Below are positions 1 to 64,000 of a stretch of DNA of 64,000 nucleotides, piece by piece. Position 1 is the stretch's first letter; each line of letters starts with the position of its first letter. The stretch is from Nostoc sp. LEGE 12450. GTDB taxonomy: Bacteria; Cyanobacteriota; Cyanobacteriia; Cyanobacteriales; Nostocaceae. The stretch covers positions 1 to 64,000 of the forward strand of contig NZ_JADEXU010000017.1 in assembly GCF_015206895.1 (NCBI RefSeq), written 5' to 3'. The notes beneath the pieces were generated by a model. That model searched no databases, had not been told where the DNA came from, and saw only the letters and a list, made by a program, of their open reading frames with translations. A program made the translations under genes and the position numbers.

Positions 1-8
1 ACTCATTA

Positions 9-677
9 CTACGTTCGCAAGCGATAACCCATGCCTCTAACTGTCTCAATCAGTTTGCTGCCTAGTTTTTTACGGAGATAACCGACATAGACATCGACAA
101 TATTAGAACCTGGGTTGTAGTCGTAACCCCAAACGTAATCGAGGAGTTGTTCTCGACTGATGACTTGCCCCGGATGGCGGCAAAACATTTCTGCCATAGC
201 AAATTCACGAGCAGGTAGTTCTATTAAGCGATCGCCTATTTTTACCTGTCGAGTTCGCAAATTAAGCTCCATATTACCAGCTTTGAGAATAAACTCTTGG
301 GCATCTCTGGCAGGTCTAGTACTTCGCAACCGTAACCTTACCCGCGCCAACAGTTCTTCAAATCGGAAGGGTTTGGTAACATAATCATCTGCACCTCCTT
401 CTAGCCCAGCAACCTTGTCGTGAATATCACTTCTAGCAGAGAGGATAATCACAGGTATGTCTTCTCCCTGTCCGCGCAGTTCTTCGAGTACTTGAAATCC
501 GTCTTTTCCAGGCAACCCTAAATCCAGAATTAACAAGTCAAAGGTTCCACTTTGCATTACATCTAGCACATACAACCCATCTGTCAGAATTGTTGTTGTG
601 AACCCTTGCGATCGCAACCCTTTTTCAATAAATGAGGCAATCCGGGGTTCATCTTCAACGATGAGAATGTTGGGCAT
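9..677 (-). CDS. OmpR/PhoB-family response regulator
   Basis: A 222-residue two-component response regulator. The receiver domain fills about residues 1-118, with the acidic pocket E8/D9, the phosphoacceptor D52 in LDLGLP, S80 and the conserved K102 in TKPF. A winged-helix DNA-binding domain follows (about 127-222), with the family's usual ending in VRGMGYRLR. The length is normal for OmpR/PhoB proteins. The gene lies 6 nt after the histidine kinase on the same strand, so the pair is probably one operon and cognate. Its target genes cannot be read from the sequence, but an 11-nt-spaced direct repeat upstream of the kinase is a candidate for autoregulation. Confidence 0.95.
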   Translation of the reverse strand: MPNILIVEDEPRIASFIEKGLRSQGFTTTILTDGLYVLDVMQSGTFDLLILDLGLPGKDGFQVLEELRGQGEDIPVIILSARSDIHDKVAGLEGGADDYVTKPFRFEELLARVRLRLRSTRPARDAQEFILKAGNMELNLRTRQVKIGDRLIELPAREFAMAEMFCRHPGQVISREQLLDYVWGYDYNPGSNIVDVYVGYLRKKLGSKLIETVRGMGYRLRT

Positions 678-683
678 AGATAC

Positions 684-2258
684 TCATTTTTTGGGTGGAT
701 CGAGTGGTAAAACGATGGTGAACATCGAACCTTTTCCTAACTGACTACGAAGTAATACTTGTCCAAAGTGAGCCTCTGCGATCGCTCGCACAATAGAAAG
801 CCCAAGTCCAGCACCCTCTGAACGACGGCGACTGTTGGAAGATCGGGCAAAGCGTTCAAAAATTCGTTTTTGATCAACCAGTGGGATGCCTTCGCCTGTA
901 TCGCGTATCCAGAAGCGCACCTTTCCTTTGGCGATCGCTGAACCTATGGAAATAGTATCACTCTGCCTAGTATGCTGAGTAGCATTTTGGGCCAGGTTCA
1001 TCACGGCTTCGGTAATTCTTTGTCGGTCAACAACAATCTGACCTTTAGCTACAGAGTCTAGTTGCCAGTCCCTCTCTGCTAGTGCTTGAGCTTTAACAAA
1101 TAATTCCTTGGTTAACTCTGCCACATTTACTGTTGCTACCTGTAAAAAGTCTGCACGTTCTGCTTTTGCCAGCAAAATCATATCATCAACCAAACGACTC
1201 ATCCGGTCTAGTTCTCCAATAACCAGTGCCACGGTTTCCTGTTGTTCTTGGGGATCATCTCCCATCAGTTCTAGGTGTCCGCGAACAATAGTGATGGGAG
1301 TTTTCAGTTCGTGTCCAGCATCGTTAACAAATTCACGTTGGCTAGCAAAGGCTGCTTCTAGTCTGTCCATCATTTCATTAAATGTCTTTGCCAGTTCTGC
1401 CAGTTCTCCATTACCTCGCGCAGGCAAACGCTGAGTTAAATCTGACTCACTGATAGCATGAGCCGTAGTTAAGATTGTCCGCAGAGGAGCAAGTATCCGC
1501 CCCGCAGCTAACCAAGTAAGAATTAACGACACTACAAACACTAGGCTGAAAACTTCAATAATCACAGCGACTGCTTTTAGAGCTTCTGTCCTTTCCCCGG
1601 TAGTATTGTGGGCAACAACAAAGACTCCCCGTGTTTGTCCATTAATAGTAATGGGTTTCACCATGTAAAGAATATTACTAGCATCAGGGGCAAAAAATTC
1701 TTGTTCTCCCTGTTCTGGTTGGGTCTGTTTTGCCCACCGTCTCATTAGTAATGAGTCTCTGGCTAAAAGCTTAGGGCGTTTGCTAGGACTAGATTTATAA
1801 AATTCACCATCTATAAAAGTGATGAAGTAAGATTCATCTTCTGGCCGCCGATACAACAAATAAGCTTTAAAAAGCTTGATTAAGTCTTGCAAAGAGGCTG
1901 GAGCAGTAATTTTTTCTTCTCCAGAGAGTAAGGATTTAAATTGCTTTGACTCGTTCAATATTTCTTCTGAGTCATCATTTGTGAGTCTATTTTCTGTAAC
2001 AAATTTTTCGCCCTTAATCAACGCATTGAAAGCCATCATATTTACTTCTATATCTTGACGAACACGCTGATTAATACGCTGGTATAGTTGATAGCGAAAT
2101 ATCGGGATGGAAATGAGAAACGTTATTCCTAAAATCAGTAAATACCAGAGCAAAATTCGGGTACGTGCTTCTCCAAACACTTGCTGCCAAACTAAAAGTA
2201 ACGGAGATACTTTGAAAACAGACAAGCGATTGCAAAAGCGCTTTACCACACTGCTCAT
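684..2258 (-). CDS. Sensor histidine kinase with HAMP domain
   Basis: A 524-residue membrane histidine kinase. TM1 lies near residues 34-53, an extracytoplasmic sensor region of about 175 residues follows, then TM2 near 229-251, and a HAMP linker to about 305. The HisKA dimerisation helix has the phospho-accepting H316 in GHELKTPITI. The HATPase_c domain shows DTGEGIP and GAGLGLSIV. The architecture matches a phosphorelay partner for the response regulator 6 nt downstream. The sensed signal is unknown, since the sensor region resembles no domain I recognise. The start at 2258 leaves a positively charged cytoplasmic stretch of about 33 residues before TM1, which is plausible. Confidence 0.93.
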   Translation of the reverse strand: MSSVVKRFCNRLSVFKVSPLLLVWQQVFGEARTRILLWYLLILGITFLISIPIFRYQLYQRINQRVRQDIEVNMMAFNALIKGEKFVTENRLTNDDSEEILNESKQFKSLLSGEEKITAPASLQDLIKLFKAYLLYRRPEDESYFITFIDGEFYKSSPSKRPKLLARDSLLMRRWAKQTQPEQGEQEFFAPDASNILYMVKPITINGQTRGVFVVAHNTTGERTEALKAVAVIIEVFSLVFVVSLILTWLAAGRILAPLRTILTTAHAISESDLTQRLPARGNGELAELAKTFNEMMDRLEAAFASQREFVNDAGHELKTPITIVRGHLELMGDDPQEQQETVALVIGELDRMSRLVDDMILLAKAERADFLQVATVNVAELTKELFVKAQALAERDWQLDSVAKGQIVVDRQRITEAVMNLAQNATQHTRQSDTISIGSAIAKGKVRFWIRDTGEGIPLVDQKRIFERFARSSNSRRRSEGAGLGLSIVRAIAEAHFGQVLLRSQLGKGSMFTIVLPLDPPKK

Positions 2259-2817
2259 TTTTAATCATCCTTATTTGAGATAGTTTAAATTCATCTTTTA
2301 CTTGCCAAAAAGTAGTGTTAATTAAATTTGCTATTCATCTGTTAAAGGTAATTGTGTTTCTCAAATAGTGAAAGTATTTACATAGCTATTTGGTGTTTAA
2401 ACAAAGTTATTTAGCTGAATAATTTTTGGACTCACGACGCTCCTTTCTATCAGTCTTTAAATATTATGATTAAGCTTTTCCATATATTAATTAGTTTTTG
2501 ATGAGAGAATTTTCATCAATTTTTCATGCATTATTTATGAAAGATTGATAAATTGTTAAACAGCCTTTAACTTTCGTTAATAAAACGATAGCTTCATTTT
2601 AAGTCCATGCTTTAAATTTGATTTTGACAAAGGGAAATATTATTAAGTTACGGAAATATCCGCATTTTATTACAAAATAGCCATGAAGATTCAGAAGATT
2701 TTTCACTTTTTTAATTTAGGAAAATAACTCCATAGTTAAAAATATACCTGTGAATAAAAGTGTTAATTAAATTTGCAAGTCGTCAGCCACCAGATGAAAA
2801 CTTGGTCAGGAGTATAG
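2259..2817. other. AT-rich divergent promoter region
   Basis: No gene is visible in these 559 bases between the divergent kinase and glycosyltransferase genes. The region is very AT-rich. It holds two copies of a 17-nt direct repeat (2315-2331 and 2760-2776) and a pair of TTTTCAT boxes spaced 11 nt apart (2510-2527). It probably carries promoters in both directions, but I cannot fix their positions. Confidence 0.6.
2510..2527. promoter_or_regulatory. Candidate OmpR/PhoB-type tandem box
   Basis: TTTTCAT occurs at 2510-2516 and again at 2521-2527, an 11-nt start-to-start period. OmpR/PhoB-family regulators bind head-to-tail repeats with this period, and such a regulator is encoded next door. 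The link is inference, because AT-rich DNA produces such repeats by chance. Confidence 0.3.
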
Positions 2818-4104
2818 ATGAAAAACTTTTTACCCCACGTTAAAGAAATAGGACGAACGCCGACTAATTTAGCGTCTTCAGAGGTTAGTAGTTTATCTAG
2901 CAATGCTCGTAAATGGCGCATTGCTTTATATTCGCACGACACAATGGGACTGGGACATAAACGCCGTAATTTGTTGATTGCTCAAACTTTAGGATGTTCA
3001 GACTTAGAAATTGATGTTTTGATGATTAGTGGAATACAGGATGCCAGCAATATAACAACACTAGCAGGGGTTGATTGTTTGACTTTACCTGCTTTGCACA
3101 AAAATATTGATGGGCAATATCAGGCACGAAGATTGGATCTATCATTGCAGGAAATTATTACACTGCGATCGCAAGTTATTCTTACCACCATCAAAACCTT
3201 TAAACCCGATATTCTGATTGTGGATAATGTACCGCGAGGAGCGGTGAGAGAGCTAGAACCAACACTAAATTATTTACGTACCCAAGGAAAAACGCACTGC
3301 ATTTTAGGTTTACGGGATGTGTTAGATGACCCCACATCGGTACATCGAGATTGGAAAAGAATAGCTAATGAAGAGGCTATTCAAACCTACTATGATGCGG
3401 TTTGGGTGTATGGCGATCCAGCCATTTATGACCTAGCACAGGAATATCGCTTCAATCCGAAGACTTTAGCCAAACTACGCTACACTGGCTATCTTGACCA
3501 GCGTAGCCGCCTGAAATTCGTAGATATGGATAGCGTTCAGGCATTGAAATCACTTAATTTGCCATCTGAACGATTCGTATTGTGCTTAGTGGGAGGCGGA
3601 CAAGATGGAGCGCGTTTGGCAGAAACATTTGCTTGTGCTGAACTACCACCAGGGATGAGCGGCATCATATTGACAGGGCCGTTCATGCCGCAAGAGGTAC
3701 AGCAACGGCTTCAGAAGTATGCTGCTAAACGTTCTGATTTGCGGGTGTTGAAATATTTAGCTGAACCGACGCTGTTGTTGAATCAGGCTGAACGCGTCAT
3801 TGCTATGGGTGGTTACAACACAACTTGCGAATTGCTGTCATTTCAAAAGCGATCGCTCATTGTACCCCGAATCAAGCCCCGTCGAGAACAGTTGATCCGG
3901 GCCGAACGCTTACAGGCATTTGGTTTAGTTGATATGCTGCACCCAGATTATCTGAAACCTCAAGCATTGACAGATTGGTTAATGCAAGAAGGTGAGCCGT
4001 CACAAGCTCGTAGTTGTATCGATCTTGATGGACTTACCCGCATTCCTCAATTCGTAAATGAAATACTCACGTCTGCTCATCATTCATCACAACAAGCTTC
4101 TTGA
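2818..4104 (+). CDS. GT28/MurG-like glycosyltransferase
   Basis: A 428-residue GT-B glycosyltransferase. About 33 poorly conserved N-terminal residues precede the Rossmann start RIALYSHDTMGLGHKRRNLL, whose glycine loop resembles the acceptor-side loop of MurG and MGD-type enzymes. The C-terminal half has VIAMGGYNTTCELL near residue 330, the nucleotide-sugar binding signature of the GT28 C-domain. It is not MurG itself, because the surroundings are a polysaccharide or glycolipid cluster rather than cell-wall genes. It is the first gene of a co-directional run with two GT4 enzymes and an ABC exporter. Donor and acceptor sugars cannot be told. Confidence 0.82.
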   Translation: MKNFLPHVKEIGRTPTNLASSEVSSLSSNARKWRIALYSHDTMGLGHKRRNLLIAQTLGCSDLEIDVLMISGIQDASNITTLAGVDCLTLPALHKNIDGQYQARRLDLSLQEIITLRSQVILTTIKTFKPDILIVDNVPRGAVRELEPTLNYLRTQGKTHCILGLRDVLDDPTSVHRDWKRIANEEAIQTYYDAVWVYGDPAIYDLAQEYRFNPKTLAKLRYTGYLDQRSRLKFVDMDSVQALKSLNLPSERFVLCLVGGGQDGARLAETFACAELPPGMSGIILTGPFMPQEVQQRLQKYAAKRSDLRVLKYLAEPTLLLNQAERVIAMGGYNTTCELLSFQKRSLIVPRIKPRREQLIRAERLQAFGLVDMLHPDYLKPQALTDWLMQEGEPSQARSCIDLDGLTRIPQFVNEILTSAHHSSQQAS

Positions 4105-4156
4105 AAGGAGATTGGAGAGGCTAAAAAAGAACCTTCTTAATTACGAATTACGAATC

Positions 4157-5422
4157 ATGTCAATCCGTATTGGTTACATTCTCAAACGTTATCCTCGCTA
4201 TTCTGAAACCTTTGTTGTCAATGAAATTTTGGCTCATGAAGCGGCTGGTTTAGATATTGAAATTTTTGCTTTGAGGCCACCGTGTGACACTCATTTTCAA
4301 AATATTATTTCCCAGGTGCGTGCTACCGTCACCTACATTCGTCAGCCAATTCAAGGTCGAGTGAGCCAATCCCTAAATAGTCTAACTCCCACAGCAGCAA
4401 GCTATTTTTGGGCAGAATTACAAGAAGCGAGTAAAGTTATCCCAGATTTTTGGTCAAAGTTGGCTTATGCTCAAGGTGAACAAGATAGCACCGTTTACCA
4501 AGCTGCATGGCTAGCAAGGGAAGCGCGACTCAAAGGCATCACTCATTTTCACGCTCACTTTGGCACTGTCGCAACCAGTGTAGCTCGGTTAGCATCTCAC
4601 TTCATGGGTATTCCCTACACCTTCACTGCTCATGCTAAAGACATCTTTCATGAAAGTGTTGAATTGGAAGATATGCAGCGCAAGCTTAAGGATGCTGTCA
4701 CTATCGTAACTGTCAGTGACTATAACCTCAAGTATTTGCAAAAGACTTATGGTGCAAAGCGAGTTCAACGTATTTACAATGGCTTAGATTTACGACAATT
4801 ACAATATTCTTCCCCGGTTGATCGTCCTCCATTGATTATCTCAGTCAGTCGATTAATTGAGAAGAAAGGGCTGTCTATTTTAATCGATGCTTGTGCGATT
4901 CTGAAGCGAATAAATTATGATTTCCAATGTCAAATTGTGGGAACAGGATCATTAGAACCTGTATTGCAGCAAAAAATCCAAGATTTACGGCTGCAATCTA
5001 CTGTGGAAATTGTCGGCCCACGTCCTCAAAATGATGTATTTCAATTGATGCAGGAGGCTGCTATATTTGCAGCTCCATATATTATCGGTCAAGATGGCAA
5101 TCGGGATGGTCTGCCTACAGTTTTACTCGAAGCGATGGCATTGGGAACGCCCTGTGTAAGTACAGATGTAACTGGAATTCCCGAATTAGTGCGCGATCGC
5201 CAGACTGGATTAATTGTCCCACAACATGATGCCGAACAATTAGCGATCGCACTTCAACAACTCCTTACCAATCAAGCCTTGCGAGTCAAATTGTCAACCC
5301 AAGCCAGACAATTAATTGAATCTGAGTTTGACATTCATCGCAATAGTGCAGCATTACGAGCAATATTCCATGCGGATCAACCGAATGCTGCCATGACTTT
5401 AAAAGTAGTTCAGGAGGTTTAG
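4157..5422 (+). CDS. GT4-family glycosyltransferase
   Basis: A 421-residue GT-B glycosyltransferase of the GT4 class. The N-terminal domain begins IGYILKRYPRYSETFV, typical of exopolysaccharide GT4 enzymes. The C-terminal domain has ISVSRLIEKKGL and the E-x7-E type stretch around GLPTVLLEAMALGTPCV. I chose ATG 4157 because the family's conserved sequence begins there. An upstream in-frame ATG at 4058 lies inside the preceding gene and would add 33 unrelated residues. The 52 nt between the genes contain AGGAG-like sequence but no clear Shine-Dalgarno right before 4157. Confidence 0.85.
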   Translation: MSIRIGYILKRYPRYSETFVVNEILAHEAAGLDIEIFALRPPCDTHFQNIISQVRATVTYIRQPIQGRVSQSLNSLTPTAASYFWAELQEASKVIPDFWSKLAYAQGEQDSTVYQAAWLAREARLKGITHFHAHFGTVATSVARLASHFMGIPYTFTAHAKDIFHESVELEDMQRKLKDAVTIVTVSDYNLKYLQKTYGAKRVQRIYNGLDLRQLQYSSPVDRPPLIISVSRLIEKKGLSILIDACAILKRINYDFQCQIVGTGSLEPVLQQKIQDLRLQSTVEIVGPRPQNDVFQLMQEAAIFAAPYIIGQDGNRDGLPTVLLEAMALGTPCVSTDVTGIPELVRDRQTGLIVPQHDAEQLAIALQQLLTNQALRVKLSTQARQLIESEFDIHRNSAALRAIFHADQPNAAMTLKVVQEV

Positions 5423-5425
5423 AGC

Positions 5426-6607
5426 GTGCGAATTGCTTATGTTTGTGCCGATCCAGGAATTCCTGTATTTGGGCAAAAAGGATGCTCTATTCATGTCCAA
5501 GAAGTAATTCGAGCATTGCAACGGCAAAATATCCAAGTTGATTTGTTTGCTACTCGCATTGGTGGCAACCCACCCGCAGATTTAACTAATGTTTCAGTTC
5601 ATCAACTTCCAGCCATCCCAAAACTGGAACGGGCTGTGCGAGAGCAAGTTGCCTTATCGATTAATCCCGATTTGCGTTTAGATTTGGAAATGTTTGGCCC
5701 ATTTGACCTAATTTATGAGCGTTATTCCCTTTGGAGTTATAGCGCAATGGAATTTGCCCAAGCAATGGGAATTCCCGGATTATTAGAAGTCAATTCACCT
5801 CTGATTACTGAACAGGCAAAACATCGCGGCTTGATTGATTGCCACAGCGCTGAACAGGTTGCCAATCGCGTTTTTCAAGCTGCTACTGCACTTATTGCTG
5901 TTTCAGCCGAAGTGAAAACTTACTTAATGAATTACGTCAAAAGTAGCAAAGTTCATGTTATCCCTAATGGTGTAAATCCCGATCGCTTCTGTACTTTTGA
6001 TCGTGCATTTTCAACGCAATCAGAAACCTTTACAGTGGGATTTGTCGGCACATTGAAACCGTGGCATGGATTGCCAATTCTCACAGCAGCTTTTGCTCAA
6101 CTGCATCAACAAGTTCCCAATGCCAAACTTTTGATTGTTGGCGATGGCCCCGAACGGGAAAATCTCGAAGCCGAATTGTTGGCACGAGGATTACACTCTC
6201 ATGCTAAATTCACCGGAGCGGTGAATCCTGATGAAATTCCCAAATTATTAGCAGCAATGGATGTTGCTGTTGCACCATATCCGGCTGAATCCGATTTTTA
6301 CTTCTCACCGTTGAAAGTTTATGAATATATGGCGGCTGGTTTGCCTGTAGTTGTTAGTGGTATTGGGCAATTGCTGGAGCTAATTGACACAGGGGTGAAT
6401 GGGATTCTTTGTCCACCAGGTGATGCGATCGCCTTAGCAGAGGCATTAGAAAAATTGTGGCGATCGCCTAGTTTGCGCCATTCTTTGGGACAAGCGGCGC
6501 GGAAAACAGTTATAGAACATCACACTTGGGAGGCGATCGCACAACAGATTTTGCATATAGCTGGATTAAATACTCCGTCTCAATTCCAAGTGGAGGTAAG
6601 ACGATAA
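5426..6607 (+). CDS. GT4-family glycosyltransferase
   Basis: A 393-residue GT-B glycosyltransferase. The N-terminus RIAYVCADPGIPVFGQKGCS carries the glycine loop of the acceptor domain. The C-terminal domain has GFVGTLKPWHGL, a donor-binding region with VGDGPER, and SPLKVYEYMAAGLPVV with the usual acidic pair. It starts with GTG 5426, placed 8 nt after a strong AGGAGG at 5412-5417, only 3 nt after the previous stop. It is followed without a gap by the ABC exporter. The tight spacing argues for one transcript. Confidence 0.87.
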   Translation: MRIAYVCADPGIPVFGQKGCSIHVQEVIRALQRQNIQVDLFATRIGGNPPADLTNVSVHQLPAIPKLERAVREQVALSINPDLRLDLEMFGPFDLIYERYSLWSYSAMEFAQAMGIPGLLEVNSPLITEQAKHRGLIDCHSAEQVANRVFQAATALIAVSAEVKTYLMNYVKSSKVHVIPNGVNPDRFCTFDRAFSTQSETFTVGFVGTLKPWHGLPILTAAFAQLHQQVPNAKLLIVGDGPERENLEAELLARGLHSHAKFTGAVNPDEIPKLLAAMDVAVAPYPAESDFYFSPLKVYEYMAAGLPVVVSGIGQLLELIDTGVNGILCPPGDAIALAEALEKLWRSPSLRHSLGQAARKTVIEHHTWEAIAQQILHIAGLNTPSQFQVEVRR

Positions 6608-8443
6608 ATGGGACGTTCAAAACCACAGAAAAAAGCTATTCCCGGTTTATGGGGAGTACTACGTTATTTCTGGCCTTACATTCAAAAACAGTATGGACTA
6701 CTTTTAATTTCTGCGATCGCTCTGGTTGCGGATGTCGGACTACGGGTGCTGGAACCTTGGCCCCTAAAGTTTGTTTTTGATTACGTTTTGATTCCAGGCG
6801 AGCGGCCTACCAATATCCCATTAATTGATCGCCTGGAGCCAGTTACATTACTGACATTTTCAGCAGTTACAGTCCTTGCCATTACAGGATTACGCGCACT
6901 TGCCGCCTATTGGAGTACCGTTGGACTAGCAACAGTAGGTAGCCGAGTCATGACTGAGGTGCGTAATCATCTGTATTGTCATCTTCAAGATTTGTCCTTG
7001 AGTTACCACACCAAAGCTCGTAGCGGCGATTTAATTATTCGTGTAAGTAGCGATGCTAGCCGTCTGCAAGAAATTATGATTACGGCAGCATTACCTCTGG
7101 TAGTGAGCATTCTCACGCTGTTTGGCATGATTGGCGTGATGTTTTGGATAAATAGCAGCCTCACCCTACTTGCACTACTTACCCTACCGTTGTTTGTATT
7201 AGTCACAAATCGGCTGAGTCAGCGAATTCGAGAGTCCTCATTAAAGCAACGGAAACAAGAAGGAGCTGTGGCGGCGACGGCTGCTGAGTCAATTGCTGCC
7301 ATTAAATTAGTCAAAGCCCTTTCACTACAAGATGCCTTTGCGCGAGTTTTTTCTCAACAAAATCACCATAGCCTCAAGGAGAGTGTAAGAACCCAACGCC
7401 TTGCTGCTCATCTCGAACGAACCGTTGATGTTGTAATTGCACTTGGAACAGCAATTGTTTTATGGTACGGCTCCTGGTTGGCATTGCGAAATGCTCTGAC
7501 ACCGGGTGATGTGCTGGTATTTCTCACCTATCTCAAAAATGCCTTTAAGCCGGTTCAGAACTTTGCTAAGTACACCGGAAGACTTGCTAAAGCTGTTGCC
7601 TCTGGTGAGCGAATTTTAGATGTATTATCACAGCAACCTGATGTCCGAGATTTGCCGAATGCAATACCGGCTCCAATTTTCCGAGGTGAGGTTTGTTTTG
7701 ATCATGTTCACTTTGCCTATGAACCAGGACAAGTTCTGCTTGAAGACATCAATTTAACCATTCAACCAGGGCAGCAAGTAGCGATCGTTGGTACATCGGG
7801 TGGTGGTAAATCTACCTTAGTAAGTCTATTATTACGACTTTATGACCCGACGATGGGTAAAGTCATGATTGATGGGCGGGATATTCGAGAGTACACATTG
7901 GAATCATTACGCCCACAAATTAGTGTAGTTTTGCAAGATAGTCTCTTATTTGCCGCTACCATTCGAGAAAATATTGCCTACGGTATTGCCGGCGTGTCGG
8001 ATGCAGAAATTGAAGCAGCCACTCGTCTAGCTAATGCTGATGATTTCATTCAAGCTTTACCCCAAGGATACAACACGCTTGTGGGAGAAAGAGGCGCAAC
8101 CCTTTCAGGTGGACAACGCCAGCGAATTGCGATCGCCCGCGCTGCTATTCGTCAAGCTCCAATTTTGATTTTAGATGAACCCACAACTGGGCTAGATCAA
8201 GGCAACGAGAAAGCGATCGTTGATGCTCTACAACGGCTCTCGCAAAACCGCACCACCTTCTTAATTACTCATGATCTGTATCTTGCAACTCGTGCAGATA
8301 TAATTCTTTACATTGAAAATGGGCAGGTGCTAGAACAAGGCACTCATCTGGAATTGATGCAACAGAATGGTCGCTATGCGGCATTGTATCAAATGCAGAC
8401 TGCAATCCGAATTGAGGAAAAGTCAAATCATTTGATGACATAA
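6608..8443 (+). CDS. ABC exporter, fused membrane and ATPase domains
   Basis: A 611-residue half-transporter of the MsbA/lipid-exporter type. The N-terminal about 330 residues form a six-helix exporter membrane domain. The nucleotide-binding domain shows Walker A GTSGGGKST, the Q-loop around VLQDSLLF, signature LSGGQRQRIAIARA, Walker B ILILDEPTTGLD and the H-loop ITHD. It should act as a homodimer in the inner membrane. Its ATG directly follows the stop of the preceding glycosyltransferase, with GGAGG upstream. From context it probably flips a glycolipid or an oligosaccharide carrier made by the three preceding enzymes; the substrate is inferred. Confidence 0.92.
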   Translation: MGRSKPQKKAIPGLWGVLRYFWPYIQKQYGLLLISAIALVADVGLRVLEPWPLKFVFDYVLIPGERPTNIPLIDRLEPVTLLTFSAVTVLAITGLRALAAYWSTVGLATVGSRVMTEVRNHLYCHLQDLSLSYHTKARSGDLIIRVSSDASRLQEIMITAALPLVVSILTLFGMIGVMFWINSSLTLLALLTLPLFVLVTNRLSQRIRESSLKQRKQEGAVAATAAESIAAIKLVKALSLQDAFARVFSQQNHHSLKESVRTQRLAAHLERTVDVVIALGTAIVLWYGSWLALRNALTPGDVLVFLTYLKNAFKPVQNFAKYTGRLAKAVASGERILDVLSQQPDVRDLPNAIPAPIFRGEVCFDHVHFAYEPGQVLLEDINLTIQPGQQVAIVGTSGGGKSTLVSLLLRLYDPTMGKVMIDGRDIREYTLESLRPQISVVLQDSLLFAATIRENIAYGIAGVSDAEIEAATRLANADDFIQALPQGYNTLVGERGATLSGGQRQRIAIARAAIRQAPILILDEPTTGLDQGNEKAIVDALQRLSQNRTTFLITHDLYLATRADIILYIENGQVLEQGTHLELMQQNGRYAALYQMQTAIRIEEKSNHLMT

Positions 8444-8546
8444 CCCTATGGTGCTGCATATTTACAAGTTGATTTTCTCACGCAGAAGCGGAGAGAGGAT
8501 AGGTGTTTTGAGATTTACACCCAGTTAATATTTAGAGGCGAAAAAT

Positions 8547-9554
8547 ATGACTGTTTTCGTCAGCGATCGCTTTAACAGTGTCACTGATCCTAAAATGCCA
8601 TTTTTGTCAGCAGCCATTGATCCATTGGAAGTAAAACAACGGTTCACTCAGTACTTGCCAATCGTTGAAAATGCTCAACTGCAAAAAATTCAAGTTATTC
8701 GCCACAAACCAGGGCGGCGTTGTTTGATTGAATATGAATTGCTGAATAATTACGGGCAAACTATTACACTAATTGGCAAAATCCGAGCTAAAGGAACAGA
8801 TTTTAATAGTTATGAATTACAAAAATCCTTGTGGCAAAAAGGATTTGCAGATGATAGTGCTGATGGAATTTCAATACCGCAACCTGTGGGAATAATCCCC
8901 GAATGGCAGATGTGGTTGCAGCGAAAAGTTCAAGGAGCGATCGCAACTCAATTTTTAACTCAAACCAACACCATTTTCCTAGCAAAACGAATTGCTGAAG
9001 TTGCCCATAAACTTCATCAAACTAACATTCCTCCTAGCCGTTCTCATACCATGTCAGACGAACTGCGAATCTTGAACGAAAGGATTCCATTGGTGATGCA
9101 ACAATATCCAGACTGGAAAAAACGCTTAGAACAAATATTAGCAGCATCTAAACATTTAGGACAAAATACTTCAGAACTAAAATACTGTGGTATCCATCGA
9201 GATTTTTATCCTGATCAAGTTATTATTAATGGTTCTCGTTTGTATCTCATCGACCTTGATTTATATTGTGAAGGTAATCCAGCCATTGATATCGGTAACT
9301 TCATTGGTCATATTAAAGAATACAGCCTTCGCATCCTTGGTAATTCAGAAGCATTACACGATTGGGAAACTGCCCTAACTGAAAGATTTATTCAGCTTAC
9401 AAGCAAGGAATTCAAAATCTCAATTGAATCCTACGTCACCTTAACACTAGTACGACATATTCACATCAGCACCCAATTCTTAGAACGCCGTCCTTTTACA
9501 GAAGCATTATTAAACCTATGTGAACAACGTTTACATATTAGAAACGCATCATGA
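8547..9554 (+). CDS. APH/choline kinase-fold phosphotransferase-like protein
   Basis: A 335-residue protein resembling the aminoglycoside phosphotransferase/choline kinase fold. The catalytic loop reads GIHRDFYPDQVII (HxD, with Q where Asn is usual), followed by the metal-binding YLIDLDLYCEGNPAIDIGNF. The glycine-rich loop is weak. Within a glycosyltransferase/exporter cluster it more likely phosphorylates a sugar or lipid intermediate than an antibiotic. The loop Asn-to-Gln change leaves activity uncertain. It lies 103 nt after the exporter, still co-directional. A basic stretch of about 45 residues near the N-terminus holds HKPGRRCLIEYEL. Confidence 0.72.
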   Translation: MTVFVSDRFNSVTDPKMPFLSAAIDPLEVKQRFTQYLPIVENAQLQKIQVIRHKPGRRCLIEYELLNNYGQTITLIGKIRAKGTDFNSYELQKSLWQKGFADDSADGISIPQPVGIIPEWQMWLQRKVQGAIATQFLTQTNTIFLAKRIAEVAHKLHQTNIPPSRSHTMSDELRILNERIPLVMQQYPDWKKRLEQILAASKHLGQNTSELKYCGIHRDFYPDQVIINGSRLYLIDLDLYCEGNPAIDIGNFIGHIKEYSLRILGNSEALHDWETALTERFIQLTSKEFKISIESYVTLTLVRHIHISTQFLERRPFTEALLNLCEQRLHIRNAS

Positions 9555-9709
9555 GTTAAACTCTTACTTTCTGCATAAACAACATCCTATAACAATCTTA
9601 AACAATTCATAAAAATTTCTCCTTATTATCTCTGTTTTCTCTGCGCCTCTGCGGTTCGTTTTGATTTTCAAATTCCTATATTCTAATTGCTAATTTTCAG
9701 GAGAGAGCA
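9555..9709. other. Spacer with dispersed cyanobacterial repeat text
   Basis: The stretch near 9640-9662 (TCTCTGCGCCTCTGCGGTTC) resembles a phrase I associate with Nostoc intergenic DNA. No gene is visible. Confidence 0.35.
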
Positions 9710-11047
9710 TTGTTAGCTTCAACTTATTGGCGACAATTTCGCTTAATTAGTTTAATTATCTCATGCACTTTGAGTAGCATAACTCCAGCTATTGCAATAC
9801 CCATTCCCGATAAACTTAATAACTTCGGTGAATCTAGTGCTGATAATCATGCATTAAGTAAAGTCACATCTGTTTCTGAATTGTCGGCAGAATTAAAAAC
9901 CCTTAAGAAACAAGTTAATTTATTAGAAACCAACGTTGCTGCATTAGAAAAGCAACAGTTTTCACCCCATGTTGAGCTTGAGGCGGAAGCGATCTTTGCT
10001 GTGACTGGATTCGCTGGTGAAAAAAGAGCCAATAGCAGTAAACCAATAAATGAAAATTTAGTATTGAGCGATCGCGTCCGTCTGAGCTTCGTAAGCAGTT
10101 TTACTGGAAAAGATAAATTGGAAGTACGTTTACAAGCAAGGAATACACCAGCATTAGAAGATGTGACTGGAACTCAAATGGCAAATTTGGGATTTGATGG
10201 TGACGATGAAAATGAGGTGGAAGTAGATGAGCTAGAGTACAGATTTCCACTAGGTAAACGAACCCGCATGACTTTGTATGCGTTGGGAGGAGGATTAGGC
10301 GACTTTGTTCCTAGCGTCAATCCTCTTTTTAGCGGTAGTGGAGACGGATCGATTTCTACATTTGGACGAGAAAATCCCATTCGCCGACAAGGTAGTGGCA
10401 CAGGTATCGGTATTTCTCATAATTTGAATAAAGCTTTGAATTTGTCATTAGGATATCTCAGCAGCAATGCAGCTAATTCAGAGAAGGGGATTTTTGCTAG
10501 CCCTTACGGAGCGATCGCTCAACTAACCCTCGAACCCACTAAAACAACAGAACTCAGCCTTACCTATATTCACTCTCATAACAATTTGAAGACGGGAACT
10601 GGAAGCGAATTAACCAGCGATCCATTTAATGATGAGGCAGATGCGATCGTTGCTAATTCATTTGGCGCAGAAGCTGCTTGGCAACTTAGCCCAGTTATTA
10701 CCCTCGGTGGCCGAGTTGGTTTTATTCATGCAAAAGCAGAAGATTTACCAGCAGATCCCAATGCGTCCATCTTTACATGGGCAGTGCTACTAGCTCTCAA
10801 AGATATCGGACGAAAAGGTAGCTTTGCAGGATTTGCGGTGGGTCAACCTCCCAAAGTGACCCACAATAGTTTCGGTGATGACTTCAAAGATAAGGATACG
10901 TCTTTACATCTCGAAGCCTTTTACCATTTTCTAGTCACAGATAATCTGGCAATAACTCCGGGACTATTTGTGATTACAAGTCCAGAACATAATGATAGTA
11001 ATCACAATACTTATGTTGGTACGGTTCGGACGACGTTTAGCTTCTAA
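9710..11047 (+). CDS. OprB-like outer-membrane porin without SLH domain
   Basis: A 445-residue secreted beta-barrel protein. A signal peptide covers about residues 1-30 (hydrophobic LISLIISCTLSSITPAIA), then a short coiled coil (about 50-85, ELKTLKKQVNLLETNVAALE) leads into the barrel. The last residue is Phe (TTFSF), the outer-membrane insertion signature. Cyanobacterial porins of this class usually carry an SLH domain between signal and coiled coil; none is visible here. The start is TTG 9710, supported by AGGAG 6 nt upstream. It is the last gene of the co-directional run from 2818 and may serve export or uptake through the outer membrane. Confidence 0.78.
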   Translation: MLASTYWRQFRLISLIISCTLSSITPAIAIPIPDKLNNFGESSADNHALSKVTSVSELSAELKTLKKQVNLLETNVAALEKQQFSPHVELEAEAIFAVTGFAGEKRANSSKPINENLVLSDRVRLSFVSSFTGKDKLEVRLQARNTPALEDVTGTQMANLGFDGDDENEVEVDELEYRFPLGKRTRMTLYALGGGLGDFVPSVNPLFSGSGDGSISTFGRENPIRRQGSGTGIGISHNLNKALNLSLGYLSSNAANSEKGIFASPYGAIAQLTLEPTKTTELSLTYIHSHNNLKTGTGSELTSDPFNDEADAIVANSFGAEAAWQLSPVITLGGRVGFIHAKAEDLPADPNASIFTWAVLLALKDIGRKGSFAGFAVGQPPKVTHNSFGDDFKDKDTSLHLEAFYHFLVTDNLAITPGLFVITSPEHNDSNHNTYVGTVRTTFSF

Positions 11048-11151
11048 GTACAGCCCACCATAAACAGGTTACGAAAATTATGCCCAACAGGAGCAAAATC
11101 TTAGGGGTTTTGAATTTAGCACTTTGTGCAATCTAACCCCATTGCTGTAGA

Positions 11152-12423
11152 TTAAACTTCTTGTTTTGTAACTCTGTTAGACTGAATTGTTCCACGCTCT
11201 GCGATCAATGAGTAACACAATGACTCATACTGATTTAAAGCTTGTTCAAAAGCATAGTTTTCAACGGCATATTTGCGACTTTTATAACCCAGAGTTTTGA
11301 CTTTTTCGGGGTTTTGGTACAAATCTAAAATTTCCATCGCTAAAGCTTGGGAATCTTCTGGAGGAACGATAACTCCGCCGCCACTTTGCCTGATGGCTCT
11401 TGCTGCTGTACCATTCTCAGGTACAGAGGCAACTAAGGCCGCTCCACTGGCAAGTAGCACTTGAATTTTTGATGGCATATTGAAGGATACAACATTTTTC
11501 TTTTGCACTACTAAACCAACATCGGCAGCTGCCAACATTTGTGGCAAAGATTTGCGGGGTTGAAATGGTAGCAGCAAAACGTTATCTGCACCGCAGTCTA
11601 GACATTCCTGTTGCAATCGCTGTAAACCTTTTGCTTCTCCAACGATCACAAAAACAATATCTGGGATATGGCGCAACACAGAAGCGGCTTTGACAACGCT
11701 TTCTAAGCCTTGGGTTAGGGCAATGTTACCAGAATAAAGTACTACAAATTTGCCATTCAGGTTATGTGCTTCACGGAACGGGTTATTTTCTTGAGGCAAA
11801 GGGCGGATGAAATTTACATCAACCCAGTTGGGAATTTGCACAATTTTGTCAGCTTCTACGCCCTTAGATCGTAAATTATCCACAAAACCATCGGCAATGA
11901 CGCTAATTTTACTGGCAGTGTGGTAAGCAAATTTTTCCAACACTGTAAATAACTTTATAAGCCATTTATTTTTCAGTAGACCGACGTGAACGGCTGCTTC
12001 TGGTAATATATCTTGTAAATTTAAGATCACAGGACAAGCACGTAACCATCCTAAAAGAGCAACTGGCACACAGCTTGGCAAAGATGGCGATGTTGAGAGA
12101 ATCACGTCTGGCCGCCAACCAAAGAGGGCAGGTACAAAACTAGTGACAACGAAACTAGCATCTAGTAACACCCGATCTAATAGGTTGGGTTGCGGGCGAA
12201 TCCAAACGTAACTGCGTTGGATTTGAACGCCATTTTTATATTCGTTGAGATACCACTTGCCCCGATATTCCTGGTAAATTTGGCGCTCAGGGTAGTTGGG
12301 CATAGCGGTGACTACGCGCACTTGATGCCCACGCTTCACTAGTCCCTCTGCTAATTCAGTCATCAGTGGGGCAATACCAATTGGCTCTGGATAGTAGTTG
12401 TAAGAGTAAATTAAAATTCGCAT
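11152..12423 (-). CDS. WcaI-type GT4 glycosyltransferase
   Basis: A 423-residue GT-B glycosyltransferase. It starts MRILIYSYNYYPEPIGIAP, the usual WcaI-like N-terminus, then has AMPNYPERQIY and, in the donor domain, VVLYSGNIALTQGLE and LPFQPRKSLPQML. I placed the start at 12423, where family similarity begins; an upstream ATG at 12465 would add 14 residues. It is convergent with the porin gene and so not in the same transcript, although its role in exopolysaccharide assembly probably fits the same surface-glycan theme. Substrate unknown. Confidence 0.85.
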   Translation of the reverse strand: MRILIYSYNYYPEPIGIAPLMTELAEGLVKRGHQVRVVTAMPNYPERQIYQEYRGKWYLNEYKNGVQIQRSYVWIRPQPNLLDRVLLDASFVVTSFVPALFGWRPDVILSTSPSLPSCVPVALLGWLRACPVILNLQDILPEAAVHVGLLKNKWLIKLFTVLEKFAYHTASKISVIADGFVDNLRSKGVEADKIVQIPNWVDVNFIRPLPQENNPFREAHNLNGKFVVLYSGNIALTQGLESVVKAASVLRHIPDIVFVIVGEAKGLQRLQQECLDCGADNVLLLPFQPRKSLPQMLAAADVGLVVQKKNVVSFNMPSKIQVLLASGAALVASVPENGTAARAIRQSGGGVIVPPEDSQALAMEILDLYQNPEKVKTLGYKSRKYAVENYAFEQALNQYESLCYSLIAERGTIQSNRVTKQEV

Positions 12424-12709
12424 AAAAGTTAGTCTGAAGTACCCCGGTTTTTTGTTGAATGACAAATATTTATCTTCAACATTGTTTAGAGCTTAGAAAC
12501 TCTTATATTTAATTGTGACTTCAGACTCTTTTTCTGTCAGGGATTTTCCTTAAAGATTGAGTAAACTTAGATATTAAATACTTAGAGGAAGTATGAATTT
12601 TTTTACTATTTAAGCAGCCTTCAAATTTTTAAATTTTGATTGGTACGTAGGTATAAACCCTAAGTATTCTGATATTAATTAAGACTGTTTCACAATATTT
12701 AGTTATTGA

Positions 12710-13903
12710 ATGAGCGTTCGCCCTTGTATTTTCTCCTTTTTTGCTGGTTCGGGATTCCTAGATTTAGGTTTTGAAACTAGCGGTTTTAATATTGTTTACG
12801 TCAATGAAATGTTTTCACCATTCATGGCAGCATACCGATATTCACGGCAGATTCTCAATCTGCCATTGCCAGAATACGGGTATCATCACGGAGAAAGAGG
12901 AGATGTAAGCCAACTTCACGAAGGTTTACAAGCACAACACCTCCGCGAGTTAGTACAAGACTGCCGCAAATCTAATAATATTGTGGGCTTCATTGGTGGG
13001 CCTCCCTGTCCTGATTTTTCTATTGGCGGGAAAAATAGAGGACGATTAGGAGATAATGGCAAGCTTTCCGCTTCTTATGTTGAATTAATTTGCCGCAATC
13101 TTCCAGATTTCTTTTTATTTGAGAACGTTAAGGGGTTGTGGAGAACAACAAAGCACCGTTTATTTTTTGAATCGCTCAAGCAACAACTACTAGAAGCAGG
13201 CTATATCTTAACAGAGCAGTTAATTAATGCTATTGAATATGGTGTACCCCAGGATAGAGAAAGAATTATTCTCGTTGGTTTCCGAAATAATTTTATCAAA
13301 GATATAGGAATAAAAGTCGGTAGTGAAAAGTTACTTACTGAAAAGTCTTTTCCTTGGAAAAATCATATTTTATATCCTAAAAAAGAGGTTTTTGCCTACC
13401 CTTGGCAGAAGTGCGATCCATTCCAAGAAAATTCCATCATGCTTTGTCCTGACGGTATACCTCAAGAATTAACAGTTGAATACTGGTTTAGAAAAAATAA
13501 TGTTTTGAAGCATCCTAATACTGAAAACTGTTTTAAACCAAGGGCAGGTATCACAAAATTTGCTGCTATTGATGAAGGAGATGATTCTAAAAAGTCTTTC
13601 AAGCGTCTTCACAGATGGCGTTACTCCCCGACAGCTTGCTATGGAAATAATGAAGTACATTTGCATCCCTATAAAATCAGGCGAATATCTGTAGCAGAAG
13701 CTTTAGCTATCCAATCTTTACCTGCAAATTTTGTACTTCCAGATAATATGTCACTCACTAATATGTTTAAAACTATTGGTAATGGCGTACCATATTTGGC
13801 ATCTAAGGCGTTAGCTAAAACTATTGTTGACTTCTTAATAATTAAAGAATTTCACTCTGAAGATGAAGTCAAACAATTGGAGTTACCATTGACTTTTAGT
13901 TAA
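12710..13903 (+). CDS. DNA (cytosine-5) methyltransferase, type II
   Basis: A 397-residue C5 DNA methyltransferase. Motif I is FSFFAGSGFLDLGFE (residues 8-22), motif IV GGPPCPDFS has the catalytic C100, motif VI is FLFENV (E138), motif VIII is QDRERIILVG (181-190), a variable target-recognition region covers roughly 200-320, motif IX is RRISVAEALAIQSLP and motif X is TIGNGVPYLASKAL. All catalytic elements are intact. It converges with the endonuclease gene, with 16 nt between stops. It should protect the sites cut by that enzyme; a CCGG-containing target is inferred from the endonuclease family. Confidence 0.93.
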   Translation: MSVRPCIFSFFAGSGFLDLGFETSGFNIVYVNEMFSPFMAAYRYSRQILNLPLPEYGYHHGERGDVSQLHEGLQAQHLRELVQDCRKSNNIVGFIGGPPCPDFSIGGKNRGRLGDNGKLSASYVELICRNLPDFFLFENVKGLWRTTKHRLFFESLKQQLLEAGYILTEQLINAIEYGVPQDRERIILVGFRNNFIKDIGIKVGSEKLLTEKSFPWKNHILYPKKEVFAYPWQKCDPFQENSIMLCPDGIPQELTVEYWFRKNNVLKHPNTENCFKPRAGITKFAAIDEGDDSKKSFKRLHRWRYSPTACYGNNEVHLHPYKIRRISVAEALAIQSLPANFVLPDNMSLTNMFKTIGNGVPYLASKALAKTIVDFLIIKEFHSEDEVKQLELPLTFS

Positions 13904-13919
13904 ATTGCTATATAAATAA

Positions 13920-14843
13920 CTAATGTTGAATAGCCGCCGCAACTAATGGCATCAAATCTGCTTTTCTAGTATATGGATATGTACCATCTACTATCTGAAA
14001 ATTTTGTTGTAGTGCCACACCATGAGGAGCAATTGCTGTACTAAATATTTTTCTATCAGCAGGAGTTAACTCACTGACAACCATGTAATATTTCCAATCT
14101 TGCTGTAGTACATAAGCTATAGCTTTAATCATAGCTGCTTCAAATAAAGGCTGATAACGTCGATCTGGACGATTTGAAGTTTTAAGAGATACTGCTGCTT
14201 TAACTTCTTCTATATGTAGTTTTCCCTTGACAAAATTATAGAGTGCCAAACTATCTGGATCTATTGTCTGTTGCTGTAAAAGTGACTTAATTATGGGTGC
14301 ATTTGCCTGATTATCAATTACAACTATAATATAGTCTGGACTAGGCATAAAGATTTTGTCTTTAAAAGGAGTAATTTTTGCTAAAGCATTATTTACATTA
14401 GCAAAACTATCCTTGCTAAATAAGTTTAGAAAATTTGAATATGCTTCATCCATTCCTTCTATTTGCAATTTTGAATTAGGCATAGAAAAAGCCGCAATAC
14501 AAACCCCGGTTTCTTGATTAATATCAAATATAATTTCCGACAATAAGCTAGTTGCTATTAACTCATTCCAGCCTCCTATCGCCTTGTTCAGAGCACCGAC
14601 TTGGGGATTATGTGAATACTTTTCTCTAAAAGCTTTAATTGTTTCGTTTTTGAGCCAGTTTAAAATTTCACTAACCGACAAGTTTTGAGCAAGTTTAGTC
14701 ACTATCTCAGAAGATAAATTTCTGTAGATAGCTCTACTATTGATACGAAATTTACCATTTGATACTTGTGTAAACCACGCCGTATCATTAAGCATTTTAT
14801 TTTTTTCAGATAAGTGAGAGGAAGATTTTTGGCAGATAAACAT
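13920..14843 (-). CDS. Cfr10I/Bse634I/NgoMIV-like type II restriction endonuclease
   Basis: A protein of up to 307 residues with the active-site layout of the Cfr10I/Bse634I/NgoMIV group: E94, PD at 169-170, S-L-K with K221, and E235. The K-to-E spacing of 14 equals that known for Cfr10I (K190/E204) and Bse634I (K198/E212). The segment KTSNRPDRRYQ contains the R-x-D-R recognition element that in this family contacts CCGG. The expected target is RCCGGY or a relative such as GCCGGC. The start may be 14843 or ATG 14795, 16 residues later; neither has a convincing ribosome site. It is tail-to-tail with the C5 methyltransferase, and no control protein gene is nearby. Confidence 0.87.
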   Translation of the reverse strand: MFICQKSSSHLSEKNKMLNDTAWFTQVSNGKFRINSRAIYRNLSSEIVTKLAQNLSVSEILNWLKNETIKAFREKYSHNPQVGALNKAIGGWNELIATSLLSEIIFDINQETGVCIAAFSMPNSKLQIEGMDEAYSNFLNLFSKDSFANVNNALAKITPFKDKIFMPSPDYIIVVIDNQANAPIIKSLLQQQTIDPDSLALYNFVKGKLHIEEVKAAVSLKTSNRPDRRYQPLFEAAMIKAIAYVLQQDWKYYMVVSELTPADRKIFSTAIAPHGVALQQNFQIVDGTYPYTRKADLMPLVAAAIQH

Positions 14844-15059
14844 TCTTGCCGAGAAGATTGTACCTTCCTAACCTTATTACAGCCTAATGTCAACTTAAAC
14901 ACTTATACTAATTCCGCAACATCTACAGAACCAACATCCAAAATAAGTTAGTAGCTTGTTTTCAGGATAAACTCGTAATAAATATGGTTTAATATATATA
15001 TATAAGAAATGTTTTAATTTTTTATAAAGTTTAATAATCAATTACTGGCAGAAGACACG

Positions 15060-15740
15060 ATGGCAGCAGACTATCCAGATATTGATATTGCGCCATTTAT
15101 CGATCACGCCCTGTTAACGCCAACGGCTACTCCAGAGCAGGTTCAGCAGTGGTGTGAAGAAGCATATAGATTCAATTTTGCGGCAGTTTGCTTGTACCCC
15201 ACCTATGTCAAACAAGCTGTCGAACTGCTTCACGGCAAAAACCCGAAAGTGTGTACTGTGATTGGCTTTCCCTCTGGTGCGACAACTTCAGCAGTGAAAC
15301 TCTATGAGGCTCAAGAAGCGGCGGATAATGGAGCCACTGAGTTGGATGTGGTCATGAACTTGGGCTGGTTGAAAGCTGGTAAAACTGAAGAAGTCCACCG
15401 GGAAATTGCCGAAATTTGTGAAGAGACTGGGCAAACTGTCAAGGTAATTTTGGAAACCAATCTGTTGACAGATGCGGAGAAAAAAATAGCTGCTGAAATA
15501 GCTATGGAGGCGGGGGCGGCTTTCTTAAAAACTAGTACAGGTTGGAATGGCGGTGCAACAGTGGCAGATGTGCGATTTTTGCAGGAATTGGCAAAAGAAA
15601 GGGTGGGAATTAAAGCTGCGGGTGGTATCCGCACTATTAATCAAGCTCTAGACTTAATCGTAGCGGGTGCTACTAGATTAGGCACATCTCGCGGTATCGA
15701 TTTGATCCGCCAGCGCGATAATCTGGGGAAGGGTGAATAG
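15060..15740 (+). CDS. deoC: Deoxyribose-phosphate aldolase
   Basis: A 226-residue TIM-barrel aldolase that splits 2-deoxyribose 5-phosphate into glyceraldehyde 3-phosphate and acetaldehyde in deoxynucleoside breakdown. ELDVVMNLG, the Schiff-base lysine in [11 protein letters not shown] and [10 protein letters not shown] with the second active-site lysine are all present. The length is normal. The upstream region carries a short (TA)n run near 14991-15003. recO follows 252 nt downstream on the same strand, as seen in related cyanobacteria as far as I recall. Confidence 0.96.
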
Positions 15741-15992
15741 TCATTTGTTTATCTTCCTAACCTGCGAAAAACTGCGGGCACATCTATGCCCTTTGTCCTA
15801 ACCCAATGACCAATTTTAGATTTTGGATTGAAGGATTGAAGGATTCAAAATTTAAACCTGGTTTCAGAGCAGCTAGTTTCAACTATGGAAAAATCTAAAA
15901 TCCTTGCATTCCTTTTGTAAGTCCCTACTTTTAGGTATGGCGTTAATCTAAAATCCAAAATCCAAAATTGATTGGCTAATGACTAATGACTA
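15741..15992. repeat. Heptamer repeats of AAAATCTA/AAAATCCA type
   Basis: Between about 15808 and 15991 the deoC-recO spacer has facing copies of TTTTAGATTTTGGATT and AATCTAAAATCCAAAATCC, then a short CTAATGACTAATGACTAATGA run ending at the recO start codon. The two halves are roughly complementary and could form a long imperfect hairpin. Confidence 0.6.
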
Positions 15993-16895
15993 ATGAGTAG
16001 AACCTACAAAGCAACCGGAATTAATCTTAAAACTCAGGTGCTGGGAGAATCAGATAAAATAGTGACCATTTTGACACCAGAATTCGGTCTGATTCGAGCA
16101 GTGGCTCCAGGGGCACGTAAGCACAACTCCAGCTTGGGCGGCAGGAGTGGTATGTTTGTTGTGAATGAACTATTGATCGCGAAAGGGCGATCGCTTGATA
16201 AAATTACTCAAGCACAGACGTTAAAAACTTATCCTGGTTTAGCTAAAGATTTGGGAAAATTGGCTGCTAGCCAATATTTAGCAGAAATAGTCCTCTCTCA
16301 AGCTTTGAGCGAACAACCCCAAGAAGAACTTTATGAGTTGTTCAATGAACATCTCCATCGATTAGAAGCATTGTCTAGTACAAATGCATCTGGTGTTTTG
16401 GCTCATCTGGCTCATGGGGTGTTTCACCTTTTAGCCTTAGCAGGAGTAACACCGCAAGTGCAAGTATGCTGCTTATCTGGGCGCTCCCTCAAGCCAGACT
16501 TTACAGACCCCAACTGGCAGATAGGATTTAGCGTTCCTACGGGTGGAACGATTTGCTTAGAAACTTGGAAACGTTTACGAACAGAGGGAAAGGGGGAGAG
16601 TAATAACCAATACCCCATTCCCCATATCCCATTGCCCATGCCCCATGCCCAAACAGTTGTTGTGCATCGGCAAGAAATACCTTTGATTTCTAGTCGTCTG
16701 GGTGCTATGGAACTGGCTTTGCTTCAACATCTGTCACAACCAGAGATAATGCAAATTGATGGTGCTAGAGACCATAACTGGTTATCTGTTGAGCAGATTT
16801 TGCGCCAGTATGCTCAGTACCAATTAGGTCGCCCTATTCGCTCTGCTACCTTGATCGATTCTTATTTTGCTGCCAACCATGATGCAACCATCTGA
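15993..16895 (+). CDS. recO: DNA repair protein RecO
   Basis: A 300-residue RecO. The N-terminal OB fold starts [21 protein letters not shown], as in other RecO proteins, followed by the helical domain with [11 protein letters not shown] and [10 protein letters not shown]. RecO works with RecF/RecR to load RecA on SSB-coated gaps. An oddity is a low-complexity proline/histidine insert near residues 205-221, encoded by heptamer repeats at about 16606-16650 that keep the frame. The final 17 nt overlap the next gene if it starts at ATG 16879, which suggests translational coupling. Confidence 0.92.
16600..16652 (+). repeat. In-frame heptamer repeat inside recO
   Basis: A run of CCCCATT, CCCCATA, TCCCATT, GCCCATG, CCCCATG units sits inside the recO reading frame, encoding a [12 protein letters not shown]-like loop. 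The same repeat family is found between genes elsewhere in the window (for example 52338-52366), so this is probably a repeat that spread into a tolerant loop. Confidence 0.75.
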
Positions 16896-18513
16896 TTTGG
16901 ATAAAAAAATCCTGCCTTTGTCACCAAGCCTCGTTAAAAAACAGAATAGGATATCAGATCCTAACGTCAAGAATCACTTGAGTGCCGTTTCAAAGTGTAC
17001 ACCTAGTCAAATCAATAGCCAAGAAATGTCCCCAAAAGACGTTTCTAAAAACGATCAAAGTTGGACAGCCCAGATCCCAAAAACTGATGTTCCAGAAATA
17101 CAATCTGAGGACAAATTAACTACTGATGAGGCAAATAGCAACGGGCAGAGTTTGCCAGTAGCTACTACCCCAGAAACAGAATCACCCAAATTAGATGGAT
17201 CTGGTTCAGGTGGAGAAGCTGTTTCCGGGAATGTAACACAGCAGGGGTTTTTGCCTGTATTAAAAAACCCTAATTTCCTGGCTCTTTGGGGCGGTCAAGT
17301 TTTCTCCCAACTAGCAGATAAAGTTTATTTGGTGCTGATGATTGCTTTGATTAATACTCAGTTTCAGGCTAGTAATCAGAGTATTAGTGGTTGGGTATCA
17401 GTCTTGATGATGGCTTTTACGATTCCAGCCGTATTATTTGGTTCCGTTGCTGGCGTGTTTGTCGATCGCTGGTCAAAAAAGGCTGTGCTGGTGGCAACGA
17501 ATATTTGGCGCGGCATCCTGGTTTTGTCAATTCCCTTTCTGCTGTGGTTGACTCATGGCTGGAAACCCATAGGAGTTATGCCAGTAGGTTTTTTGATCAT
17601 ACTGGGTGTGACTTTTCTAGTTTCTACACTGACACAGTTTTTTGCGCCGGCGGAACAGGCAGCAATTCCTTTAGTGGTGGAAGAACAGCATTTACTCTCA
17701 GCTAATTCGCTTTATACGACAACGATGATGGCATCGGTGATTGTTGGGTTTGCTGTCGGAGAACCATTATTAGCGATCGCAGATGGACTTTGGTCGCAAA
17801 TTGGTGGTAGCGGTAGTTTAGGCAAAGAACTTTTAGTTGGTGGTAGTTATGCGATCGCCGGACTAATTTTATTCCTCCTAGCCACTAAGGAAAAACACCA
17901 CCACCCTGATACAGAATTCCCTCACGTATTCTCTGATTTGCGAGATGGTTTTGCCTACCTCAAAGCAAATCATCGCGTCCGCAATGCTTTGCTTCAGCTA
18001 ATTATCTTGTTTTCTGTCTTTGCAGCATTAACTGTTCTAGCTGTTCGGATGGCAGAAATAATTCCTAATATGAAAGCTTCCCAGTTTGGCTTTTTACTAG
18101 CAGCCGGTGGTGTTGGCATTGCTGCGGGAGCAACAATTCTCGGTCAATTTGGTCAACGCTTTTCCTATACCCAACTAAGTCTTTGTGGTTGTATGGGTAT
18201 GGCAGCATCTCTGATTGGTCTATCAATCTTTACAACCCAACTGTGGCTAGTCCTGTTACTGGTGGCGTTATTAGGTATCTTTGGAGCCCTAGTGGGAATT
18301 CCCATGCAAACCGCAATCCAAACAGAAACACCACCAGAAATGCGTGGTAAAGTATTTGGCTTGCAAAACAATGTAATTAATATTGCCCTCTCCTTACCTT
18401 TAGCTTTAGCTGGTGTCGCAGAAACCTTTTTAGGATTACAGGTAGTTTTTTTGGGATTAGCTGCGATCGTCTTTTCAGGAGGTATATTAACCTGGTATAA
18501 CTCACGTAAGTAG
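16879..18513 (+). CDS. MFS transporter with long disordered N-terminus
   Basis: About 544 residues. The first about 120 are polar and low-complexity (Ser, Lys, Asp, Asn rich), then a 12-helix major facilitator domain follows, beginning near [23 protein letters not shown] and including [12 protein letters not shown] between TM2 and TM3. The family resembles MFS_3 (enterobactin exporter-like). Substrate unknown. I prefer ATG 16879 (or 16882) over an in-frame TTG at 16867. The gene overlaps the end of recO. The disordered extension is longer than usual for MFS proteins and may be a cytoplasmic tether. Confidence 0.85.
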
Positions 18514-18866
18514 TTATCAGCTAAGAGGAGTTATTATTCATTACCTTGAAGTAATTACTAATTTCCTTAAAGCTTTTGTGTTCATGCTAAACTGTGGTCA
18601 GTGAAAATTTATCATATACTTGTGGGATATCAATCTGACATTAGTCGGAGTAAGTTGTTTAAGTATCAGAAATTAACAACTTATACGTAAAATAAATAAA
18701 GCCATCAATCCACGAATTTAATCAGCTTTCAAATATGCTTTTTAAACCACGACGTGGTGGCAATTTTTAATAAATAAAAGCCAGCAAGTATAGCTAGATA
18801 AAATAAAAATCACAAAGGGCACATAATTAATAGCTCAAACCCGCTTTTCTTACAGCCAAATAAAGA
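18514..18866. other. Intergenic region without a gene
   Basis: 353 bases, AT-rich, no coding signal. The only structure I see is a small palindrome ACCACGACGTGGT near 18748-18760, followed by a T-rich stretch. Confidence 0.55.
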
Positions 18867-20015
18867 ATGCGTATAGCCTGGATTGGAAAAAAATCACCCT
18901 TTTGCGGCAATGTCACCTACAGTCGAGAAATTACAAATGCTTTGCTAGATAGGGGACATCAAGTTAGCTTTCTTCACTTCGCACAGGAAGAGTCTGAACC
19001 TGAGAATTGGCCAAATCTTCGAGAGGTTTCGCTCCCATTCATTTACAAGTCTCAGGTTTATACAATTCCTACTTTTAAAGCAACCAAAGTTTTAACTGAT
19101 TCGCTGCGGGAAATCAAGCCAGATGTAGTCCACGCTTCCTTAACATTATCTCCTCTAGACTTTTTTCTACCGGAAATCTGTGAGGAACTGAGGTTGCCCC
19201 TAGTTGCAACTTTTCACACACCATTTGCTGGTAAAGGAGCAAAGCTGGTATCGGGAACACAGCTTTTGGCTTATCAGCTTTACGCACCTTTTTTAGTTAA
19301 CTACGATCGCGTGATTGTATTTTCCCAAATTCAGCGAGAATTATTGGCAGGGATGGGTGTAAGAGAAGAAAATATTGCTGTAATTCCCAATGGTGTTGAT
19401 ACCGTTAAGTATTCTCCAGGATTTTCTCAAATCAAAGCCGAATTTAAAGCCGAACGCTTGTTTGTTTACCAAGGTCGAATAGCGCCAGAGAAAAATGTTG
19501 AAGCCCTCCTTCGGGCTTGGAAGCAGTCGGCAATGGGGCCTGGTACGAAGTTGCTAATTGTTGGCGATGGCCCTTTAAAGTCTTCCTTAGAGCCGTTTTA
19601 TGGTTCAGAATACGGCATTATCTGGTTAGGATTTGTTGCTGATGAAGACCGACGCATCGAAATTTTGCGGGGCGCAGATGTATTTGTTCTACCTTCATTG
19701 GTAGAGGGTTTGTCCCTATCTCTGTTAGAGGGAATGTCATGTGGGTTGGCTTGTTTAGCAACAGATGTGGGTGCAGATGGAGAAGTATTAGAAAAAGGTG
19801 CAGGTATAGTTATTAGTACTAAAACTGCGCGATCGCAGTTAAAAACCCTCTTGCCAGTATTGCAAGACCATCCAGAGTTAACAACTTTACTTGGGCAAAA
19901 AGCTAGACAGCGTGTATTAGACCGCTATACCCTCAGTAAAAATATTACTCTGCTGGAAGAACTTTATAAAGAAGTTTTAGCACAGCGACCTCTACCGCTA
20001 AGTCGTAGAGCTTAG
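18867..20015 (+). CDS. GT4-family glycosyltransferase, possibly lipid-directed
   Basis: A 382-residue GT-B enzyme. It starts RIAWIGKKSPFCGNVTYSRE, an acceptor-domain loop characteristic of a conserved cyanobacterial GT4 group, and shows VVATFHTPF, VIPNGVDTVKYSPG, VYQGRIAPEKNVEAL, and the donor-site VLPSLVEGLSLSLLEGMSCG with the two glutamates. The group may include the cyanobacterial galactolipid glycosyltransferase DgdA, but I cannot confirm this without alignment. It is monocistronic as far as I can see: the preceding gene is 353 nt away and the next is on the other strand. Confidence 0.85.
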   Translation: MRIAWIGKKSPFCGNVTYSREITNALLDRGHQVSFLHFAQEESEPENWPNLREVSLPFIYKSQVYTIPTFKATKVLTDSLREIKPDVVHASLTLSPLDFFLPEICEELRLPLVATFHTPFAGKGAKLVSGTQLLAYQLYAPFLVNYDRVIVFSQIQRELLAGMGVREENIAVIPNGVDTVKYSPGFSQIKAEFKAERLFVYQGRIAPEKNVEALLRAWKQSAMGPGTKLLIVGDGPLKSSLEPFYGSEYGIIWLGFVADEDRRIEILRGADVFVLPSLVEGLSLSLLEGMSCGLACLATDVGADGEVLEKGAGIVISTKTARSQLKTLLPVLQDHPELTTLLGQKARQRVLDRYTLSKNITLLEELYKEVLAQRPLPLSRRA

Positions 20016-20027
20016 GAAAAGGGAAGA

Positions 20028-20041
20028 AGTGCGATCGCACT
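20028..20041. repeat. HIP1-centred 14-bp palindrome
   Basis: AGTGCGATCGCACT is a perfect palindrome built around a HIP1 octamer, just after the glycosyltransferase stop. It could act as a weak bidirectional hairpin between convergent genes. Confidence 0.5.
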
Positions 20042-20183
20042 CAAAAACACAAAATTTTTGCCAGTAGCCCTTAACCCAAGCGTATTGAGGCAGCATTGAC
20101 TAATATTCTAGTCATACAATGATTTGTAACTTATGAATACAGATACCTCACTCAGAATTCTCTTACCACGCAAGTCAGATTGA

Positions 20184-20999
20184 TCAATTAATCTTTGAAT
20201 TATCCCCTAAAGACCAGCCCAAACTAGTTGGCTGTTCATAAATCCGTTTTAGAGTATTTACATCTCTGGAAGAAATAGGCAACGGGTTACGAACTTGAGA
20301 AAAATATAGGGCATCAGTTTGTAGTGGACTATGGCCCCAAATTCCCAGTGCATGACCGAATTCGTGCCGGGTAGCTGCAATAAGATACTCACCTGTTTGA
20401 CTGGGACTTAGCAAGATAGTAAAGCGGTGGGATAAAACTTTGTTGGTAGTGTATAACTCGTAAGTAGTTTGTGCTGATCGCGCACGAGGTTTACTACTAC
20501 CAGGGGAAATTTGTAGAGGTGGCGCTTTTTGCACAATGGTAATATCAGCACTTTCTGGCTGTTCTACTATTGCCAAAGGCAAATAATTGCTCCATTCTTT
20601 TACACCCTGCAAGACACCGTTTACCCATACTTGAGCTTGTTTTTCGTTAACGGATTTTGGTGGTTCTACGTAAACTTGAATGGGAAATTGTGACCAGACT
20701 AAATAACCAACTTGGGTTGTTGTGACTTGTGAAAAGTAGTCACCACTGTTAGTTCTATCTTGCCACTGTGCGAGTGTGGGCGGTAAGGGATGGGGTTTTG
20801 GGATGGGTGAGGTGGAGAGAGAGATTACTGAGCCTGAATATACATATTTTGGTATTATTGTAAACCCATAACTCGAATGAAGATTAATAAAAACGATCAA
20901 CAGCCCTGTGCCAATAAATAAGGCAAGAGCTGTAATTAACCGTTGTGAGATTAAATTTATTAGGATGTTAAGTATTTGATGTTGGGTTTTTTTCCCCAT
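20184..20999 (-). CDS. Metzincin-like zinc peptidase, membrane anchored
   Basis: A 271-residue protein from ATG 20999 (an ATG at 21032 would overlap secG by 23 nt). One hydrophobic anchor spans about residues 22-38, followed by a Pro/Ser-rich linker and a catalytic domain with HEFGHALGIWGH, the HExxHxxG zinc site of matrixin-like peptidases (H202, H206 and a third His at 212). In related proteins a DxMY segment supplies the Met-turn; here it reads DALYFSQV, so the Met seems replaced by Leu. It should face the periplasm. The substrate is unknown. It follows secG closely on the same strand. Confidence 0.8.
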   Translation of the reverse strand: MGKKTQHQILNILINLISQRLITALALFIGTGLLIVFINLHSSYGFTIIPKYVYSGSVISLSTSPIPKPHPLPPTLAQWQDRTNSGDYFSQVTTTQVGYLVWSQFPIQVYVEPPKSVNEKQAQVWVNGVLQGVKEWSNYLPLAIVEQPESADITIVQKAPPLQISPGSSKPRARSAQTTYELYTTNKVLSHRFTILLSPSQTGEYLIAATRHEFGHALGIWGHSPLQTDALYFSQVRNPLPISSRDVNTLKRIYEQPTSLGWSLGDNSKIN

Positions 21000-21009
21000 T
21001 GACCTAGCC

Positions 21010-21243
21010 TTATTTAGGCAGCCAACCAGCACTTAAAACCACTGTTAAACCGAGGAAAATTACTGTCAATGCCCAAGTAATTCGATTTAAGGTGTTTTCT
21101 GCACTTTTGGTACTGCTAAATAGCTGGGCTTGTCCACCAATGGCTCCAATACCATCACCTTTGGGGCTATGTAGTAAAACTAAGATAATCAAACCAGTGG
21201 CGGAAAACGCCCAAATGCCTTGCACGATATTAGTAGCTGTCAT
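21010..21243 (-). CDS. secG: Preprotein translocase subunit SecG
   Basis: A 77-residue, two-helix protein. TM1 is near residues 5-22 and TM2 near 54-73, joined by a loop with LHSPKGDGIGAIGGQAQLF, the conserved SecG segment. It is part of the SecYEG channel in the inner and thylakoid membranes. It starts at ATG 21243 and lies between gpmI and the peptidase on one strand. Confidence 0.93.
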   Translation of the reverse strand: MTATNIVQGIWAFSATGLIILVLLHSPKGDGIGAIGGQAQLFSSTKSAENTLNRITWALTVIFLGLTVVLSAGWLPK

Positions 21244-21291
21244 GGTAGGAATCTCATTTATAACAATTTTTCAAAAAACAGAATTCAGAAT

Positions 21292-21330
21292 TCAGGAGTT
21301 AGGAGTTTTCAGTAAACTCCTAACTCCTGA
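21292..21330 (-). terminator. 17-bp perfect hairpin between gpmI and secG
   Basis: Arms 21292-21308 and 21314-21330 are exact reverse complements around a 5-nt loop, built from the AGGAGTTAGGAGTT heptamer motif. It begins 12 nt past the gpmI stop. No clear U-tract follows, so it may be an RNA-stabilising or processing element as easily as a terminator. Confidence 0.55.
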
Positions 21331-21342
21331 CTTAGAAGTCTC

Positions 21343-22941
21343 TTACAGCCCTACTTGCACAGGGGTGCGAGTGCGTTGCAGTTCATAATCTGCTGTTTTC
21401 AGCAGCGATCGCCCGGTCATTTCTGGTGGCTGAGGCAGCTGTAAAATCTCTAGAATTGTGGGGGCAATGTCAGATAGCTTGCCATCGGTTCGCAGTTCGA
21501 CATTTGTACCATATCCAGGGATTTTGACTTTCTCGCCTTCTACCAATATAAAGGGGACTGGGTTAGTGGTGTGGGCTGTCCAGGGATTACCCCCTTCATC
21601 TAGCATATACTCAGCGTTGCCGTGATCGGCAGTAATAATTGTTGTACCACCGGCTTTGATAACGCTCTCTAACAAGCGTCCCAAACAGCGATCAACTGTT
21701 TCGATTGCTGTAATGGTAGCTTCGATTTGACCAGTATGCCCTACCATGTCTGGGTTGGCATAGTTAATCACAACTAGGGAATATATACCCTTTTGAATTG
21801 CAGCGATCGCAACATCTGTAACTGCTACTGCTGACATCGCTGGGGCATGATCGTAAGTAGCTACCATCGGGCTGCTTACCAGTTCCCGATCTTCTCCGGC
21901 AAAAGGTTCCTCCAGACCCCCATTAAAGAAATAGGTGACATGGGCGTATTTTTCTGTTTCGGCGGTGCGGAATTGATTCAGACTATGATTGGCTATCACT
22001 TCTCCCAGAATGTTACTGAGGTTCTGAGGCTCAAAGGCTACAGCCACGGGTAAGTCTGAATCATACTGTGTAAAGGTGACAAAAGACAGTGGTGTGATTT
22101 GCTGTCTTTCAAAACCGTTAAAAGTAGGACTGACCAAAGCTTGAGTCAGTTGCCTGGAGCGATCGGGGCGGAAGTTGAAAAATATCACCCCATCCCCTGG
22201 TTCTATTGCGCCGGGTGCAATTCTGATGGGGTTGACAAATTCATCTTTTACCCCTTCGGCATAAGATGCTTGCAAGATTTCTATAGCCGTGCGATTATCA
22301 CCTGTACCATCTTGGGTCATCACGTCATAGGCGCGTTTGACCCGATCCCAACGGTGATCGCGATCCATCGCGTAGTAGCGACCGCTGAGGGTGACTATGC
22401 GCCCAATCCCTGTACGGTCTATATAATTTTGCAGCATTGTGATTGCTCTTACACCGTCAGTTGGGGCGGTGTCACGACCATCGGTAATGGCGTGGATACA
22501 AACTTCTGGAATTTGCTGGTTTTTGGCTAAGTCAAGTAGTCCGAATAGATGGGTAATATGCGAATGTACCCCTCCCTCAGAACAAAGCCCGACTAGATGT
22601 AGCTTGCTATTCCGAGAACGAACTTCCTGGCAAATTTTGACAAGTGCTGGGTTTAAGGCAATAGAACCGTCTTCAACCGCATCGGAGATGCGTACAAGTT
22701 CTTGCGGTACCACTCGCCCAGCACCAATGTTCAAATGACCAACTTCCGAGTTGCCCATTTGACCCTCTGGCAACCCTACGGCTTTTCCTGATGTGCGGAT
22801 GAGAGTATGCGGGTAAGCTGTCCATAAACTATCCACAATGGGAGTTTTAGCAGCAACAATAGCGTTTCCTCGCTTTTCCTCGCAGTAGCCCCATCCGTCT
22901 AAAATGACTAGCACCACAGGAGCAACAGGTGCTTTGGTCAT
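21343..22941 (-). CDS. gpmI: 2,3-bisphosphoglycerate-independent phosphoglycerate mutase
   Basis: A 532-residue, metal-dependent phosphoglycerate mutase of glycolysis. The N-terminus VVLVILDGWGYCEEKRGNAI has the first metal aspartate, MGNSEVGHLNIGAGR has the phospho-accepting serine, and ITADHGNAE and WTAHTTNPVP complete the second metal site. Length and motif order are standard for cyanobacteria. secG follows 99 nt downstream after the strong hairpin. Confidence 0.96.
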   Translation of the reverse strand: MTKAPVAPVVLVILDGWGYCEEKRGNAIVAAKTPIVDSLWTAYPHTLIRTSGKAVGLPEGQMGNSEVGHLNIGAGRVVPQELVRISDAVEDGSIALNPALVKICQEVRSRNSKLHLVGLCSEGGVHSHITHLFGLLDLAKNQQIPEVCIHAITDGRDTAPTDGVRAITMLQNYIDRTGIGRIVTLSGRYYAMDRDHRWDRVKRAYDVMTQDGTGDNRTAIEILQASYAEGVKDEFVNPIRIAPGAIEPGDGVIFFNFRPDRSRQLTQALVSPTFNGFERQQITPLSFVTFTQYDSDLPVAVAFEPQNLSNILGEVIANHSLNQFRTAETEKYAHVTYFFNGGLEEPFAGEDRELVSSPMVATYDHAPAMSAVAVTDVAIAAIQKGIYSLVVINYANPDMVGHTGQIEATITAIETVDRCLGRLLESVIKAGGTTIITADHGNAEYMLDEGGNPWTAHTTNPVPFILVEGEKVKIPGYGTNVELRTDGKLSDIAPTILEILQLPQPPEMTGRSLLKTADYELQRTRTPVQVGL

Positions 22942-23114
22942 AGTAAAATTGCCCTTTACTTTTTGTAATACCCGAATGATACCATTGCTAATCCACGCCG
23001 CAAGTGAATTTTTGCTTATTAATTTCTTTTATGAAAGACTTGCAGTTTTTTGAAATATTTTTTAAAATCTAGCGATTTTTCTGTAATTTTGTTGAGCGCT
23101 AATAATAAGTGATT

Positions 23115-23148
23115 ACTTAGTAGTAGCCTTTTAGCACTACTACTAAGT
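23115..23148 (-). terminator. 12-bp hairpin after the ABC-F gene
   Basis: ACTTAGTAGTAG (23115-23126) and CTACTACTAAGT (23137-23148) pair perfectly around a 10-nt loop, 14 nt beyond the ABC-F stop. No T-run follows on the minus strand, so Rho-independent function is unproven. Confidence 0.5.
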
Positions 23149-23162
23149 CCGTGTTCAATCTC

Positions 23163-24848
23163 TTATTTCTTTTTGGTAGAAGCTTTTGCAGCTTTTTTAG
23201 CAGCTTTTTCAGCAGAGATCGCAGCTAACTTTGCTTGTTCTTTTTCTTCAGCAATTTTCTGGAGATAGTAATGATAGTCTCCTAAGTAAACGCGGAATTC
23301 ACCATCACGAATTTCGACAATTTTGTTAGCTACTTGAGAAATAAAGTAGCGATCGTGTGAAACTACAATTGCCGTACCGTCATAATTTTTGAGCGCTTCT
23401 TCCAGCATTTCTTTCGCTGGAATATCTAGGTGGTTTGTCGGCTCATCTAAAATTAGTAAGTTCGCGGGACGTAAAAGCATTTTTGCCAACGCCAGACGAG
23501 CTTTTTCTCCTCCACTTAATGCCCCAACTGCCTTAAATACAGTATCACCAGTAAATAAGAAGCGTCCCAAAAGCGTGCGGACTTCTTGATTATCCCAGTC
23601 GGGAACTTCATCATGGATAGTTTCCATGACAGTTTTTTTCAAGTCCAAAGCTTCAGCTTGATTTTGCTCAAAGTAACCGGGAATAACGTTGTGATCCCCT
23701 AATTGGACACTACCTTCTGTGGGTGGCTCCATACCCATAATTACGCGCAGAAGGGTAGATTTCCCAGCACCGTTGGGGCCAAGAAAAGCAATGCGATCGC
23801 CTCTTTCAATTAGCAGATTTGCTGCCAAAAACAGGATTTTATCACCATAAAGATGAGTTAAATCTTTAATGTCCACTACTTCGCGTCCACTCCGAGGTGC
23901 AGGTGGAAAACGGAAGTGTAGAGTTCTTACCCCAGCAATGGGCGCTTCAATGCGCTCGATTTTGTCGAGTTGCTTTTCTCGGCTTTTTGCCTGGGTACTG
24001 CGGGTAGCACTGGCGCGAAATCTATCAACAAAGGTTTGCTGTTTTTCTAATTCTTTCTGTTGACGTTCGTAAGCACTAAGCTGTGCTGATTGACTTTCGG
24101 CTTTTTGTTCCAAATATGCCGAATAGTTACCAAGGTAGGTACTGGAAACGCCACGTTCTGTTTCCACAATTTGGGTACAGAGGCGGTCAAGGAACTCTCG
24201 GTCATGGGAGACTATTACCATCGGTGTAACCAGCCCTCTGAGGTAATTTTCCAACCACTCAATGGTTTCTAAATCTAGGTGGTTAGTCGGTTCATCCAGC
24301 AGCAACAAGTCGGGTTTTTGCAAGAGGATTTTACCCAAACTCATCCGCATTTGCCAACCACCACTGAAGGCGCTAACCAGGCGATCGCCATCTTCTAGCC
24401 CAAACCCCATCTCTGGTAAAATTTTCCCGATGCGTGCATCTAAGTTGTAGCCATCCAAGGCTTCAAATTTGCGCTGCAAGCGATCCAACTTGTCGATCAG
24501 TCGATCCAGTTCCTCTGGGCTAGCCGTTTCCATCTCTTGTGGGATGTGCGCCAGAGATAACTGTACTTCGTTGGCTTCTTTGAAGACAGTCCAAAATTCT
24601 TCTCTAACGGTGCGGGTGGGGTCTACTTCAAACTCTTGGTTGAGGTAGGCTATATGTAAGCTATTAGGACGGATAATTTCGCCTGCGGTAGGTTCAATTT
24701 CCCCAGAAATGATTTTGAGTTGGGTAGATTTTCCAGCACCGTTGACACCGACTAAGCCAATGCGATCGCCTGGTTTAACTTCCCAGTTGATATCTTTGAG
24801 AACTTCGCCTGTGGGATAAATTTTACTTATATGTTCTAGTCGCAGCAT
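23163..24848 (-). CDS. ABC-F family ATPase
   Basis: A 561-residue soluble protein with two ATP-binding cassettes and no membrane domain. Cassette 1 has Walker A GVNGAGKST, signature SGGWQMRMS and LLLLDEPTNHLDLE. Cassette 2 has GPNGAGKST, LSGGEKARLALAKML and LLILDEPTNHLDI. The linker between them, with many charged residues, is the part that in this family enters the ribosomal E site. The C-terminal tail is Ala/Lys rich (KAAKKAAKASTKKK). It probably acts on translating ribosomes, like Uup or EttA; the exact subgroup is not clear to me. Confidence 0.92.
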   Translation of the reverse strand: MLRLEHISKIYPTGEVLKDINWEVKPGDRIGLVGVNGAGKSTQLKIISGEIEPTAGEIIRPNSLHIAYLNQEFEVDPTRTVREEFWTVFKEANEVQLSLAHIPQEMETASPEELDRLIDKLDRLQRKFEALDGYNLDARIGKILPEMGFGLEDGDRLVSAFSGGWQMRMSLGKILLQKPDLLLLDEPTNHLDLETIEWLENYLRGLVTPMVIVSHDREFLDRLCTQIVETERGVSSTYLGNYSAYLEQKAESQSAQLSAYERQQKELEKQQTFVDRFRASATRSTQAKSREKQLDKIERIEAPIAGVRTLHFRFPPAPRSGREVVDIKDLTHLYGDKILFLAANLLIERGDRIAFLGPNGAGKSTLLRVIMGMEPPTEGSVQLGDHNVIPGYFEQNQAEALDLKKTVMETIHDEVPDWDNQEVRTLLGRFLFTGDTVFKAVGALSGGEKARLALAKMLLRPANLLILDEPTNHLDIPAKEMLEEALKNYDGTAIVVSHDRYFISQVANKIVEIRDGEFRVYLGDYHYYLQKIAEEKEQAKLAAISAEKAAKKAAKASTKKK

Positions 24849-25009
24849 TAAGTTTCTCTCAGGTAGGGAGTGGGTGGTTGAGGACGAAGTACTAACACCG
24901 CCTCTAATATTAACAAAAATTAACTATAAATTCGTCGTGAGAAAGTCTGGAAGCCGCAAACCAAATTTGGCTTGAGCCACGGATAAAATTTACCACATCT
25001 ATCTTAAGG

Positions 25010-25133
25010 CTGGCTTTGCGTTACTTGTCTAACTTCTTCGACACTGAAATCAAATGCCTCAGCCACTTGTTCCACTGTCAATAGTTCCTATGTTGTAGTC
25101 CACCAATTCCTCTACTCCTTGATCAGAAGAATC
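25010..25133 (-). pseudogene. Decayed copy of the Rpn/DUF2887 C-terminus
   Basis: On the minus strand, about 25018-25085 reads LTVEQVAEAFDFSVEEVRQVTQ and a stop, closely matching LTVEQVAQALDLSVEQVRQAAQ at the end of the intact gene just upstream. The upstream part (DQGVEELVDYN) is in another frame, so the copy is frameshifted and cannot form a full protein. It looks like a tandem duplication or deletion remnant. Confidence 0.75.
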
Positions 25134-25931
25134 CTACTGCGCGGCTTGTCTGACTTGTTCGACACTCAAATCTAGCGCCTGTGCTACTTGTTCTACAGTC
25201 AACCCGGCTGCCAACATTGCTGGTACTGCTCTGAGTTTACCTTGCTCAATGCCTTGAACCTTACCTTGTTCAACACCCTCCTGAAAGGCTTCCTGATAAA
25301 ATCTGGTTTGCTTTAACTCGCTTAATCCAAACATTTCCTCCATCTCCTCCCTACTCATTGTGGGAAACTTATAAGCCAAAATAGTCTCGATAAATTGTAA
25401 TAATTGCTGCTGTTTTGGTGGTGAGTTTATCTCTGACTTAGTTCTGTCGATCAACTCTCTTGCTTGGACAATTGCGATATCGTCGGTTGCAATTACTAAT
25501 TTAGCAGTTGCAATACCAATTGGAAGCGATGCACCTTCACCTAATTCATCCAAATAAATCCGCCTGACCCGCCCACTTGTGAAAAACTCACGGTAATGTT
25601 TGATATTGCCTGTATCTACATTCCTATTTGGGTATAAAACCACAGCACCCCAGTCATTTAATGGTTGATTCTGACGGAGGTATAAACATATTTCTGCAAT
25701 TAGCCGTGAATAAATTTCCCCATCAGCTTGAAATTGTACTTCAACAAAGTAAATCTGGTTCTCGCTTCCTTGTGTCGGTAGAAACACACCATCGATTCTG
25801 AAGGCTGTTTGTTTAATTTCAACTGATGAAAATTGATAAAGGCTAGCTGATTCTGGAGGATTACCAATAAGTTCAAAAAAGATATCAGGGAATTCTTGAA
25901 ACAGCCGATAAAAAATGATGTCTGTTTTCAC
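25134..25931 (-). CDS. Rpn-family PD-(D/E)XK nuclease, DUF2887 type
   Basis: A 265-residue protein of the Rpn/putative transposase superfamily common in cyanobacteria. The nuclease core has RIDGVFLP with D47 and YFVEVQFQ with E64-x-Q66, a PD-(D/E)XK variant with Gln for Lys. A repeat-like linker GVEQGKVQGIEQGK precedes a helix-turn-helix-like tail LTVEQVAQALDLSVEQVRQ. Rpn proteins promote recombination and cleave DNA in E. coli; the role here is unknown. An XRE-like gene lies 34 nt upstream on the same strand. A broken copy of the tail follows. Confidence 0.85.
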   Translation of the reverse strand: MKTDIIFYRLFQEFPDIFFELIGNPPESASLYQFSSVEIKQTAFRIDGVFLPTQGSENQIYFVEVQFQADGEIYSRLIAEICLYLRQNQPLNDWGAVVLYPNRNVDTGNIKHYREFFTSGRVRRIYLDELGEGASLPIGIATAKLVIATDDIAIVQARELIDRTKSEINSPPKQQQLLQFIETILAYKFPTMSREEMEEMFGLSELKQTRFYQEAFQEGVEQGKVQGIEQGKLRAVPAMLAAGLTVEQVAQALDLSVEQVRQAAQ

Positions 25932-25965
25932 AATTTTATATCAATTGAACATTTTGATTTGCTGT

Positions 25966-26463
25966 TCATGTATTACTTGATTCTTCAGAACCATCTCGTA
26001 CTTTCAGCAATTGCTCTTTTGCCATCCCTAATATACGTGATAAGGGCGCTAACAAACTATCATCAAATGCTTGTCCAGCATAAATATTATTCAGTTCGGT
26101 AGGGGATAATTTAAAGGTATCGCAGAACTTAGCAAACTCCTGGTTACTTAAGTCAAGCTCTTTTTGCCTATCTTGAAGTAAAACTGCGATCGCTCTAGTT
26201 CCATGCTTGGGACGCTCACTAGTTTTTACATATTTTTCCATTAAATAATTGACTTTTCTGGTATCGCCGCCGATTTTTTTAATTAAATCAGTACAAGCCA
26301 TTTTCAGTGCTTTCTTTAAAACTTCTTCTTCATTTAAAACTTTAATAATTTCACTTGCATATTCTGGTTTAAAAAATCCCACCAAATTACCTTGATGATA
26401 AACTGGTATATAAGGATTATTTGTTTCAAGTTGCCAATCTAAAGGCTCATTGCGTAGCGACAT
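25966..26463 (-). CDS. Hypothetical protein with XRE-like C-terminal domain
   Basis: A 165-residue protein starting at ATG 26463, with AGGGG upstream. The N-terminal part (NPYIPVYHQGNLVGFFKPEY) resembles no domain I know. The C-terminal about 60 residues (QEFAKFCDTFKLSPTELNNI...LSRILGM) have the spacing of an XRE helix-turn-helix. The gene precedes the Rpn nuclease by 34 nt on the same strand, so the two could be co-transcribed. A regulatory or antitoxin-like job is possible but unproven. Confidence 0.6.
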   Translation of the reverse strand: MSLRNEPLDWQLETNNPYIPVYHQGNLVGFFKPEYASEIIKVLNEEEVLKKALKMACTDLIKKIGGDTRKVNYLMEKYVKTSERPKHGTRAIAVLLQDRQKELDLSNQEFAKFCDTFKLSPTELNNIYAGQAFDDSLLAPLSRILGMAKEQLLKVRDGSEESSNT

Positions 26464-26818
26464 AGCTGCACCCCTAAATATTTTAAGATTGCACCATTTT
26501 AAAACCATTTATTCCTTAACTGCCAGTAAAATACCCTAGCACTGGCAATTAGAAATCGCAGCTATACAGACAAAACCCATCTCCGTGGGTTTCAACTTGC
26601 TGGAGTCCACGCAGACGGACTTAGTTTGTGCAGCCATTACCTATTTCTAGCAGAACCTTTAACTCAGCCAAAATTAGCGATCGCCTTGCTCATCACCAAA
26701 TGGCTAAAAGCTTACCAGAGAAGGGTTTGGTAGTGTTGTGAGGCTGTTGTTAGATATTTAAACATAATGGGCATACTGTAAATATCAAGTAAGTAAGCAT
26801 CGAAACAGGGTAAACAGT
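26464..26818. other. Divergent spacer with small inverted repeats
   Basis: No gene is visible. It contains TGCCAGT/ACTGGCA (26521-26527 with 26541-26547) and AAACCCA/TGGGTTT (26573-26579 with 26586-26592, 6-nt loop), followed by text resembling a dispersed Nostoc repeat (GAGTCCACGCAGACGGACTT). It separates the XRE/Rpn pair from the GTPase gene and presumably holds the GTPase promoter. Confidence 0.5.
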
Positions 26819-28849
26819 ATGTTGACGATAACGTGGCAAGAAGAGATTGCATCCTTGAAACAAGATTTGAGCAAGGAAATAAATAAAATTTCAGGTCATT
26901 CTGAGATTAATATAGCTAATCATATTTGTATTAATAACCTTAAATCCAAGCTAGAACGGTTAAATGAAATTGAAAAAATTCTTAGTATAGAAAAATATAA
27001 AATTGTTTTCATCGGTACTATTGGTCAAGGGAAGACGACAGCTATTTGTCACCTTTTTAATTTAATAAGCGACTTCAATATTTCTAAGACTATTGGTGGT
27101 AAAACAAAAGATGTAATCGAAACTAAAGAGTTATTATCAACGGGTGCAGGGAGAACTACTATATGTGAAGTAAATGTCAAACCATCTGAAAAAACTTACA
27201 TAGAGATAGAGCCTTATACAGTTGATGAAATGGAAAATATTATTTTTGAATTTTGCGACTATATTGCAAATAAAGATAATACTCAACCAGATCAGAAGAT
27301 AATTATTTCTAAAGAACTTGAAAGGGCTGTTAGGAATATTATAGAAATGAAGTTACGCTATAAAACAATTTATGATGGGGATAAGAAGAAAACTGAAATA
27401 ATTGATCCTGCCAAGGAAGAATTTGAGAAACTAGGGTTAGATGAACTAAAAAAGTTGGCATTGAATAATGCAAAGCTTGAATGTCGAACTACCAATAGAA
27501 TTGAATTTGATAATCAAAAAAGTGAGCAAGAATGGATCAAAAATACCTTCGCTGCAATCAATAATGTCGAGTTAAAAGAGTTTGCTATTCCAAGAGAAAT
27601 ATATCTTTCTGTGAGCTATAATGTTCTATCTGGCTCAAACTTGTCTCAGTTCGATTCAGTTGTGGATACTAAAGGACTTGATGAAAATCCAATTCGTCAA
27701 GACTTGCAGAAATATATTGAGAATCAGGATACCATCTGCCTCTTTGTAACTCCCTTTTCTAATGCTCCTGAAGCTAATATTACTAAATTAATAGGTTATC
27801 ACCTTACATCTAAATCCAAAGATTTTCATCATAGATTCGTAACTTTAGTATTACCTCACAAAAATGAACCTGAAAAAGTGAATGGATGTGATGGCGATTA
27901 TGATACAGGAATTCAAATCAGAAAAGAAGAAGTTCAAGCTACATTCAGGAGTTTGAATTTAGATTTTTTCTTAGAAAACATTTTGTTCTATGATGCTTTG
28001 AGGTACTACCGTGATGATATATTCAAGTTAAATGAAATTTACGATAAAGAAGATGTACAGGCAGATAAAAATGAATTTATCGAAGCTATCGCGGCTGTAG
28101 TAGAACGTAGGCGAAATATTTTATTGGACGAAATAAAGAATATCCAAGAAAACTTTACAAAAATAAAAAATGGTGATGCTTTGACAGGGGCAGAAATCAA
28201 GGCAATTGAAAATGCTATTAAGAAGATAAAGGATTTACGGGATTTAAGTAAAAGAGTACAAAGTTTTAATTATAAAGACCAAGGTACAGATAAAGGTTTT
28301 GTTACTAAATATGTTGAAGATTATCGTATCCATCCTAAGGCATGGAACACTAAACATGCTATCCATAGAAACTTCGGTTACTATGATCCAAAGAATATAG
28401 ATATATATTACGATATGAGGGTTATTGCTGAGGGAAGAAATGAAGATGAAATGTTGAAGAAGTTTACCAAAGAACTAAAACAAGAATTAGAAAATATCCT
28501 TAATGAGCTTACATCTGCAAATGAATCTTTAAAAACATTTATCCCTGAATTAGTCATACAATTCAACTCATTTTATGACAATTTTATAAGTGAAGTAGGT
28601 GTAGAAATCCAATATGAAGCTATAAGAAAATTATCACCTCAAAGTGAAGATTCTGAATTTTGGACGGCTCTAATTAATGAGAAAGGCAAGGTACAGCTTC
28701 CAGGTGAAACCTATACAAAGAACGTATGTAAGACATTGAAGCACGAACTTGAAAGTGAGCAAAGCTTAAATACATTTTTAGAGATTAAAGCAGGACAGTA
28801 TTGGGCAGAATTAGTTACTAAAATCTTAAGCTTTTTCGGAGAAAAATAG
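26819..28849 (+). CDS. Large P-loop GTPase of unassigned family
   Basis: A 676-residue, AT-rich gene. A helical N-terminus (about 1-58) precedes G1 GTIGQGKT at 66-73. A glycine/threonine segment STGAGRTTICEV near 110-121 could be switch I. The G3 motif DTKG lies at 283-286, so about 160 mostly helical residues are inserted between switch I and G3. A canonical NKxD is not obvious; VLPHKNEPEKV may substitute. The remaining about 300 residues are charged and predicted helical, with no clear transmembrane segment. The layout recalls dynamin-like GTPases, but I cannot name the family. The partner nuclease follows 91 nt downstream. Confidence 0.7.
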   Translation: MLTITWQEEIASLKQDLSKEINKISGHSEINIANHICINNLKSKLERLNEIEKILSIEKYKIVFIGTIGQGKTTAICHLFNLISDFNISKTIGGKTKDVIETKELLSTGAGRTTICEVNVKPSEKTYIEIEPYTVDEMENIIFEFCDYIANKDNTQPDQKIIISKELERAVRNIIEMKLRYKTIYDGDKKKTEIIDPAKEEFEKLGLDELKKLALNNAKLECRTTNRIEFDNQKSEQEWIKNTFAAINNVELKEFAIPREIYLSVSYNVLSGSNLSQFDSVVDTKGLDENPIRQDLQKYIENQDTICLFVTPFSNAPEANITKLIGYHLTSKSKDFHHRFVTLVLPHKNEPEKVNGCDGDYDTGIQIRKEEVQATFRSLNLDFFLENILFYDALRYYRDDIFKLNEIYDKEDVQADKNEFIEAIAAVVERRRNILLDEIKNIQENFTKIKNGDALTGAEIKAIENAIKKIKDLRDLSKRVQSFNYKDQGTDKGFVTKYVEDYRIHPKAWNTKHAIHRNFGYYDPKNIDIYYDMRVIAEGRNEDEMLKKFTKELKQELENILNELTSANESLKTFIPELVIQFNSFYDNFISEVGVEIQYEAIRKLSPQSEDSEFWTALINEKGKVQLPGETYTKNVCKTLKHELESEQSLNTFLEIKAGQYWAELVTKILSFFGEK

Positions 28850-28885
28850 ACAGAAAGCAATTTTAAATTGCATGGTAAATAATAA

Positions 28886-28908
28886 GGGATGCAATAAAAT
28901 TGCGTCCC
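28886..28908 (+). terminator. Hairpin between GTPase and nuclease genes
   Basis: GGGATGCAAT (28886-28895) pairs with ATTGCGTCCC (28899-28908), 10 bp with one G-U pair and a 3-nt loop. It may attenuate or process a shared transcript. A T-run does not follow. Confidence 0.45.
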
Positions 28909-28940
28909 GATAACCAGTTGATAAATAAACCTAACTATCT

Positions 28941-29678
28941 ATGACTAGCTTAAGTGAAGAAATATCTAGAAAACTAAATATATATAAGAGAAACTATGCA
29001 GAATATACAAAGTGTTTGATTAAAGGCAGGGAAATTGTTCTAGATGGACGACCAGAAGAAAAAGTTAGACAATTGTTTATCTACTTTTTGGTAAATGAAA
29101 GTGGGTTATTTCCAGGCAAAATTGATATCAAAGTGGAATGTGATTATCATGATATAGAATTGTATAAAACTGTACAAAATGAATATTTTAAACCATATTC
29201 TCCTCCTCTAATGATTGTGGAAGTCAAGCGAGAAGAAGAAAACTTACGGAATCATGAGAAGCAGATTGAAAGATACCTCAAAAAATCTTGTTCTGAGATT
29301 GGTATTTTATACAATTATCACCAAGTTATTGCTTATCTCAAAAAAGATGGAGTATTTATGAGTAATACTCTTGATAATCTTGAAGATATACCAGCTTTAA
29401 TCTTGCAAAGTTCTAATAAATTAGATAAAAATATACTCGAATTTGAAAAAGCTGTAAATGGAAGTTTTGATAGCTTCGTTTATCTTGCTAATAAATACGG
29501 AAAATATAAACTTAACAGAATAGTTTTCAGACTTAAAGGTGAGCAGTTACCAATAGTAGGATCTTTCTTCAAATTTAAAGAAAATAAGCTGTACTACAAT
29601 ATATATGTTCAAGATGTTCAAAAACAGCAAAGCTGTGATTTTCAAAATTTTGAAAAGCTAGTTTCTATTATTTATTGA
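28941..29678 (+). CDS. PD-(D/E)XK nuclease, HsdR N-domain-like
   Basis: A 245-residue protein. GRPEEKVRQLFIYFLVNE (36-53) resembles the leading helix of HsdR N-terminal domains; MIVEVKREEEN carries the catalytic E94-x-K96, and KQIERYL has the Q-x3-Y motif (Q108, Y112) seen in type I restriction nucleases. The first acidic residue is probably among D68/D71, but this is unclear. No helicase domain is attached. It starts at ATG 28941, 91 nt after the GTPase on the same strand, with equally low GC. A joint system, perhaps in defence, is inference. Confidence 0.72.
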   Translation: MTSLSEEISRKLNIYKRNYAEYTKCLIKGREIVLDGRPEEKVRQLFIYFLVNESGLFPGKIDIKVECDYHDIELYKTVQNEYFKPYSPPLMIVEVKREEENLRNHEKQIERYLKKSCSEIGILYNYHQVIAYLKKDGVFMSNTLDNLEDIPALILQSSNKLDKNILEFEKAVNGSFDSFVYLANKYGKYKLNRIVFRLKGEQLPIVGSFFKFKENKLYYNIYVQDVQKQQSCDFQNFEKLVSIIY

Positions 29679-29729
29679 CAAAGATAACTTGTCTCCAAGT
29701 AACAAGTGAGCGTAAAAAAATGACAGGAA

Positions 29730-29870
29730 TTATCCTTCCCAGTCTTGACGAGTATCGCACAGAAAATTGTCTGCGATCGCATCATCAAATAAATAGGGGC
29801 AATGCTCTGGAAAAATTCGTAATAGTAAGTTAGTTTCTTGTAGCTCGAAATCAACTAGCCTTCGCTTCAT
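29730..29870 (-). CDS. Small hypothetical ORF overlapping the XRE gene
   Basis: 46 residues from ATG 29870, overlapping the last 20 nt of the XRE gene in another frame, with CGGGG upstream. The sequence (RRLVDFELQETNLLLRIFPE...) is acidic and aromatic near its end and resembles nothing I know. The overlap suggests translational coupling, as in toxin-antitoxin pairs, but the ORF may be spurious. Confidence 0.35.
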   Translation of the reverse strand: MKRRLVDFELQETNLLLRIFPEHCPYLFDDAIADNFLCDTRQDWEG

Positions 29871-30213
29871 CCCCGGATGCTTCAGCCACAGCAGCCAATC
29901 TATCTGCCGCAGCTTGGACGATTTGAGCAACTTGGCTAAGAGGCATGTGCTGGATTTGTCTAAGAATCAGACTCAAATCTGAGGTTTCTGGAATTGGCTT
30001 GCCATCAATGCAGCTGATTAACTCTTCCATTGTGTAGCCTGCTTTCGATGCGATTCGAGCCAAATTTTCTGTATCTGGCACCTTCACACCTTTTTCCCAC
30101 ATCTGAACAGCAGTAGCAGATACCCCCAAAAGCTTACCAAATGCTCGCTGACTCATTGAACCGCGAGCTAGTTTAATGATTTCAATCAGTTTTTGTTTGC
30201 TTTCGATCTTCAC
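29851..30213 (-). CDS. XRE-family transcriptional regulator
   Basis: 120 residues from GTG 30213. The helix-turn-helix covers about 14-60 (SQRAFGKLLGVSATAVQMWEKGVKVPDTENLARIASKAGY), followed by a linker and an amphipathic Ala-rich tail (SQVAQIVQAAADRLAAVAEA) likely to dimerise. Two AAGTnnACTT palindromes spaced 20 nt lie 26-60 nt upstream of the start, a good candidate for self-repression. No Shine-Dalgarno is visible, and a TATATA lies close to the start, so a leaderless transcript is possible. Its genetic partner is unknown. Confidence 0.85.
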   Translation of the reverse strand: MKIESKQKLIEIIKLARGSMSQRAFGKLLGVSATAVQMWEKGVKVPDTENLARIASKAGYTMEELISCIDGKPIPETSDLSLILRQIQHMPLSQVAQIVQAAADRLAAVAEASGDEAKAS

Positions 30214-30238
30214 TGCTTATATAGCTAGCCAACTGTAT

Positions 30239-30273
30239 TTACAAGTCTACTTTCAATATTACAAGTTTACTTT
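30239..30273 (-). promoter_or_regulatory. Tandem palindromic operator candidate
   Basis: TTACAAGTCTACTTT (30239-30253) and TTACAAGTTTACTTT (30259-30273) differ at one base and start 20 nt apart. Each contains the palindrome AAGTnnACTT, and both are in the promoter region of the XRE gene. Confidence 0.6.
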
Positions 30274-30452
30274 TATATTGACAGCCTTGTGTTTTAGTAC
30301 TAAACTATATCTCTGGTTGTAAATCTGCAACTACAGGCATCAAGCTAGTAGAATAACCTATCTATCTTTAATCAACCCAAAAAACTTAGTTTGCTACGGC
30401 GCTTGTGCTAGTAGCTCAACTTTGCTGCGAGAAATAATATCGAAGGTGCATC

Positions 30453-30899
30453 ATGTTTCGCAAGCCACGCAAAATTAACCAATATCGCCGCAAAGGTAAA
30501 AACCTTATAGCCACTAATAAAATTAAACCAGAACTGTGGAACATTTCTGAGGCAGAAACCAAAGAAGCTTTAAAAGTTAAAGGCTACGATGTTAAGCAAA
30601 TCAAAAAAATCCACATTCTGAAGCATCAAGTGTGTATTTCCTACTGGGATGTAAAAGGCAATATATGCAGCAGCTTTTTTAGCTACCGGATTTTTGCACG
30701 TTGGCAAGAAGAAGTGGAAAAGCTAATTTATACCTGTGAAACCCTGAAGGAATGGGCGAAGTTAAATTACGTTATGAAGTACGAATTTGCCTATTACCAT
30801 TATCCCAGTGAAATAGAAGATACACTCCACGCAATATTAGAAAACCACCTGTCTGTGTTAAAACCAACAGTACAACAAGTGGTTTTACAGGATATTTAA
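30453..30899 (+). CDS. Hypothetical protein
   Basis: 148 residues from ATG 30453. The N-terminus is strongly basic (MFRKPRKINQYRRKGKN), the rest mixed with several aromatic residues (AKLNYVMKYEFAYYHYPSE). I recognise no domain or signal peptide. It is divergent from the XRE gene and convergent with prfA, whose stop is 9 nt away. Its coding status rests on length and on ordinary composition. Confidence 0.6.
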   Translation: MFRKPRKINQYRRKGKNLIATNKIKPELWNISEAETKEALKVKGYDVKQIKKIHILKHQVCISYWDVKGNICSSFFSYRIFARWQEEVEKLIYTCETLKEWAKLNYVMKYEFAYYHYPSEIEDTLHAILENHLSVLKPTVQQVVLQDI

Positions 30900-30908
30900 C
30901 AACAGAAA

Positions 30909-32006
30909 TTAGTTAGCGGCAGAAGTCGCTAACTCCGCGAGACGTTCTTGCTGGTCTAGAGATATACAAGATTGGATAAGTGTCTCTAAATCACCATCCA
31001 AAACAGGGGTAAGAGAATAATTCTGACCTAACCGATGATCGGTAGCGCGGTTATCTTTATAGTTATAGGTGCGAATTTTTTCCGATCGCGATCCAGTACC
31101 AACCTGCGATCGCCGCATGGAAGTAACAGCTGCTTGTTGTTCGCCTAACTTGATGTCATACAACTTCGCCCGCAGAATTTGCATCGCCCGTTCTTTGTTT
31201 TGCAACTGGCTGCGTTCTTCTGTACAGAAAATGCGTATTCCCGTCGGTTTGTGCATCAAGTCAACGGCTGTTTCCACCTTGTTGACGTTTTGTCCACCAG
31301 CACCACCAGAACGGGCTGTAGTCATTTCAATATCTTTTGGGTCAATGTGAATTTCCACATCATCCACCTCTGGCATAATCGCCACGGTAGCTGTGGAAGT
31401 ATGAACCCGTCCCCCGGATTCAGTTGCCGGCACGCGCTGCACACGATGCACTCCAGCTTCAAACTTTAGCTGGCTATAAACGTCATTACCTTTAATTTCG
31501 AGAATTACTTCTTTCCAGCCACCCATTTCTCCGCGAGATTCGCTCACTAAAGAAACTTTCCAACCTTGAGTCTGGGCATAGCGGGTGTACATCTGCATCA
31601 AATCGCCAGCCCAAATACTTGCTTCATCGCCACCAGTACCAGCGCGAATTTCCAACATGATATTCTTTTCATCATTGGGGTCGCGTGGTAGCAGTAAGAC
31701 TTTCAAGCGAGACTCTAAATGTTCTATTTTTTCTTCAAGTTCTTTTACTTCCAGTGATGCCATTTCTTGCAACTCTGGGTCACTTGCAGATTCTTTGTAA
31801 ACCTGACGCGCTCCGATCAAGTCTTCTTGGGCTGTTTTCCAAATTTCATAAGTATTAACCACCTCTTCCAAAGAAGATCGAGACTTAGCAATTTCTTGAT
31901 ACTCATCAGGATTGCTAGCGGTATCGGGGTCGCCAAGACGACGGGTTAATTCATTAAAAGTTTGTTCAACGGATTTTAGTTTGTCCAGTAAGTATGATTC
32001 AGCCAT
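30909..32006 (-). CDS. prfA: Peptide chain release factor 1
   Basis: A 365-residue class I release factor. [11 protein letters not shown] holds the PAT tripeptide that reads UAA and UAG, and [16 protein letters not shown] holds the GGQ loop that triggers peptide release. Length and ending are standard. It is the last gene of the ribosomal cluster on this strand, 103 nt after rpmE. Confidence 0.97.
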
Positions 32007-32109
32007 GACGATTGCGATCGCTCCTTAAAAAATAACAAATTGGCTCGAGCATATAAATGAAAATCGACCCAGCTGATGCAGGGCCGTCGTTAACAGCAGA
32101 GCCAACTCG

Positions 32110-32352
32110 CTACTTTTTGTCTTGTTCGTCGCCAGATGTTTGAGTGCTGCTCATACCGTACTTGCGGAGGAAGCGCTCTACTCGACCCTCAGTGTCAATA
32201 ATCTTCTGAGTGCCGGTGTAAAAGGGATGATTTCCAGACCAAACATCTACGTGCAATTCTGGCTTCGTAGAGCCAATAGTCATAACAACTTGACCGTTGC
32301 AGTAAACTTTAGCATCTGGATACCACTTGGGGTGAATATCAGCTTTAGCCAT
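32110..32352 (-). CDS. rpmE: 50S ribosomal protein L31
   Basis: 80 residues from ATG 32352; an in-frame ATG at 32400 would add 16 unrelated residues. It starts AKADIHPKWYPDAKVYCNGQ and contains VDVWSGNHPFYTGTQ and RVERFLRKYG. Only one cysteine is seen where the zinc form has a CxxC pair, so this is the zinc-independent (C-minus) form. Confidence 0.95.
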   Translation of the reverse strand: MAKADIHPKWYPDAKVYCNGQVVMTIGSTKPELHVDVWSGNHPFYTGTQKIIDTEGRVERFLRKYGMSSTQTSGDEQDKK

Positions 32353-32454
32353 TGTTCTTTTTGTGATGAATCTATATAAATTATAACTTTCAGCGTTCAA
32401 TTGCAGCTACAGAGTGGGGAGTGGGGAGATGCCCCATACCCACTTGTCCAATTT

Positions 32455-32871
32455 CTAACGCTTAGAGTACTGAGGTGCTTTCCGGGCTTTATGTAAACCA
32501 TATTTCTTCCGCTCTTTTGCTCTCGGATCGCGAGTCAAATAACCTTCGGTTTTCAAGGGTGGGCGGTTGTCTGGGTCTAGTTGGCATAAAGCACGAGCAA
32601 CTCCCAAACGAACAGAATCAGCCTGTCCGGTCAAGCCGCCGCCTTCTGCTTTTACCAAAATGTCATATTCGTTTTCTAGTCCCAAAGTTTCCAGGGGTGC
32701 TTTGATCACTCCCAGGTAGTTAGGGTTAAATTGGAAATACAAGTTTCCATCTTTACCGTTCACAGTCAGTTGACCGGTGCCTGGAACCAAGCGTACCCTT
32801 GCTACTGCGTTCTTACGACGGCCAGTACCCCAGTATACGGCGCGACCGCTATTAGCATCTGCTACTACCAT
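32455..32871 (-). CDS. rpsI: 30S ribosomal protein S9
   Basis: 138 residues ending in the conserved basic tail [16 protein letters not shown] that reaches the P-site t[22 protein letters not shown] is the typical start region. Its ATG overlaps the rplM stop by one base (TAATG), so the two genes are translationally coupled. Confidence 0.97.
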
Positions 32872-33332
32872 TAATTTTCTTCTCCAGGAATTGTACTAAC
32901 TTTTAGTTCTTTAGGTTTTTGAGCATCGTGGGGATGTGTAGGCCCAGCGTAGACTTTCAGCTTGGTGAACAACTGCTTACCGAGGCTATTTTTAGGTAGC
33001 ATACCTTTAACAGCTTGCTCTAAAATCCGCTCTGGTATGCGGTCTTGCAGTTTAGCGAAAGTTTCCGTTTTCATCCCACCGGGACGACCAGAATGGCGGC
33101 GGTAAAGCTTTTGAGTGCGCTTTTTGCCTGTGACTGCTACTTTCTCGGCATTGATGACGATTACGAAGTCACCTGTATCTAAATGAGGTGTATATTCGGG
33201 TTTCTTTTTGCCTCTCAATACCTGAGCTATTTCGCTGGCGAGGCGACCGAGACGTTTATCGGTGGCATCTACTATGTACCACTCACGCTCAAGGGTTGCT
33301 TGAGAAGGAAGGTATGTTTTAACTGTTGTCAT
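32871..33332 (-). CDS. rplM: 50S ribosomal protein L13
   Basis: 153 residues with [19 protein letters not shown] and [24 protein letters not shown], characteristic of L13. It is an early assembly protein of the large subunit. The usual rplM-rpsI pairing is kept. Its ATG sits at the edge of a heptamer repeat array that fills the truA-rplM spacer. Confidence 0.97.
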
Positions 33333-33423
33333 TTGTCATTTGTCCTTTGTCATTTTTAATTTGTCATTAGTCATTTGTCTTTTGTCATTTGTAGTTACTA
33401 AGAACCAATGACTAATGACTCTT
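33326..33423. repeat. Heptamer array running into the truA 3' end
   Basis: TTGTCATTTGTCCTTTGTCATTT-type heptamers followed by CCAATGACTAATGACTC. The array covers the truA-rplM spacer and the last codons of truA. Confidence 0.75.
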
Positions 33424-34246
33424 GACTAGTGACGAACTTTGGCAAGGTGTCGTACCAAATCTCTTTTGGAAAGGGAAAATCGGGATAGCCGACTCGCAAC
33501 AAGCACAAGCCTTGAGGCGGTGCGGCATATTTCACTTCTTCCCGGCGTTCTTCTTTCCAGAGTTCGGTGAAGTTAGAAAGTGTTCGTTGTCCAGAACCTA
33601 CTTCTACCAGCATCCCTACCAACAGCCGTACCATGCCATATAAAAATCCATCTGCCTGTATTTCAATATGGATAAATGGCCCACTGCGACGACACTCTAC
33701 TGCTTGCACCTCTACCCAGGAATGCGATCGCTTTGAGCCTGCACGGTGAAAAGCAGCTAAGTGATGCTTTCCCAAGAGAGGTTTCAAGGCAGCTTGGATT
33801 AAAGATTCATCCAGGGGTGCATAATAATAATGCCAACTGAAGGGTCTTACAAACAAGTTAAGCCGATCTTCAGTATATATTGTGTAGCGATACCGCCGAT
33901 AGGCTGCACTAAAGCGAGCGTGCCAACGGTTATCGACACTAGCTGAAGCCCTGATTAATATATCTGGCGGCAGGTAGCTGTTGAGAATTGTTGCCCACTT
34001 GTGAGGCGGAATGAAACCTGTAGCTTCAAAATGGGCTACTTGAGCAGCAGCGTGAACTCCAGAATCGGTTCGCCCAGCACCGTGTAATGTTACATGATGC
34101 CCAAGAATAGTAGCGATCGCAATTTCAATCTCTTCTTGGACTGTCCGGTGTTGTTTTTGCCGTTGCCAGCCATGAAAATGAGTGCCCAGGTATTGGATTA
34201 CCAAGGCTACTCGATGAGTTTGTGTAGGCTGGTGGCTTTCTAACAT
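33398..34246 (-). CDS. truA: tRNA pseudouridine synthase A
   Basis: 282 residues from ATG 34246; an upstream ATG at 34267 lies in repeat text and adds 7 residues. IQYLGTHFHGWQRQ is the family start and GAGRTDSGVHAAAQ carries the catalytic aspartate. It modifies U38-40 of tRNA anticodon arms. The last about ten residues (TSQESLVIGS) are encoded by a heptamer repeat array that also provides the stop codon. It follows rplQ in the cluster, as usual in cyanobacteria. Confidence 0.95.
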   Translation of the reverse strand: MLESHQPTQTHRVALVIQYLGTHFHGWQRQKQHRTVQEEIEIAIATILGHHVTLHGAGRTDSGVHAAAQVAHFEATGFIPPHKWATILNSYLPPDILIRASASVDNRWHARFSAAYRRYRYTIYTEDRLNLFVRPFSWHYYYAPLDESLIQAALKPLLGKHHLAAFHRAGSKRSHSWVEVQAVECRRSGPFIHIEIQADGFLYGMVRLLVGMLVEVGSGQRTLSNFTELWKEERREEVKYAAPPQGLCLLRVGYPDFPFPKEIWYDTLPKFVTSQESLVIGS

Positions 34247-34253
34247 ACAGATT

Positions 34254-34333
34254 TTGTCCTTTGTCATTTGTCTTTTGTCAGTTGTCCTTTGTTATTCACT
34301 AATGACCAATGACTAATGACCAATGACTAATGA
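34254..34333. repeat. Heptamer array in the rplQ-truA spacer
   Basis: TTTGTCC/TTTGTCA units lead into ACTAATGACCAATGACTAATGAC units that end at the rplQ stop codon. Confidence 0.75.
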
Positions 34334-34334
34334 C

Positions 34335-34685
34335 TTAAACCAATTCAATTATTGCCATTTTTGCATTATCACCCCGACGCGGTACGGTACGCAGGATGCG
34401 GGTATAACCGCCCTGGCGATCGCCGTATCGAGTTGGAGCTTGCTCAAATAGAGCGTGAACCAGTTGTTTGTCGAAGATATAGCCAAGGGCTTCCCGACGT
34501 GCTGACAAGGAGCCATTTTTGGCTAGGGTAATCATTTTTTCCACTTCACTTCTTAGAACTTTCGCTCTAATTAAAGTGGTGGTGATCTTACCATGACGGA
34601 TCAGCTCGGTGGCGAGCGATCGCAGTAAAGCACGGCGTTGATCGGCTGGTTTACTGAGTTTTTTGACGCGACAACGGTGACGCAT
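34335..34685 (-). CDS. rplQ: 50S ribosomal protein L17
   Basis: 116 residues, starting [20 protein letters not shown] and ending [14 protein letters not shown], both typical of L17. It lies 31 nt after rpoA, the standard order. The stop codon is followed directly by a heptamer repeat array. Confidence 0.97.
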
Positions 34686-34716
34686 AATTATGCACTATGA
34701 ATTATGAAGGTTTTTC

Positions 34717-35664
34717 TTAAGGGTGTTTAGAGCCTCTTTCCATTGGCAGGGTGATGCCCAAGCGTCGCTGCAAAGCTTCCACGACTTCTTCTGCTGATTT
34801 CTGCCCAAAGTTCTTAATTTCTAAGAGGTCTTCTTGGGTATAATCCAACAAATCTGCCACAGAGTTAACTTGTGCCCGTTTGAGACAGTTATATGCCCGC
34901 ACAGAAAGTTGCAACTCTTCGATGGGTATCTGGGCAGTTGGATCGTCTGGAATATCCGAACCTGTGTCTGTTGGTTCGAGGGAGATGTCTTTCAACGGGT
35001 TGAATAAATCTACCAAGATTGCAGCGGCCGAAGATAGTGCTTCTTGAGGAGAAATACTGCCATTTGTCCAAACTTCCAACAGTAGTCGGTCTTTTGGAAT
35101 TAAGCCTTCCCCACGAGATTCTTCAACACTGTAGTTGACTTTTCGCACCGGCATAAATATCGAGTCGATTTGAAGAAAATCCAACGATGTGGCTTCCTCA
35201 CGTCCTCGCTCTACTGTGCGATAGCCTTTGCCTTTCTCGATCCGAAATTCCATTTCCAGCTTTCCACCTTCAGCGATGGTGGCTACATACTGGGTCTGAT
35301 CGATGACTTCTACTTCACTAGGTAAATCAAAATGTGCCGCAGTAATTGTTGCTGGGCCGCTAACGAGTAATCTACCAATCTGAGGCTGTGAGGAATAGTT
35401 TTTGAGGATAACTTCCTTCATTTTCATGAGGATTTCCAGTACATCTTCCCGCACGCCCGGAACTGTGGCAAACTCGTGTGAAACGCCTGCAATCCGCACT
35501 GCTGTAACTGCTGTACCTTCTAGGTTAGACAGTAAAACCCGCCGTAGTGCGTTGCCAACCGTTGTTCCTTGACCGCGTTCTAGAGGTTCCAGAACAAATT
35601 TACTGTAATGGTTCCGACTTTCTTCAGTATTCGACTCTACACATTCAATCTGAAACTGCGCCAC
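34717..35664 (-). CDS. rpoA: RNA polymerase alpha subunit
   Basis: 315 residues, started by GTG 35664. The N-terminal dimerisation domain has FVLEPLERGQGTTVGNALRRVLL, and the C-terminal domain (about 235-310) has LSVRAYNCLKRAQVNSVADLL and LEIKNFGQKSAEEV, which contact UP elements and activators. It is 326 nt downstream of rpsK, an unusually long spacer for this cluster. Confidence 0.98.
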   Translation of the reverse strand: MAQFQIECVESNTEESRNHYSKFVLEPLERGQGTTVGNALRRVLLSNLEGTAVTAVRIAGVSHEFATVPGVREDVLEILMKMKEVILKNYSSQPQIGRLLVSGPATITAAHFDLPSEVEVIDQTQYVATIAEGGKLEMEFRIEKGKGYRTVERGREEATSLDFLQIDSIFMPVRKVNYSVEESRGEGLIPKDRLLLEVWTNGSISPQEALSSAAAILVDLFNPLKDISLEPTDTGSDIPDDPTAQIPIEELQLSVRAYNCLKRAQVNSVADLLDYTQEDLLEIKNFGQKSAEEVVEALQRRLGITLPMERGSKHP

Positions 35665-35990
35665 GGATGAGCCTCCCTTTTTCTAAGGTGCTGCTAGCAG
35701 ACAAATCAATTGCCTCCCGAATTGACTTTATGTCCTGTAGGTTATAGGTCTATCAAACTACTAGTATGAAATTACGGTATAGTTTGACGCTCCTATTGAG
35801 CTTTCAGGCGCTAATAATATTTTGGGTTCCCGAAGTTTAACAGCTTTCCCTACAGGAAAATCTGATTCGCTTTTGGTGGCCCAAGTTTTCACCCAATGAC
35901 AGTTTGCACGTTATCCGCCCAAGCGGTCATTGTGAGTAACTTTACTTTCTTGGTTGTAGCTTCTCGTCCTCAATGCCCAAGTCTTGGTAT
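35665..35990 (-). other. Long rpsK-rpoA spacer with a hairpin
   Basis: 326 non-coding bases lead into rpoA. CAATGAC (35894-35900) pairs with GTCATTG (35926-35932), enclosing CCGC/GCG near 35915-35925, so a folded leader or an internal promoter region is plausible. No reading frame looks real. Confidence 0.5.
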
Positions 35991-36386
35991 TTAAACTCGA
36001 CGGCGCTTGGGTGGACGGCAGCCATTGTGAGGAATAGGGGTAATATCCCGAATGAGTGTAATTTCCAGTCCTGCTCCTTGAAGTGCGCGGATAGCGGTTT
36101 CTCTACCTGCTCCTGGCCCACTTACCATTACCTCAATTTGGCGCATTCCTTGATCTATAGCTCTACGGGCTGCACTTTCAGCAGCAGTTTGCGCTGCAAA
36201 GGGAGTTCCCTTTTTTGCTCCCTTAAAACCGCTAGAACCAGCGCTGGCCCAGGAGATGACATCTCCATTTTGATCGGTAATGGTGACAATGCTATTGTTG
36301 AAAGTAGACTGGATGTAGGCCATCCCACTGGGTACGTTCCGTTTCTGCTTCTTGCTCCCGGATTTTTTAGTTGGTTGTCTCGCCAT
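35991..36386 (-). CDS. rpsK: 30S ribosomal protein S11
   Basis: 131 residues. [34 protein letters not shown] and the C-terminal [15 protein letters not shown] are diagnostic for S11, a protein of the small-subunit platform. It follows rpsM by 54 nt. Confidence 0.98.
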
Positions 36387-36440
36387 ACTTGTTTAGTTGA
36401 TTTAAGGTAAAACTTGCTCTGATTAGCAAGCGTTGCAAAT

Positions 36441-36821
36441 TTATTTCCCTGGAGCCTTCTTCTTACCAGCCACTGTCTGCCTTCTGCCTCGACGGGTTCT
36501 GGCATTGGTGCGAGTTCTTTGTCCTCTGACTGGTAAGCCCATGCGATGACGACGACCTCTGTAAGTACCAATGTCAACTAAGCGCTTGATGTTCAAAGAC
36601 TCCAAACGCCGCAAGTCGCCTTCAACTTGATAGTTGCTTTCTATTTCGCCTCGCAGGGCTGTCACATCGGCATCACTTAAGTCCTTAACGCGGGTGTCTG
36701 GATTCACACCAGTAGCCGCTATAATTTCTTGAGCGCGTGATAAACCAATTCCGTAGATATAAGTTAGACCGATTTCAACGCGCTTATCGCGTGGAAGGTC
36801 TACTCCGGCAATCCGTGCCAC
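36441..36821 (-). CDS. rpsM: 30S ribosomal protein S13
   Basis: 126 residues with [20 protein letters not shown] at the N-terminus and [20 protein letters not shown] near the C-terminus, as expected for S13, which contacts the subunit bridge and P-site tRNA. It follows rpmJ by 116 nt. Confidence 0.98.
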
Positions 36822-36937
36822 AATGAACTCTCCCTATTGTTTTCGCAATTACTGTTGGTTGAAAAAACGTGATTAATCGCGTTTTTTCGTTGTTAATGAT
36901 GATATACGTGTTACAACTCACTCTCTTTGTAAAAGCG

Positions 36938-37051
36938 TTATCCTTGACGTTGCTTGTGCTTGGGGTTCACGCAGATCACCATGACGCGACCACGACGTTT
37001 GATCACGCTACACTTTTCACAAATTTTCTTGACTGAGGCTCTAACTTTCAT
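36938..37051 (-). CDS. rpmJ: 50S ribosomal protein L36
   Basis: 37 residues: [20 protein letters not shown], followed by [17 protein letters not shown]. The zinc ligands C11, C14, C27 and H32 are all present, so this is the zinc-binding form. The reading frame is complete from ATG 37051 to TAA at 36938, placed between infA and rpsM as usual. Confidence 0.95.
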
Positions 37052-37174
37052 GCCTTTTATTTTTTGACTCCAAATATTAAATTATAGCATTTTTAGAGAA
37101 AACAATCCATTAATTTGACTAGCAAACAGTCAAAAGGATGATTTTATGGTAAAATTCTCTACATCTACATATAG

Positions 37175-37399
37175 TTACTTCTTTCGTAGTCGATAGGTAA
37201 TTCTGCCTTTGGTCAAGTCGTAAGGAGTTAACTCTACCTTGACGCGATCGCCGGGCAAAATCTTGATATAGTTGCGGCGAATCTTGCCGGAAATGTGAGC
37301 TAGCACGTTAAATCCATTGTCCAAGTCAACGCGAAACATCGCATTGGGCAAGGACTCTGTAACCGTGCCTTCCATTTCAATCAAATCTTGCTTAGACAA
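37175..37399 (-). CDS. infA: Translation initiation factor IF-1
   Basis: 74 residues, an OB-fold protein that binds the A site during initiation. [20 protein letters not shown] and [21 protein letters not shown] are diagnostic. It lies between adk and rpmJ. Confidence 0.97.
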
Positions 37400-37589
37400 T
37401 TTGTTTTTTCCTCAACTCAACAATTTCGTGTTCAGTTGCAGCACTTCATCTGCAAGAGAACACATTTTAAGAAATATATCAACAGTTTATTAATATATCT
37501 TAGCTAAAATTGATCTGTTTCTTGGGAGGGCATGGGACATTGGGAATTGGGGAAAGAATTACTGTAGCTCCTCCCCTACTCCCTGATCC

Positions 37590-38141
37590 TCAAGCGATTA
37601 CCTTTTGCAGTTCACTAGTGACTTCTTCTTGGGACTGATTGCCATTGACTGTTAAAAGTTTTTGGCGATCGCGATAATAATCAATTAAAGGTGCAGTTTC
37701 AGCGCGGTACACTTCTAACCGACGACGAATGACCTCTTCGGTATCATCTTTTCGCCCTCTAGCTAGCAAACGTTTTACCACAACATCATCTGGTGCATCT
37801 AGATTAACTACCCTTTCGCCACTCTGATGTATTGTTACCAGCAATTCTTCTAGAAAAGCTGCTTGCGTCACTTTACGGGGAAAACCATCAAGAATCCAAC
37901 CATTTTCTGCATCTGGTTGGTTGAGGCGCTCCTGTACCAAGTCCTGAACTAGCTGGTCGGGGACTAACTCGCCGCTATTTACATAGTTTTGAGCTTTGAT
38001 TCCCAAATGAGTTTGCTCTTTCATAGCTTGTCTTAATATTTCCCCAGTAGAAATATGGGGAATATTTAAGTGTTCCGCCAATGATTGGGCTTGTGTTCCC
38101 TTACCAGCTCCAGGTGGCCCCAAGAAGATTAGTCGCGTCAC
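37590..38141 (-). CDS. adk: Adenylate kinase
   Basis: 183 residues, a short-LID form typical of cyanobacteria. P-loop [14 protein letters not shown]-site [11 protein letters not shown] and [14 protein letters not shown] are seen. It interconverts ATP, AMP and ADP. The GTG start overlaps the secY stop by one base (TAGTG), pointing to coupled translation. Confidence 0.96.
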
Positions 38142-39454
38142 TATTGTTTCACCATTCCTTCATAGCGCTGAGAGATTACGTATGTTTGGATTTGCCTCGC
38201 CGTATCAATCGCCACACCGACTAGAATTAACAGAGAGGTAGCACCTAGTCCCTTAAATGTGGGTACTCCTAAAGCACTTTCTACACCGGTTGGGATAATA
38301 GCAACCAAGCCCAAAAAGATAGCACCCAAAAAGGTGAGTCGGTTTGAAACGCGCTCGATATACTCACTAGTCGCTTTACCGGGACGAATTCCAGGAATAC
38401 TAGAACCCATTTTCTTCAAATTCTGCGCTACATCTACCGGGTTGAGAATCAACGAAGAATAGAAGTAGCTGAAGAAAATAATGGAAATCATGTAAACCAA
38501 GGCATAGACCCAAGAGCCAGAACCGCTTGGACTCAAATAAGTGTTAATTATATTTGCCAACTCAGCATTCTTAGCGAAATTTGCAATTAGCAATGGCAAA
38601 CTGAGGATAGCTGCGGCAAAGATAATTGGCATTACGCCACCTTGATTTAGCCGCAAGGGTAAAAAGCTCCGTTGCTCTGCCAAAACTCTACGACCGACTT
38701 GGCGACGAGCCGAAATAATCGGGATACGGCGCATTCCTTCTTGGACAACCACGATACCAACAATGGTTGCTAAGAAAACTAAGATTAGTACGATGACGCG
38801 ACCCACTGTTTCCCGACCGCCGACTTGCACCAAATCGATAGTATCGCCTAAAGCTTTTGGTAATGAGGCGACAATGTTGACAAAAATCAATAATGATGCA
38901 CCATTCCCAATTCCCCGCTCTGTAATGAGTTCTGATGCCCACATAACGAACATAGAACCAGCAGTTAGAGCGATCGCAGTTTCAGCTACAAAGATTGGCC
39001 CTGGATTTAAGGCAAATTGCTGGAGGAATAATGCTGAAAAAGCTGTACTTTGGAGAATTGCCCAACATACAGTGACATAGCGGGTAATTTGCGAGATTTT
39101 CCGCCGACCCGCTTCGCCTTCATTTTTCTGTAAATTTTCTAAAGATGGAATCGCCGCGGTGAGCAATTGGATGATAATGGACGCATTAATAAAGGGTAAA
39201 ATCCCTAGAGCAAAAACGCCCAAAGTCGAAAGTCCTCGCCCGGAGAATATATCCAATAAACCGAATATGGAATTATTGCCCGATATAGCTTCGGCAAATC
39301 TGGGTCTATCAATCCCTGGTACGGGTAAGAAGATACCCAGGCGAACCAAAATTAAAACACCGACAGTTACAAGCAGCCTACCTCTAAGCCCGGCTGCTTG
39401 TGCCATCTGCATAAAAGTTTCTTGAGCCGTTGGGGCTTTATCTCGACTGATCAT
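38141..39454 (-). CDS. secY: Preprotein translocase subunit SecY
   Basis: 437 residues with ten hydrophobic helices. The plug region follows [15 protein letters not shown], and the cytoplasmic loops have [18 protein letters not shown] and the C-terminal RYEGMVKQ. It forms the SecYEG channel in plasma and thylakoid membranes; secG is also in this window. It follows rplO by 74 nt. Confidence 0.97.
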
Positions 39455-39528
39455 AGAGTGCTACCTTTATAGTGAAACAGGCGCTGACAGCGAGTTGGCT
39501 TACATTTAAGTGCGCTGTTCCGGCTCAC

Positions 39529-39972
39529 TCATAAGACTTCACAACTCCCACCAGCTGCCTCAATTTTGCTACGAGCTGTACCTGTGAAAGCTGCCGCTTG
39601 TACCTTGAGCGGAGTGCTCAATTCGCCGTTACCCAAAATTTTCAATGGCCCTTTGACAGCAGTCAGAATACCTGCTGCTTTCAAGGAGGCTAAAGTTACT
39701 TCCGTATTAGCGGGAAGAGAGGCTAGCTTCTCTACATTAATCGTAGTGTAAATCTTTTGATTAACAATCGGAAAGCCCTTCAGTTTCGGTAAGCGGCGGT
39801 ACAATGGCTGTTGACCACCTTCAAAACCGGGTCGAGTACCGCTACCAGAACGAGACTTTTGACCCCGCATACCTAGACCAGCACTGGCACCTTGACCAGC
39901 AGAAATACCTCTGGCTACACGCTTCTTGCGTTTCTTTGAGCCTTTTTGCGGCTTAACATCATGGAGTCTCAT
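39529..39972 (-). CDS. rplO: 50S ribosomal protein L15
   Basis: 147 residues. The N-terminal [20 protein letters not shown] and [16 protein letters not shown] stretch ([20 protein letters not shown]) is the flexible RNA-binding part; [21 protein letters not shown] starts the globular domain. Confidence 0.97.
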
Positions 39973-39984
39973 AAGTTACCAAGT

Positions 39985-40075
39985 TGTCATTTTTCGTTTC
40001 TCATTTGTCATTTGCCATTATGTAGGTTGCCATTTGTTCTGAACAAAGGACTACTGACTAAGGACAAATGACTAG
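39985..40075. repeat. Degenerate heptamer array, rpsE-rplO spacer
   Basis: TCATTTGTCATTTGCCATT units and CTGACTAAGGACAAATGACTA units fill the spacer. The array ends at the rpsE stop codon. Confidence 0.65.
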
Positions 40076-40603
40076 TTAGATGTAGAGATTTTGAATAGGA
40101 ATACCGCGATCTTCGGCGACTTCAGAAAGAGTCCGCAATGTAGATAAGGCATTGACTGCTGCTCTAGCATTATTGAGCGGATTGTTAGAACCAAGTTGCT
40201 TGGCTAAGACGTTACGAACTCCTGCCAATTCCAACACAGTCCGCACAGCACCACCAGCAATTACCCCAGTACCAGGTGCGGCTGGACGCATAATCACTTT
40301 TGCACCGCCACCTACACCATCAATGGGATGGGGGATGGAATTAGATTTGGTGATGGGGATATCAATGAGATGTTTTTTGCCGTCGGCTACGCCTTTTTTG
40401 ACTGCACCGATTACATCTGAGGCTTTACCTACTCCGACACCAACTTGACCGCGTTCGTTACCGACAACAACGATCGCTCGGAAACTGAGTTTTTTACCGC
40501 CTTTGACGACCTTGCTCACGCGGCGGATTTGGATAACCCGCTCTTGCCAAGTAGTTTCTTCTTTTTTGGCACGCTTTGTTCTACTTTTACGCTCTGTTGC
40601 CAT
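40076..40603 (-). CDS. rpsE: 30S ribosomal protein S5
   Basis: 175 residues. The double-stranded RNA-binding fold is marked by [20 protein letters not shown] and [20 protein letters not shown], and the C-terminal domain by [20 protein letters not shown]. It takes part in decoding accuracy. No frame anomaly. Confidence 0.98.
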
Positions 40604-40622
40604 AATTTATGCTCTGGTGAAC

Positions 40623-40696
40623 GTCATTTGTCTTTTGTCATTTGTCATTTGTCCTTTGTCATTTGTCCAATGACTAATGACTAATGACCAATGACT
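40623..40696. repeat. Heptamer array, rplR-rpsE spacer
   Basis: TTTGTCATTTGTCATTTGTC-type units turn into CCAATGACTAATGACTAATGACC units that end within 2 nt of the rplR stop codon. Confidence 0.75.
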
Positions 40697-41059
40697 TTAG
40701 AAATCTAAACCAGCTTCGCGTGCTGCATCAGCTAGGGCTTTGACACGACCATGATATAAGTTACCACCACGATCGAAGACTACTTTGGTGATGCCTTTTT
40801 CTAGCGATCGCACTGCGATCAACTTACCAACTTGCACCGATGCGTCGCGGTTTGCACCTGACGCTAAACTAGATTTCAACTCTGGTTCTAAAGTCGATGC
40901 TGCCACTATGGTTTGATGCTGACTATCATCAATAACCTGGGCATAAATATGCTCATTAGAACGGAATACCGCTAAACGCGGACGTTCTGGGGAGCCAACA
41001 ACTTTGCCACGAACGCGTCGATGACGACGGTTTTTTGATTCTCTACGAGTAAGTTTCAT
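40697..41059 (-). CDS. rplR: 50S ribosomal protein L18
   Basis: 120 residues. [20 protein letters not shown] and the ending [19 protein letters not shown] are typical of L18, which binds 5S rRNA. It begins 2 nt after the rplF stop. Confidence 0.97.
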
Positions 41060-41061
41060 TT

Positions 41062-41610
41062 CTACTTCTTACCACCCTTACCAGTCTTACCAGCCTTACG
41101 TCTTACCACTTCACCGGCATAGCGAATGCCTTTACCTTTGTAAGGTTCTGGTGGACGAACGGCGCGAATTTTTGCGGCTGTGTTGCCTACGATTTCTTTG
41201 TCGTAGCCGCTGACAATTACGTTAGTGGTACCTTCGACTGCAAACTGAATCCCATCTGGTGGTTCAATTTGCACCTGATGGCTGTAACCCATGTTTAAAA
41301 CTAGGTTACGCCCTTGAAGTTGTGCCCTATAACCAACACCTTGGATTTCCAAACGGCGTTGAAAACCTTGGGAAACTCCCTCAACCATGTTGGCAACTAA
41401 AGTTCGGCTCAAGCCGTGCAGTTGCTTCGATGTCCGAGTTTCATCCCGACGATTTACGTGTAATATTTCTCCCTCTTGAGAGAGTGAGACATTATCTCTG
41501 AGAGTGCGAGAAAGTTCTCCTTTCGGGCCTTTCACCACAATATTCGTACCATTGATCGCCACTTCAACTTTGGCGGGAATAGTAATTGGACGTTTACCAA
41601 TACGAGACAT
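41062..41610 (-). CDS. rplF: 50S ribosomal protein L6
   Basis: 182 residues from ATG 41610 ([20 protein letters not shown]). A longer frame reaching 41721 is open only because the heptamer repeats upstream lack stops in that frame; its [12 protein letters not shown]-like text is not part of L6. [16 protein letters not shown] and [15 protein letters not shown] are family signatures. Confidence 0.97.
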
Positions 41611-41614
41611 TACT

Positions 41615-41756
41615 TTTTGTCCTTTGTTATTTGCCCTTTGCCTTTTGTTATTTGTCCTTTGTCTTTTGTCTTTTGTCCTTTGTCTTTCACTAATAACAAA
41701 TGACCAATGACCAATGACCAATGACTAATGACAAATGACTAATGACCAATGACTAC
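41615..41756. repeat. Long heptamer array, rpsH-rplF spacer
   Basis: About 140 nt of TTTGTCC/TTTGTTA/TTTGCCC units followed by TGACCAATGACTAATGAC units, the longest such array here. The last unit supplies bases of the rpsH TAG stop. Confidence 0.8.
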
Positions 41757-42154
41757 CAAACGTAACAAAGCACTTCGCCACCCAAGTTCTGACGACGCGC
41801 TTCGCGGTCAGTCATAATTCCACTGGATGTAGAAATAATGGCAATGCCAATGCCGCCTAGTACTCTTGGTAATTCTTTTCTATTGGAGTAAACACGCAAG
41901 CCTGGCTTACTCACTCGCTTTAAGGCGGTGATTAGAGGCTGACGATTTTTACCCTTATATTTCAGGGAAATCACTAGGTTGTGTTTTACCCCTTCTTCTG
42001 CTTCTTCGATTTCAGCAATAAAGCCTTCCTCCCGTAGCACTTTGGCAATGCTGCGGGTCATTTTTGTAGCTGGCACTTGTGTAGTCTGATGCCGCGCCAG
42101 GTTGGCATTGCGGATGCGCGTCAGCATATCTGCAATTGTGTCGTTAGCCGCCAT
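41753..42154 (-). CDS. rpsH: 30S ribosomal protein S8
   Basis: 133 residues. [19 protein letters not shown] is the usual start and [20 protein letters not shown] the conserved C-terminal segment. S8 binds helix 21 of 16S rRNA and, in E. coli, represses the spc operon. It follows rplE by 20 nt. Confidence 0.97.
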
Positions 42155-42174
42155 CGTTCCCTCTATAGATGAAC

Positions 42175-42723
42175 TTACTGATCGCGAAAGGGCATTCCTA
42201 ATTCTTTAAGTAAGGCGCGGCCCTCTTCGTCGTTTTTTGCTGTGGTGATGATGGAAATATCCATCCCACGTACTTGATCAACGCTGTCGTATTCGACTTC
42301 TGGAAAAATTAGCTGTTCTCTCACACCCAGAGTATAGTTACCCCGTCCGTCAAAGCTTTTAGGGCTAACGCCGCGAAAATCTCGAATTCTGGGCAGTGAT
42401 AGGCTAACCAGCCGATCGAAAAAGGCATACATCCGTTCGGCTCTGAGTGTCACCATGATCCCTACAGGCATCCCTTGACGAATCTTAAAGCCAGCGATCG
42501 CCTTTTTCGCCCGTGTCACCACTGGTTTTTGACCAGTGACAAGCGCAATTTCGTTGATGGATGCTTCCAGCGACTTTGCATTTTGAGCTGCTTCACCCAA
42601 ACCTCGGTTAATAGTAACTTTTACCAACTTCGGTACTTGATGAACGTTGGTATATTGAAACTGATTAATCAGTTTGGGGACGATTGTCTCTTGATATAAG
42701 CTTTTGAGTCTTGTTGTCGCCAT
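42175..42723 (-). CDS. rplE: 50S ribosomal protein L5
   Basis: 182 residues. [40 protein letters not shown] and [20 protein letters not shown] are diagnostic. It binds 5S rRNA with L18. The next gene, rpsH, follows directly because rpsN (S14) is not at this site, as in other cyanobacteria. Confidence 0.98.
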
Positions 42724-42764
42724 AGTTTTTTGTCCTGATATCCCTGGGCTTGGTCAGGGAACTT

Positions 42765-42845
42765 TTATTGTCCTTTGTTATTTGTCCTTTGTCTTTTGTT
42801 ATTTGTCTTTATAACTAATGACTAATGACCAATGACTAATGACTA
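42765..42845. repeat. Heptamer array, rplX-rplE spacer
   Basis: TTGTCCTTTGTTATTTGTCC units followed by ACTAATGACTAATGACC units; the last TGACTA overlaps the rplX TAG stop on the other strand. Confidence 0.75.
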
Positions 42846-43196
42846 TTTATCCAGAATCTCGCCAGTTTTTTTAAGTTTTCTGACTTTCTTGCCTTCTGAG
42901 GTAAAGGTATAACAAACACGACTAGCAACGTTCTGCTTAGTGGAATAAAGCATCACGTTGGAGCTATGAATTGGGAATTCTTGGGTGACAATCCGCCCTG
43001 ATTCCCCTTCTTGCTGCGGTTTGACGTGCTTGGTTTTAATGTTGACACCTTTGACGATGACTTTACTCAGTTGGGGAAGTGCCTGGATAATTTCACCAAT
43101 TTTTCCTTTGTCTTTACCAGCAATCACTTGTACGGTGTCGCCAGTTTTGACGTGCATTTTGTGGAATACTTTGGGCGTACCCTGTTTGGTTGCCAT
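42843..43196 (-). CDS. rplX: 50S ribosomal protein L24
   Basis: 117 residues with the KOW motif around [19 protein letters not shown]. It starts large-subunit assembly. Its ATG overlaps the rplN stop (TAATG). Confidence 0.97.
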
Positions 43197-43564
43197 TAAA
43201 GCACCTCCGGAGCCAGAGAAACAATTTTGGTAAAGTTTTTATCGCGCAGTTCCCGTGCGACTGGGCCAAAAACCCGTGTGCCTCTAGGATTACCGTCTTT
43301 GTTGATAATTACAGCAGCATTATCATCAAAGCGAATACTCATACCACTGTCACGAGATACAGCTTTACGAGTGCGGACAATTACTGCTTCCACAACATCA
43401 GACTTTTTGACAGCCATGTTGGGTGTAGCATCTTTGACAACGGCGATAATTTTATCACCGATAAAACCATAACGACGGTTGCCTCCGCCTAAAACGCGGA
43501 TGCACATTAGTTTGCGGGCACCGCTATTATCTGCGACATTCAGGTAAGTCTGGGGTTGAATCAC
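43196..43564 (-). CDS. rplN: 50S ribosomal protein L14
   Basis: 122 residues. [20 protein letters not shown] and [20 protein letters not shown] are diagnostic. It lies at the subunit interface. Preceded by rpsQ with 46 nt between. Confidence 0.98.
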
Positions 43565-43610
43565 AATTATTCTCCCTTGTGATGTTGTTAGAAACTAACA
43601 ACGATGAGGT

Positions 43611-43859
43611 TTAAGCAGGTTTGATGTTCAGGACTTCTGTGATTTTCCAGCGCTTGGTTTTGCTCAGGGGTCTAGTTTCCTGAATGCGAACGCGATCGCC
43701 TACTTTACACTTATTTTCTTCGTCGTGAACTTTATATCGTTGGGTGTTAACCACAATCTTGCCGTACTTGGGGTGAGGAGCGCGGTTTTCTATGGCAACT
43801 ACCACAGTTTTTTGCATTTTATCGCTCACTACCAAGCCAACTCGTTCTTTAACTGCCAT
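43611..43859 (-). CDS. rpsQ: 30S ribosomal protein S17
   Basis: 82 residues. [20 protein letters not shown] and [18 protein letters not shown] mark this OB-fold 16S rRNA-binding protein. It begins 6 nt after rpmC. Confidence 0.97.
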
Positions 43860-43865
43860 AATCTC

Positions 43866-44093
43866 CTACTTTTCTTCTTTAGCCGATTGACTTGCTGCCC
43901 GTTTGCGTTCTGTTTCTAATGTCAGCAATTGGGCTAGGCGATGTCGAGCCTGTCTGAACTGGTGGGGCTTTTCTAATTGTCTTGTCGCTTTTTGCAAACG
44001 CAACTGAAATAGTTGTCTTTTGATCGCAACAATTTCATCAGAGAGCTTCTCGTCACTTAATTCTCTAGCTTCTGAAATCTTGGGAAGAGGCAT
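43866..44093 (-). CDS. rpmC: 50S ribosomal protein L29
   Basis: 75 residues, a helical hairpin protein near the exit tunnel. RELSDEKLSDEIVAIKRQLF and KPHQFRQARHRLAQLLT are typical. A short polar tail (RAASQSAKEEK) extends the usual end. It begins 3 nt after rplP. Confidence 0.95.
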   Translation of the reverse strand: MPLPKISEARELSDEKLSDEIVAIKRQLFQLRLQKATRQLEKPHQFRQARHRLAQLLTLETERKRAASQSAKEEK

Positions 44094-44096
44094 AAG

Positions 44097-44522
44097 CTAC
44101 TCCTGCTCCTGTGGTTGAAAGCGCACAATAAACTTGGTTTTTATAGGCAGTTTAAATGAAGCCAAACGCATAGCTTCACGGGCGATTTCTTCAGAAACCC
44201 CACCGATTTCAAACAAAATTCGTCCTGGCTTGACTACCGCTACCCAAAACTCTGGATTACCTTTACCGGAACCCATCCGGGTTTCAGCAGGACGCATGGT
44301 TACAGGTTTATCAGGAAAAATCCGAATCCAGATTTGTCCACCCCGACGAATATAACGGGTCATTGCCCGACGAGAAGCCTCGATTTGGCGGGAGGTGATC
44401 CAAGCAGGTTCTTGTGCTTGGAGTGCAAAATCACCGAAGTTGAGGGTACTACCACGGGTGGCTAGTCCTTCCATCCGTCCCCGCTGTTGTTTGCGGAATT
44501 TAGTTCTTCTAGGGCTTAACAT
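44097..44522 (-). CDS. rplP: 50S ribosomal protein L16
   Basis: 141 residues. [20 protein letters not shown] and [20 protein letters not shown] are diagnostic for L16, which contacts A-site tRNA. The spacer to rpsC holds a heptamer array. Confidence 0.98.
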
Positions 44523-44527
44523 GGTTT

Positions 44528-44609
44528 GTTACTTGTCATTTGTCATTTGTCCTTTGTCATTTGTCATCTGCCATTTACTAATGACTAATGACTAATGACT
44601 AATGACGAT
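44528..44609. repeat. Heptamer array, rpsC-rplP spacer
   Basis: TTGTCATTTGTCATTTGTCC units and four TAATGAC units, ending within a few bases of the rpsC stop. Confidence 0.75.
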
Positions 44610-45392
44610 TTATCCTTCATTTGAGCGGTCTTCAAATTGCTGGCGACGACGCTGTTGTTGACGGCGACGGGGTTCTCGATCGCGATCGCGGGGATCACGT
44701 TCGCGATCGCGGCTTGCTGGTGGTAGTGGATCTGGTTCCTGTCCAGGAATAATTTCTCCCTTAAACACCCAAACTTTGATGCCCAAAATGCCGTAAACAG
44801 TTTTTGCCGTGCAATAAGAGTAGTCAATGTCAGCCCGTAGGGTATGTAAAGGTACTCTACCTTCACGAGTCCACTCTGTCCGGGCAATTTCTGCACCGTT
44901 GAGCCGTCCACTAACTTGGATTTTAATACCTTGAACACCAGCGCGTTGAGCGCGCTGAATTGATTGCCGTACTACCCGCCGAAAAGAAACTCGGCGTTCC
45001 AATTGTTGAGCAATGTATTCAGCAATTAGATAGGCATCAGCATCAACTCGTTGAACTTCAACTACGTTAATGCGAATTTGGCGATTGCTCCCCAACAGTC
45101 CTTGGAGTCCGGTACGCAAGGATTCTATGCCTTGTCCACCACGCCCTACTACTACACCGGGTCTAGCTGTGCGTACTTCTAAGTCGATTTGGTCGGCTTT
45201 GCGCTCAATCCGCACTTCAGAAATTCCGGCGTTGTTTTGAGCAAGTCTACCCAGTTTTTGTTCTATGTATTGACGGAGTTTGTAGTCTTCTTGTAAAAGT
45301 TCTGGATAGCGGTCAGGAACAGCAAACCAACGGGATTGATGCTCATGTGTAATACCCAGGCGAAAACCAACTGGATGAATTTTCTGTCCCAC
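44610..45392 (-). CDS. rpsC: 30S ribosomal protein S3
   Basis: 260 residues. [20 protein letters not shown] starts the protein; the KH domain has [19 protein letters not shown], and the C-terminal domain has [14 protein letters not shown]. The last about 40 residues form an Arg/Asp/Gln-rich tail ([20 protein letters not shown]) encoded by overlapping HIP1-like octamers at 44675-44712. Such a tail is variable among cyanobacteria. Confidence 0.97.
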
Positions 45393-45445
45393 GAATGCTT
45401 CCTCTAAGATTTCTTACTTTACGTAATTTATTCGTGTAAGCGTGC

Positions 45446-45802
45446 TTATTTTTCTGGTGCGGCTCCAACGGCCACAGTAATATGACACGTCGGTTTGCGA
45501 ATTTGGTAAGCTCGACCTTGCGCTCTTGGTTGGAACCGCTTCAACGGCGGCCCTTGATCGGCATAAGCCTGAGTAATCACTAGTTGAGTCCGATCTAACC
45601 CAGCGTTGTGTTCAGCATTTGCAGCAGCGCTTCTGAGAACCTTCAATATGGGTTCAGTGGCGCGATAGGGCATGAATTCCAAGATGATTAGCGCTTCTCG
45701 GTACGATCGCCCCCGGATCTGATCGAGTACCCGACGCACTTTGTAGGCCGAGATGCGGATAAAACGAGCGATCGCTTTTACTTCAGTAGTATTAGTAGCC
45801 AT
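45446..45802 (-). CDS. rplV: 50S ribosomal protein L22
   Basis: 118 residues from ATG 45802 ([20 protein letters not shown]). An ATG at 45823 lies in repeat-derived text and adds 7 residues. [20 protein letters not shown]-like C-terminal text ([20 protein letters not shown]) is diagnostic. Its loop lines the exit tunnel. Confidence 0.96.
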
Positions 45803-45816
45803 AATTTTCTCCAATT

Positions 45817-45886
45817 TTGTCATTTGTCATTTGTCACTTGTCACTTGTCTTTAGCTAATGACTAATGACTAATAACTAATGACTAC
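45817..45886. repeat. Heptamer array, rpsS-rplV spacer
   Basis: TTGTCATTTGTCATTTGTCA units then CTAATGACTAATGACTAATA units, reaching into the rpsS stop codon (TAG read from TGACTA). Confidence 0.75.
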
Positions 45887-46161
45887 CTACCCGCTTTTTT
45901 GTCGCTTTTTCCATGACCCCTGTAGGTGCGTGTCGGGGCAAATTCACCCAACTTGTGTCCTACCATCTGTTCATTTACAAAAACTGGAACGTGTTGTCGT
46001 CCGTTGTGAACAGCTATGGTATGACCTACCATTAGGGGCAAAATTGTTGAAGCTCTTGACCAAGTTTTAATAACTTCTTTTCTGTTGTTGTCGTTGAGCT
46101 TTTCAATTTTCTTTAAGAGATGATCCGCAACGAAAGGACCTTTTTTTAGAGAACGACCCAT
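45883..46161 (-). CDS. rpsS: 30S ribosomal protein S19
   Basis: 92 residues. [40 protein letters not shown] and [12 protein letters not shown] are diagnostic for S19, a head protein of the small subunit. It follows rplB by 142 nt. Confidence 0.98.
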
Positions 46162-46303
46162 AGTTCAATTTTGGATTTAGGATTTAGGAATTAGGATTTA
46201 GAATTTCGGATTTTGGATAATTAGGTGTCCAATCAGGTTTCACAAATTTTCAATGTTCACAAGTAGACCCCAATCTAAAATCCAAAATCTAAAATCTAAA
46301 ATT
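46162..46303. repeat. AATCTAAAATCC-type heptamer repeats, rplB-rpsS spacer
   Basis: TTTTGGATTTAGGATTTAGG on one side and AATCTAAAATCCAAAATCT on the other face each other and could pair; a different heptamer family from the TGACTAA arrays. Confidence 0.65.
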
Positions 46304-47167
46304 CTATGATTCACGACCACCGCGACCGCGTTTAGAAGACTTACGGCGACGACGCACAATGAATTTGCTGCTAAGTTTCTTGCGATTGCGTGTCTTCGCG
46401 CCCAATGTGGGTTTACCCCAAGGTGTAACAGGTCCCGATCTACCGATAGGAGCCCTACCCTCACCACCACCATGTGGGTGATCCACTGGGTTCATGACGC
46501 TACCTCTAACCTTCGGACGGCGACCTTTCCAGCGATTGCGTCCGGCTTTACCTGCACTCAGGTTTCTCGCATCGGTGTTGCCCACTTGCCCAATAGTGGC
46601 GTAGCAATCACGCCGAATTAAGCGGACTTCTCCCGAAGGCAACTTGAGAGTTACATAATCACCTTCTTTTGCCACAACTTGAGCGCTAGCACCAGCAGCA
46701 CGCACGATTTGACCACCTTTACCAGGAGTCATTTCTACGTTGTGAACACTAGTACCCAAGGGAATCCGCGATAGAGGTAAAGCATTACCATCTTCAAAGG
46801 GAGATTCGGGTCCAGAAATAATTATTGTTCCAACTTTCAATCCATTGGGATGAAGGATGTAACGTTTTTCGCCATCTTGGTAATACAAAAGGGCAATTCG
46901 GGCATTGCGGTTAGGATCGTATTCAATTGCTGCGACTTTGGCAGGAATATTATGTTTATCCCTTTTAAAATCGATGATCCGGTAAAGTTGTTTGTGTCCG
47001 CCACCCCGACGACGACTGGTAATCCGCCCTGTATTATTCCGACCTTTGGCACGATGCTTCGAGGTCGTTAGGGATTTTTCTGGCTCGGTTTTTGTGATTT
47101 CCGCAAAGTCAGAAACTGTAACTTGGCGAGTGCTGGGGGTATAAGGGCGATAAGAACGAGTACCCAT
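46304..47167 (-). CDS. rplB: 50S ribosomal protein L2
   Basis: 287 residues. [40 protein letters not shown] (peptidyl-transferase-near loop with the conserved His) and the basic C-terminus are diagnostic. It follows rplW by 140 nt, a spacer with AAATCTA-type repeats. Confidence 0.98.
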
Positions 47168-47307
47168 AATCTATTTTGGATTTTGGATTTTTGATTTACT
47201 TAATTTCGGATTTTTAATTTTGGATTTAATGAGTGTTTAACTAATTGCGACCATCTTTGGTATTTATTCAGTAAACTCCTCAATCTAAAATCTAAAATCT
47301 AAAATTC
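47168..47307. repeat. AATCTAAAATC-type repeats, rplW-rplB spacer
   Basis: TTTTGGATTTTGGATTTTTG near 47173 and CAATCTAAAATCTAAAATCT near 47281 flank a unique centre and are nearly complementary. Confidence 0.6.
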
Positions 47308-47622
47308 CTAGACTTCTGGGAATAGAACTTGTCTAATCTTGTCTTCATCCCCAGGTGCGACTGTAACAATGGCTCGCTTATATTGGGGCTTATAACCGAT
47401 AAATTTACCAACGCGCCGCTTTTTACGTGGTGGTAAGGTGGTGTTGACTTTTACAACCTTGACCTGAAATAAGTCTTCGATCGCAGCCTTGATTTCTGGC
47501 TTGGATGCCTTTGGAATTACTTCAAAGGTGTACTTATTTTGCTCCATCAAGATAGTCGCCTTCTCGGTGACTATTGGGCGACGTACTAAGTCGGCAAGGT
47601 CGCGGGGGTCAAAGCTAGGCAC
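47308..47622 (-). CDS. rplW: 50S ribosomal protein L23
   Basis: 104 residues. [20 protein letters not shown] and [20 protein letters not shown] are typical of L23, which docks SRP and trigger factor at the tunnel exit. The GTG start at 47622 overlaps the rplD 3' end by 8 nt. Confidence 0.96.
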
Positions 47623-48253
47623 TGTAGACCTCCTGAATTTTTTCTAGGGCTGATGCCGTAACTACAATTTTGTCAGCGTGCAGTAAATCAAAAACGTTTA
47701 ACTGGTTGGCTGCAATTAGTTTTAAATTTTCAATGTTGCGGGCTGACAAATAAACATTATCTGTATCCGCAATTTCAGACAAAATTAACAGTGCCTTGCT
47801 TTCTGGCACTACTCCCCAACGAGCAAGTGCTGCCACTAAGTCTTTTGTCTTCGGGCGAGATAGCTCGGTGCTAAATTCTTCTACTACGATCAAGTCGTCA
47901 ATACGACCGACAAATGCTGTCCGCAGTGCTAAACGTCGCTCTTTGCGGTTCAACTTCAGGTCAAAGTCTCTAGGTTTTGGCCCAAAGATCACACCACCAC
48001 CACGCCACAATGGTGAACGAATAGACCCTGCACGAGCGCGACCAGTACCTTTTTGTCGCCAAGGTTTACGGCCACCGCCTCTGACTTCAGCACGAGTTTT
48101 TGTACTGGCATTTCCTTGACGAGCATTAGTCAATTGCCGTACTAAGGCGCGGTGTACGATATGAGACGCTGTTTCTTCTTTGGCAACGCGCAATTCGAAG
48201 GTCGTCTCGCCGACCTGTTCTCCTTGCCAATTTTTAACTACGCTTTCAACCAT
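47615..48253 (-). CDS. rplD: 50S ribosomal protein L4
   Basis: 212 residues from ATG 48253 ([20 protein letters not shown]). An ATG at 48283 lies in repeat text. [20 protein letters not shown] and the tunnel loop [20 protein letters not shown] are diagnostic. In E. coli L4 represses the S10 operon through its leader, which makes the structured leader upstream of rplC worth attention. Confidence 0.96.
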
Positions 48254-48256
48254 CTT

Positions 48257-48416
48257 TGTTATTTGTCCTTTGTCCTTTGTCATTTGTCATTGGTGAGCCA
48301 GTACGGTCTTGGGGGTTTCCCCCATGAGTAACTGGCGAACCCGGAGGGTCTTTTGCCATTTGTCTTTAGCCAATGACTTTTGACTAATGACTTTTGACTA
48401 ATGACTTTTGACTATC
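48257..48416. repeat. Heptamer array split by a palindromic element
   Basis: TTTGTCC/TTTGTCA units (48259-48291) and TGACTTTTGACTAATGACTT units (48374-48416) flank a foreign palindromic segment at about 48292-48352. The last unit gives the rplC TAG stop. Confidence 0.75.
48292..48352. repeat. Palindromic repeat element nested in the array
   Basis: GCCAGT (48297-48302) pairs with ACTGGC (48331-48336), enclosing CTTGGGGG-TTT-CCCCCATG (48308-48326). GC content is far higher than the surrounding array. I recall very similar elements dispersed in Nostoc genomes, but this needs a search. Confidence 0.65.
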
Positions 48417-49044
48417 CCACTACTTTTGCAGGTACAACACTTACTAGAGCGCCTGGTTTACCAGGAATTGCTCCCTTGATTAGCAATAAATTGCGTTCTG
48501 CATCAACTCGCACTATGGTCAGCTTACGGATTGTGATGCGTTTACCACCTAAACGCCCTGCCATTCGCTTACCTGGATAGACACGACCTGGTGTTGTACC
48601 AGCACCAATAGAACCTGGCGCTCTGTGGTTTTTGGAACCGTGTGACATAGGCCCACGACCAAAGTTGTTGCGTTTCTGGTTTCCGGCAAAACCGCGACCG
48701 ATGCTTGTGCCGACTACATCGACAATTTGACCCGCACTAAAAATATCTGCTTTAATCTGTTGACCTAAAGCATAATCACTAGAACTATCAGTGTGATATT
48801 CATTTAAGTGACGCAATGCTGGGGCAGATGATTTCGCCAAATGACCCAGTAGTGGTCTGTTTAGTGCCTTTGGTTTAACTTCGCCAAAACCAACTTGAAT
48901 GGCAAAGTAACCGTCGGTTTGTTTCGTTTTAACTTGTGTAACAGTGCATGGCCCTGCTTGAATGACTGTCACAGGAATAGCTACTCCTGCTTCGTCAAAT
49001 ATTTGGGTCATGCCCAGCTTGGTGCCGAGAATACCTACAGACAC
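48412..49044 (-). CDS. rplC: 50S ribosomal protein L3
   Basis: 210 residues from GTG 49044 with AGGAG 10 nt before it. [40 protein letters not shown] and [20 protein letters not shown] are diagnostic. It is the first gene of the cluster here because cyanobacteria lack rpsJ at this site. A structured leader of several hundred bases lies upstream. Confidence 0.98.
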
Positions 49045-49500
49045 AGTAACTGGTTCTCCTTTCTACTTGCTGACCTTGGAATTGGACTCTAGAGGACACG
49101 CTTTGTACGCATCAGTTTAGGCTGAGTTAGCCTGCGAAATTTGGAATGGTTTCAGTAAACCAGTCCAAATACTTTGGGACACAACAAACCGTGTCCGTAC
49201 TGCTTGGTGAATCTGTTTAGCTTCACTCAATAGATCACCAGAACAGCTACAATTCTCTTCCGTTTGGGAAGGAGTAACTTCTGGAATCAATGCAAGGCGC
49301 TACAGCTTTAAGCTGTGTGCAGCAATGCTTTCGTCCAAGCAATTGCTCTGGCACTTTCTGGAGGCAGCGCTGTCGGCGGGTTTTCCGATTTGTGTACGCC
49401 CTAATGACGGTTTCCCGGAGGTTGGCTACTGCCCTGTTGCAGTTGGACTTAAGCGGTCTTTACCGCCCAGTATCCATTAACTGAGACTGACGTAATGCCA
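49045..49500 (-). promoter_or_regulatory. Structured leader upstream of rplC
   Basis: Non-coding, with GC higher than neighbouring spacers. On the minus strand, in RNA order, it holds: ACAGCT/AGCTGT (49311-49316 with 49302-49307), GGACAC/GTGTCC (49196-49191 with 49182-49177), a 13-step imperfect stem with one mismatch (49169-49157 with 49152-49140, 4-nt loop), AGGCT/AGCCT (49133-49129 with 49123-49119) and CGTGTCC (49100-49094). The last segment could also pair with GGACACG at 49196-49190, an alternative to the second hairpin. This suggests a conformational switch. Confidence 0.55.
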
Positions 49501-50022
49501 TGAAACCAACATTGCTGCTCAGTTTTACTTCCTTAGATACCTTAAACTATTGTTTAAGATTTTGCCTGCTTTTTCAGAGGCACGGGAGCAAATCCACTCT
49601 GGAGCTTAGGATTGGCTTTGATTGTTCATCCATAAGCTCCAATGTTGACCTGAAAGCTTTCTTAGTTTACCAGTCTACGATCAATCTGAGTTATATTATC
49701 CAATTTGGATTAAATTATCAGCTTTCAATGCTAACACTACTTCAGAATGACAGTAAAAAGTTTATCTAATTTGCGTGTTTGGTCACAATCTAATAATATA
49801 AATTATTTATTTATGTTTGTCCAGTAATTTATAGAGTTATTTTTAGGGAGTAGGGAAGAAGCTGGGAAGCATGAGGCAAAGGGAGAACAAAAAATTATCT
49901 CTTTCCCCTCTGCTCCCTGCTCCATGCCCCTCTGCCTCTTCTCAATACCCAAAGAAAATGCTTTTAATCTATCAGTTCAGGGTAAATAATAGAGATATCT
50001 AAGTGGGATACGACGAAAATCT
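49501..50022. other. Divergent promoter region before ndhN
   Basis: No convincing gene. The part near 49855-49960 holds heptamer-like CTCTGCTCCCTGCTCCATGCC text facing GGGAGTAGGGAAGAAGCTGG-like text, possibly a hairpin. Promoters for ndhN and for the ribosomal cluster presumably lie here. Confidence 0.5.
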
Positions 50023-50499
50023 ATGGCACTAATTACCACTGGCAACGGTTTAATCCGCGATCTGGAAAAATTTGGCGCTCTTGGAGTGTATGTACCTCTG
50101 GAAGGGGGTTATGAAGGTAGATATCAGCGCCGACTACGCGCTGCTGGCTATACCACCCTCCACATTACTGCCAAGGGACTGGGCGACGTAGCTGCCTATC
50201 TCACAAGAATTCATGGAGTCAGACCTCCTCATCTTGGAAAAAAAAGCACTGGTAGCGGTGCGGCAGTAGGTCAGGTGTACTATTTGCCACCAATTCTCAA
50301 TTCTCATCTAGAACAGCTACCACCAAAGTCAAAGGGGCTGGTTTTGTGGATTATTGAAGGGCATATTCTTTCCAATGAGGAACTTGAGTATTTAACGAAT
50401 TTGCCTCAGCTAGAACCACGAGTGAAAGTAGTAATTGAGAGAGGTGGCGATCGTGCCTTCCGTTGGACTTCTCTAGAAAAAACTCTGTTAGCTAGTTAG
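50023..50499 (+). CDS. ndhN: NDH-1 complex subunit N
   Basis: A 158-residue cyanobacterial/plastid NDH-1 subunit. ALITTGNGLIRDLEKFGALG, GVYVPLEGGYEGRYQRRLRA and GQVYYLPPILNSHLEQLPPK are diagnostic. It sits in the hydrophilic arm of the thylakoid complex used in respiration and cyclic electron flow. It is alone on this strand, divergent from the ribosomal cluster. Confidence 0.95.
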   Translation: MALITTGNGLIRDLEKFGALGVYVPLEGGYEGRYQRRLRAAGYTTLHITAKGLGDVAAYLTRIHGVRPPHLGKKSTGSGAAVGQVYYLPPILNSHLEQLPPKSKGLVLWIIEGHILSNEELEYLTNLPQLEPRVKVVIERGGDRAFRWTSLEKTLLAS

Positions 50500-50550
50500 T
50501 CCTTTGTCATTAGTCATTAGTCATTTGCTTATAACTAATGACTAATGACT
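50500..50550. repeat. Heptamer array after ndhN
   Basis: CCTTTGTCATTAGTCATTAGTC faces AACTAATGACTAATGACTC right after the ndhN stop, in the opposite gene orientation from the ribosomal arrays. Confidence 0.65.
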
Positions 50551-50750
50551 CAATCTAATTAGCATTCCAATAATGCTGAGTCGAAAAGCACAAGATACAA
50601 ATAATCGGTGGGAAGTCTGGTAAATAAATGCTGTATTTAGACGAATTTGCTTAACGCCCATCTGATGAAGGGTACGTCAGCTTTTGTAGCGGGGTGAATC
50701 AACAGAATTTCTGGAATTTGTTGCAGAAATGGTAGAAGTGGTCATCTGGA

Positions 50751-51281
50751 ATGGTTGTAAGATTTAGAGACTACGGCAAAAGGCTTTCTGATTTTGAGGA
50801 AGAAATTTTAGTTTGCTGCCCACAATGCGATGCCTACGGCGGGCTGCGCCTACGCAGTGCCAAAATATTGACTGTAAACTCTGAACAATCAAGTCCCAGT
50901 TCAATCAAAAGAATTACCTGTCAGCACTGTAGCTATACAAAACAACAGCCACAGGATGGGCAACGAAAAGCCGCATTGCTGTTGTGGCAAAACAATTACA
51001 AGGCTCAAAGAAATTCTAGTTATGGAATATTAGACCATTTTTTTGGCTTACCTTTGTGGTTACAAACCTCCTGTTGTGGTCAGGTGCTATGGGCGTATAA
51101 TGAAGCTCATTTGAATTTCTTAGAAAGCTATGTTCAATCAAGGTTGCGAGAACGTTTGCTTGATGACACATTAGGATGGCACAATAGCAGTCTTGCCAGT
51201 CGTCTACCCCGATGGATAAAGTTGACGCAGCATCGGGAAAAAGTTTTACAGAAAATTCAACAGTTAAAACAGAGGTTGTAA
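50751..51281 (+). CDS. Conserved zinc-ribbon protein of unknown function
   Basis: 176 residues. The start RFRDYGKRLSDFEEEILVCC is followed by CPQC and CQHC, a four-cysteine zinc ribbon. FGLPLWLQTSCCGQVLWAYN and SRLPRWIK are conserved in a widespread family I recall only as hypothetical. A palindromic repeat (50827-50855) between the two cysteine pairs encodes DAYGGLRLR, so the ribbon loop seems to carry an inserted repeat. No operon partner. Confidence 0.75.
   Translation: MVVRFRDYGKRLSDFEEEILVCCPQCDAYGGLRLRSAKILTVNSEQSSPSSIKRITCQHCSYTKQQPQDGQRKAALLLWQNNYKAQRNSSYGILDHFFGLPLWLQTSCCGQVLWAYNEAHLNFLESYVQSRLRERLLDDTLGWHNSSLASRLPRWIKLTQHREKVLQKIQQLKQRL
50827..50855. repeat. Palindromic Nostoc-type repeat inside a gene
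   Basis: GCGATGCCTACGGCGGGCTG followed by CGCCTACGC, with GCGTAGGCGCAG-like reverse arms. It resembles a dispersed GC-rich repeat of Nostoc and is 29 nt long, fused in frame. Confidence 0.6.
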
Positions 51282-51797
51282 TTAAGGTTTTAATCCTGTT
51301 GATGAGCGAATTTATACCACTTTATAGAGAAACAGCGATCGCAATCACTAGCAAAAATCAACAATATGTTATAATTAATAAAACTAAAATTAATTAAAAT
51401 ATAATCAGCATAAAGAGTCATAACTAATAACAATTTCTTAACGACCCAATATAGACAAAATACTTACCAATTATTCAAATAAAAAAAACGATAAAGTTGA
51501 AATTCTGGAGAAATGATGTAAGTTGGGAAGAAGAAATTCAAGTATTTTCAAAACATAAAACTAATATTAGTTTTTAGTAAAGGCTTTAGCCATATTTTCA
51601 GAGAGAGAGCCGCTTATTAACACGCTTTATTTATTAATGTAGAGTAAGTTATCTAGATAAGTTGCTATTTTTATTGTTTAAAAAGTATATCGTACACAAA
51701 ATTGCAGCCAATTACAGTCAAGACTAGGCATACTGAAAAGAGAGAGAAAACTTTAGACAACTCCCTGCAAAATCGACGTGAAGGTGATTAAGCAACA
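51282..51797. other. AT-rich spacer without a gene
   Basis: 516 bases, strongly AT-rich, one HIP1 site near 51337. I see no coding frame, RNA gene or strong inverted repeat. Confidence 0.55.
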
Positions 51798-52337
51798 ATG
51801 AGACGTAAACCCACTGGTAGATCGGCTACTACTTCTAAACCCTCTATTTTCCAATCCCCTATGTTTAACCTCTTCACCATTGCAATTATGGGAGGAGTGT
51901 TGATTCTGGGAATTGGGATTGGCATTGCTTTTAGTTCTACAACCACGTTAGCCCCATCGAATGTGGCTTCCCGTGAATTTATTGACACCAAAGCACCAAA
52001 CCCTGAAATTTGTGTGCAGTACGGAGCTAGCGCGATGGTGATGGACGCTAGACTGTTCGTTACTCTCAACCCTTTTAATGTTTATGTTGCCCAGCCGAGT
52101 ATGCGTCCTGGATGCGTGATCCGACAAAATAACTGGGCGCTTTTAGAGAACCGGAAGCTGGTGACATCCGATCAGGTAAGAGATTGCAAAAATCGTCTGA
52201 ATACCTTCGGGTTCACAGGTAACTTGGACAGTGGCCAACCTGATATTAGGTGTATATATCAGAATGAAGCTGCTCAAAACTTCTTTACGGCTCAACCAGG
52301 AGCAGTTGGAACACCTCAAGAAACGGATAGATTTTAG
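51798..52337 (+). CDS. DUF3172-type cyanobacterial membrane protein
   Basis: 179 residues. A basic N-terminus (about 1-23) precedes one transmembrane helix (about 26-47, LFTIAIMGGVLILGIGIGIA). The outer part has PNPEICVQYGASAMVMDARL, NPFNVYVAQPSMRPGCVIRQ and a C-terminal QPDIRCIYQNEAAQNFF. It matches my memory of DUF3172 proteins, found only in cyanobacteria. Three cysteines could form a disulfide. Function unknown. Confidence 0.82.
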   Translation: MRRKPTGRSATTSKPSIFQSPMFNLFTIAIMGGVLILGIGIGIAFSSTTTLAPSNVASREFIDTKAPNPEICVQYGASAMVMDARLFVTLNPFNVYVAQPSMRPGCVIRQNNWALLENRKLVTSDQVRDCKNRLNTFGFTGNLDSGQPDIRCIYQNEAAQNFFTAQPGAVGTPQETDRF

Positions 52338-52366
52338 ATTTGGGCATTGGGCATTGGGCATGGGGC
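52338..52366. repeat. GGGCATT heptamer run
   Basis: Four units GGGCATT, GGGCATT, GGGCATG, GGGCATT right after the DUF3172 gene stop; the same family is inserted in recO. Confidence 0.75.
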
Positions 52367-52496
52367 ATTGAGCAAAACAGTTTCAAGTGCTGAGTTAGAA
52401 GTGAGGAATTCTTTTCCTTGTCCCCTTCCTCATCTCCCTTATTCTCCTTGTCTCCCCAATCCCTGCTCCCCTGCGATCGCATTTGCCTTCATCAGA

Positions 52497-53261
52497 TCAT
52501 TCATGTTCATCACGTATAATGGTCAAACCTAGAGCTTTGTAGGCACTCAACATATTATTAGATACTGTAGGTGCTGTTACTAGGTAAGTCAGGGCATGAA
52601 TTGACTCCACTAGATAAGGAGCAGCCGTGTCTAATTTTTCTGCTGTCACTAGTCCTACAACCTCAGCCGATCCAGCAATCATAGCTCGTTTGACGTGGGC
52701 TTCGTCTAGGTTAGGTACACTAATCCCAACTTCTGGATGTAAACTGCAAACTCCCAACATGCACAAATCTGCACGAATCATCCGTAAAGTCTCAATCGTG
52801 ACAGTACCCACGTTCACCAAGGCTTTTTTGTAGAGTTGTCCACCTAACATCACAACCTCTATATGGGGATGTTCTGCTAAAGCAACGGCGATTGGCGGGC
52901 TATTTGTGATGACTGTTGCGTGCAAATCTAAGGGCAAATGACGGGTTACTTGGAGAGTTGTTGTACCTCCGTCTAAAATCACCACCTGTCCTGTACAAAC
53001 TAATTTTGCTGCTGTCCGAGCGATCGCTTCCTTTTCTTTTGGCGCTTGCTTTTGGCGATCGGCATAACTGGCGGTGGCTGGAGATTTGAGGAGCGCTCCC
53101 CCATGAACGCGTTGCAATAGACCAGTTTCTGCCAGTTCTCGCAAGTCCCGGCGAATCGTATCCTCAGAAACCTTCAGAACAGCACTAAGTTCTGTCGAAA
53201 GTACCTTTTTATCACGACGCAGAATTTCTAAGATGAATTGTCGTCGTTCAGCAGTTAGCAT
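52497..53261 (-). CDS. DeoR/GlpR-family transcriptional regulator
   Basis: 254 residues from ATG 53261; the longer frame to 53378 adds 39 unlike residues. The N-terminal HTH MLTAERRQFILEILRRDKKV and VSEDTIRRDLRELAETGLLQ is typical, as is RVHGGALL. The sugar-phosphate sensor domain has VILDGGTTTLQVTRHL. Such proteins repress sugar-catabolism genes and are released by phosphorylated sugars. It is divergent from the transketolase-like gene, with a 17-bp palindrome in between. Confidence 0.92.
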   Translation of the reverse strand: MLTAERRQFILEILRRDKKVLSTELSAVLKVSEDTIRRDLRELAETGLLQRVHGGALLKSPATASYADRQKQAPKEKEAIARTAAKLVCTGQVVILDGGTTTLQVTRHLPLDLHATVITNSPPIAVALAEHPHIEVVMLGGQLYKKALVNVGTVTIETLRMIRADLCMLGVCSLHPEVGISVPNLDEAHVKRAMIAGSAEVVGLVTAEKLDTAAPYLVESIHALTYLVTAPTVSNNMLSAYKALGLTIIRDEHE

Positions 53262-53425
53262 AATTAATTTTCCTGAAGATGCGTTTTTGACATTGAAATT
53301 GCACGTTTGTGAGTTTATACTTATTGATATGCAAGTTTTTGTACGGTAATCCGTAACTTCAATTGAATTCAAGCGCATTCATGCATAATCGAATGTATTG
53401 ATTTTGGCATTTGATGAAATCACTC

Positions 53426-53442
53426 GGAACCATTGTGGTTCC
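53426..53442. promoter_or_regulatory. Palindromic operator candidate
   Basis: GGAACCA-TTG-TGGTTCC is a perfect 7-bp inverted repeat with a 3-nt spacer in the 295-nt divergent promoter region. It lies 115 nt before the transketolase-like start and 165 nt before the regulator start. Confidence 0.55.
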
Positions 53443-53556
53443 AAGTGGTTGCCTTGAGCTTGGATAATTGTTGCCCAATCAGGGTTTTAACAATTTTTTT
53501 GTAGTGCGATCGCGCTTCCCGTCTGTTCAAATTGTTTTTTATTCAATCAATAAACC

Positions 53557-55476
53557 ATGACTATTATTAATACCCAATTTCCGATTGATCTTGGTGCTTA
53601 CCAATTTTTAGCGCTCAATCCAGCAAATTCCAGCCTTACCGCCCAACAGCGAGAGACTCTCAAAGCGAATATTCAACTCTGCCGAGATGCGATCGTCTTT
53701 TTTACAGCAACTGGCGCTGCTAGCGGAGTGGGTGGCCATACTGGTGGGCCTTATGATACAGTGCCAGAGGTGATGATCCTCGATGCCTTTTTCCGGGGAG
53801 CATCGGAGCAATTTGTACCGATTTTCTTTGATGAAGCAGGACATCGAGTCGCTACCCAATATCTGATGGCAACGTTGCATGGTGACTTACCTGCCGAGCA
53901 ACTTTTACATTATCGGCAAGCACATTCCCATTTACCAGGACACCCCGAATTAGGGTTAACTCCTGGTGTGAAATTTAGTTCTGGCCGCCTGGGCCATGTT
54001 TGGCCTTACATCAATGGTGTGGCAATGGCGAATCCAGGCAAGGCTGTTTTCTGTCTAGGTTCTGATGGCTCGCAGCAAGAAGGTAACGATGCTGAAGCTG
54101 CTCGCTTGGCTGTTGCTCAACATCTCAACGTCAAGCTGATTATTGATGACAATGATGTAACGATCGCTGGACATCCTTCAAAATATTTACCAGGTTTCAG
54201 TGTCGCCAAAACTTTAGAAGGGCACGGTTTAAAAGTACTTCAGGGAGACGGCGAAGACTTAGACGATTTATACCGTCGCCTTTGCGAAGCTGTGAATACT
54301 CCCGGTGCGATCGCTATTATCAATAAACGCCCGATGTGCCCTGGTATTGAAGGTTTAGAAGGCTCCACTCATGGTCATGATGTAATTCCTGTAGATTTAG
54401 CAGTTAAGTATCTAGAATCTCGCGGACAAACTGCGGCTGTCGAATACCTGAAGAGTATTGAGAAACCCAAACAAACATATACATTTCTGGGTTCCAGTGA
54501 TAAATGGGGCGCTAACCGCAATGTGTTTGGTGAAGCCGTGGTGGGTGTCCTCAGTCGCATGAGTGAGGCGGAGCGTAAAGAAAAAATTAAGGTCATTGAT
54601 AGTGACTTAGAAGGCTCCTGCGGTTTGAAGAAAATTCACGATACATACCCGGAAATATTTATTCCCTCTGGCATCATGGAGCGGGGTAACTTTTCTGCTG
54701 CGGCTGGATTTGGGATGGAGAAGGGCAAGCAAGGTATTTTTGCGACTTTCAGCGCCTTCTTAGAAATGTGTATCTCAGAAATCACAATGGCACGGCTGAA
54801 CTATTCCAATGTTCTGTGTCACTTTTCCCATGCGGGTATAGATGACATGGCAGATAACACTTGCCATTTCGGTTTGAACAATATGTTTGCCGACAACGGC
54901 TTGGATGATGGCTACCAAACGCAGTTGTACTTCCCAGCAGATGTTAATCAAATGACAGCTTGTGTAGAAGCCATATTCTTTGAGCCTGGACTGCGGTTTA
55001 TTTTCTCCACCCGTTCCAAAGTCCCCAATATTCAGGACAGCAACGGCAATGACTTATTTGGAAGTGGCTACAAATTTGTTCCCGGTAAAGATGAGATTGT
55101 ACGAGAGGGAACGCAAGGTTATATCATCAGTTTTGGCGATGCTCTCTACCGTTCTCTGGATGCTGTAGAGCGTCTGAAGCAAGAAGGGCTAGACGTTGGT
55201 TTGATTAATAAACCAACTTTAAACACCATTGATGAAGAAATAATTACCAAAGTTGGTAACGCTCCTTTTGTCCTTGTAGTAGAAGCTTTCAACCGTAGAA
55301 CAGGCTTAGGCAGCCGTTTTGGTTCTTGGCTGCTAGAGCGCGGGTTGACTCCCAAATATGCCCATCTTGGAACTCATAAAGAAGGTTGCGGTGGTTTGTG
55401 GGAACAGTACCCATATCAAGGTATCGATCCAGTGAGCATTATCAACAAGGTTAAGGAGTTAGTTGGAGGGCAGTAA
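53557..55476 (+). CDS. Transketolase-like enzyme
   Basis: 639 residues. The ThDP-binding region shows GSDGSQQEGNDAEAARLAVA and LIIDDNDVTIAG; the pyrimidine domain has GIMERGNFSAAAGFGMEKGK, and the C-terminal domain has EAFNRRTGLGSRFGSWLLER. It has three domains in transketolase order but is shorter than, and different from, the main Calvin-cycle transketolase, so a paralogue for a special sugar route is likely. The divergent DeoR/GlpR regulator supports a role in inducible sugar metabolism. The substrates are unknown. Confidence 0.87.
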   Translation: MTIINTQFPIDLGAYQFLALNPANSSLTAQQRETLKANIQLCRDAIVFFTATGAASGVGGHTGGPYDTVPEVMILDAFFRGASEQFVPIFFDEAGHRVATQYLMATLHGDLPAEQLLHYRQAHSHLPGHPELGLTPGVKFSSGRLGHVWPYINGVAMANPGKAVFCLGSDGSQQEGNDAEAARLAVAQHLNVKLIIDDNDVTIAGHPSKYLPGFSVAKTLEGHGLKVLQGDGEDLDDLYRRLCEAVNTPGAIAIINKRPMCPGIEGLEGSTHGHDVIPVDLAVKYLESRGQTAAVEYLKSIEKPKQTYTFLGSSDKWGANRNVFGEAVVGVLSRMSEAERKEKIKVIDSDLEGSCGLKKIHDTYPEIFIPSGIMERGNFSAAAGFGMEKGKQGIFATFSAFLEMCISEITMARLNYSNVLCHFSHAGIDDMADNTCHFGLNNMFADNGLDDGYQTQLYFPADVNQMTACVEAIFFEPGLRFIFSTRSKVPNIQDSNGNDLFGSGYKFVPGKDEIVREGTQGYIISFGDALYRSLDAVERLKQEGLDVGLINKPTLNTIDEEIITKVGNAPFVLVVEAFNRRTGLGSRFGSWLLERGLTPKYAHLGTHKEGCGGLWEQYPYQGIDPVSIINKVKELVGGQ

Positions 55477-55544
55477 TAGCTAGAAGCACAACATTATTAG
55501 GGCATGGCGCATTGGTTCGATTTTCCATGCCCAATGCCCAATTT

Positions 55545-56411
55545 TTATTTAGTTTTGGGTAAAGGTTGACCAAACTCAATTACCTGGGGATTGGAAGCAT
55601 TGGGGATTGTTGGAACTGGAAATTCTGACGTACCAGAAGGAGGAATGCTATTTAAGTTACCGGGTTGATTTGGGAAAGAAGGAGGGGGAAGAATCAAAGC
55701 AGGTTGTTGAGAGGCTGTATTCGGATTTAGGGGAGGTACGGTGACAAAAGGCTGCCCTGAGTTATTGGTAATTGTTGTGGGCAGGTCATTTGATATAGGC
55801 GGAACTGTGAGTAAGGGCGCTTGTAGATTAGTGGTGGTTACGGGTAGGTTACTAGGCGGCTGTGGCTTATACGGTGTTTGAGTTTGTTTCTTGGGTGAAG
55901 GTGCAGAGTTTCCTGCTTTCGTGGCAGTAGTTTTACCAGAACTAACGGGACGTAATACCCAGCGAGTGGAGTTTTTTCGGGAAACTGGTTGTAGTTGTAC
56001 CTGTTTAGGATTAAAAGCAGTCCCTGGCGCTAAATCTAAGACAATGCGTGTGTCATTTGCATTCAGTTGAGAAACGCGAATGCTTTTGATTGCTCCAGAA
56101 TAATTTTGTTGCGTGGTAACTTTGCCCAACTTGGTATTCGGTAAATCTATAACAAGCCGAGAGGGTTGGGCTAAGTAGAAATAACGGGGAGTTGTGCCTG
56201 CTGAAAGGTTAATTTCGAGTCGCTGTGTTTTTGGGGAAAAACGCCAATTATCTAGCTTCGCTACTGGTGTAGCAGCAGTAGTACAAGTTTCAAGGGCGAT
56301 CGCTGCACAAAAGCCTAATAGACTGATGTTAAATAGCTGCTTGCGCCATTGGCAAAATTGCCTAGTCTTTAGTCCCTGATCCATTCTTTTTATCTGCTCC
56401 ATAAAACCCAT
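55545..56411 (-). CDS. AMIN-domain protein with Pro-rich tail
   Basis: 288 residues, possibly less if ATG 56402 or 56384 is used. A signal peptide or anchor covers about 27-46. The AMIN domain (about 50-150) has WRFSPKTQRLEINLSAGTTP and RLVIDLPNTKLG, the fold that targets proteins to peptidoglycan or pilus sites. The rest is Pro/Asn/Thr-rich and probably disordered. No amidase domain is attached. It is 134 nt upstream of the convergent transketolase-like stop, alone on its strand. Confidence 0.85.
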   Translation of the reverse strand: MGFMEQIKRMDQGLKTRQFCQWRKQLFNISLLGFCAAIALETCTTAATPVAKLDNWRFSPKTQRLEINLSAGTTPRYFYLAQPSRLVIDLPNTKLGKVTTQQNYSGAIKSIRVSQLNANDTRIVLDLAPGTAFNPKQVQLQPVSRKNSTRWVLRPVSSGKTTATKAGNSAPSPKKQTQTPYKPQPPSNLPVTTTNLQAPLLTVPPISNDLPTTITNNSGQPFVTVPPLNPNTASQQPALILPPPSFPNQPGNLNSIPPSGTSEFPVPTIPNASNPQVIEFGQPLPKTK

Positions 56412-56490
56412 ACAATGCGCTCACATTGTTGTTTACTTCGCGCTTTAAATCCCTAGACGCGATTAATCGCGTCTCTACCCCACCCCCAAT

Positions 56491-56973
56491 TCAATTAGCT
56501 TTTTCGGGCACAGCAGTAAATTTTAAGGTTTTTGGAATGCCATTTATGCTTAATTGACCTGTCATATTGCCTTTATCCACAAGTTGCATTTGAATTGTGA
56601 CTGAATTCAGAGGATCGTTTTGAGGGCGAGGAATATTACAAAGGATTGATCTACCAACTTTTCCAGATAAATTTACCTGTTGATTTCTGAAAATGCCTGC
56701 CAGAGAGTGCTTTTCGTCAGTATCGGCGTTAGCGTTTGCCGGTAATACAGAGGCATTTAAGTAAATACCCGACTGCTCAATGTTTAACGTTAGAGTATCC
56801 GATTTTTCACAGTTCGGCAAATTCTCTGTCAGGGTTAGACGATACCTACCGTTCACTGGCGGAGGAGCCTTAAGATTGTTTTCCCCGTAAACGCTTACAG
56901 TTTTAAACAACAGTAGTACTGAAGTTATTGCTACTCCGTAAAAAGCTAAAGATTTGAACTTGAAATGATTCAT
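56491..56973 (-). CDS. Secreted hypothetical protein next to an antiporter
   Basis: 160 residues from ATG 56973, 4 nt after the antiporter stop; a longer frame to 57030 overlaps that gene. A signal peptide (about 8-29) precedes a soluble domain with RYRLTLTENLPNCEKSDTLT and paired cysteines near NLPNCEK and SILCNIPR. No known domain. The tight coupling suggests that the protein assists or is made with the antiporter. Confidence 0.65.
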   Translation of the reverse strand: MNHFKFKSLAFYGVAITSVLLLFKTVSVYGENNLKAPPPVNGRYRLTLTENLPNCEKSDTLTLNIEQSGIYLNASVLPANANADTDEKHSLAGIFRNQQVNLSGKVGRSILCNIPRPQNDPLNSVTIQMQLVDKGNMTGQLSINGIPKTLKFTAVPEKAN

Positions 56974-56977
56974 AATT

Positions 56978-59188
56978 TCAATTCCTGAATGTTGGCTCTT
57001 GGCTACTAACTTCAGGCAGCATAGAGGCAAGGTGAGCAGTAACTTGACTGTAGCGGCGGGTAATCAACAGAGAAGAACGACATTGGATAGCTAGTTGATC
57101 TGTATATCTTCCCAAGGTTTGGCGTTCGATACCCCAAGTGCGGCTGGTGCCAGCAATAGTTAAGTCAACACCTTCTGAGGCTTGAATTACAGCTTGGATT
57201 GGTTCTGGGGCTTCGACAATTTTAATGTGAATGCGATCGCGTACACTGGTGGGCAACTGCTCCATCATCATGTGCAGTTCGTAACTCAATTCTTCTCTAG
57301 TGTGATTTGCTGCTATCTGTAATATTTGCAACATACAAGTCTCACGATTGATTAGCAGTCTTAAAGCTAGTATTAGCGCTAAATCATCATGGATATTTGC
57401 AGAATAAGGTACAAGTAAACTCTCTAATCGCTCTTTGCCTTTGTCTACAAATACTGCTACATCTACTGGGGCGGTGGTAAGTATTTGTCCGACTCGTCCA
57501 CCTAAACGATTACTACTAAAAGCTGGCCGATGCCAGCCTACGAGAATTAAATCAACTTGTTCTAATGTGGCAATCTGTGCTGTTTCGCGGGCAACGTTGC
57601 TGGAGATGCGAACGATAGGATGCACACAAGAACGAGTTTCTGACGGTTCAAGAGTATTAATTAATTCTTCTAGTTGCTGGCGGCGCTGGGCGATTAATCG
57701 GTCTGCTTCAACTGGGGTACTTTCAAAGGCATAATCTTCTTGAAATTCAATCAGGCTAAGGGGGTTAACAACGGCAGGATATCGGTAATTGAGAGCGACA
57801 CCAACTGCGGGCTGTGCCAAGGCTACTGCCAACTGTACTAAACCTTTTTGCGTACTTGGATTAGCCACTGGCACCAAAATTCGGAAAGGATGAGGGTAAG
57901 TTTCACCTTCAGCAGAGGTATCTATACCTGTTTCTGCTTCCAACTCCGGTTCCACCATATCTAATCGGATCAACTTCTTCGGATATGTCCATTCCAGCAA
58001 TGGCGAGGTCATGAATGTAGTTACCAATGCCATAATTACCAGCATGGTAAATATTAAAGGGGAAATTACGCCTAACTCTAGACCAATGTTTAGTACTATC
58101 AGTTCGGTCAAGCCGCGAGTATTCATTAACCAACCGAGTGCCGAGGCTTCCCGTTTACTAATGCCACTGACACGGGCTGCGACATAAGTGCCAACATATT
58201 TGCCTGCGATCGCAACTCCTAAAACTAACGCACACAAAAGCCACAATTCTGGACGGTTGAGCAAACCAATCTGTGTCTTTAAGCCACTGTAGGCAAAAAA
58301 TATGGGCAGCAAGAATATCAAAACAAAATCTTCGGTTTTTACTGCCAATTCCCGCACTAAATCTTCATTTTTGGGCATTGCTGCTCCCAGTAAAAATGCC
58401 CCAAAAATTAAGTGAATACCAATTAGTTCGGTAATTAATGCCGACGCAACCACAGCCATATAAATCCCAGCTAGCAGCAATTGGCTGAGTCGTCCCGCAC
58501 GAAGGTAGTGTTTGGCAAGGCGTTGCAGGAACCAACGTCCCGCCGTCAACATCAAGCCGATGTAGACGATGCTGGCGATAATTGTGGGTATAGCACCAGC
58601 AAAGTCACCAGTTCGAGCAACTGCGATCGCTACTGCCAAGAGACACCAAGCTGTTACATCGTCTACGGCTGCACAAGTTAGCGCCAAGGTTCCTAAACGC
58701 GTTCCTTGTAAATTGTTTTCAGTAATGATTCGCGCCAACACTGGAAAGGCAGTAATGGACATTGCCGCCCCCAAAAACAAGGCAAAGGCAGTGAAGGATA
58801 CACTTGCATTAGAAACTAGGGGATAAAGAATCGCAGCTAGCAATGTTCCCAAGGAAAACGGCACTAAAATGCTGACATGAGAAGTTAAAACAGCTACTTC
58901 TAATTGCCCACTGAGATATTTTGGATTTAGTTCTAGCCCAATCAGAAACATGAAAAATATTAGTCCCACCTGAGACAAAACATTTAAAAAAGGAATAGTT
59001 TCTGGTGGAAACAAGGTAACTGCTAAATGGGGGGCAACTAAACCAAATAAAGATGGGCCGAGCATAATCCCGGCAACAATCTCACCAATTACCAAAGGTT
59101 GCTTAATGGAACGGAATGCTAACCCTACTAACCGTGAAAGTCCAATAATAATCAGTACTTCAACCAGAACGAGAATAACTATGTGCAT
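56978..59188 (-). CDS. CPA2 cation:proton antiporter with USP-like tail
   Basis: 736 residues. About 390 N-terminal residues form a 12-helix Na+/H+ exchanger domain with VIGEIVAGIMLGPSLFGLVA, LTCAAVDDVTAWCLLAVAIA (the ion-binding Asp pair) and LMNTRGLTELIVLNIGLELG. The cytoplasmic C-terminal part looks like two universal-stress-like domains (FRILVPVANPSTQKGLVQLA, LLVPYSANIHDDLALILALR). It probably exchanges Na+ or K+ for H+, with nucleotide control. A shorter paralogue lies 357 nt upstream. Confidence 0.92.
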   Translation of the reverse strand: MHIVILVLVEVLIIIGLSRLVGLAFRSIKQPLVIGEIVAGIMLGPSLFGLVAPHLAVTLFPPETIPFLNVLSQVGLIFFMFLIGLELNPKYLSGQLEVAVLTSHVSILVPFSLGTLLAAILYPLVSNASVSFTAFALFLGAAMSITAFPVLARIITENNLQGTRLGTLALTCAAVDDVTAWCLLAVAIAVARTGDFAGAIPTIIASIVYIGLMLTAGRWFLQRLAKHYLRAGRLSQLLLAGIYMAVVASALITELIGIHLIFGAFLLGAAMPKNEDLVRELAVKTEDFVLIFLLPIFFAYSGLKTQIGLLNRPELWLLCALVLGVAIAGKYVGTYVAARVSGISKREASALGWLMNTRGLTELIVLNIGLELGVISPLIFTMLVIMALVTTFMTSPLLEWTYPKKLIRLDMVEPELEAETGIDTSAEGETYPHPFRILVPVANPSTQKGLVQLAVALAQPAVGVALNYRYPAVVNPLSLIEFQEDYAFESTPVEADRLIAQRRQQLEELINTLEPSETRSCVHPIVRISSNVARETAQIATLEQVDLILVGWHRPAFSSNRLGGRVGQILTTAPVDVAVFVDKGKERLESLLVPYSANIHDDLALILALRLLINRETCMLQILQIAANHTREELSYELHMMMEQLPTSVRDRIHIKIVEAPEPIQAVIQASEGVDLTIAGTSRTWGIERQTLGRYTDQLAIQCRSSLLITRRYSQVTAHLASMLPEVSSQEPTFRN

Positions 59189-59545
59189 GGTTTCCTCACA
59201 ATTAACTATCTGGTTTCTCTAAGATGAATCTTTAAAGGGTCTGAAAATGTCAAGTTCATTAGATACAACCAAGATTAATTTGCCCTTAGTTGTAATGTCA
59301 ATTACTGAGAGGATGCACTTGAAGAGTTGAAAAATGAATTTTGATGATTTTAGGAGATAAATTTAGAATAACTGCCGAATTGCCAATACAAAAAAATAGA
59401 TAATTGGGATTGGTTTCGTAGTATTCATTAAAAGCGGGCACAAACAAATTAGCCGTTATAGCTTAGAGTCTAAGCGGATAATTTTACCCAACTACTATGT
59501 AATTAATATCAGTTAATTGGTACCTAATTTTATATTTTTCTTTGC
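59189..59545. other. Spacer between the antiporter genes
   Basis: 357 bases, AT-rich. I see no gene or strong repeat; it may carry the promoter of the downstream antiporter. Confidence 0.5.
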
Positions 59546-60835
59546 TTAAGCAGAAGACTTATCATAGCTTGTACCATGTAATAAAAAGGCAATCAGTGGT
59601 GATGCCATGAGTGTAGTAATGACTGCCATAATAACCATTATAGTGAATAAAGTCGGGGTAATTATACCTTGCTCAAGACCAATATTAAGGATGATTAACT
59701 CCATCAAACCACGAGCATTCATAAGAGCGCCAATAGTTGCAGATTCACGCCAATTTTCCCCGGCTAACCTTGCAGCCAACATACAAGCAACACCTTTACC
59801 AAGAATTGCGATTGCAATAATTAACAGCGTAATTCCCCACAAAGTAGGCGTGTTTACCAATCCAATTTGAGTGTTCAGTCCAGAGAAGACAAAAAATATC
59901 GGTAGCAAAAAAGAAGTAGTTAAAAACTCAGTATATTGGCGAATTTGTTGGGCGAATTCTCCGCGTGGTGTTACTGCTCCCAGCACGAAAGCACCGAATA
60001 TTGCATAGATGCCTGTAATATCGGTAAACCATGCACAAAACATCAAAATTATCAACATCAAAGTCAGGGTTTGTCTGTTCACACCTGCATCGCGTTTTGT
60101 CATACGTGTGAACGCTCTCAGTAGAGGTTGACCAAGAAAAATTGCAAACAGCACGTAGCAAATGCCACCACCAATTGCTAATATGGCAATGTTCAGAGAA
60201 TTTTTCACGCTAGCAAGGACGATCGCCAGCAAACACCAAGCAACCGCATCATCTACCGATGCTGCGCCTAAAGCCAAAGTCCCGAAGCGGGTTTGTGCAA
60301 GACCGCGTTCGTAAAGAATGCGAGCTAACATCGGAAATGCTGTAATTGTCATCGACGCACCCAGATACAAAGCGGCTGACCAAGGCATCACTTTTGGTTG
60401 AAAGAAATCGCCATTATGATAAAACCAAAAAGATGCGATCGCTCCTAAAATAAAAGGAGTGATGATTCCAGCCGCAGATAGCAGACTTGCACTTTTGATA
60501 TGATGTTTTAAGAGTTTAGTGTTGAACTCTAAACCAATCAAAAACATATAAATTACTAACCCAATCTGGCTGATAGCATATAAAATCGACATCGATGGAT
60601 TGGGTATCTTGAGTCCTACAGCAGTGATGATGGGAAGCTTAGGAAAAAGCCATTGCTGAAAATCCGGTGCAATCAATCCCAAGAGTGATGGCCCTAGCAT
60701 TACACCTGCAATCATTTCGCAAACAACATCGGTTTGACCAAGATAGCGCCGTCCTAAAATTGTGATGATGCGACAAGTGGCTAAAATAACTGTGAGTTGC
60801 AAAAATAGCTGAATAACCAGATCAAAATTTGACAT
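59546..60835 (-). CDS. CPA2 cation:proton antiporter, membrane domain only
   Basis: 429 residues, 12-helix exchanger domain only. VCEMIAGVMLGPSLLGLIAP, LALGAASVDDAVAWCLLAIV with the Asp pair, and ALMNARGLMELIILNIGLEQ parallel the neighbouring antiporter throughout, so the two are tandem paralogues. It lacks the USP-like cytoplasmic region, thus would not share that control. Ion and direction are not known. Confidence 0.92.
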   Translation of the reverse strand: MSNFDLVIQLFLQLTVILATCRIITILGRRYLGQTDVVCEMIAGVMLGPSLLGLIAPDFQQWLFPKLPIITAVGLKIPNPSMSILYAISQIGLVIYMFLIGLEFNTKLLKHHIKSASLLSAAGIITPFILGAIASFWFYHNGDFFQPKVMPWSAALYLGASMTITAFPMLARILYERGLAQTRFGTLALGAASVDDAVAWCLLAIVLASVKNSLNIAILAIGGGICYVLFAIFLGQPLLRAFTRMTKRDAGVNRQTLTLMLIILMFCAWFTDITGIYAIFGAFVLGAVTPRGEFAQQIRQYTEFLTTSFLLPIFFVFSGLNTQIGLVNTPTLWGITLLIIAIAILGKGVACMLAARLAGENWRESATIGALMNARGLMELIILNIGLEQGIITPTLFTIMVIMAVITTLMASPLIAFLLHGTSYDKSSA

Positions 60836-61245
60836 TGCACTTCCTTAATATGCGTCTCTGCATTGAAAAATCTTTTCAGACTCCAAAGCTTGTCCTGTTT
60901 TTCTCATAGATGACTACATCAGCACAAGTGCTAATTTTAGAAATATTAAGATAGCTGCTTTTAATTTGATAGCAACTACCCTATTGTTCGTAAAAACGGA
61001 TACAACTTTGTGTCAATACAACATATTACATCCAAACTGAAACCGCCACATACAGCAGATTGCAACTTTATAAGGTACAGATGATTTTAAGGGCACAGTA
61101 CTGCTGTGCCCCTATCTGTGTACTTCATTTACCTAAAAAACGCTCTATTAGTTAATTTTTACAAACCGATGTATTTGCATAACAATAAAATTTACGCAAT
61201 AACTCTCTAAAACTCTTATTCCTTCTCTACAAGACCCTATGCAAT
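60836..61245. other. Spacer without a gene
   Basis: 410 bases of ordinary AT-rich spacer. Nothing supported was found. Confidence 0.5.
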
Positions 61246-61680
61246 TTACAACCACTCACCACCCCGAAAACGCCAACGAAGGAAAATAATTCGCATCAGG
61301 CTTTGTGAACTAATAAAAACTGCTAGCCACACGATGCTATAGTGCAGTAGAAAAACTGTTAACGGTAATTCTTCTTTCGGTAAAGGTATTGGTAAAAAGC
61401 CAAATAGTTTTACTCCACAGAACACAAATACTAATTCCCATATACCAGCTAAGAGTTGATAAGCTGCTGGCCAATCCCTATCCCATCGGGATTTTTGGAG
61501 ATAGTTATAAAGCACATCCCAACCTAAGCCAAATATGGCTACATAAAGAAGTATCCAAAAATAAACTGAGTTAGCACCAGGGCCAATCAAACCCATTGCA
61601 AAAGGCAAAGATACAAGTACACCCACAGTTGCAAGTAATAATAATCGAGTTTGCCAACGACCAAATAAAGTTGGTGTCAT
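61246..61680 (-). CDS. Hypothetical membrane protein
   Basis: 144 residues, about four hydrophobic helices: near 11-30, 38-56, 74-95 and 105-125. Basic residues (KSRWDRDW) lie in the second loop and RWRFRGGEWL at the end. No family I know. It is upstream of a 14-mer triple repeat and not operon-linked. Confidence 0.7.
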   Translation of the reverse strand: MTPTLFGRWQTRLLLLATVGVLVSLPFAMGLIGPGANSVYFWILLYVAIFGLGWDVLYNYLQKSRWDRDWPAAYQLLAGIWELVFVFCGVKLFGFLPIPLPKEELPLTVFLLHYSIVWLAVFISSQSLMRIIFLRWRFRGGEWL

Positions 61681-61689
61681 AGGAGTGCT

Positions 61690-61731
61690 GAGTTAGGAGT
61701 AATGAGTTAGGAGTAATGAGTTAGGAGTAAT
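61690..61731. repeat. Three perfect copies of a 14-mer
   Basis: GAGTTAGGAGTAAT at 61690-61703, 61704-61717 and 61718-61731, preceded by a partial copy. It shares GAGTTAGGAGT with the secG-gpmI hairpin. Confidence 0.85.
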
Positions 61732-61873
61732 GAATAATATAGAGAAATTAGGGTTTTTATAGATAGATTTTGACTCGCTTCATTAAAAAATTAGGAAGAT
61801 TGTGGTGCTTTTTGCGAAGATGGCAAATATGACAATCTTGGCTAATTTCAAAGCACCAACATATCTATATTAA

Positions 61874-62557
61874 TTAGGATTGTTTAAGATGATAATTAAA
61901 TTGAGAATGGTAAGCTGCATTGGCAAAGCCTACTGAATGTATCGCATCCCAATTTATCACATCTTCTAACAAAGCTTGATAACCAAGTGTATTGGGATGA
62001 AGACCATCTTCACTTAAACGTTTGAGCCGCCAATTTTCACCGCGTTCCATCCATTGCTCAAAAATATCTAAATAGGGAATCTGCCGTTTGCTGCAAGCAA
62101 GTCTAGTTGCTTCTTTGTAGCGGTACTGATCGACATGATTATAGTAAAAACAATCTAAAAATGGCATCTTGGCTTCATCTACTGGCACCATGCCCACAAA
62201 TAACACAGGACAGAGTTGCTGTGCTAAATCTAGCAGAGAAGCAATTTCTTTTTCAAACAATGTAAAATCTGTATAACTGCGGCCGTCGGGACGCGCTAAC
62301 CGTGCTGAGTCATTCACACCTACTGATAAAATAATCAAGTCGGGGACACGATTTCGCAGTTCACCCCGGTGGCGAAATTCCACTTCTAACCTTTGGGCTA
62401 CTTGTTGCGTGCGATCGCCTCTTACCCCTAAATTATAAAGAATATGACCGGCACTATCCGGCAACATCCACCATCGCCGTAGTTGCTCGATCCAGCCTCC
62501 TTTTTCCGGGTCGCCGAATCCATAAATTAAGCTGTCTCCCAGTGCGACGATCTTCAT
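61874..62557 (-). CDS. SGNH/GDSL-type hydrolase
   Basis: 227 residues from ATG 62557 (MKIVALGDSLIYGFGDPEKG); an upstream ATG at 62620 would add 21 residues without similarity. GDSL holds the nucleophile serine, LGVRGD and LSVGVNDS are blocks II-III, and EDGLHPN holds the catalytic Asp and His. Probably a cytosolic lipase or esterase. Acts alone on its strand. Confidence 0.85.
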   Translation of the reverse strand: MKIVALGDSLIYGFGDPEKGGWIEQLRRWWMLPDSAGHILYNLGVRGDRTQQVAQRLEVEFRHRGELRNRVPDLIILSVGVNDSARLARPDGRSYTDFTLFEKEIASLLDLAQQLCPVLFVGMVPVDEAKMPFLDCFYYNHVDQYRYKEATRLACSKRQIPYLDIFEQWMERGENWRLKRLSEDGLHPNTLGYQALLEDVINWDAIHSVGFANAAYHSQFNYHLKQS

Positions 62558-63141
62558 TGACTGAAAGTGATTTGGTGGTACAGACAGCTGCATTGAGGAA
62601 GAAGCTAGAAATGTGTGCATTTAACAACTATATTTTATATCTTTACAAGATTCTATACATTTCTATACCATAGATGGCTATCTTTAGTGTGCAAGCATCT
62701 ATTTGTTGATATGGTTGCAAGGTTAATATTGCCGTAGTTGAGGGTCTGAAAGCCAAGTATCGAGTTTAGAACTTGAAATAGCCGAGGTATTGCACAAATC
62801 ATTGATAAGCTGTTATGCAAATAAGATTGCACATCAACTGGTGAGGTTGTCCTTTGTCAATTGTCCTTTGTCCTTGGCAAACAATGACTAATGACTAATG
62901 ACGGTCTACACGGAAAATATTGCAATATGTAGGCGCGTTAGCTTACTGATGAATATGAAGTTGAGGAAGTGCGAGAAAATTGGCTAGACTAGAGTTTTTA
63001 CAGCAAAAACGAATCGCCTTAGAAACCCATGACAGTCTCTATCATTCCAACTTTCGAGACTGGCTAGGTAGACAGCAAATAAAACTCATAAAAAATTTCC
63101 CTAACCCTCTCAATTTACTAAGAAGATTAGGGACTTAAGAA
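62558..63141. other. Spacer before the tRNA gene
   Basis: 584 bases. A heptamer array (TTGTCCTTTGTCAATTGTCC, then AATGACTAATGACTAATGAC) lies at about 62846-62903. An open frame of 52 residues at 62980-63138 begins only with TTG and is not called. Confidence 0.55.
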
Positions 63142-63214
63142 TGGAGCTAAGCGGATTCGAACCGCTGACCCCCTCAATGCCATTGAGGTGCGCTACCAAC
63201 TGCGCTATAACCCC
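63142..63214 (-). tRNA. tRNA-Ala (anticodon GGC)
   Basis: 73 nt, folds as a cloverleaf. Acceptor GGGGTTA pairs with TAGCTCC, including the G3-U70 pair that defines alanine. The D-arm has GCGCAGTTGGTAGCGC, the anticodon stem CCTCA/TGAGG carries the loop ATGGCAT (anticodon GGC), and the T-arm has GCGGTTCGAATCCGC. The discriminator is A; CCA is not encoded. Confidence 0.96.
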
Positions 63215-63307
63215 TTAAAATCCATTATACATAATCACTTAATTTTAGTACCTTGTCAAGCTTTTTATGAAAACTAAATTTTAAATATCTCCTCTACCAC
63301 TAGACAC

Positions 63308-63502
63308 TTACAACGACACTTGCAACAAGTAGGTCATACAGTGCCCCATCAAGAAGTAAACTACTAACATGGCAGCAGCAGCCAGAGCAACCAATGTACC
63401 AGCCAACATGAGAGAAAATTCTTTACTCTCGTAGGCTTTTTCCATTAAGTGCAGCGACCACGCTACCAAAGCTACATCAAAAAGTAAAATAGGAAGCAAC
63501 AT
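63308..63502 (-). CDS. Small membrane protein
   Basis: 64 residues with two hydrophobic helices (about 2-20 and 31-53), joined by a polar loop EKAYESKEFS. The next gene on this strand is partial hisF after about 99 nt. I cannot name a family; its composition suggests a real cyanobacterial small membrane protein. Confidence 0.65.
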   Translation of the reverse strand: MLLPILLFDVALVAWSLHLMEKAYESKEFSLMLAGTLVALAAAAMLVVYFLMGHCMTYLLQVSL

Positions 63503-63601
63503 ATTTTTTAATATTTGTTAATACTTGTAAAATAATATTAACACCCTTTTTAAGAAGTGTGTCTAACCTCAGATAGATGTCATTAAGGGGTGATCTGTGG
63601 G

Positions 63602-64000
63602 TCAAGATAATGTTCTTACTGGCACATTGCGATCGCGTAAATAATTTTTGATTTCTGCTACGCTTAATTGTCCGTAATGTAATAGCGATGCCAGTAATGC
63701 TGCTTCCGCTTTGCCTTCAGTTAGAGCTGTGTAAATATGTTCACAATTACCTGCACCACCAGAAGCAATGACTGGAATTTCTACAGCGCTTGCAATAGCC
63801 CGTGTGATCTCGATGTCATATCCGGCTTGGGTTCCATCAGCATCCATACTTGTTATTAGAAGTTCTCCAGCGCCGCGTTTCTCAACTTCCTGTGCCCACA
63901 ATAGGGCATCTAAGCCTGTATTTTCCCTGCCACCCCGCACATACACATCCCAACCTGGATTTTCCGGGTTATTTCTGCGTCTGGCATCAATAGCAACAAC
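63602..64000 (-). CDS. hisF: Imidazole glycerol phosphate synthase cyclase subunit, partial
   Basis: The 3' part of hisF; the gene runs off the window end, leaving about 132 residues. [20 protein letters not shown] (start missing), [20 protein letters not shown] with the second catalytic Asp, [20 protein letters not shown] and a normal C-terminus are present. With HisH it makes imidazole glycerol phosphate and AICAR in histidine synthesis. Confidence 0.95.

Follow-up and report, generated by a model that had tools for sequence, protein, structure and literature searches.

Type IV restriction systems such as McrBC are encoded by two genes, one for a GTP-dependent protein and one for a PD-(D/E)XK nuclease, and McrB is an AAA+ protein. 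Among dynamin-like proteins, LeoABC and the DefenseFinder 'dynamins' are counted as possible defence (PMC4159319 and PMC12595487, respectively), although in the second source the dynamins that DefenseFinder predicted in a different island did not protect against the phages used. Here we analyze a gene pair of Nostoc sp. LEGE 12450, found in a 64,000-nucleotide stretch of contig NZ_JADEXU010000017.1 (hereafter the window), that probably represents a bacterial defence system not described before. We put at roughly even odds (about 0.5) the reading that it is a mobile module for defence, with a dynamin-like NTPase that licenses a nuclease. The core of the earlier note on this DNA, which had proposed an undescribed GTPase-nuclease system, survives checks of gene adjacency and of housekeeping origin, and the defence role is made likely by the gene neighbourhoods of the wider family. 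Among the matches listed from open-licence PMC papers, we found no description of such a GTPase-nuclease system.

The gene pair and its surroundings

The first gene (26,819..28,849, forward strand) encodes a 676-residue P-loop protein, predicted to be dynamin-like, whose P-loop GTIGQGKT (residues 66-73) is encoded at 27,014-27,037 and whose G3 motif DTKG (residues 283-286) is encoded at 27,665-27,676. The second gene (28,941..29,678, forward strand) encodes a stand-alone HsdR_N-type PD-(D/E)XK nuclease of 245 residues, with the codons of E94-V-K96 at 29,220-29,228. Between them lies an intercistronic stretch of 91 nt (28,850..28,940), a gap that measures 87-171 nt among the 27 pairs found intact in Nostocaceae, with a conserved and covarying RNA hairpin on the same strand (28,886..28,908). 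The reading frames, coordinates, shared direction, spacing and motifs agree with what had been noted earlier (Q108 and Y112 of the nuclease are moreover invariant in alignment), as does the AT-richness of the pair: its G+C content, measured in 2-kb windows, is 0.315-0.337, whereas a few kb away on both sides it is 0.42-0.47.

On the reverse strand the pair is flanked by an Rpn-type DUF2887 gene (25,134..25,931; DUF2887 at E 6e-83), a gene for a 180-residue protein without a family (25,966..26,508) and an XRE regulator gene (29,851..30,213), all of which flank the insertion site and lie outside the unit. The 'Rpn' label is the name that a DUF2887 gene bears in the record of a Pseudanabaena plasmid. 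The XRE and Rpn genes were rejected as parts of the unit since both belong to one insertion site: of 42 loci, 14 have the XRE cluster, all of them at that site, and 13 have the Rpn cluster, 12 there and one on the Pseudanabaena plasmid. The XRE regulator, Rpn-type gene and hairpin of the earlier note are all present, but a role of the two flanking genes in the system falls away.

A conserved and mobile unit

That the two genes form a real unit is well supported by their sequences. A survey of 217 Nostocaceae genomes gave 35 full-length nucleases (rows at ≥338 bits; the next row has 216 bits), every one of which adjoins the GTPase or its remnant, and the nuclease follows 87-171 nt downstream of 27 of the 29 near-full-length, stop-free GTPases, or of 27 of 32 if three HTH-type GTPases kept out of the 29 are counted. 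For the GTPase, 47 of 60 Nostocaceae rows were used, the dropped 13 being second pieces of counted loci or short remnants, and a further genome set that overlaps the 217 was kept out of these counts. The genes are therefore nearly always adjacent, on which the idea of a system had been made to depend. Of 386 cyanobacterial genomes, seven carry the nuclease (E≤1e-15), and all seven carry the GTPase or a remnant of it as well; the Pseudanabaena plasmid holds a distant pair (42% and 31% identity) whose genes abut. Across the 37 of 42 loci that hold both gene clusters, which fall into 7-12 neighbourhoods, these two genes are all that is common. Median dN/dS is 0.23 for the GTPase and 0.30 for the nuclease (345 usable of 351 pairs among the 27 intact loci), and six nuclease residues (E39, D71, E94, K96, Q108 and Y112) are identical in all 35 Nostocaceae copies; the unit is therefore conserved far beyond chance. 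Judged from sequence, it is a travelling two-gene unit found at many sites, with conserved catalytic residues in both proteins and a hairpin.

The commonest of these sites, site A, sits among ribosomal-protein and prfA genes, a setting that would suit a housekeeping GTPase with a chance neighbour. That reading is refuted in the main by the patchy presence of the GTPase (8 of 386 cyanobacterial genomes and 45 of 217 Nostocaceae genomes, the latter count taking in remnants as well as solo and HTH types), by the many decayed copies and by the many sites, and we give it almost no credence. Nor does the GTPase reach any housekeeping family above cut-off, the other point on which the earlier proposal hung; in PHROGs, used without cut-offs, its best E is only 0.018.

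The hairpin is conserved and covarying in an alignment of 26 of the 27 intact loci, which omitted L107 (gap 171 nt; hairpin present). Several identities for it were rejected: a known RNA family (there is no Rfam family), a two-state attenuator (the alternative pairing does not covary), an intrinsic terminator (judged by eye, no U-tract follows directly) and a dispersed repeat. In the genome there is no second copy within 2 mismatches, and allowing up to 3 mismatches to the window's own form, a search that divergent copies would escape, gave one other match, at 3 mismatches.

The P-loop protein

G66, G71, K72, T114, D283 and G286, which make up the G1 P-loop, the switch-I threonine and the G3 DxxG, are invariant in all 16 aligned members. 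The long insert ahead of G3 that had been remarked on proves to be a family trait, with 190-228 residues between P-loop and G3 in all 16, the window protein included. The reported lack of an ordinary NKxD likewise extends to the family: N/TKxD is absent at the aligned G4 place in every one of the 16, and a text search after G3 found one TKKD only, at residue 554 of L119, in the C-terminal part and far from G4. Because G4 is absent, the GTP specificity of the P-loop protein is unproven.

By profile the protein remains unassigned, as had been stated. It matches no known family above cut-off, AAA+ families included (AAA_22 at E 0.071 only); against Dynamin_N (PF00350) the window protein shows nothing at E≤1 and the relative L030 reaches E 0.047, below cut-off; PADLOC, LeoA and LeoBC included, gives no match at E≤1; and sequence profiles of the GTPase do not reach dynamins. 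The predicted fold, however, points to the dynamin superfamily, an assignment supported by prediction. With a structure predicted from 13 sequences (pLDDT 76.8, pTM 0.61), all 40 Foldseek matches in the PDB at E≤0.001 belong to the dynamin superfamily, and the three matches to viral models at that threshold are all dynamins. The match to BDLP (E 4.5e-8, probability 1.0, TM 0.26) suggests a GTPase domain and a helical neck/trunk fold; TM-scores to dynamins are low throughout, at 0.17-0.43 among the 40 PDB matches. When its profile was compared with those of four dynamins encoded in the same genome, three of which were truncated by the end of the compared DNA, the P-loop region alone matched (74 columns, probability 92); this is non-specific and was set aside as evidence.

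The closest predicted folds include membrane dynamins, which would fit a membrane-remodelling protein whose nuclease handles DNA at the membrane during uptake or the entry of plasmid or phage DNA. Bacillus DynA delays phage lysis at the membrane (PMC8844932), and the absence of a hydrophobic paddle would be compatible with such a role, as lipid binding by SynDLP has a strong electrostatic part according to a section of PMC10104851. Against this, the nine members tested have no strongly hydrophobic segment (largest 19-residue mean 1.38; the hydrophobicity peak falls at the P-loop in five of the nine), and the XRE HTH of the relatives suggests contact with DNA. A membrane role seems to us rather improbable.

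The nuclease

The identification of a stand-alone PD-(D/E)XK nuclease with E94-x-K96 and Q-x3-Y is borne out by a Pfam match to HsdR_N (PF13588; E 3.1e-9, above cut-off) and by the presence of these residues in 35/35 copies. A conserved C-terminal part (about residues 150-245) extends beyond the Pfam match. The structural model is poor (pLDDT 68.5), and Foldseek with it returned nothing at E≤0.001, with HsdR 3h1t at rank 22 (E 0.14).

Two co-directional genes, one of them for a nuclease, with a hairpin that could limit nuclease expression, might also be a toxin-antitoxin or abortive-infection pair, in which the GTPase holds back a toxic nuclease until infection. Yet the GTPase is broken or truncated in 8 of the 35 nuclease loci, where the nuclease frame stays open and retains all six residues, and no intact paired-clade GTPase without a nuclease was found. 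This 8:0 split is only a hint, because gene length alone would yield it about 8% of the time, assembly errors may account for some of the breaks, and the nucleases of L084 and L085 are identical and hence non-independent. We regard such a pair as rather improbable.

Distant relatives and their neighbourhoods

Distant relatives of the GTPase carry a fused N-terminal HTH (XRE), and 18 plasmid records, near-identical ones among them, hold this form. Eleven different proteobacterial plasmid regions with annotation were counted, and in seven of them defence genes lie near this form: Septu PtuAB (L025), a HamA gene of Hachiman (L143), GajA/GajB-like genes of Gabija (L144), a type IV HNH enzyme (L030), a DpdB-like protein (L147) and, on each of two plasmids from sphingomonads, a GmrSD_N protein encoded 19-28 nt downstream of the relative (L029, L142). 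Two further loci stand outside the 11 regions (L148, which has no annotation, and L149, the same protein as L029), and control regions were assessed by annotation only. Additional to the seven is a relative on a viral contig with HsdM nearby (L031). One GTPase-nuclease pair adjoins a HindVP-type R-M system (L081), and another relative adjoins a phage integrase (L129).

The defence neighbourhood rests on this wider family and not on the paired form itself. When neighbours of the paired form were scanned singly, one of ten matched PADLOC at E≤1e-10; a scan of 97 of the 104 flank proteins, from 13 loci and without a control, gave hits at E≤1e-5 to 186 PADLOC families, most of them through a single protein. 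Uma2 nucleases beside L118, L121 and (by eye) L122 were rejected as partners, Uma2 genes being common in these genomes. In viral contigs, the GTPase profiles found two relatives among 80 candidates and at least one among 600, and the nuclease profile found none among 42 candidates. Phage records yielded no relative of the window GTPase or of one HTH form, and E. coli genomes no match to the Citrobacter HTH gene at the DNA level.

A tblastn search around 21 loci of the HTH-fused or solo type found no adjacent relative of the nuclease (best E 0.063), so the nuclease coupling is not general to the GTPase family. This, together with the GmrSD_N protein found instead on the two sphingomonad plasmids, would suit a GTPase that is by itself the defence protein, the nuclease being an accessory effector and the family recruiting different nucleases or acting alone. 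However, only 2 of the 29 Nostocaceae GTPases lack the nuclease, and because both are of the divergent solo type, the nuclease seems to be needed in the paired clade; we consider a self-sufficient GTPase unlikely.

Proposed mechanism and significance

For a mobile module of NTPase and nuclease, the reading we prefer, we propose that a soluble dynamin-like NTPase would detect a structure of the invader (DNA, nucleoprotein or an assembly) and assemble on it, whereupon nucleotide binding or hydrolysis would license the HsdR_N-type nuclease, perhaps through direct contact, to cut nucleic acid. The intercistronic hairpin probably determines how much of each protein is made relative to the other. 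More tentatively, and with clear doubt on our part, the dynamin-superfamily GTPase may act off membranes as both sensor and switch of a DNA nuclease, in a prokaryotic Mx-like antiviral family that occurs as HTH-fused single proteins among defence genes of proteobacterial plasmids and is coupled to HsdR_N in cyanobacteria. NTPase-plus-nuclease defence is already known from McrBC and SspE, and a dynamin-like NTPase in it would be new within the literature searched and would connect the immunity of bacteria with the antiviral Mx dynamins found in animals. A function is likewise suggested for ~700-residue plasmid proteins of one family that are annotated at present, if at all, as transcriptional regulators because of their HTH domain, and the two genes identified here can be taken into a phage assay.

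Comparison with known systems

The window protein resembles the bacterial dynamin-like proteins (NpBDLP, SynDLP, the Campylobacter pair and IniA) and Mx in its predicted fold, P-loop, switch-I threonine and DxxG, and the GTPase domain of SynDLP is also said to be enlarged in a passage of PMC10104851. It differs from them in lacking NKxD, a Dynamin_N match and a hydrophobic paddle, and in having a nuclease partner and relatives with an N-terminal XRE HTH. LeoABC is likewise dynamin-like, whereas the window protein has no PADLOC match to LeoA or LeoBC, and its Pseudanabaena relative reaches only E 0.032. With SspE/GmrSD (PMC13251355), the pair would share the logic proposed here of DNA cleavage licensed by NTP hydrolysis, and in two of the HTH relatives a GmrSD_N gene follows closely; the pair itself combines another NTPase family with another nuclease class and contains no GmrSD_N (DUF262). 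Its nuclease shares E39, D71, E94-x-K96 and Q108-x3-Y112 with HsdR_N proteins (PF13588), but it stands alone, without a helicase, and has an extra conserved C-terminal part and a GTPase partner. Like McrBC, the pair places a P-loop protein and a PD-(D/E)XK nuclease in two genes, and its GTPase, which matches no AAA+ family above cut-off, is instead predicted to be a dynamin.

The two genes form a conserved unit

Both open reading frames, the GTPase (26819-28849, + strand, 676 residues) and the HsdR_N-type PD-(D/E)XK nuclease (28941-29678, + strand, 245 residues), were confirmed in the window sequence of this 8.8 Mb genome, together with every motif quoted in the earlier note, the 91-nt gap, the AT-richness of the pair and its named neighbours. 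The proposal that they make up a system supposed frequent adjacency, and in 217 Nostocaceae genomes the two genes are nearly always together. A GTPase or GTPase remnant adjoins 35/35 full-length nucleases, and 27 of the 29 near-full-length, stop-free GTPases of the window type are followed on the same strand by the nuclease, 87-171 nt downstream; the two exceptions (L118 and L119) are a divergent solo type with 35% identity to the window protein. Among 386 sampled cyanobacterial genomes, the GTPase profile matches eight and the nuclease (E <= 1e-15) occurs in seven, all among those eight, the match in the eighth being a 28-residue fragment. With a broader GTPase profile 14 of the 386 match, the six additional matches covering only the helix-turn-helix (HTH) part.

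Both gene clusters occur in 37 of the 42 loci examined and are the only ones common to all 37, whose flanking genes sort into 7-12 distinct neighbourhoods according to the strictness of the sharing criterion. On a Pseudanabaena plasmid (L024) the two genes abut. Median dN/dS is 0.23 for the GTPase and 0.30 for the nuclease (345 usable locus pairs), indicating purifying selection on both, and their dN values are correlated (r 0.89, 351 pairs). We conclude that the two genes are a real unit, not mere neighbours. In an unrooted FastTree phylogeny the paired clade, including Pseudanabaena, clusters with the solo type and is well separated from the HTH-fused relatives, so that pairing with the nuclease probably arose once. 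Two proteins of no family are kept at the window's insertion site, one of 180 residues (25966-26508) in 14 loci and one of 148 residues (30453-30899) in 12.

The unit also decays. Eight of the 35 nuclease loci combine a broken or truncated GTPase with an open nuclease that retains all six residues (E39, D71, E94, K96, Q108 and Y112), and the Nostocaceae survey found no intact paired-clade GTPase without a nuclease. This pattern speaks against a nuclease that is lethal unless restrained, as a hint only, because an 8:0 bias is expected about 8% of the time from length alone (676 versus 245 codons, by simple arithmetic), assembly errors may account for some breaks, and identical nucleases occur at two of the eight loci. 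Further loci hold just scraps of both genes, from which we infer that the unit is gained and lost. At one locus (L092) a 490-aa open reading frame, perhaps a transposase, splits the GTPase into two pieces.

A dynamin-like GTPase and its nuclease partner

Membership of a housekeeping family would have told against a dedicated system; the window GTPase has no above-cut-off match to any Pfam or NCBIfam family, no match in PADLOC and only weak matches in PHROGs. A match to PF21523 (ParM_N; E 3e-4) lies below the family cut-off, covers residues 535-606 only and is absent in six relatives. A structure predicted from 13 sequences (pLDDT 76.8, pTM 0.61) matched 40 PDB chains at E <= 0.001, all of the dynamin superfamily (BDLP at 4.5e-8, SynDLP, the Campylobacter pair, mitofusins, Fzo1, IniA, Mx proteins and dynamin), and the three matches among viral structure models at the same threshold are also all dynamins. 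The low TM-scores (0.17-0.43) would be consistent with domains that sit at other angles. The lack of an ordinary NKxD, noticed earlier, extends to the family members aligned, N/TKxD being missing at the G4 place in 16/16; sequence profiles gave no link to dynamins, and nine members examined have no hydrophobic paddle. Because dynamins are the only fold matches at that threshold, yet G4, profile link and paddle are missing, we call the protein dynamin-like by predicted fold, with GTP as its putative nucleotide. The long stretch before G3 (DTKG, 283-286) does exist but is not odd by itself, since it is common to all 16 members aligned and a dynamin of the same genome (L132) has 175 residues between P-loop and G3.

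In the nuclease, residues about 150-245 form a conserved C-terminal part beyond the Pfam match, a candidate GTPase docking part.

An intercistronic hairpin

The hairpin reported as flanking the pair is present, but lies between the two genes (28886-28908). It starts 32-43 nt past the GTPase stop in 27/27 intact Nostocaceae pairs, and in 25 of the 27 no more than 4 per 100 shuffles of the same gap attain its score (38 in L090, 26 in L093). Across 26 aligned gaps the 10-pair stem has 90.7% standard pairs, with six pairs changed on both sides and the outermost pair failing in 12 sequences. Its covariation score (0.297) is reached by 0/500 shuffles, which ignore kinship, and by no slid version. 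G-U pairs at two stem positions (8/26 and 10/26 sequences) argue for a sense-strand RNA rather than a DNA palindrome. No Rfam family was found for it, nor a second copy within two mismatches in the genome. The abutting Pseudanabaena pair leaves no room for a hairpin; the solo GTPase L118 has a strong one of unrelated sequence about 67 nt past its stop, and nothing clear follows the GTPases of L119, L121 and L123. Our guess is that the hairpin sets the ratio of the two proteins.

Surroundings of the pair

The neighbourhoods examined do not demonstrate that the paired form lies within defence islands. At the commonest insertion site, that of the window, it sits among housekeeping genes, and neighbours at L082, L100, L103 and L107 include histidine kinase, CobW, FtsW-type and transporter proteins. 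When 97 flank proteins from 13 loci were scanned with PADLOC, without a control set, 186 families matched at E <= 1e-5; the 25 of these listed mostly have one protein each. Two cases are clear: a HindVP-type restriction-modification system adjoins the L081 pair, and the Pseudanabaena pair has a GajB-like UvrD helicase nearby, plus a MazF-type gene by annotation. That plasmid also carries a DUF2887 (Rpn) gene (L024:4386-5312) two genes upstream of the pair, where it may occur simply because such genes are common.

HTH-fused relatives and their defence neighbours

Relatives of about 700-736 residues with an N-terminal HTH occur in 18 of 72,556 plasmid records (some near-identical), three Nostocaceae genomes (L121-L123) and two viral contigs (L031:7644-9815 and L032:6912-9101); plasmid examples are L025:5647-7782, L026:1625-3835, L027:5653-7776, L029:3149-5329, L030:5584-7779 and those of L142-L147. 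Pfam finds the HTH in five, one of them below cut-off; a profile built from these five finds it in 11/11 others tested (L031, L032, L121-L123 and L142-L147) and has no match in the window protein, L024, L118 or L119. These large plasmid and phage proteins are currently annotated as XRE or HTH regulators. With two nucleases as tblastn queries, no nuclease relative was found next to the GTPase at any of 21 loci of the HTH-fused or solo type; the best match (E 0.063) lies in L119, well away from the GTPase there. Uma2 nucleases lie next to the solo GTPase of L118 (4345-4926) and the HTH-fused GTPases of L121 (8049-8756), both by profile match, and L122 (4037-4804), by eye. A relative without HTH, split over two frames (L129:1681-3466), adjoins a phage integrase (4207-4881) and looks like prophage cargo.

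Among 11 different plasmid regions with annotation, a profile scan placed defence genes near the HTH form in 7. Septu PtuAB lies downstream in L025, a HamA gene is divergent in L143 (called on HamA alone), GajA/GajB-like genes lie upstream in L144, a type IV HNH enzyme is near in L030 and a DpdB-like protein is 1.8 kb away in L147. On two sphingomonad plasmids a GmrSD_N protein (L142:6240-8144 and L029:5358-7265) follows the HTH-GTPase by 19-28 nt, possibly a second type of pair. L145 and L146 have HipA genes by annotation, with HipA_C confirmed in one and no PADLOC match, L026 and L027 have no defence gene by annotation, and in the viral contig L031 HsdM adjoins the HTH-GTPase. On eight of these plasmids, 5/8 loci have a defence gene by profile (7/8 counting HipA), against 0/8 control 10-kb regions elsewhere on the same plasmids with restriction-modification, Septu, Hachiman, Gabija, GmrSD or HipA genes, a weak comparison in that controls were judged by annotation only, from gene tables of 3-11 features each. 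Single control regions hold a non-specific endonuclease, an edge antitoxin gene and a general methyltransferase.

Comparison with known systems

Among the open-licence PMC papers listed, none describes such a GTPase-nuclease pair or GTPase family, and the novelty is therefore provisional; the word 'dynamin' is absent from the main text of two papers on conflict systems in multicellular bacteria (PMC7159879 and PMC8195603). We regard the pair as a real two-gene unit, probably undescribed so far, with defence as its likely purpose. It was compared with work on DefenseFinder dynamins (PMC12595487), SynDLP (PMC10104851), Bacillus DynA (PMC8844932), LeoABC (PMC4159319) and SspE (PMC13251355). By analogy with SspE and McrBC, the dynamin-like NTPase would license the nuclease.
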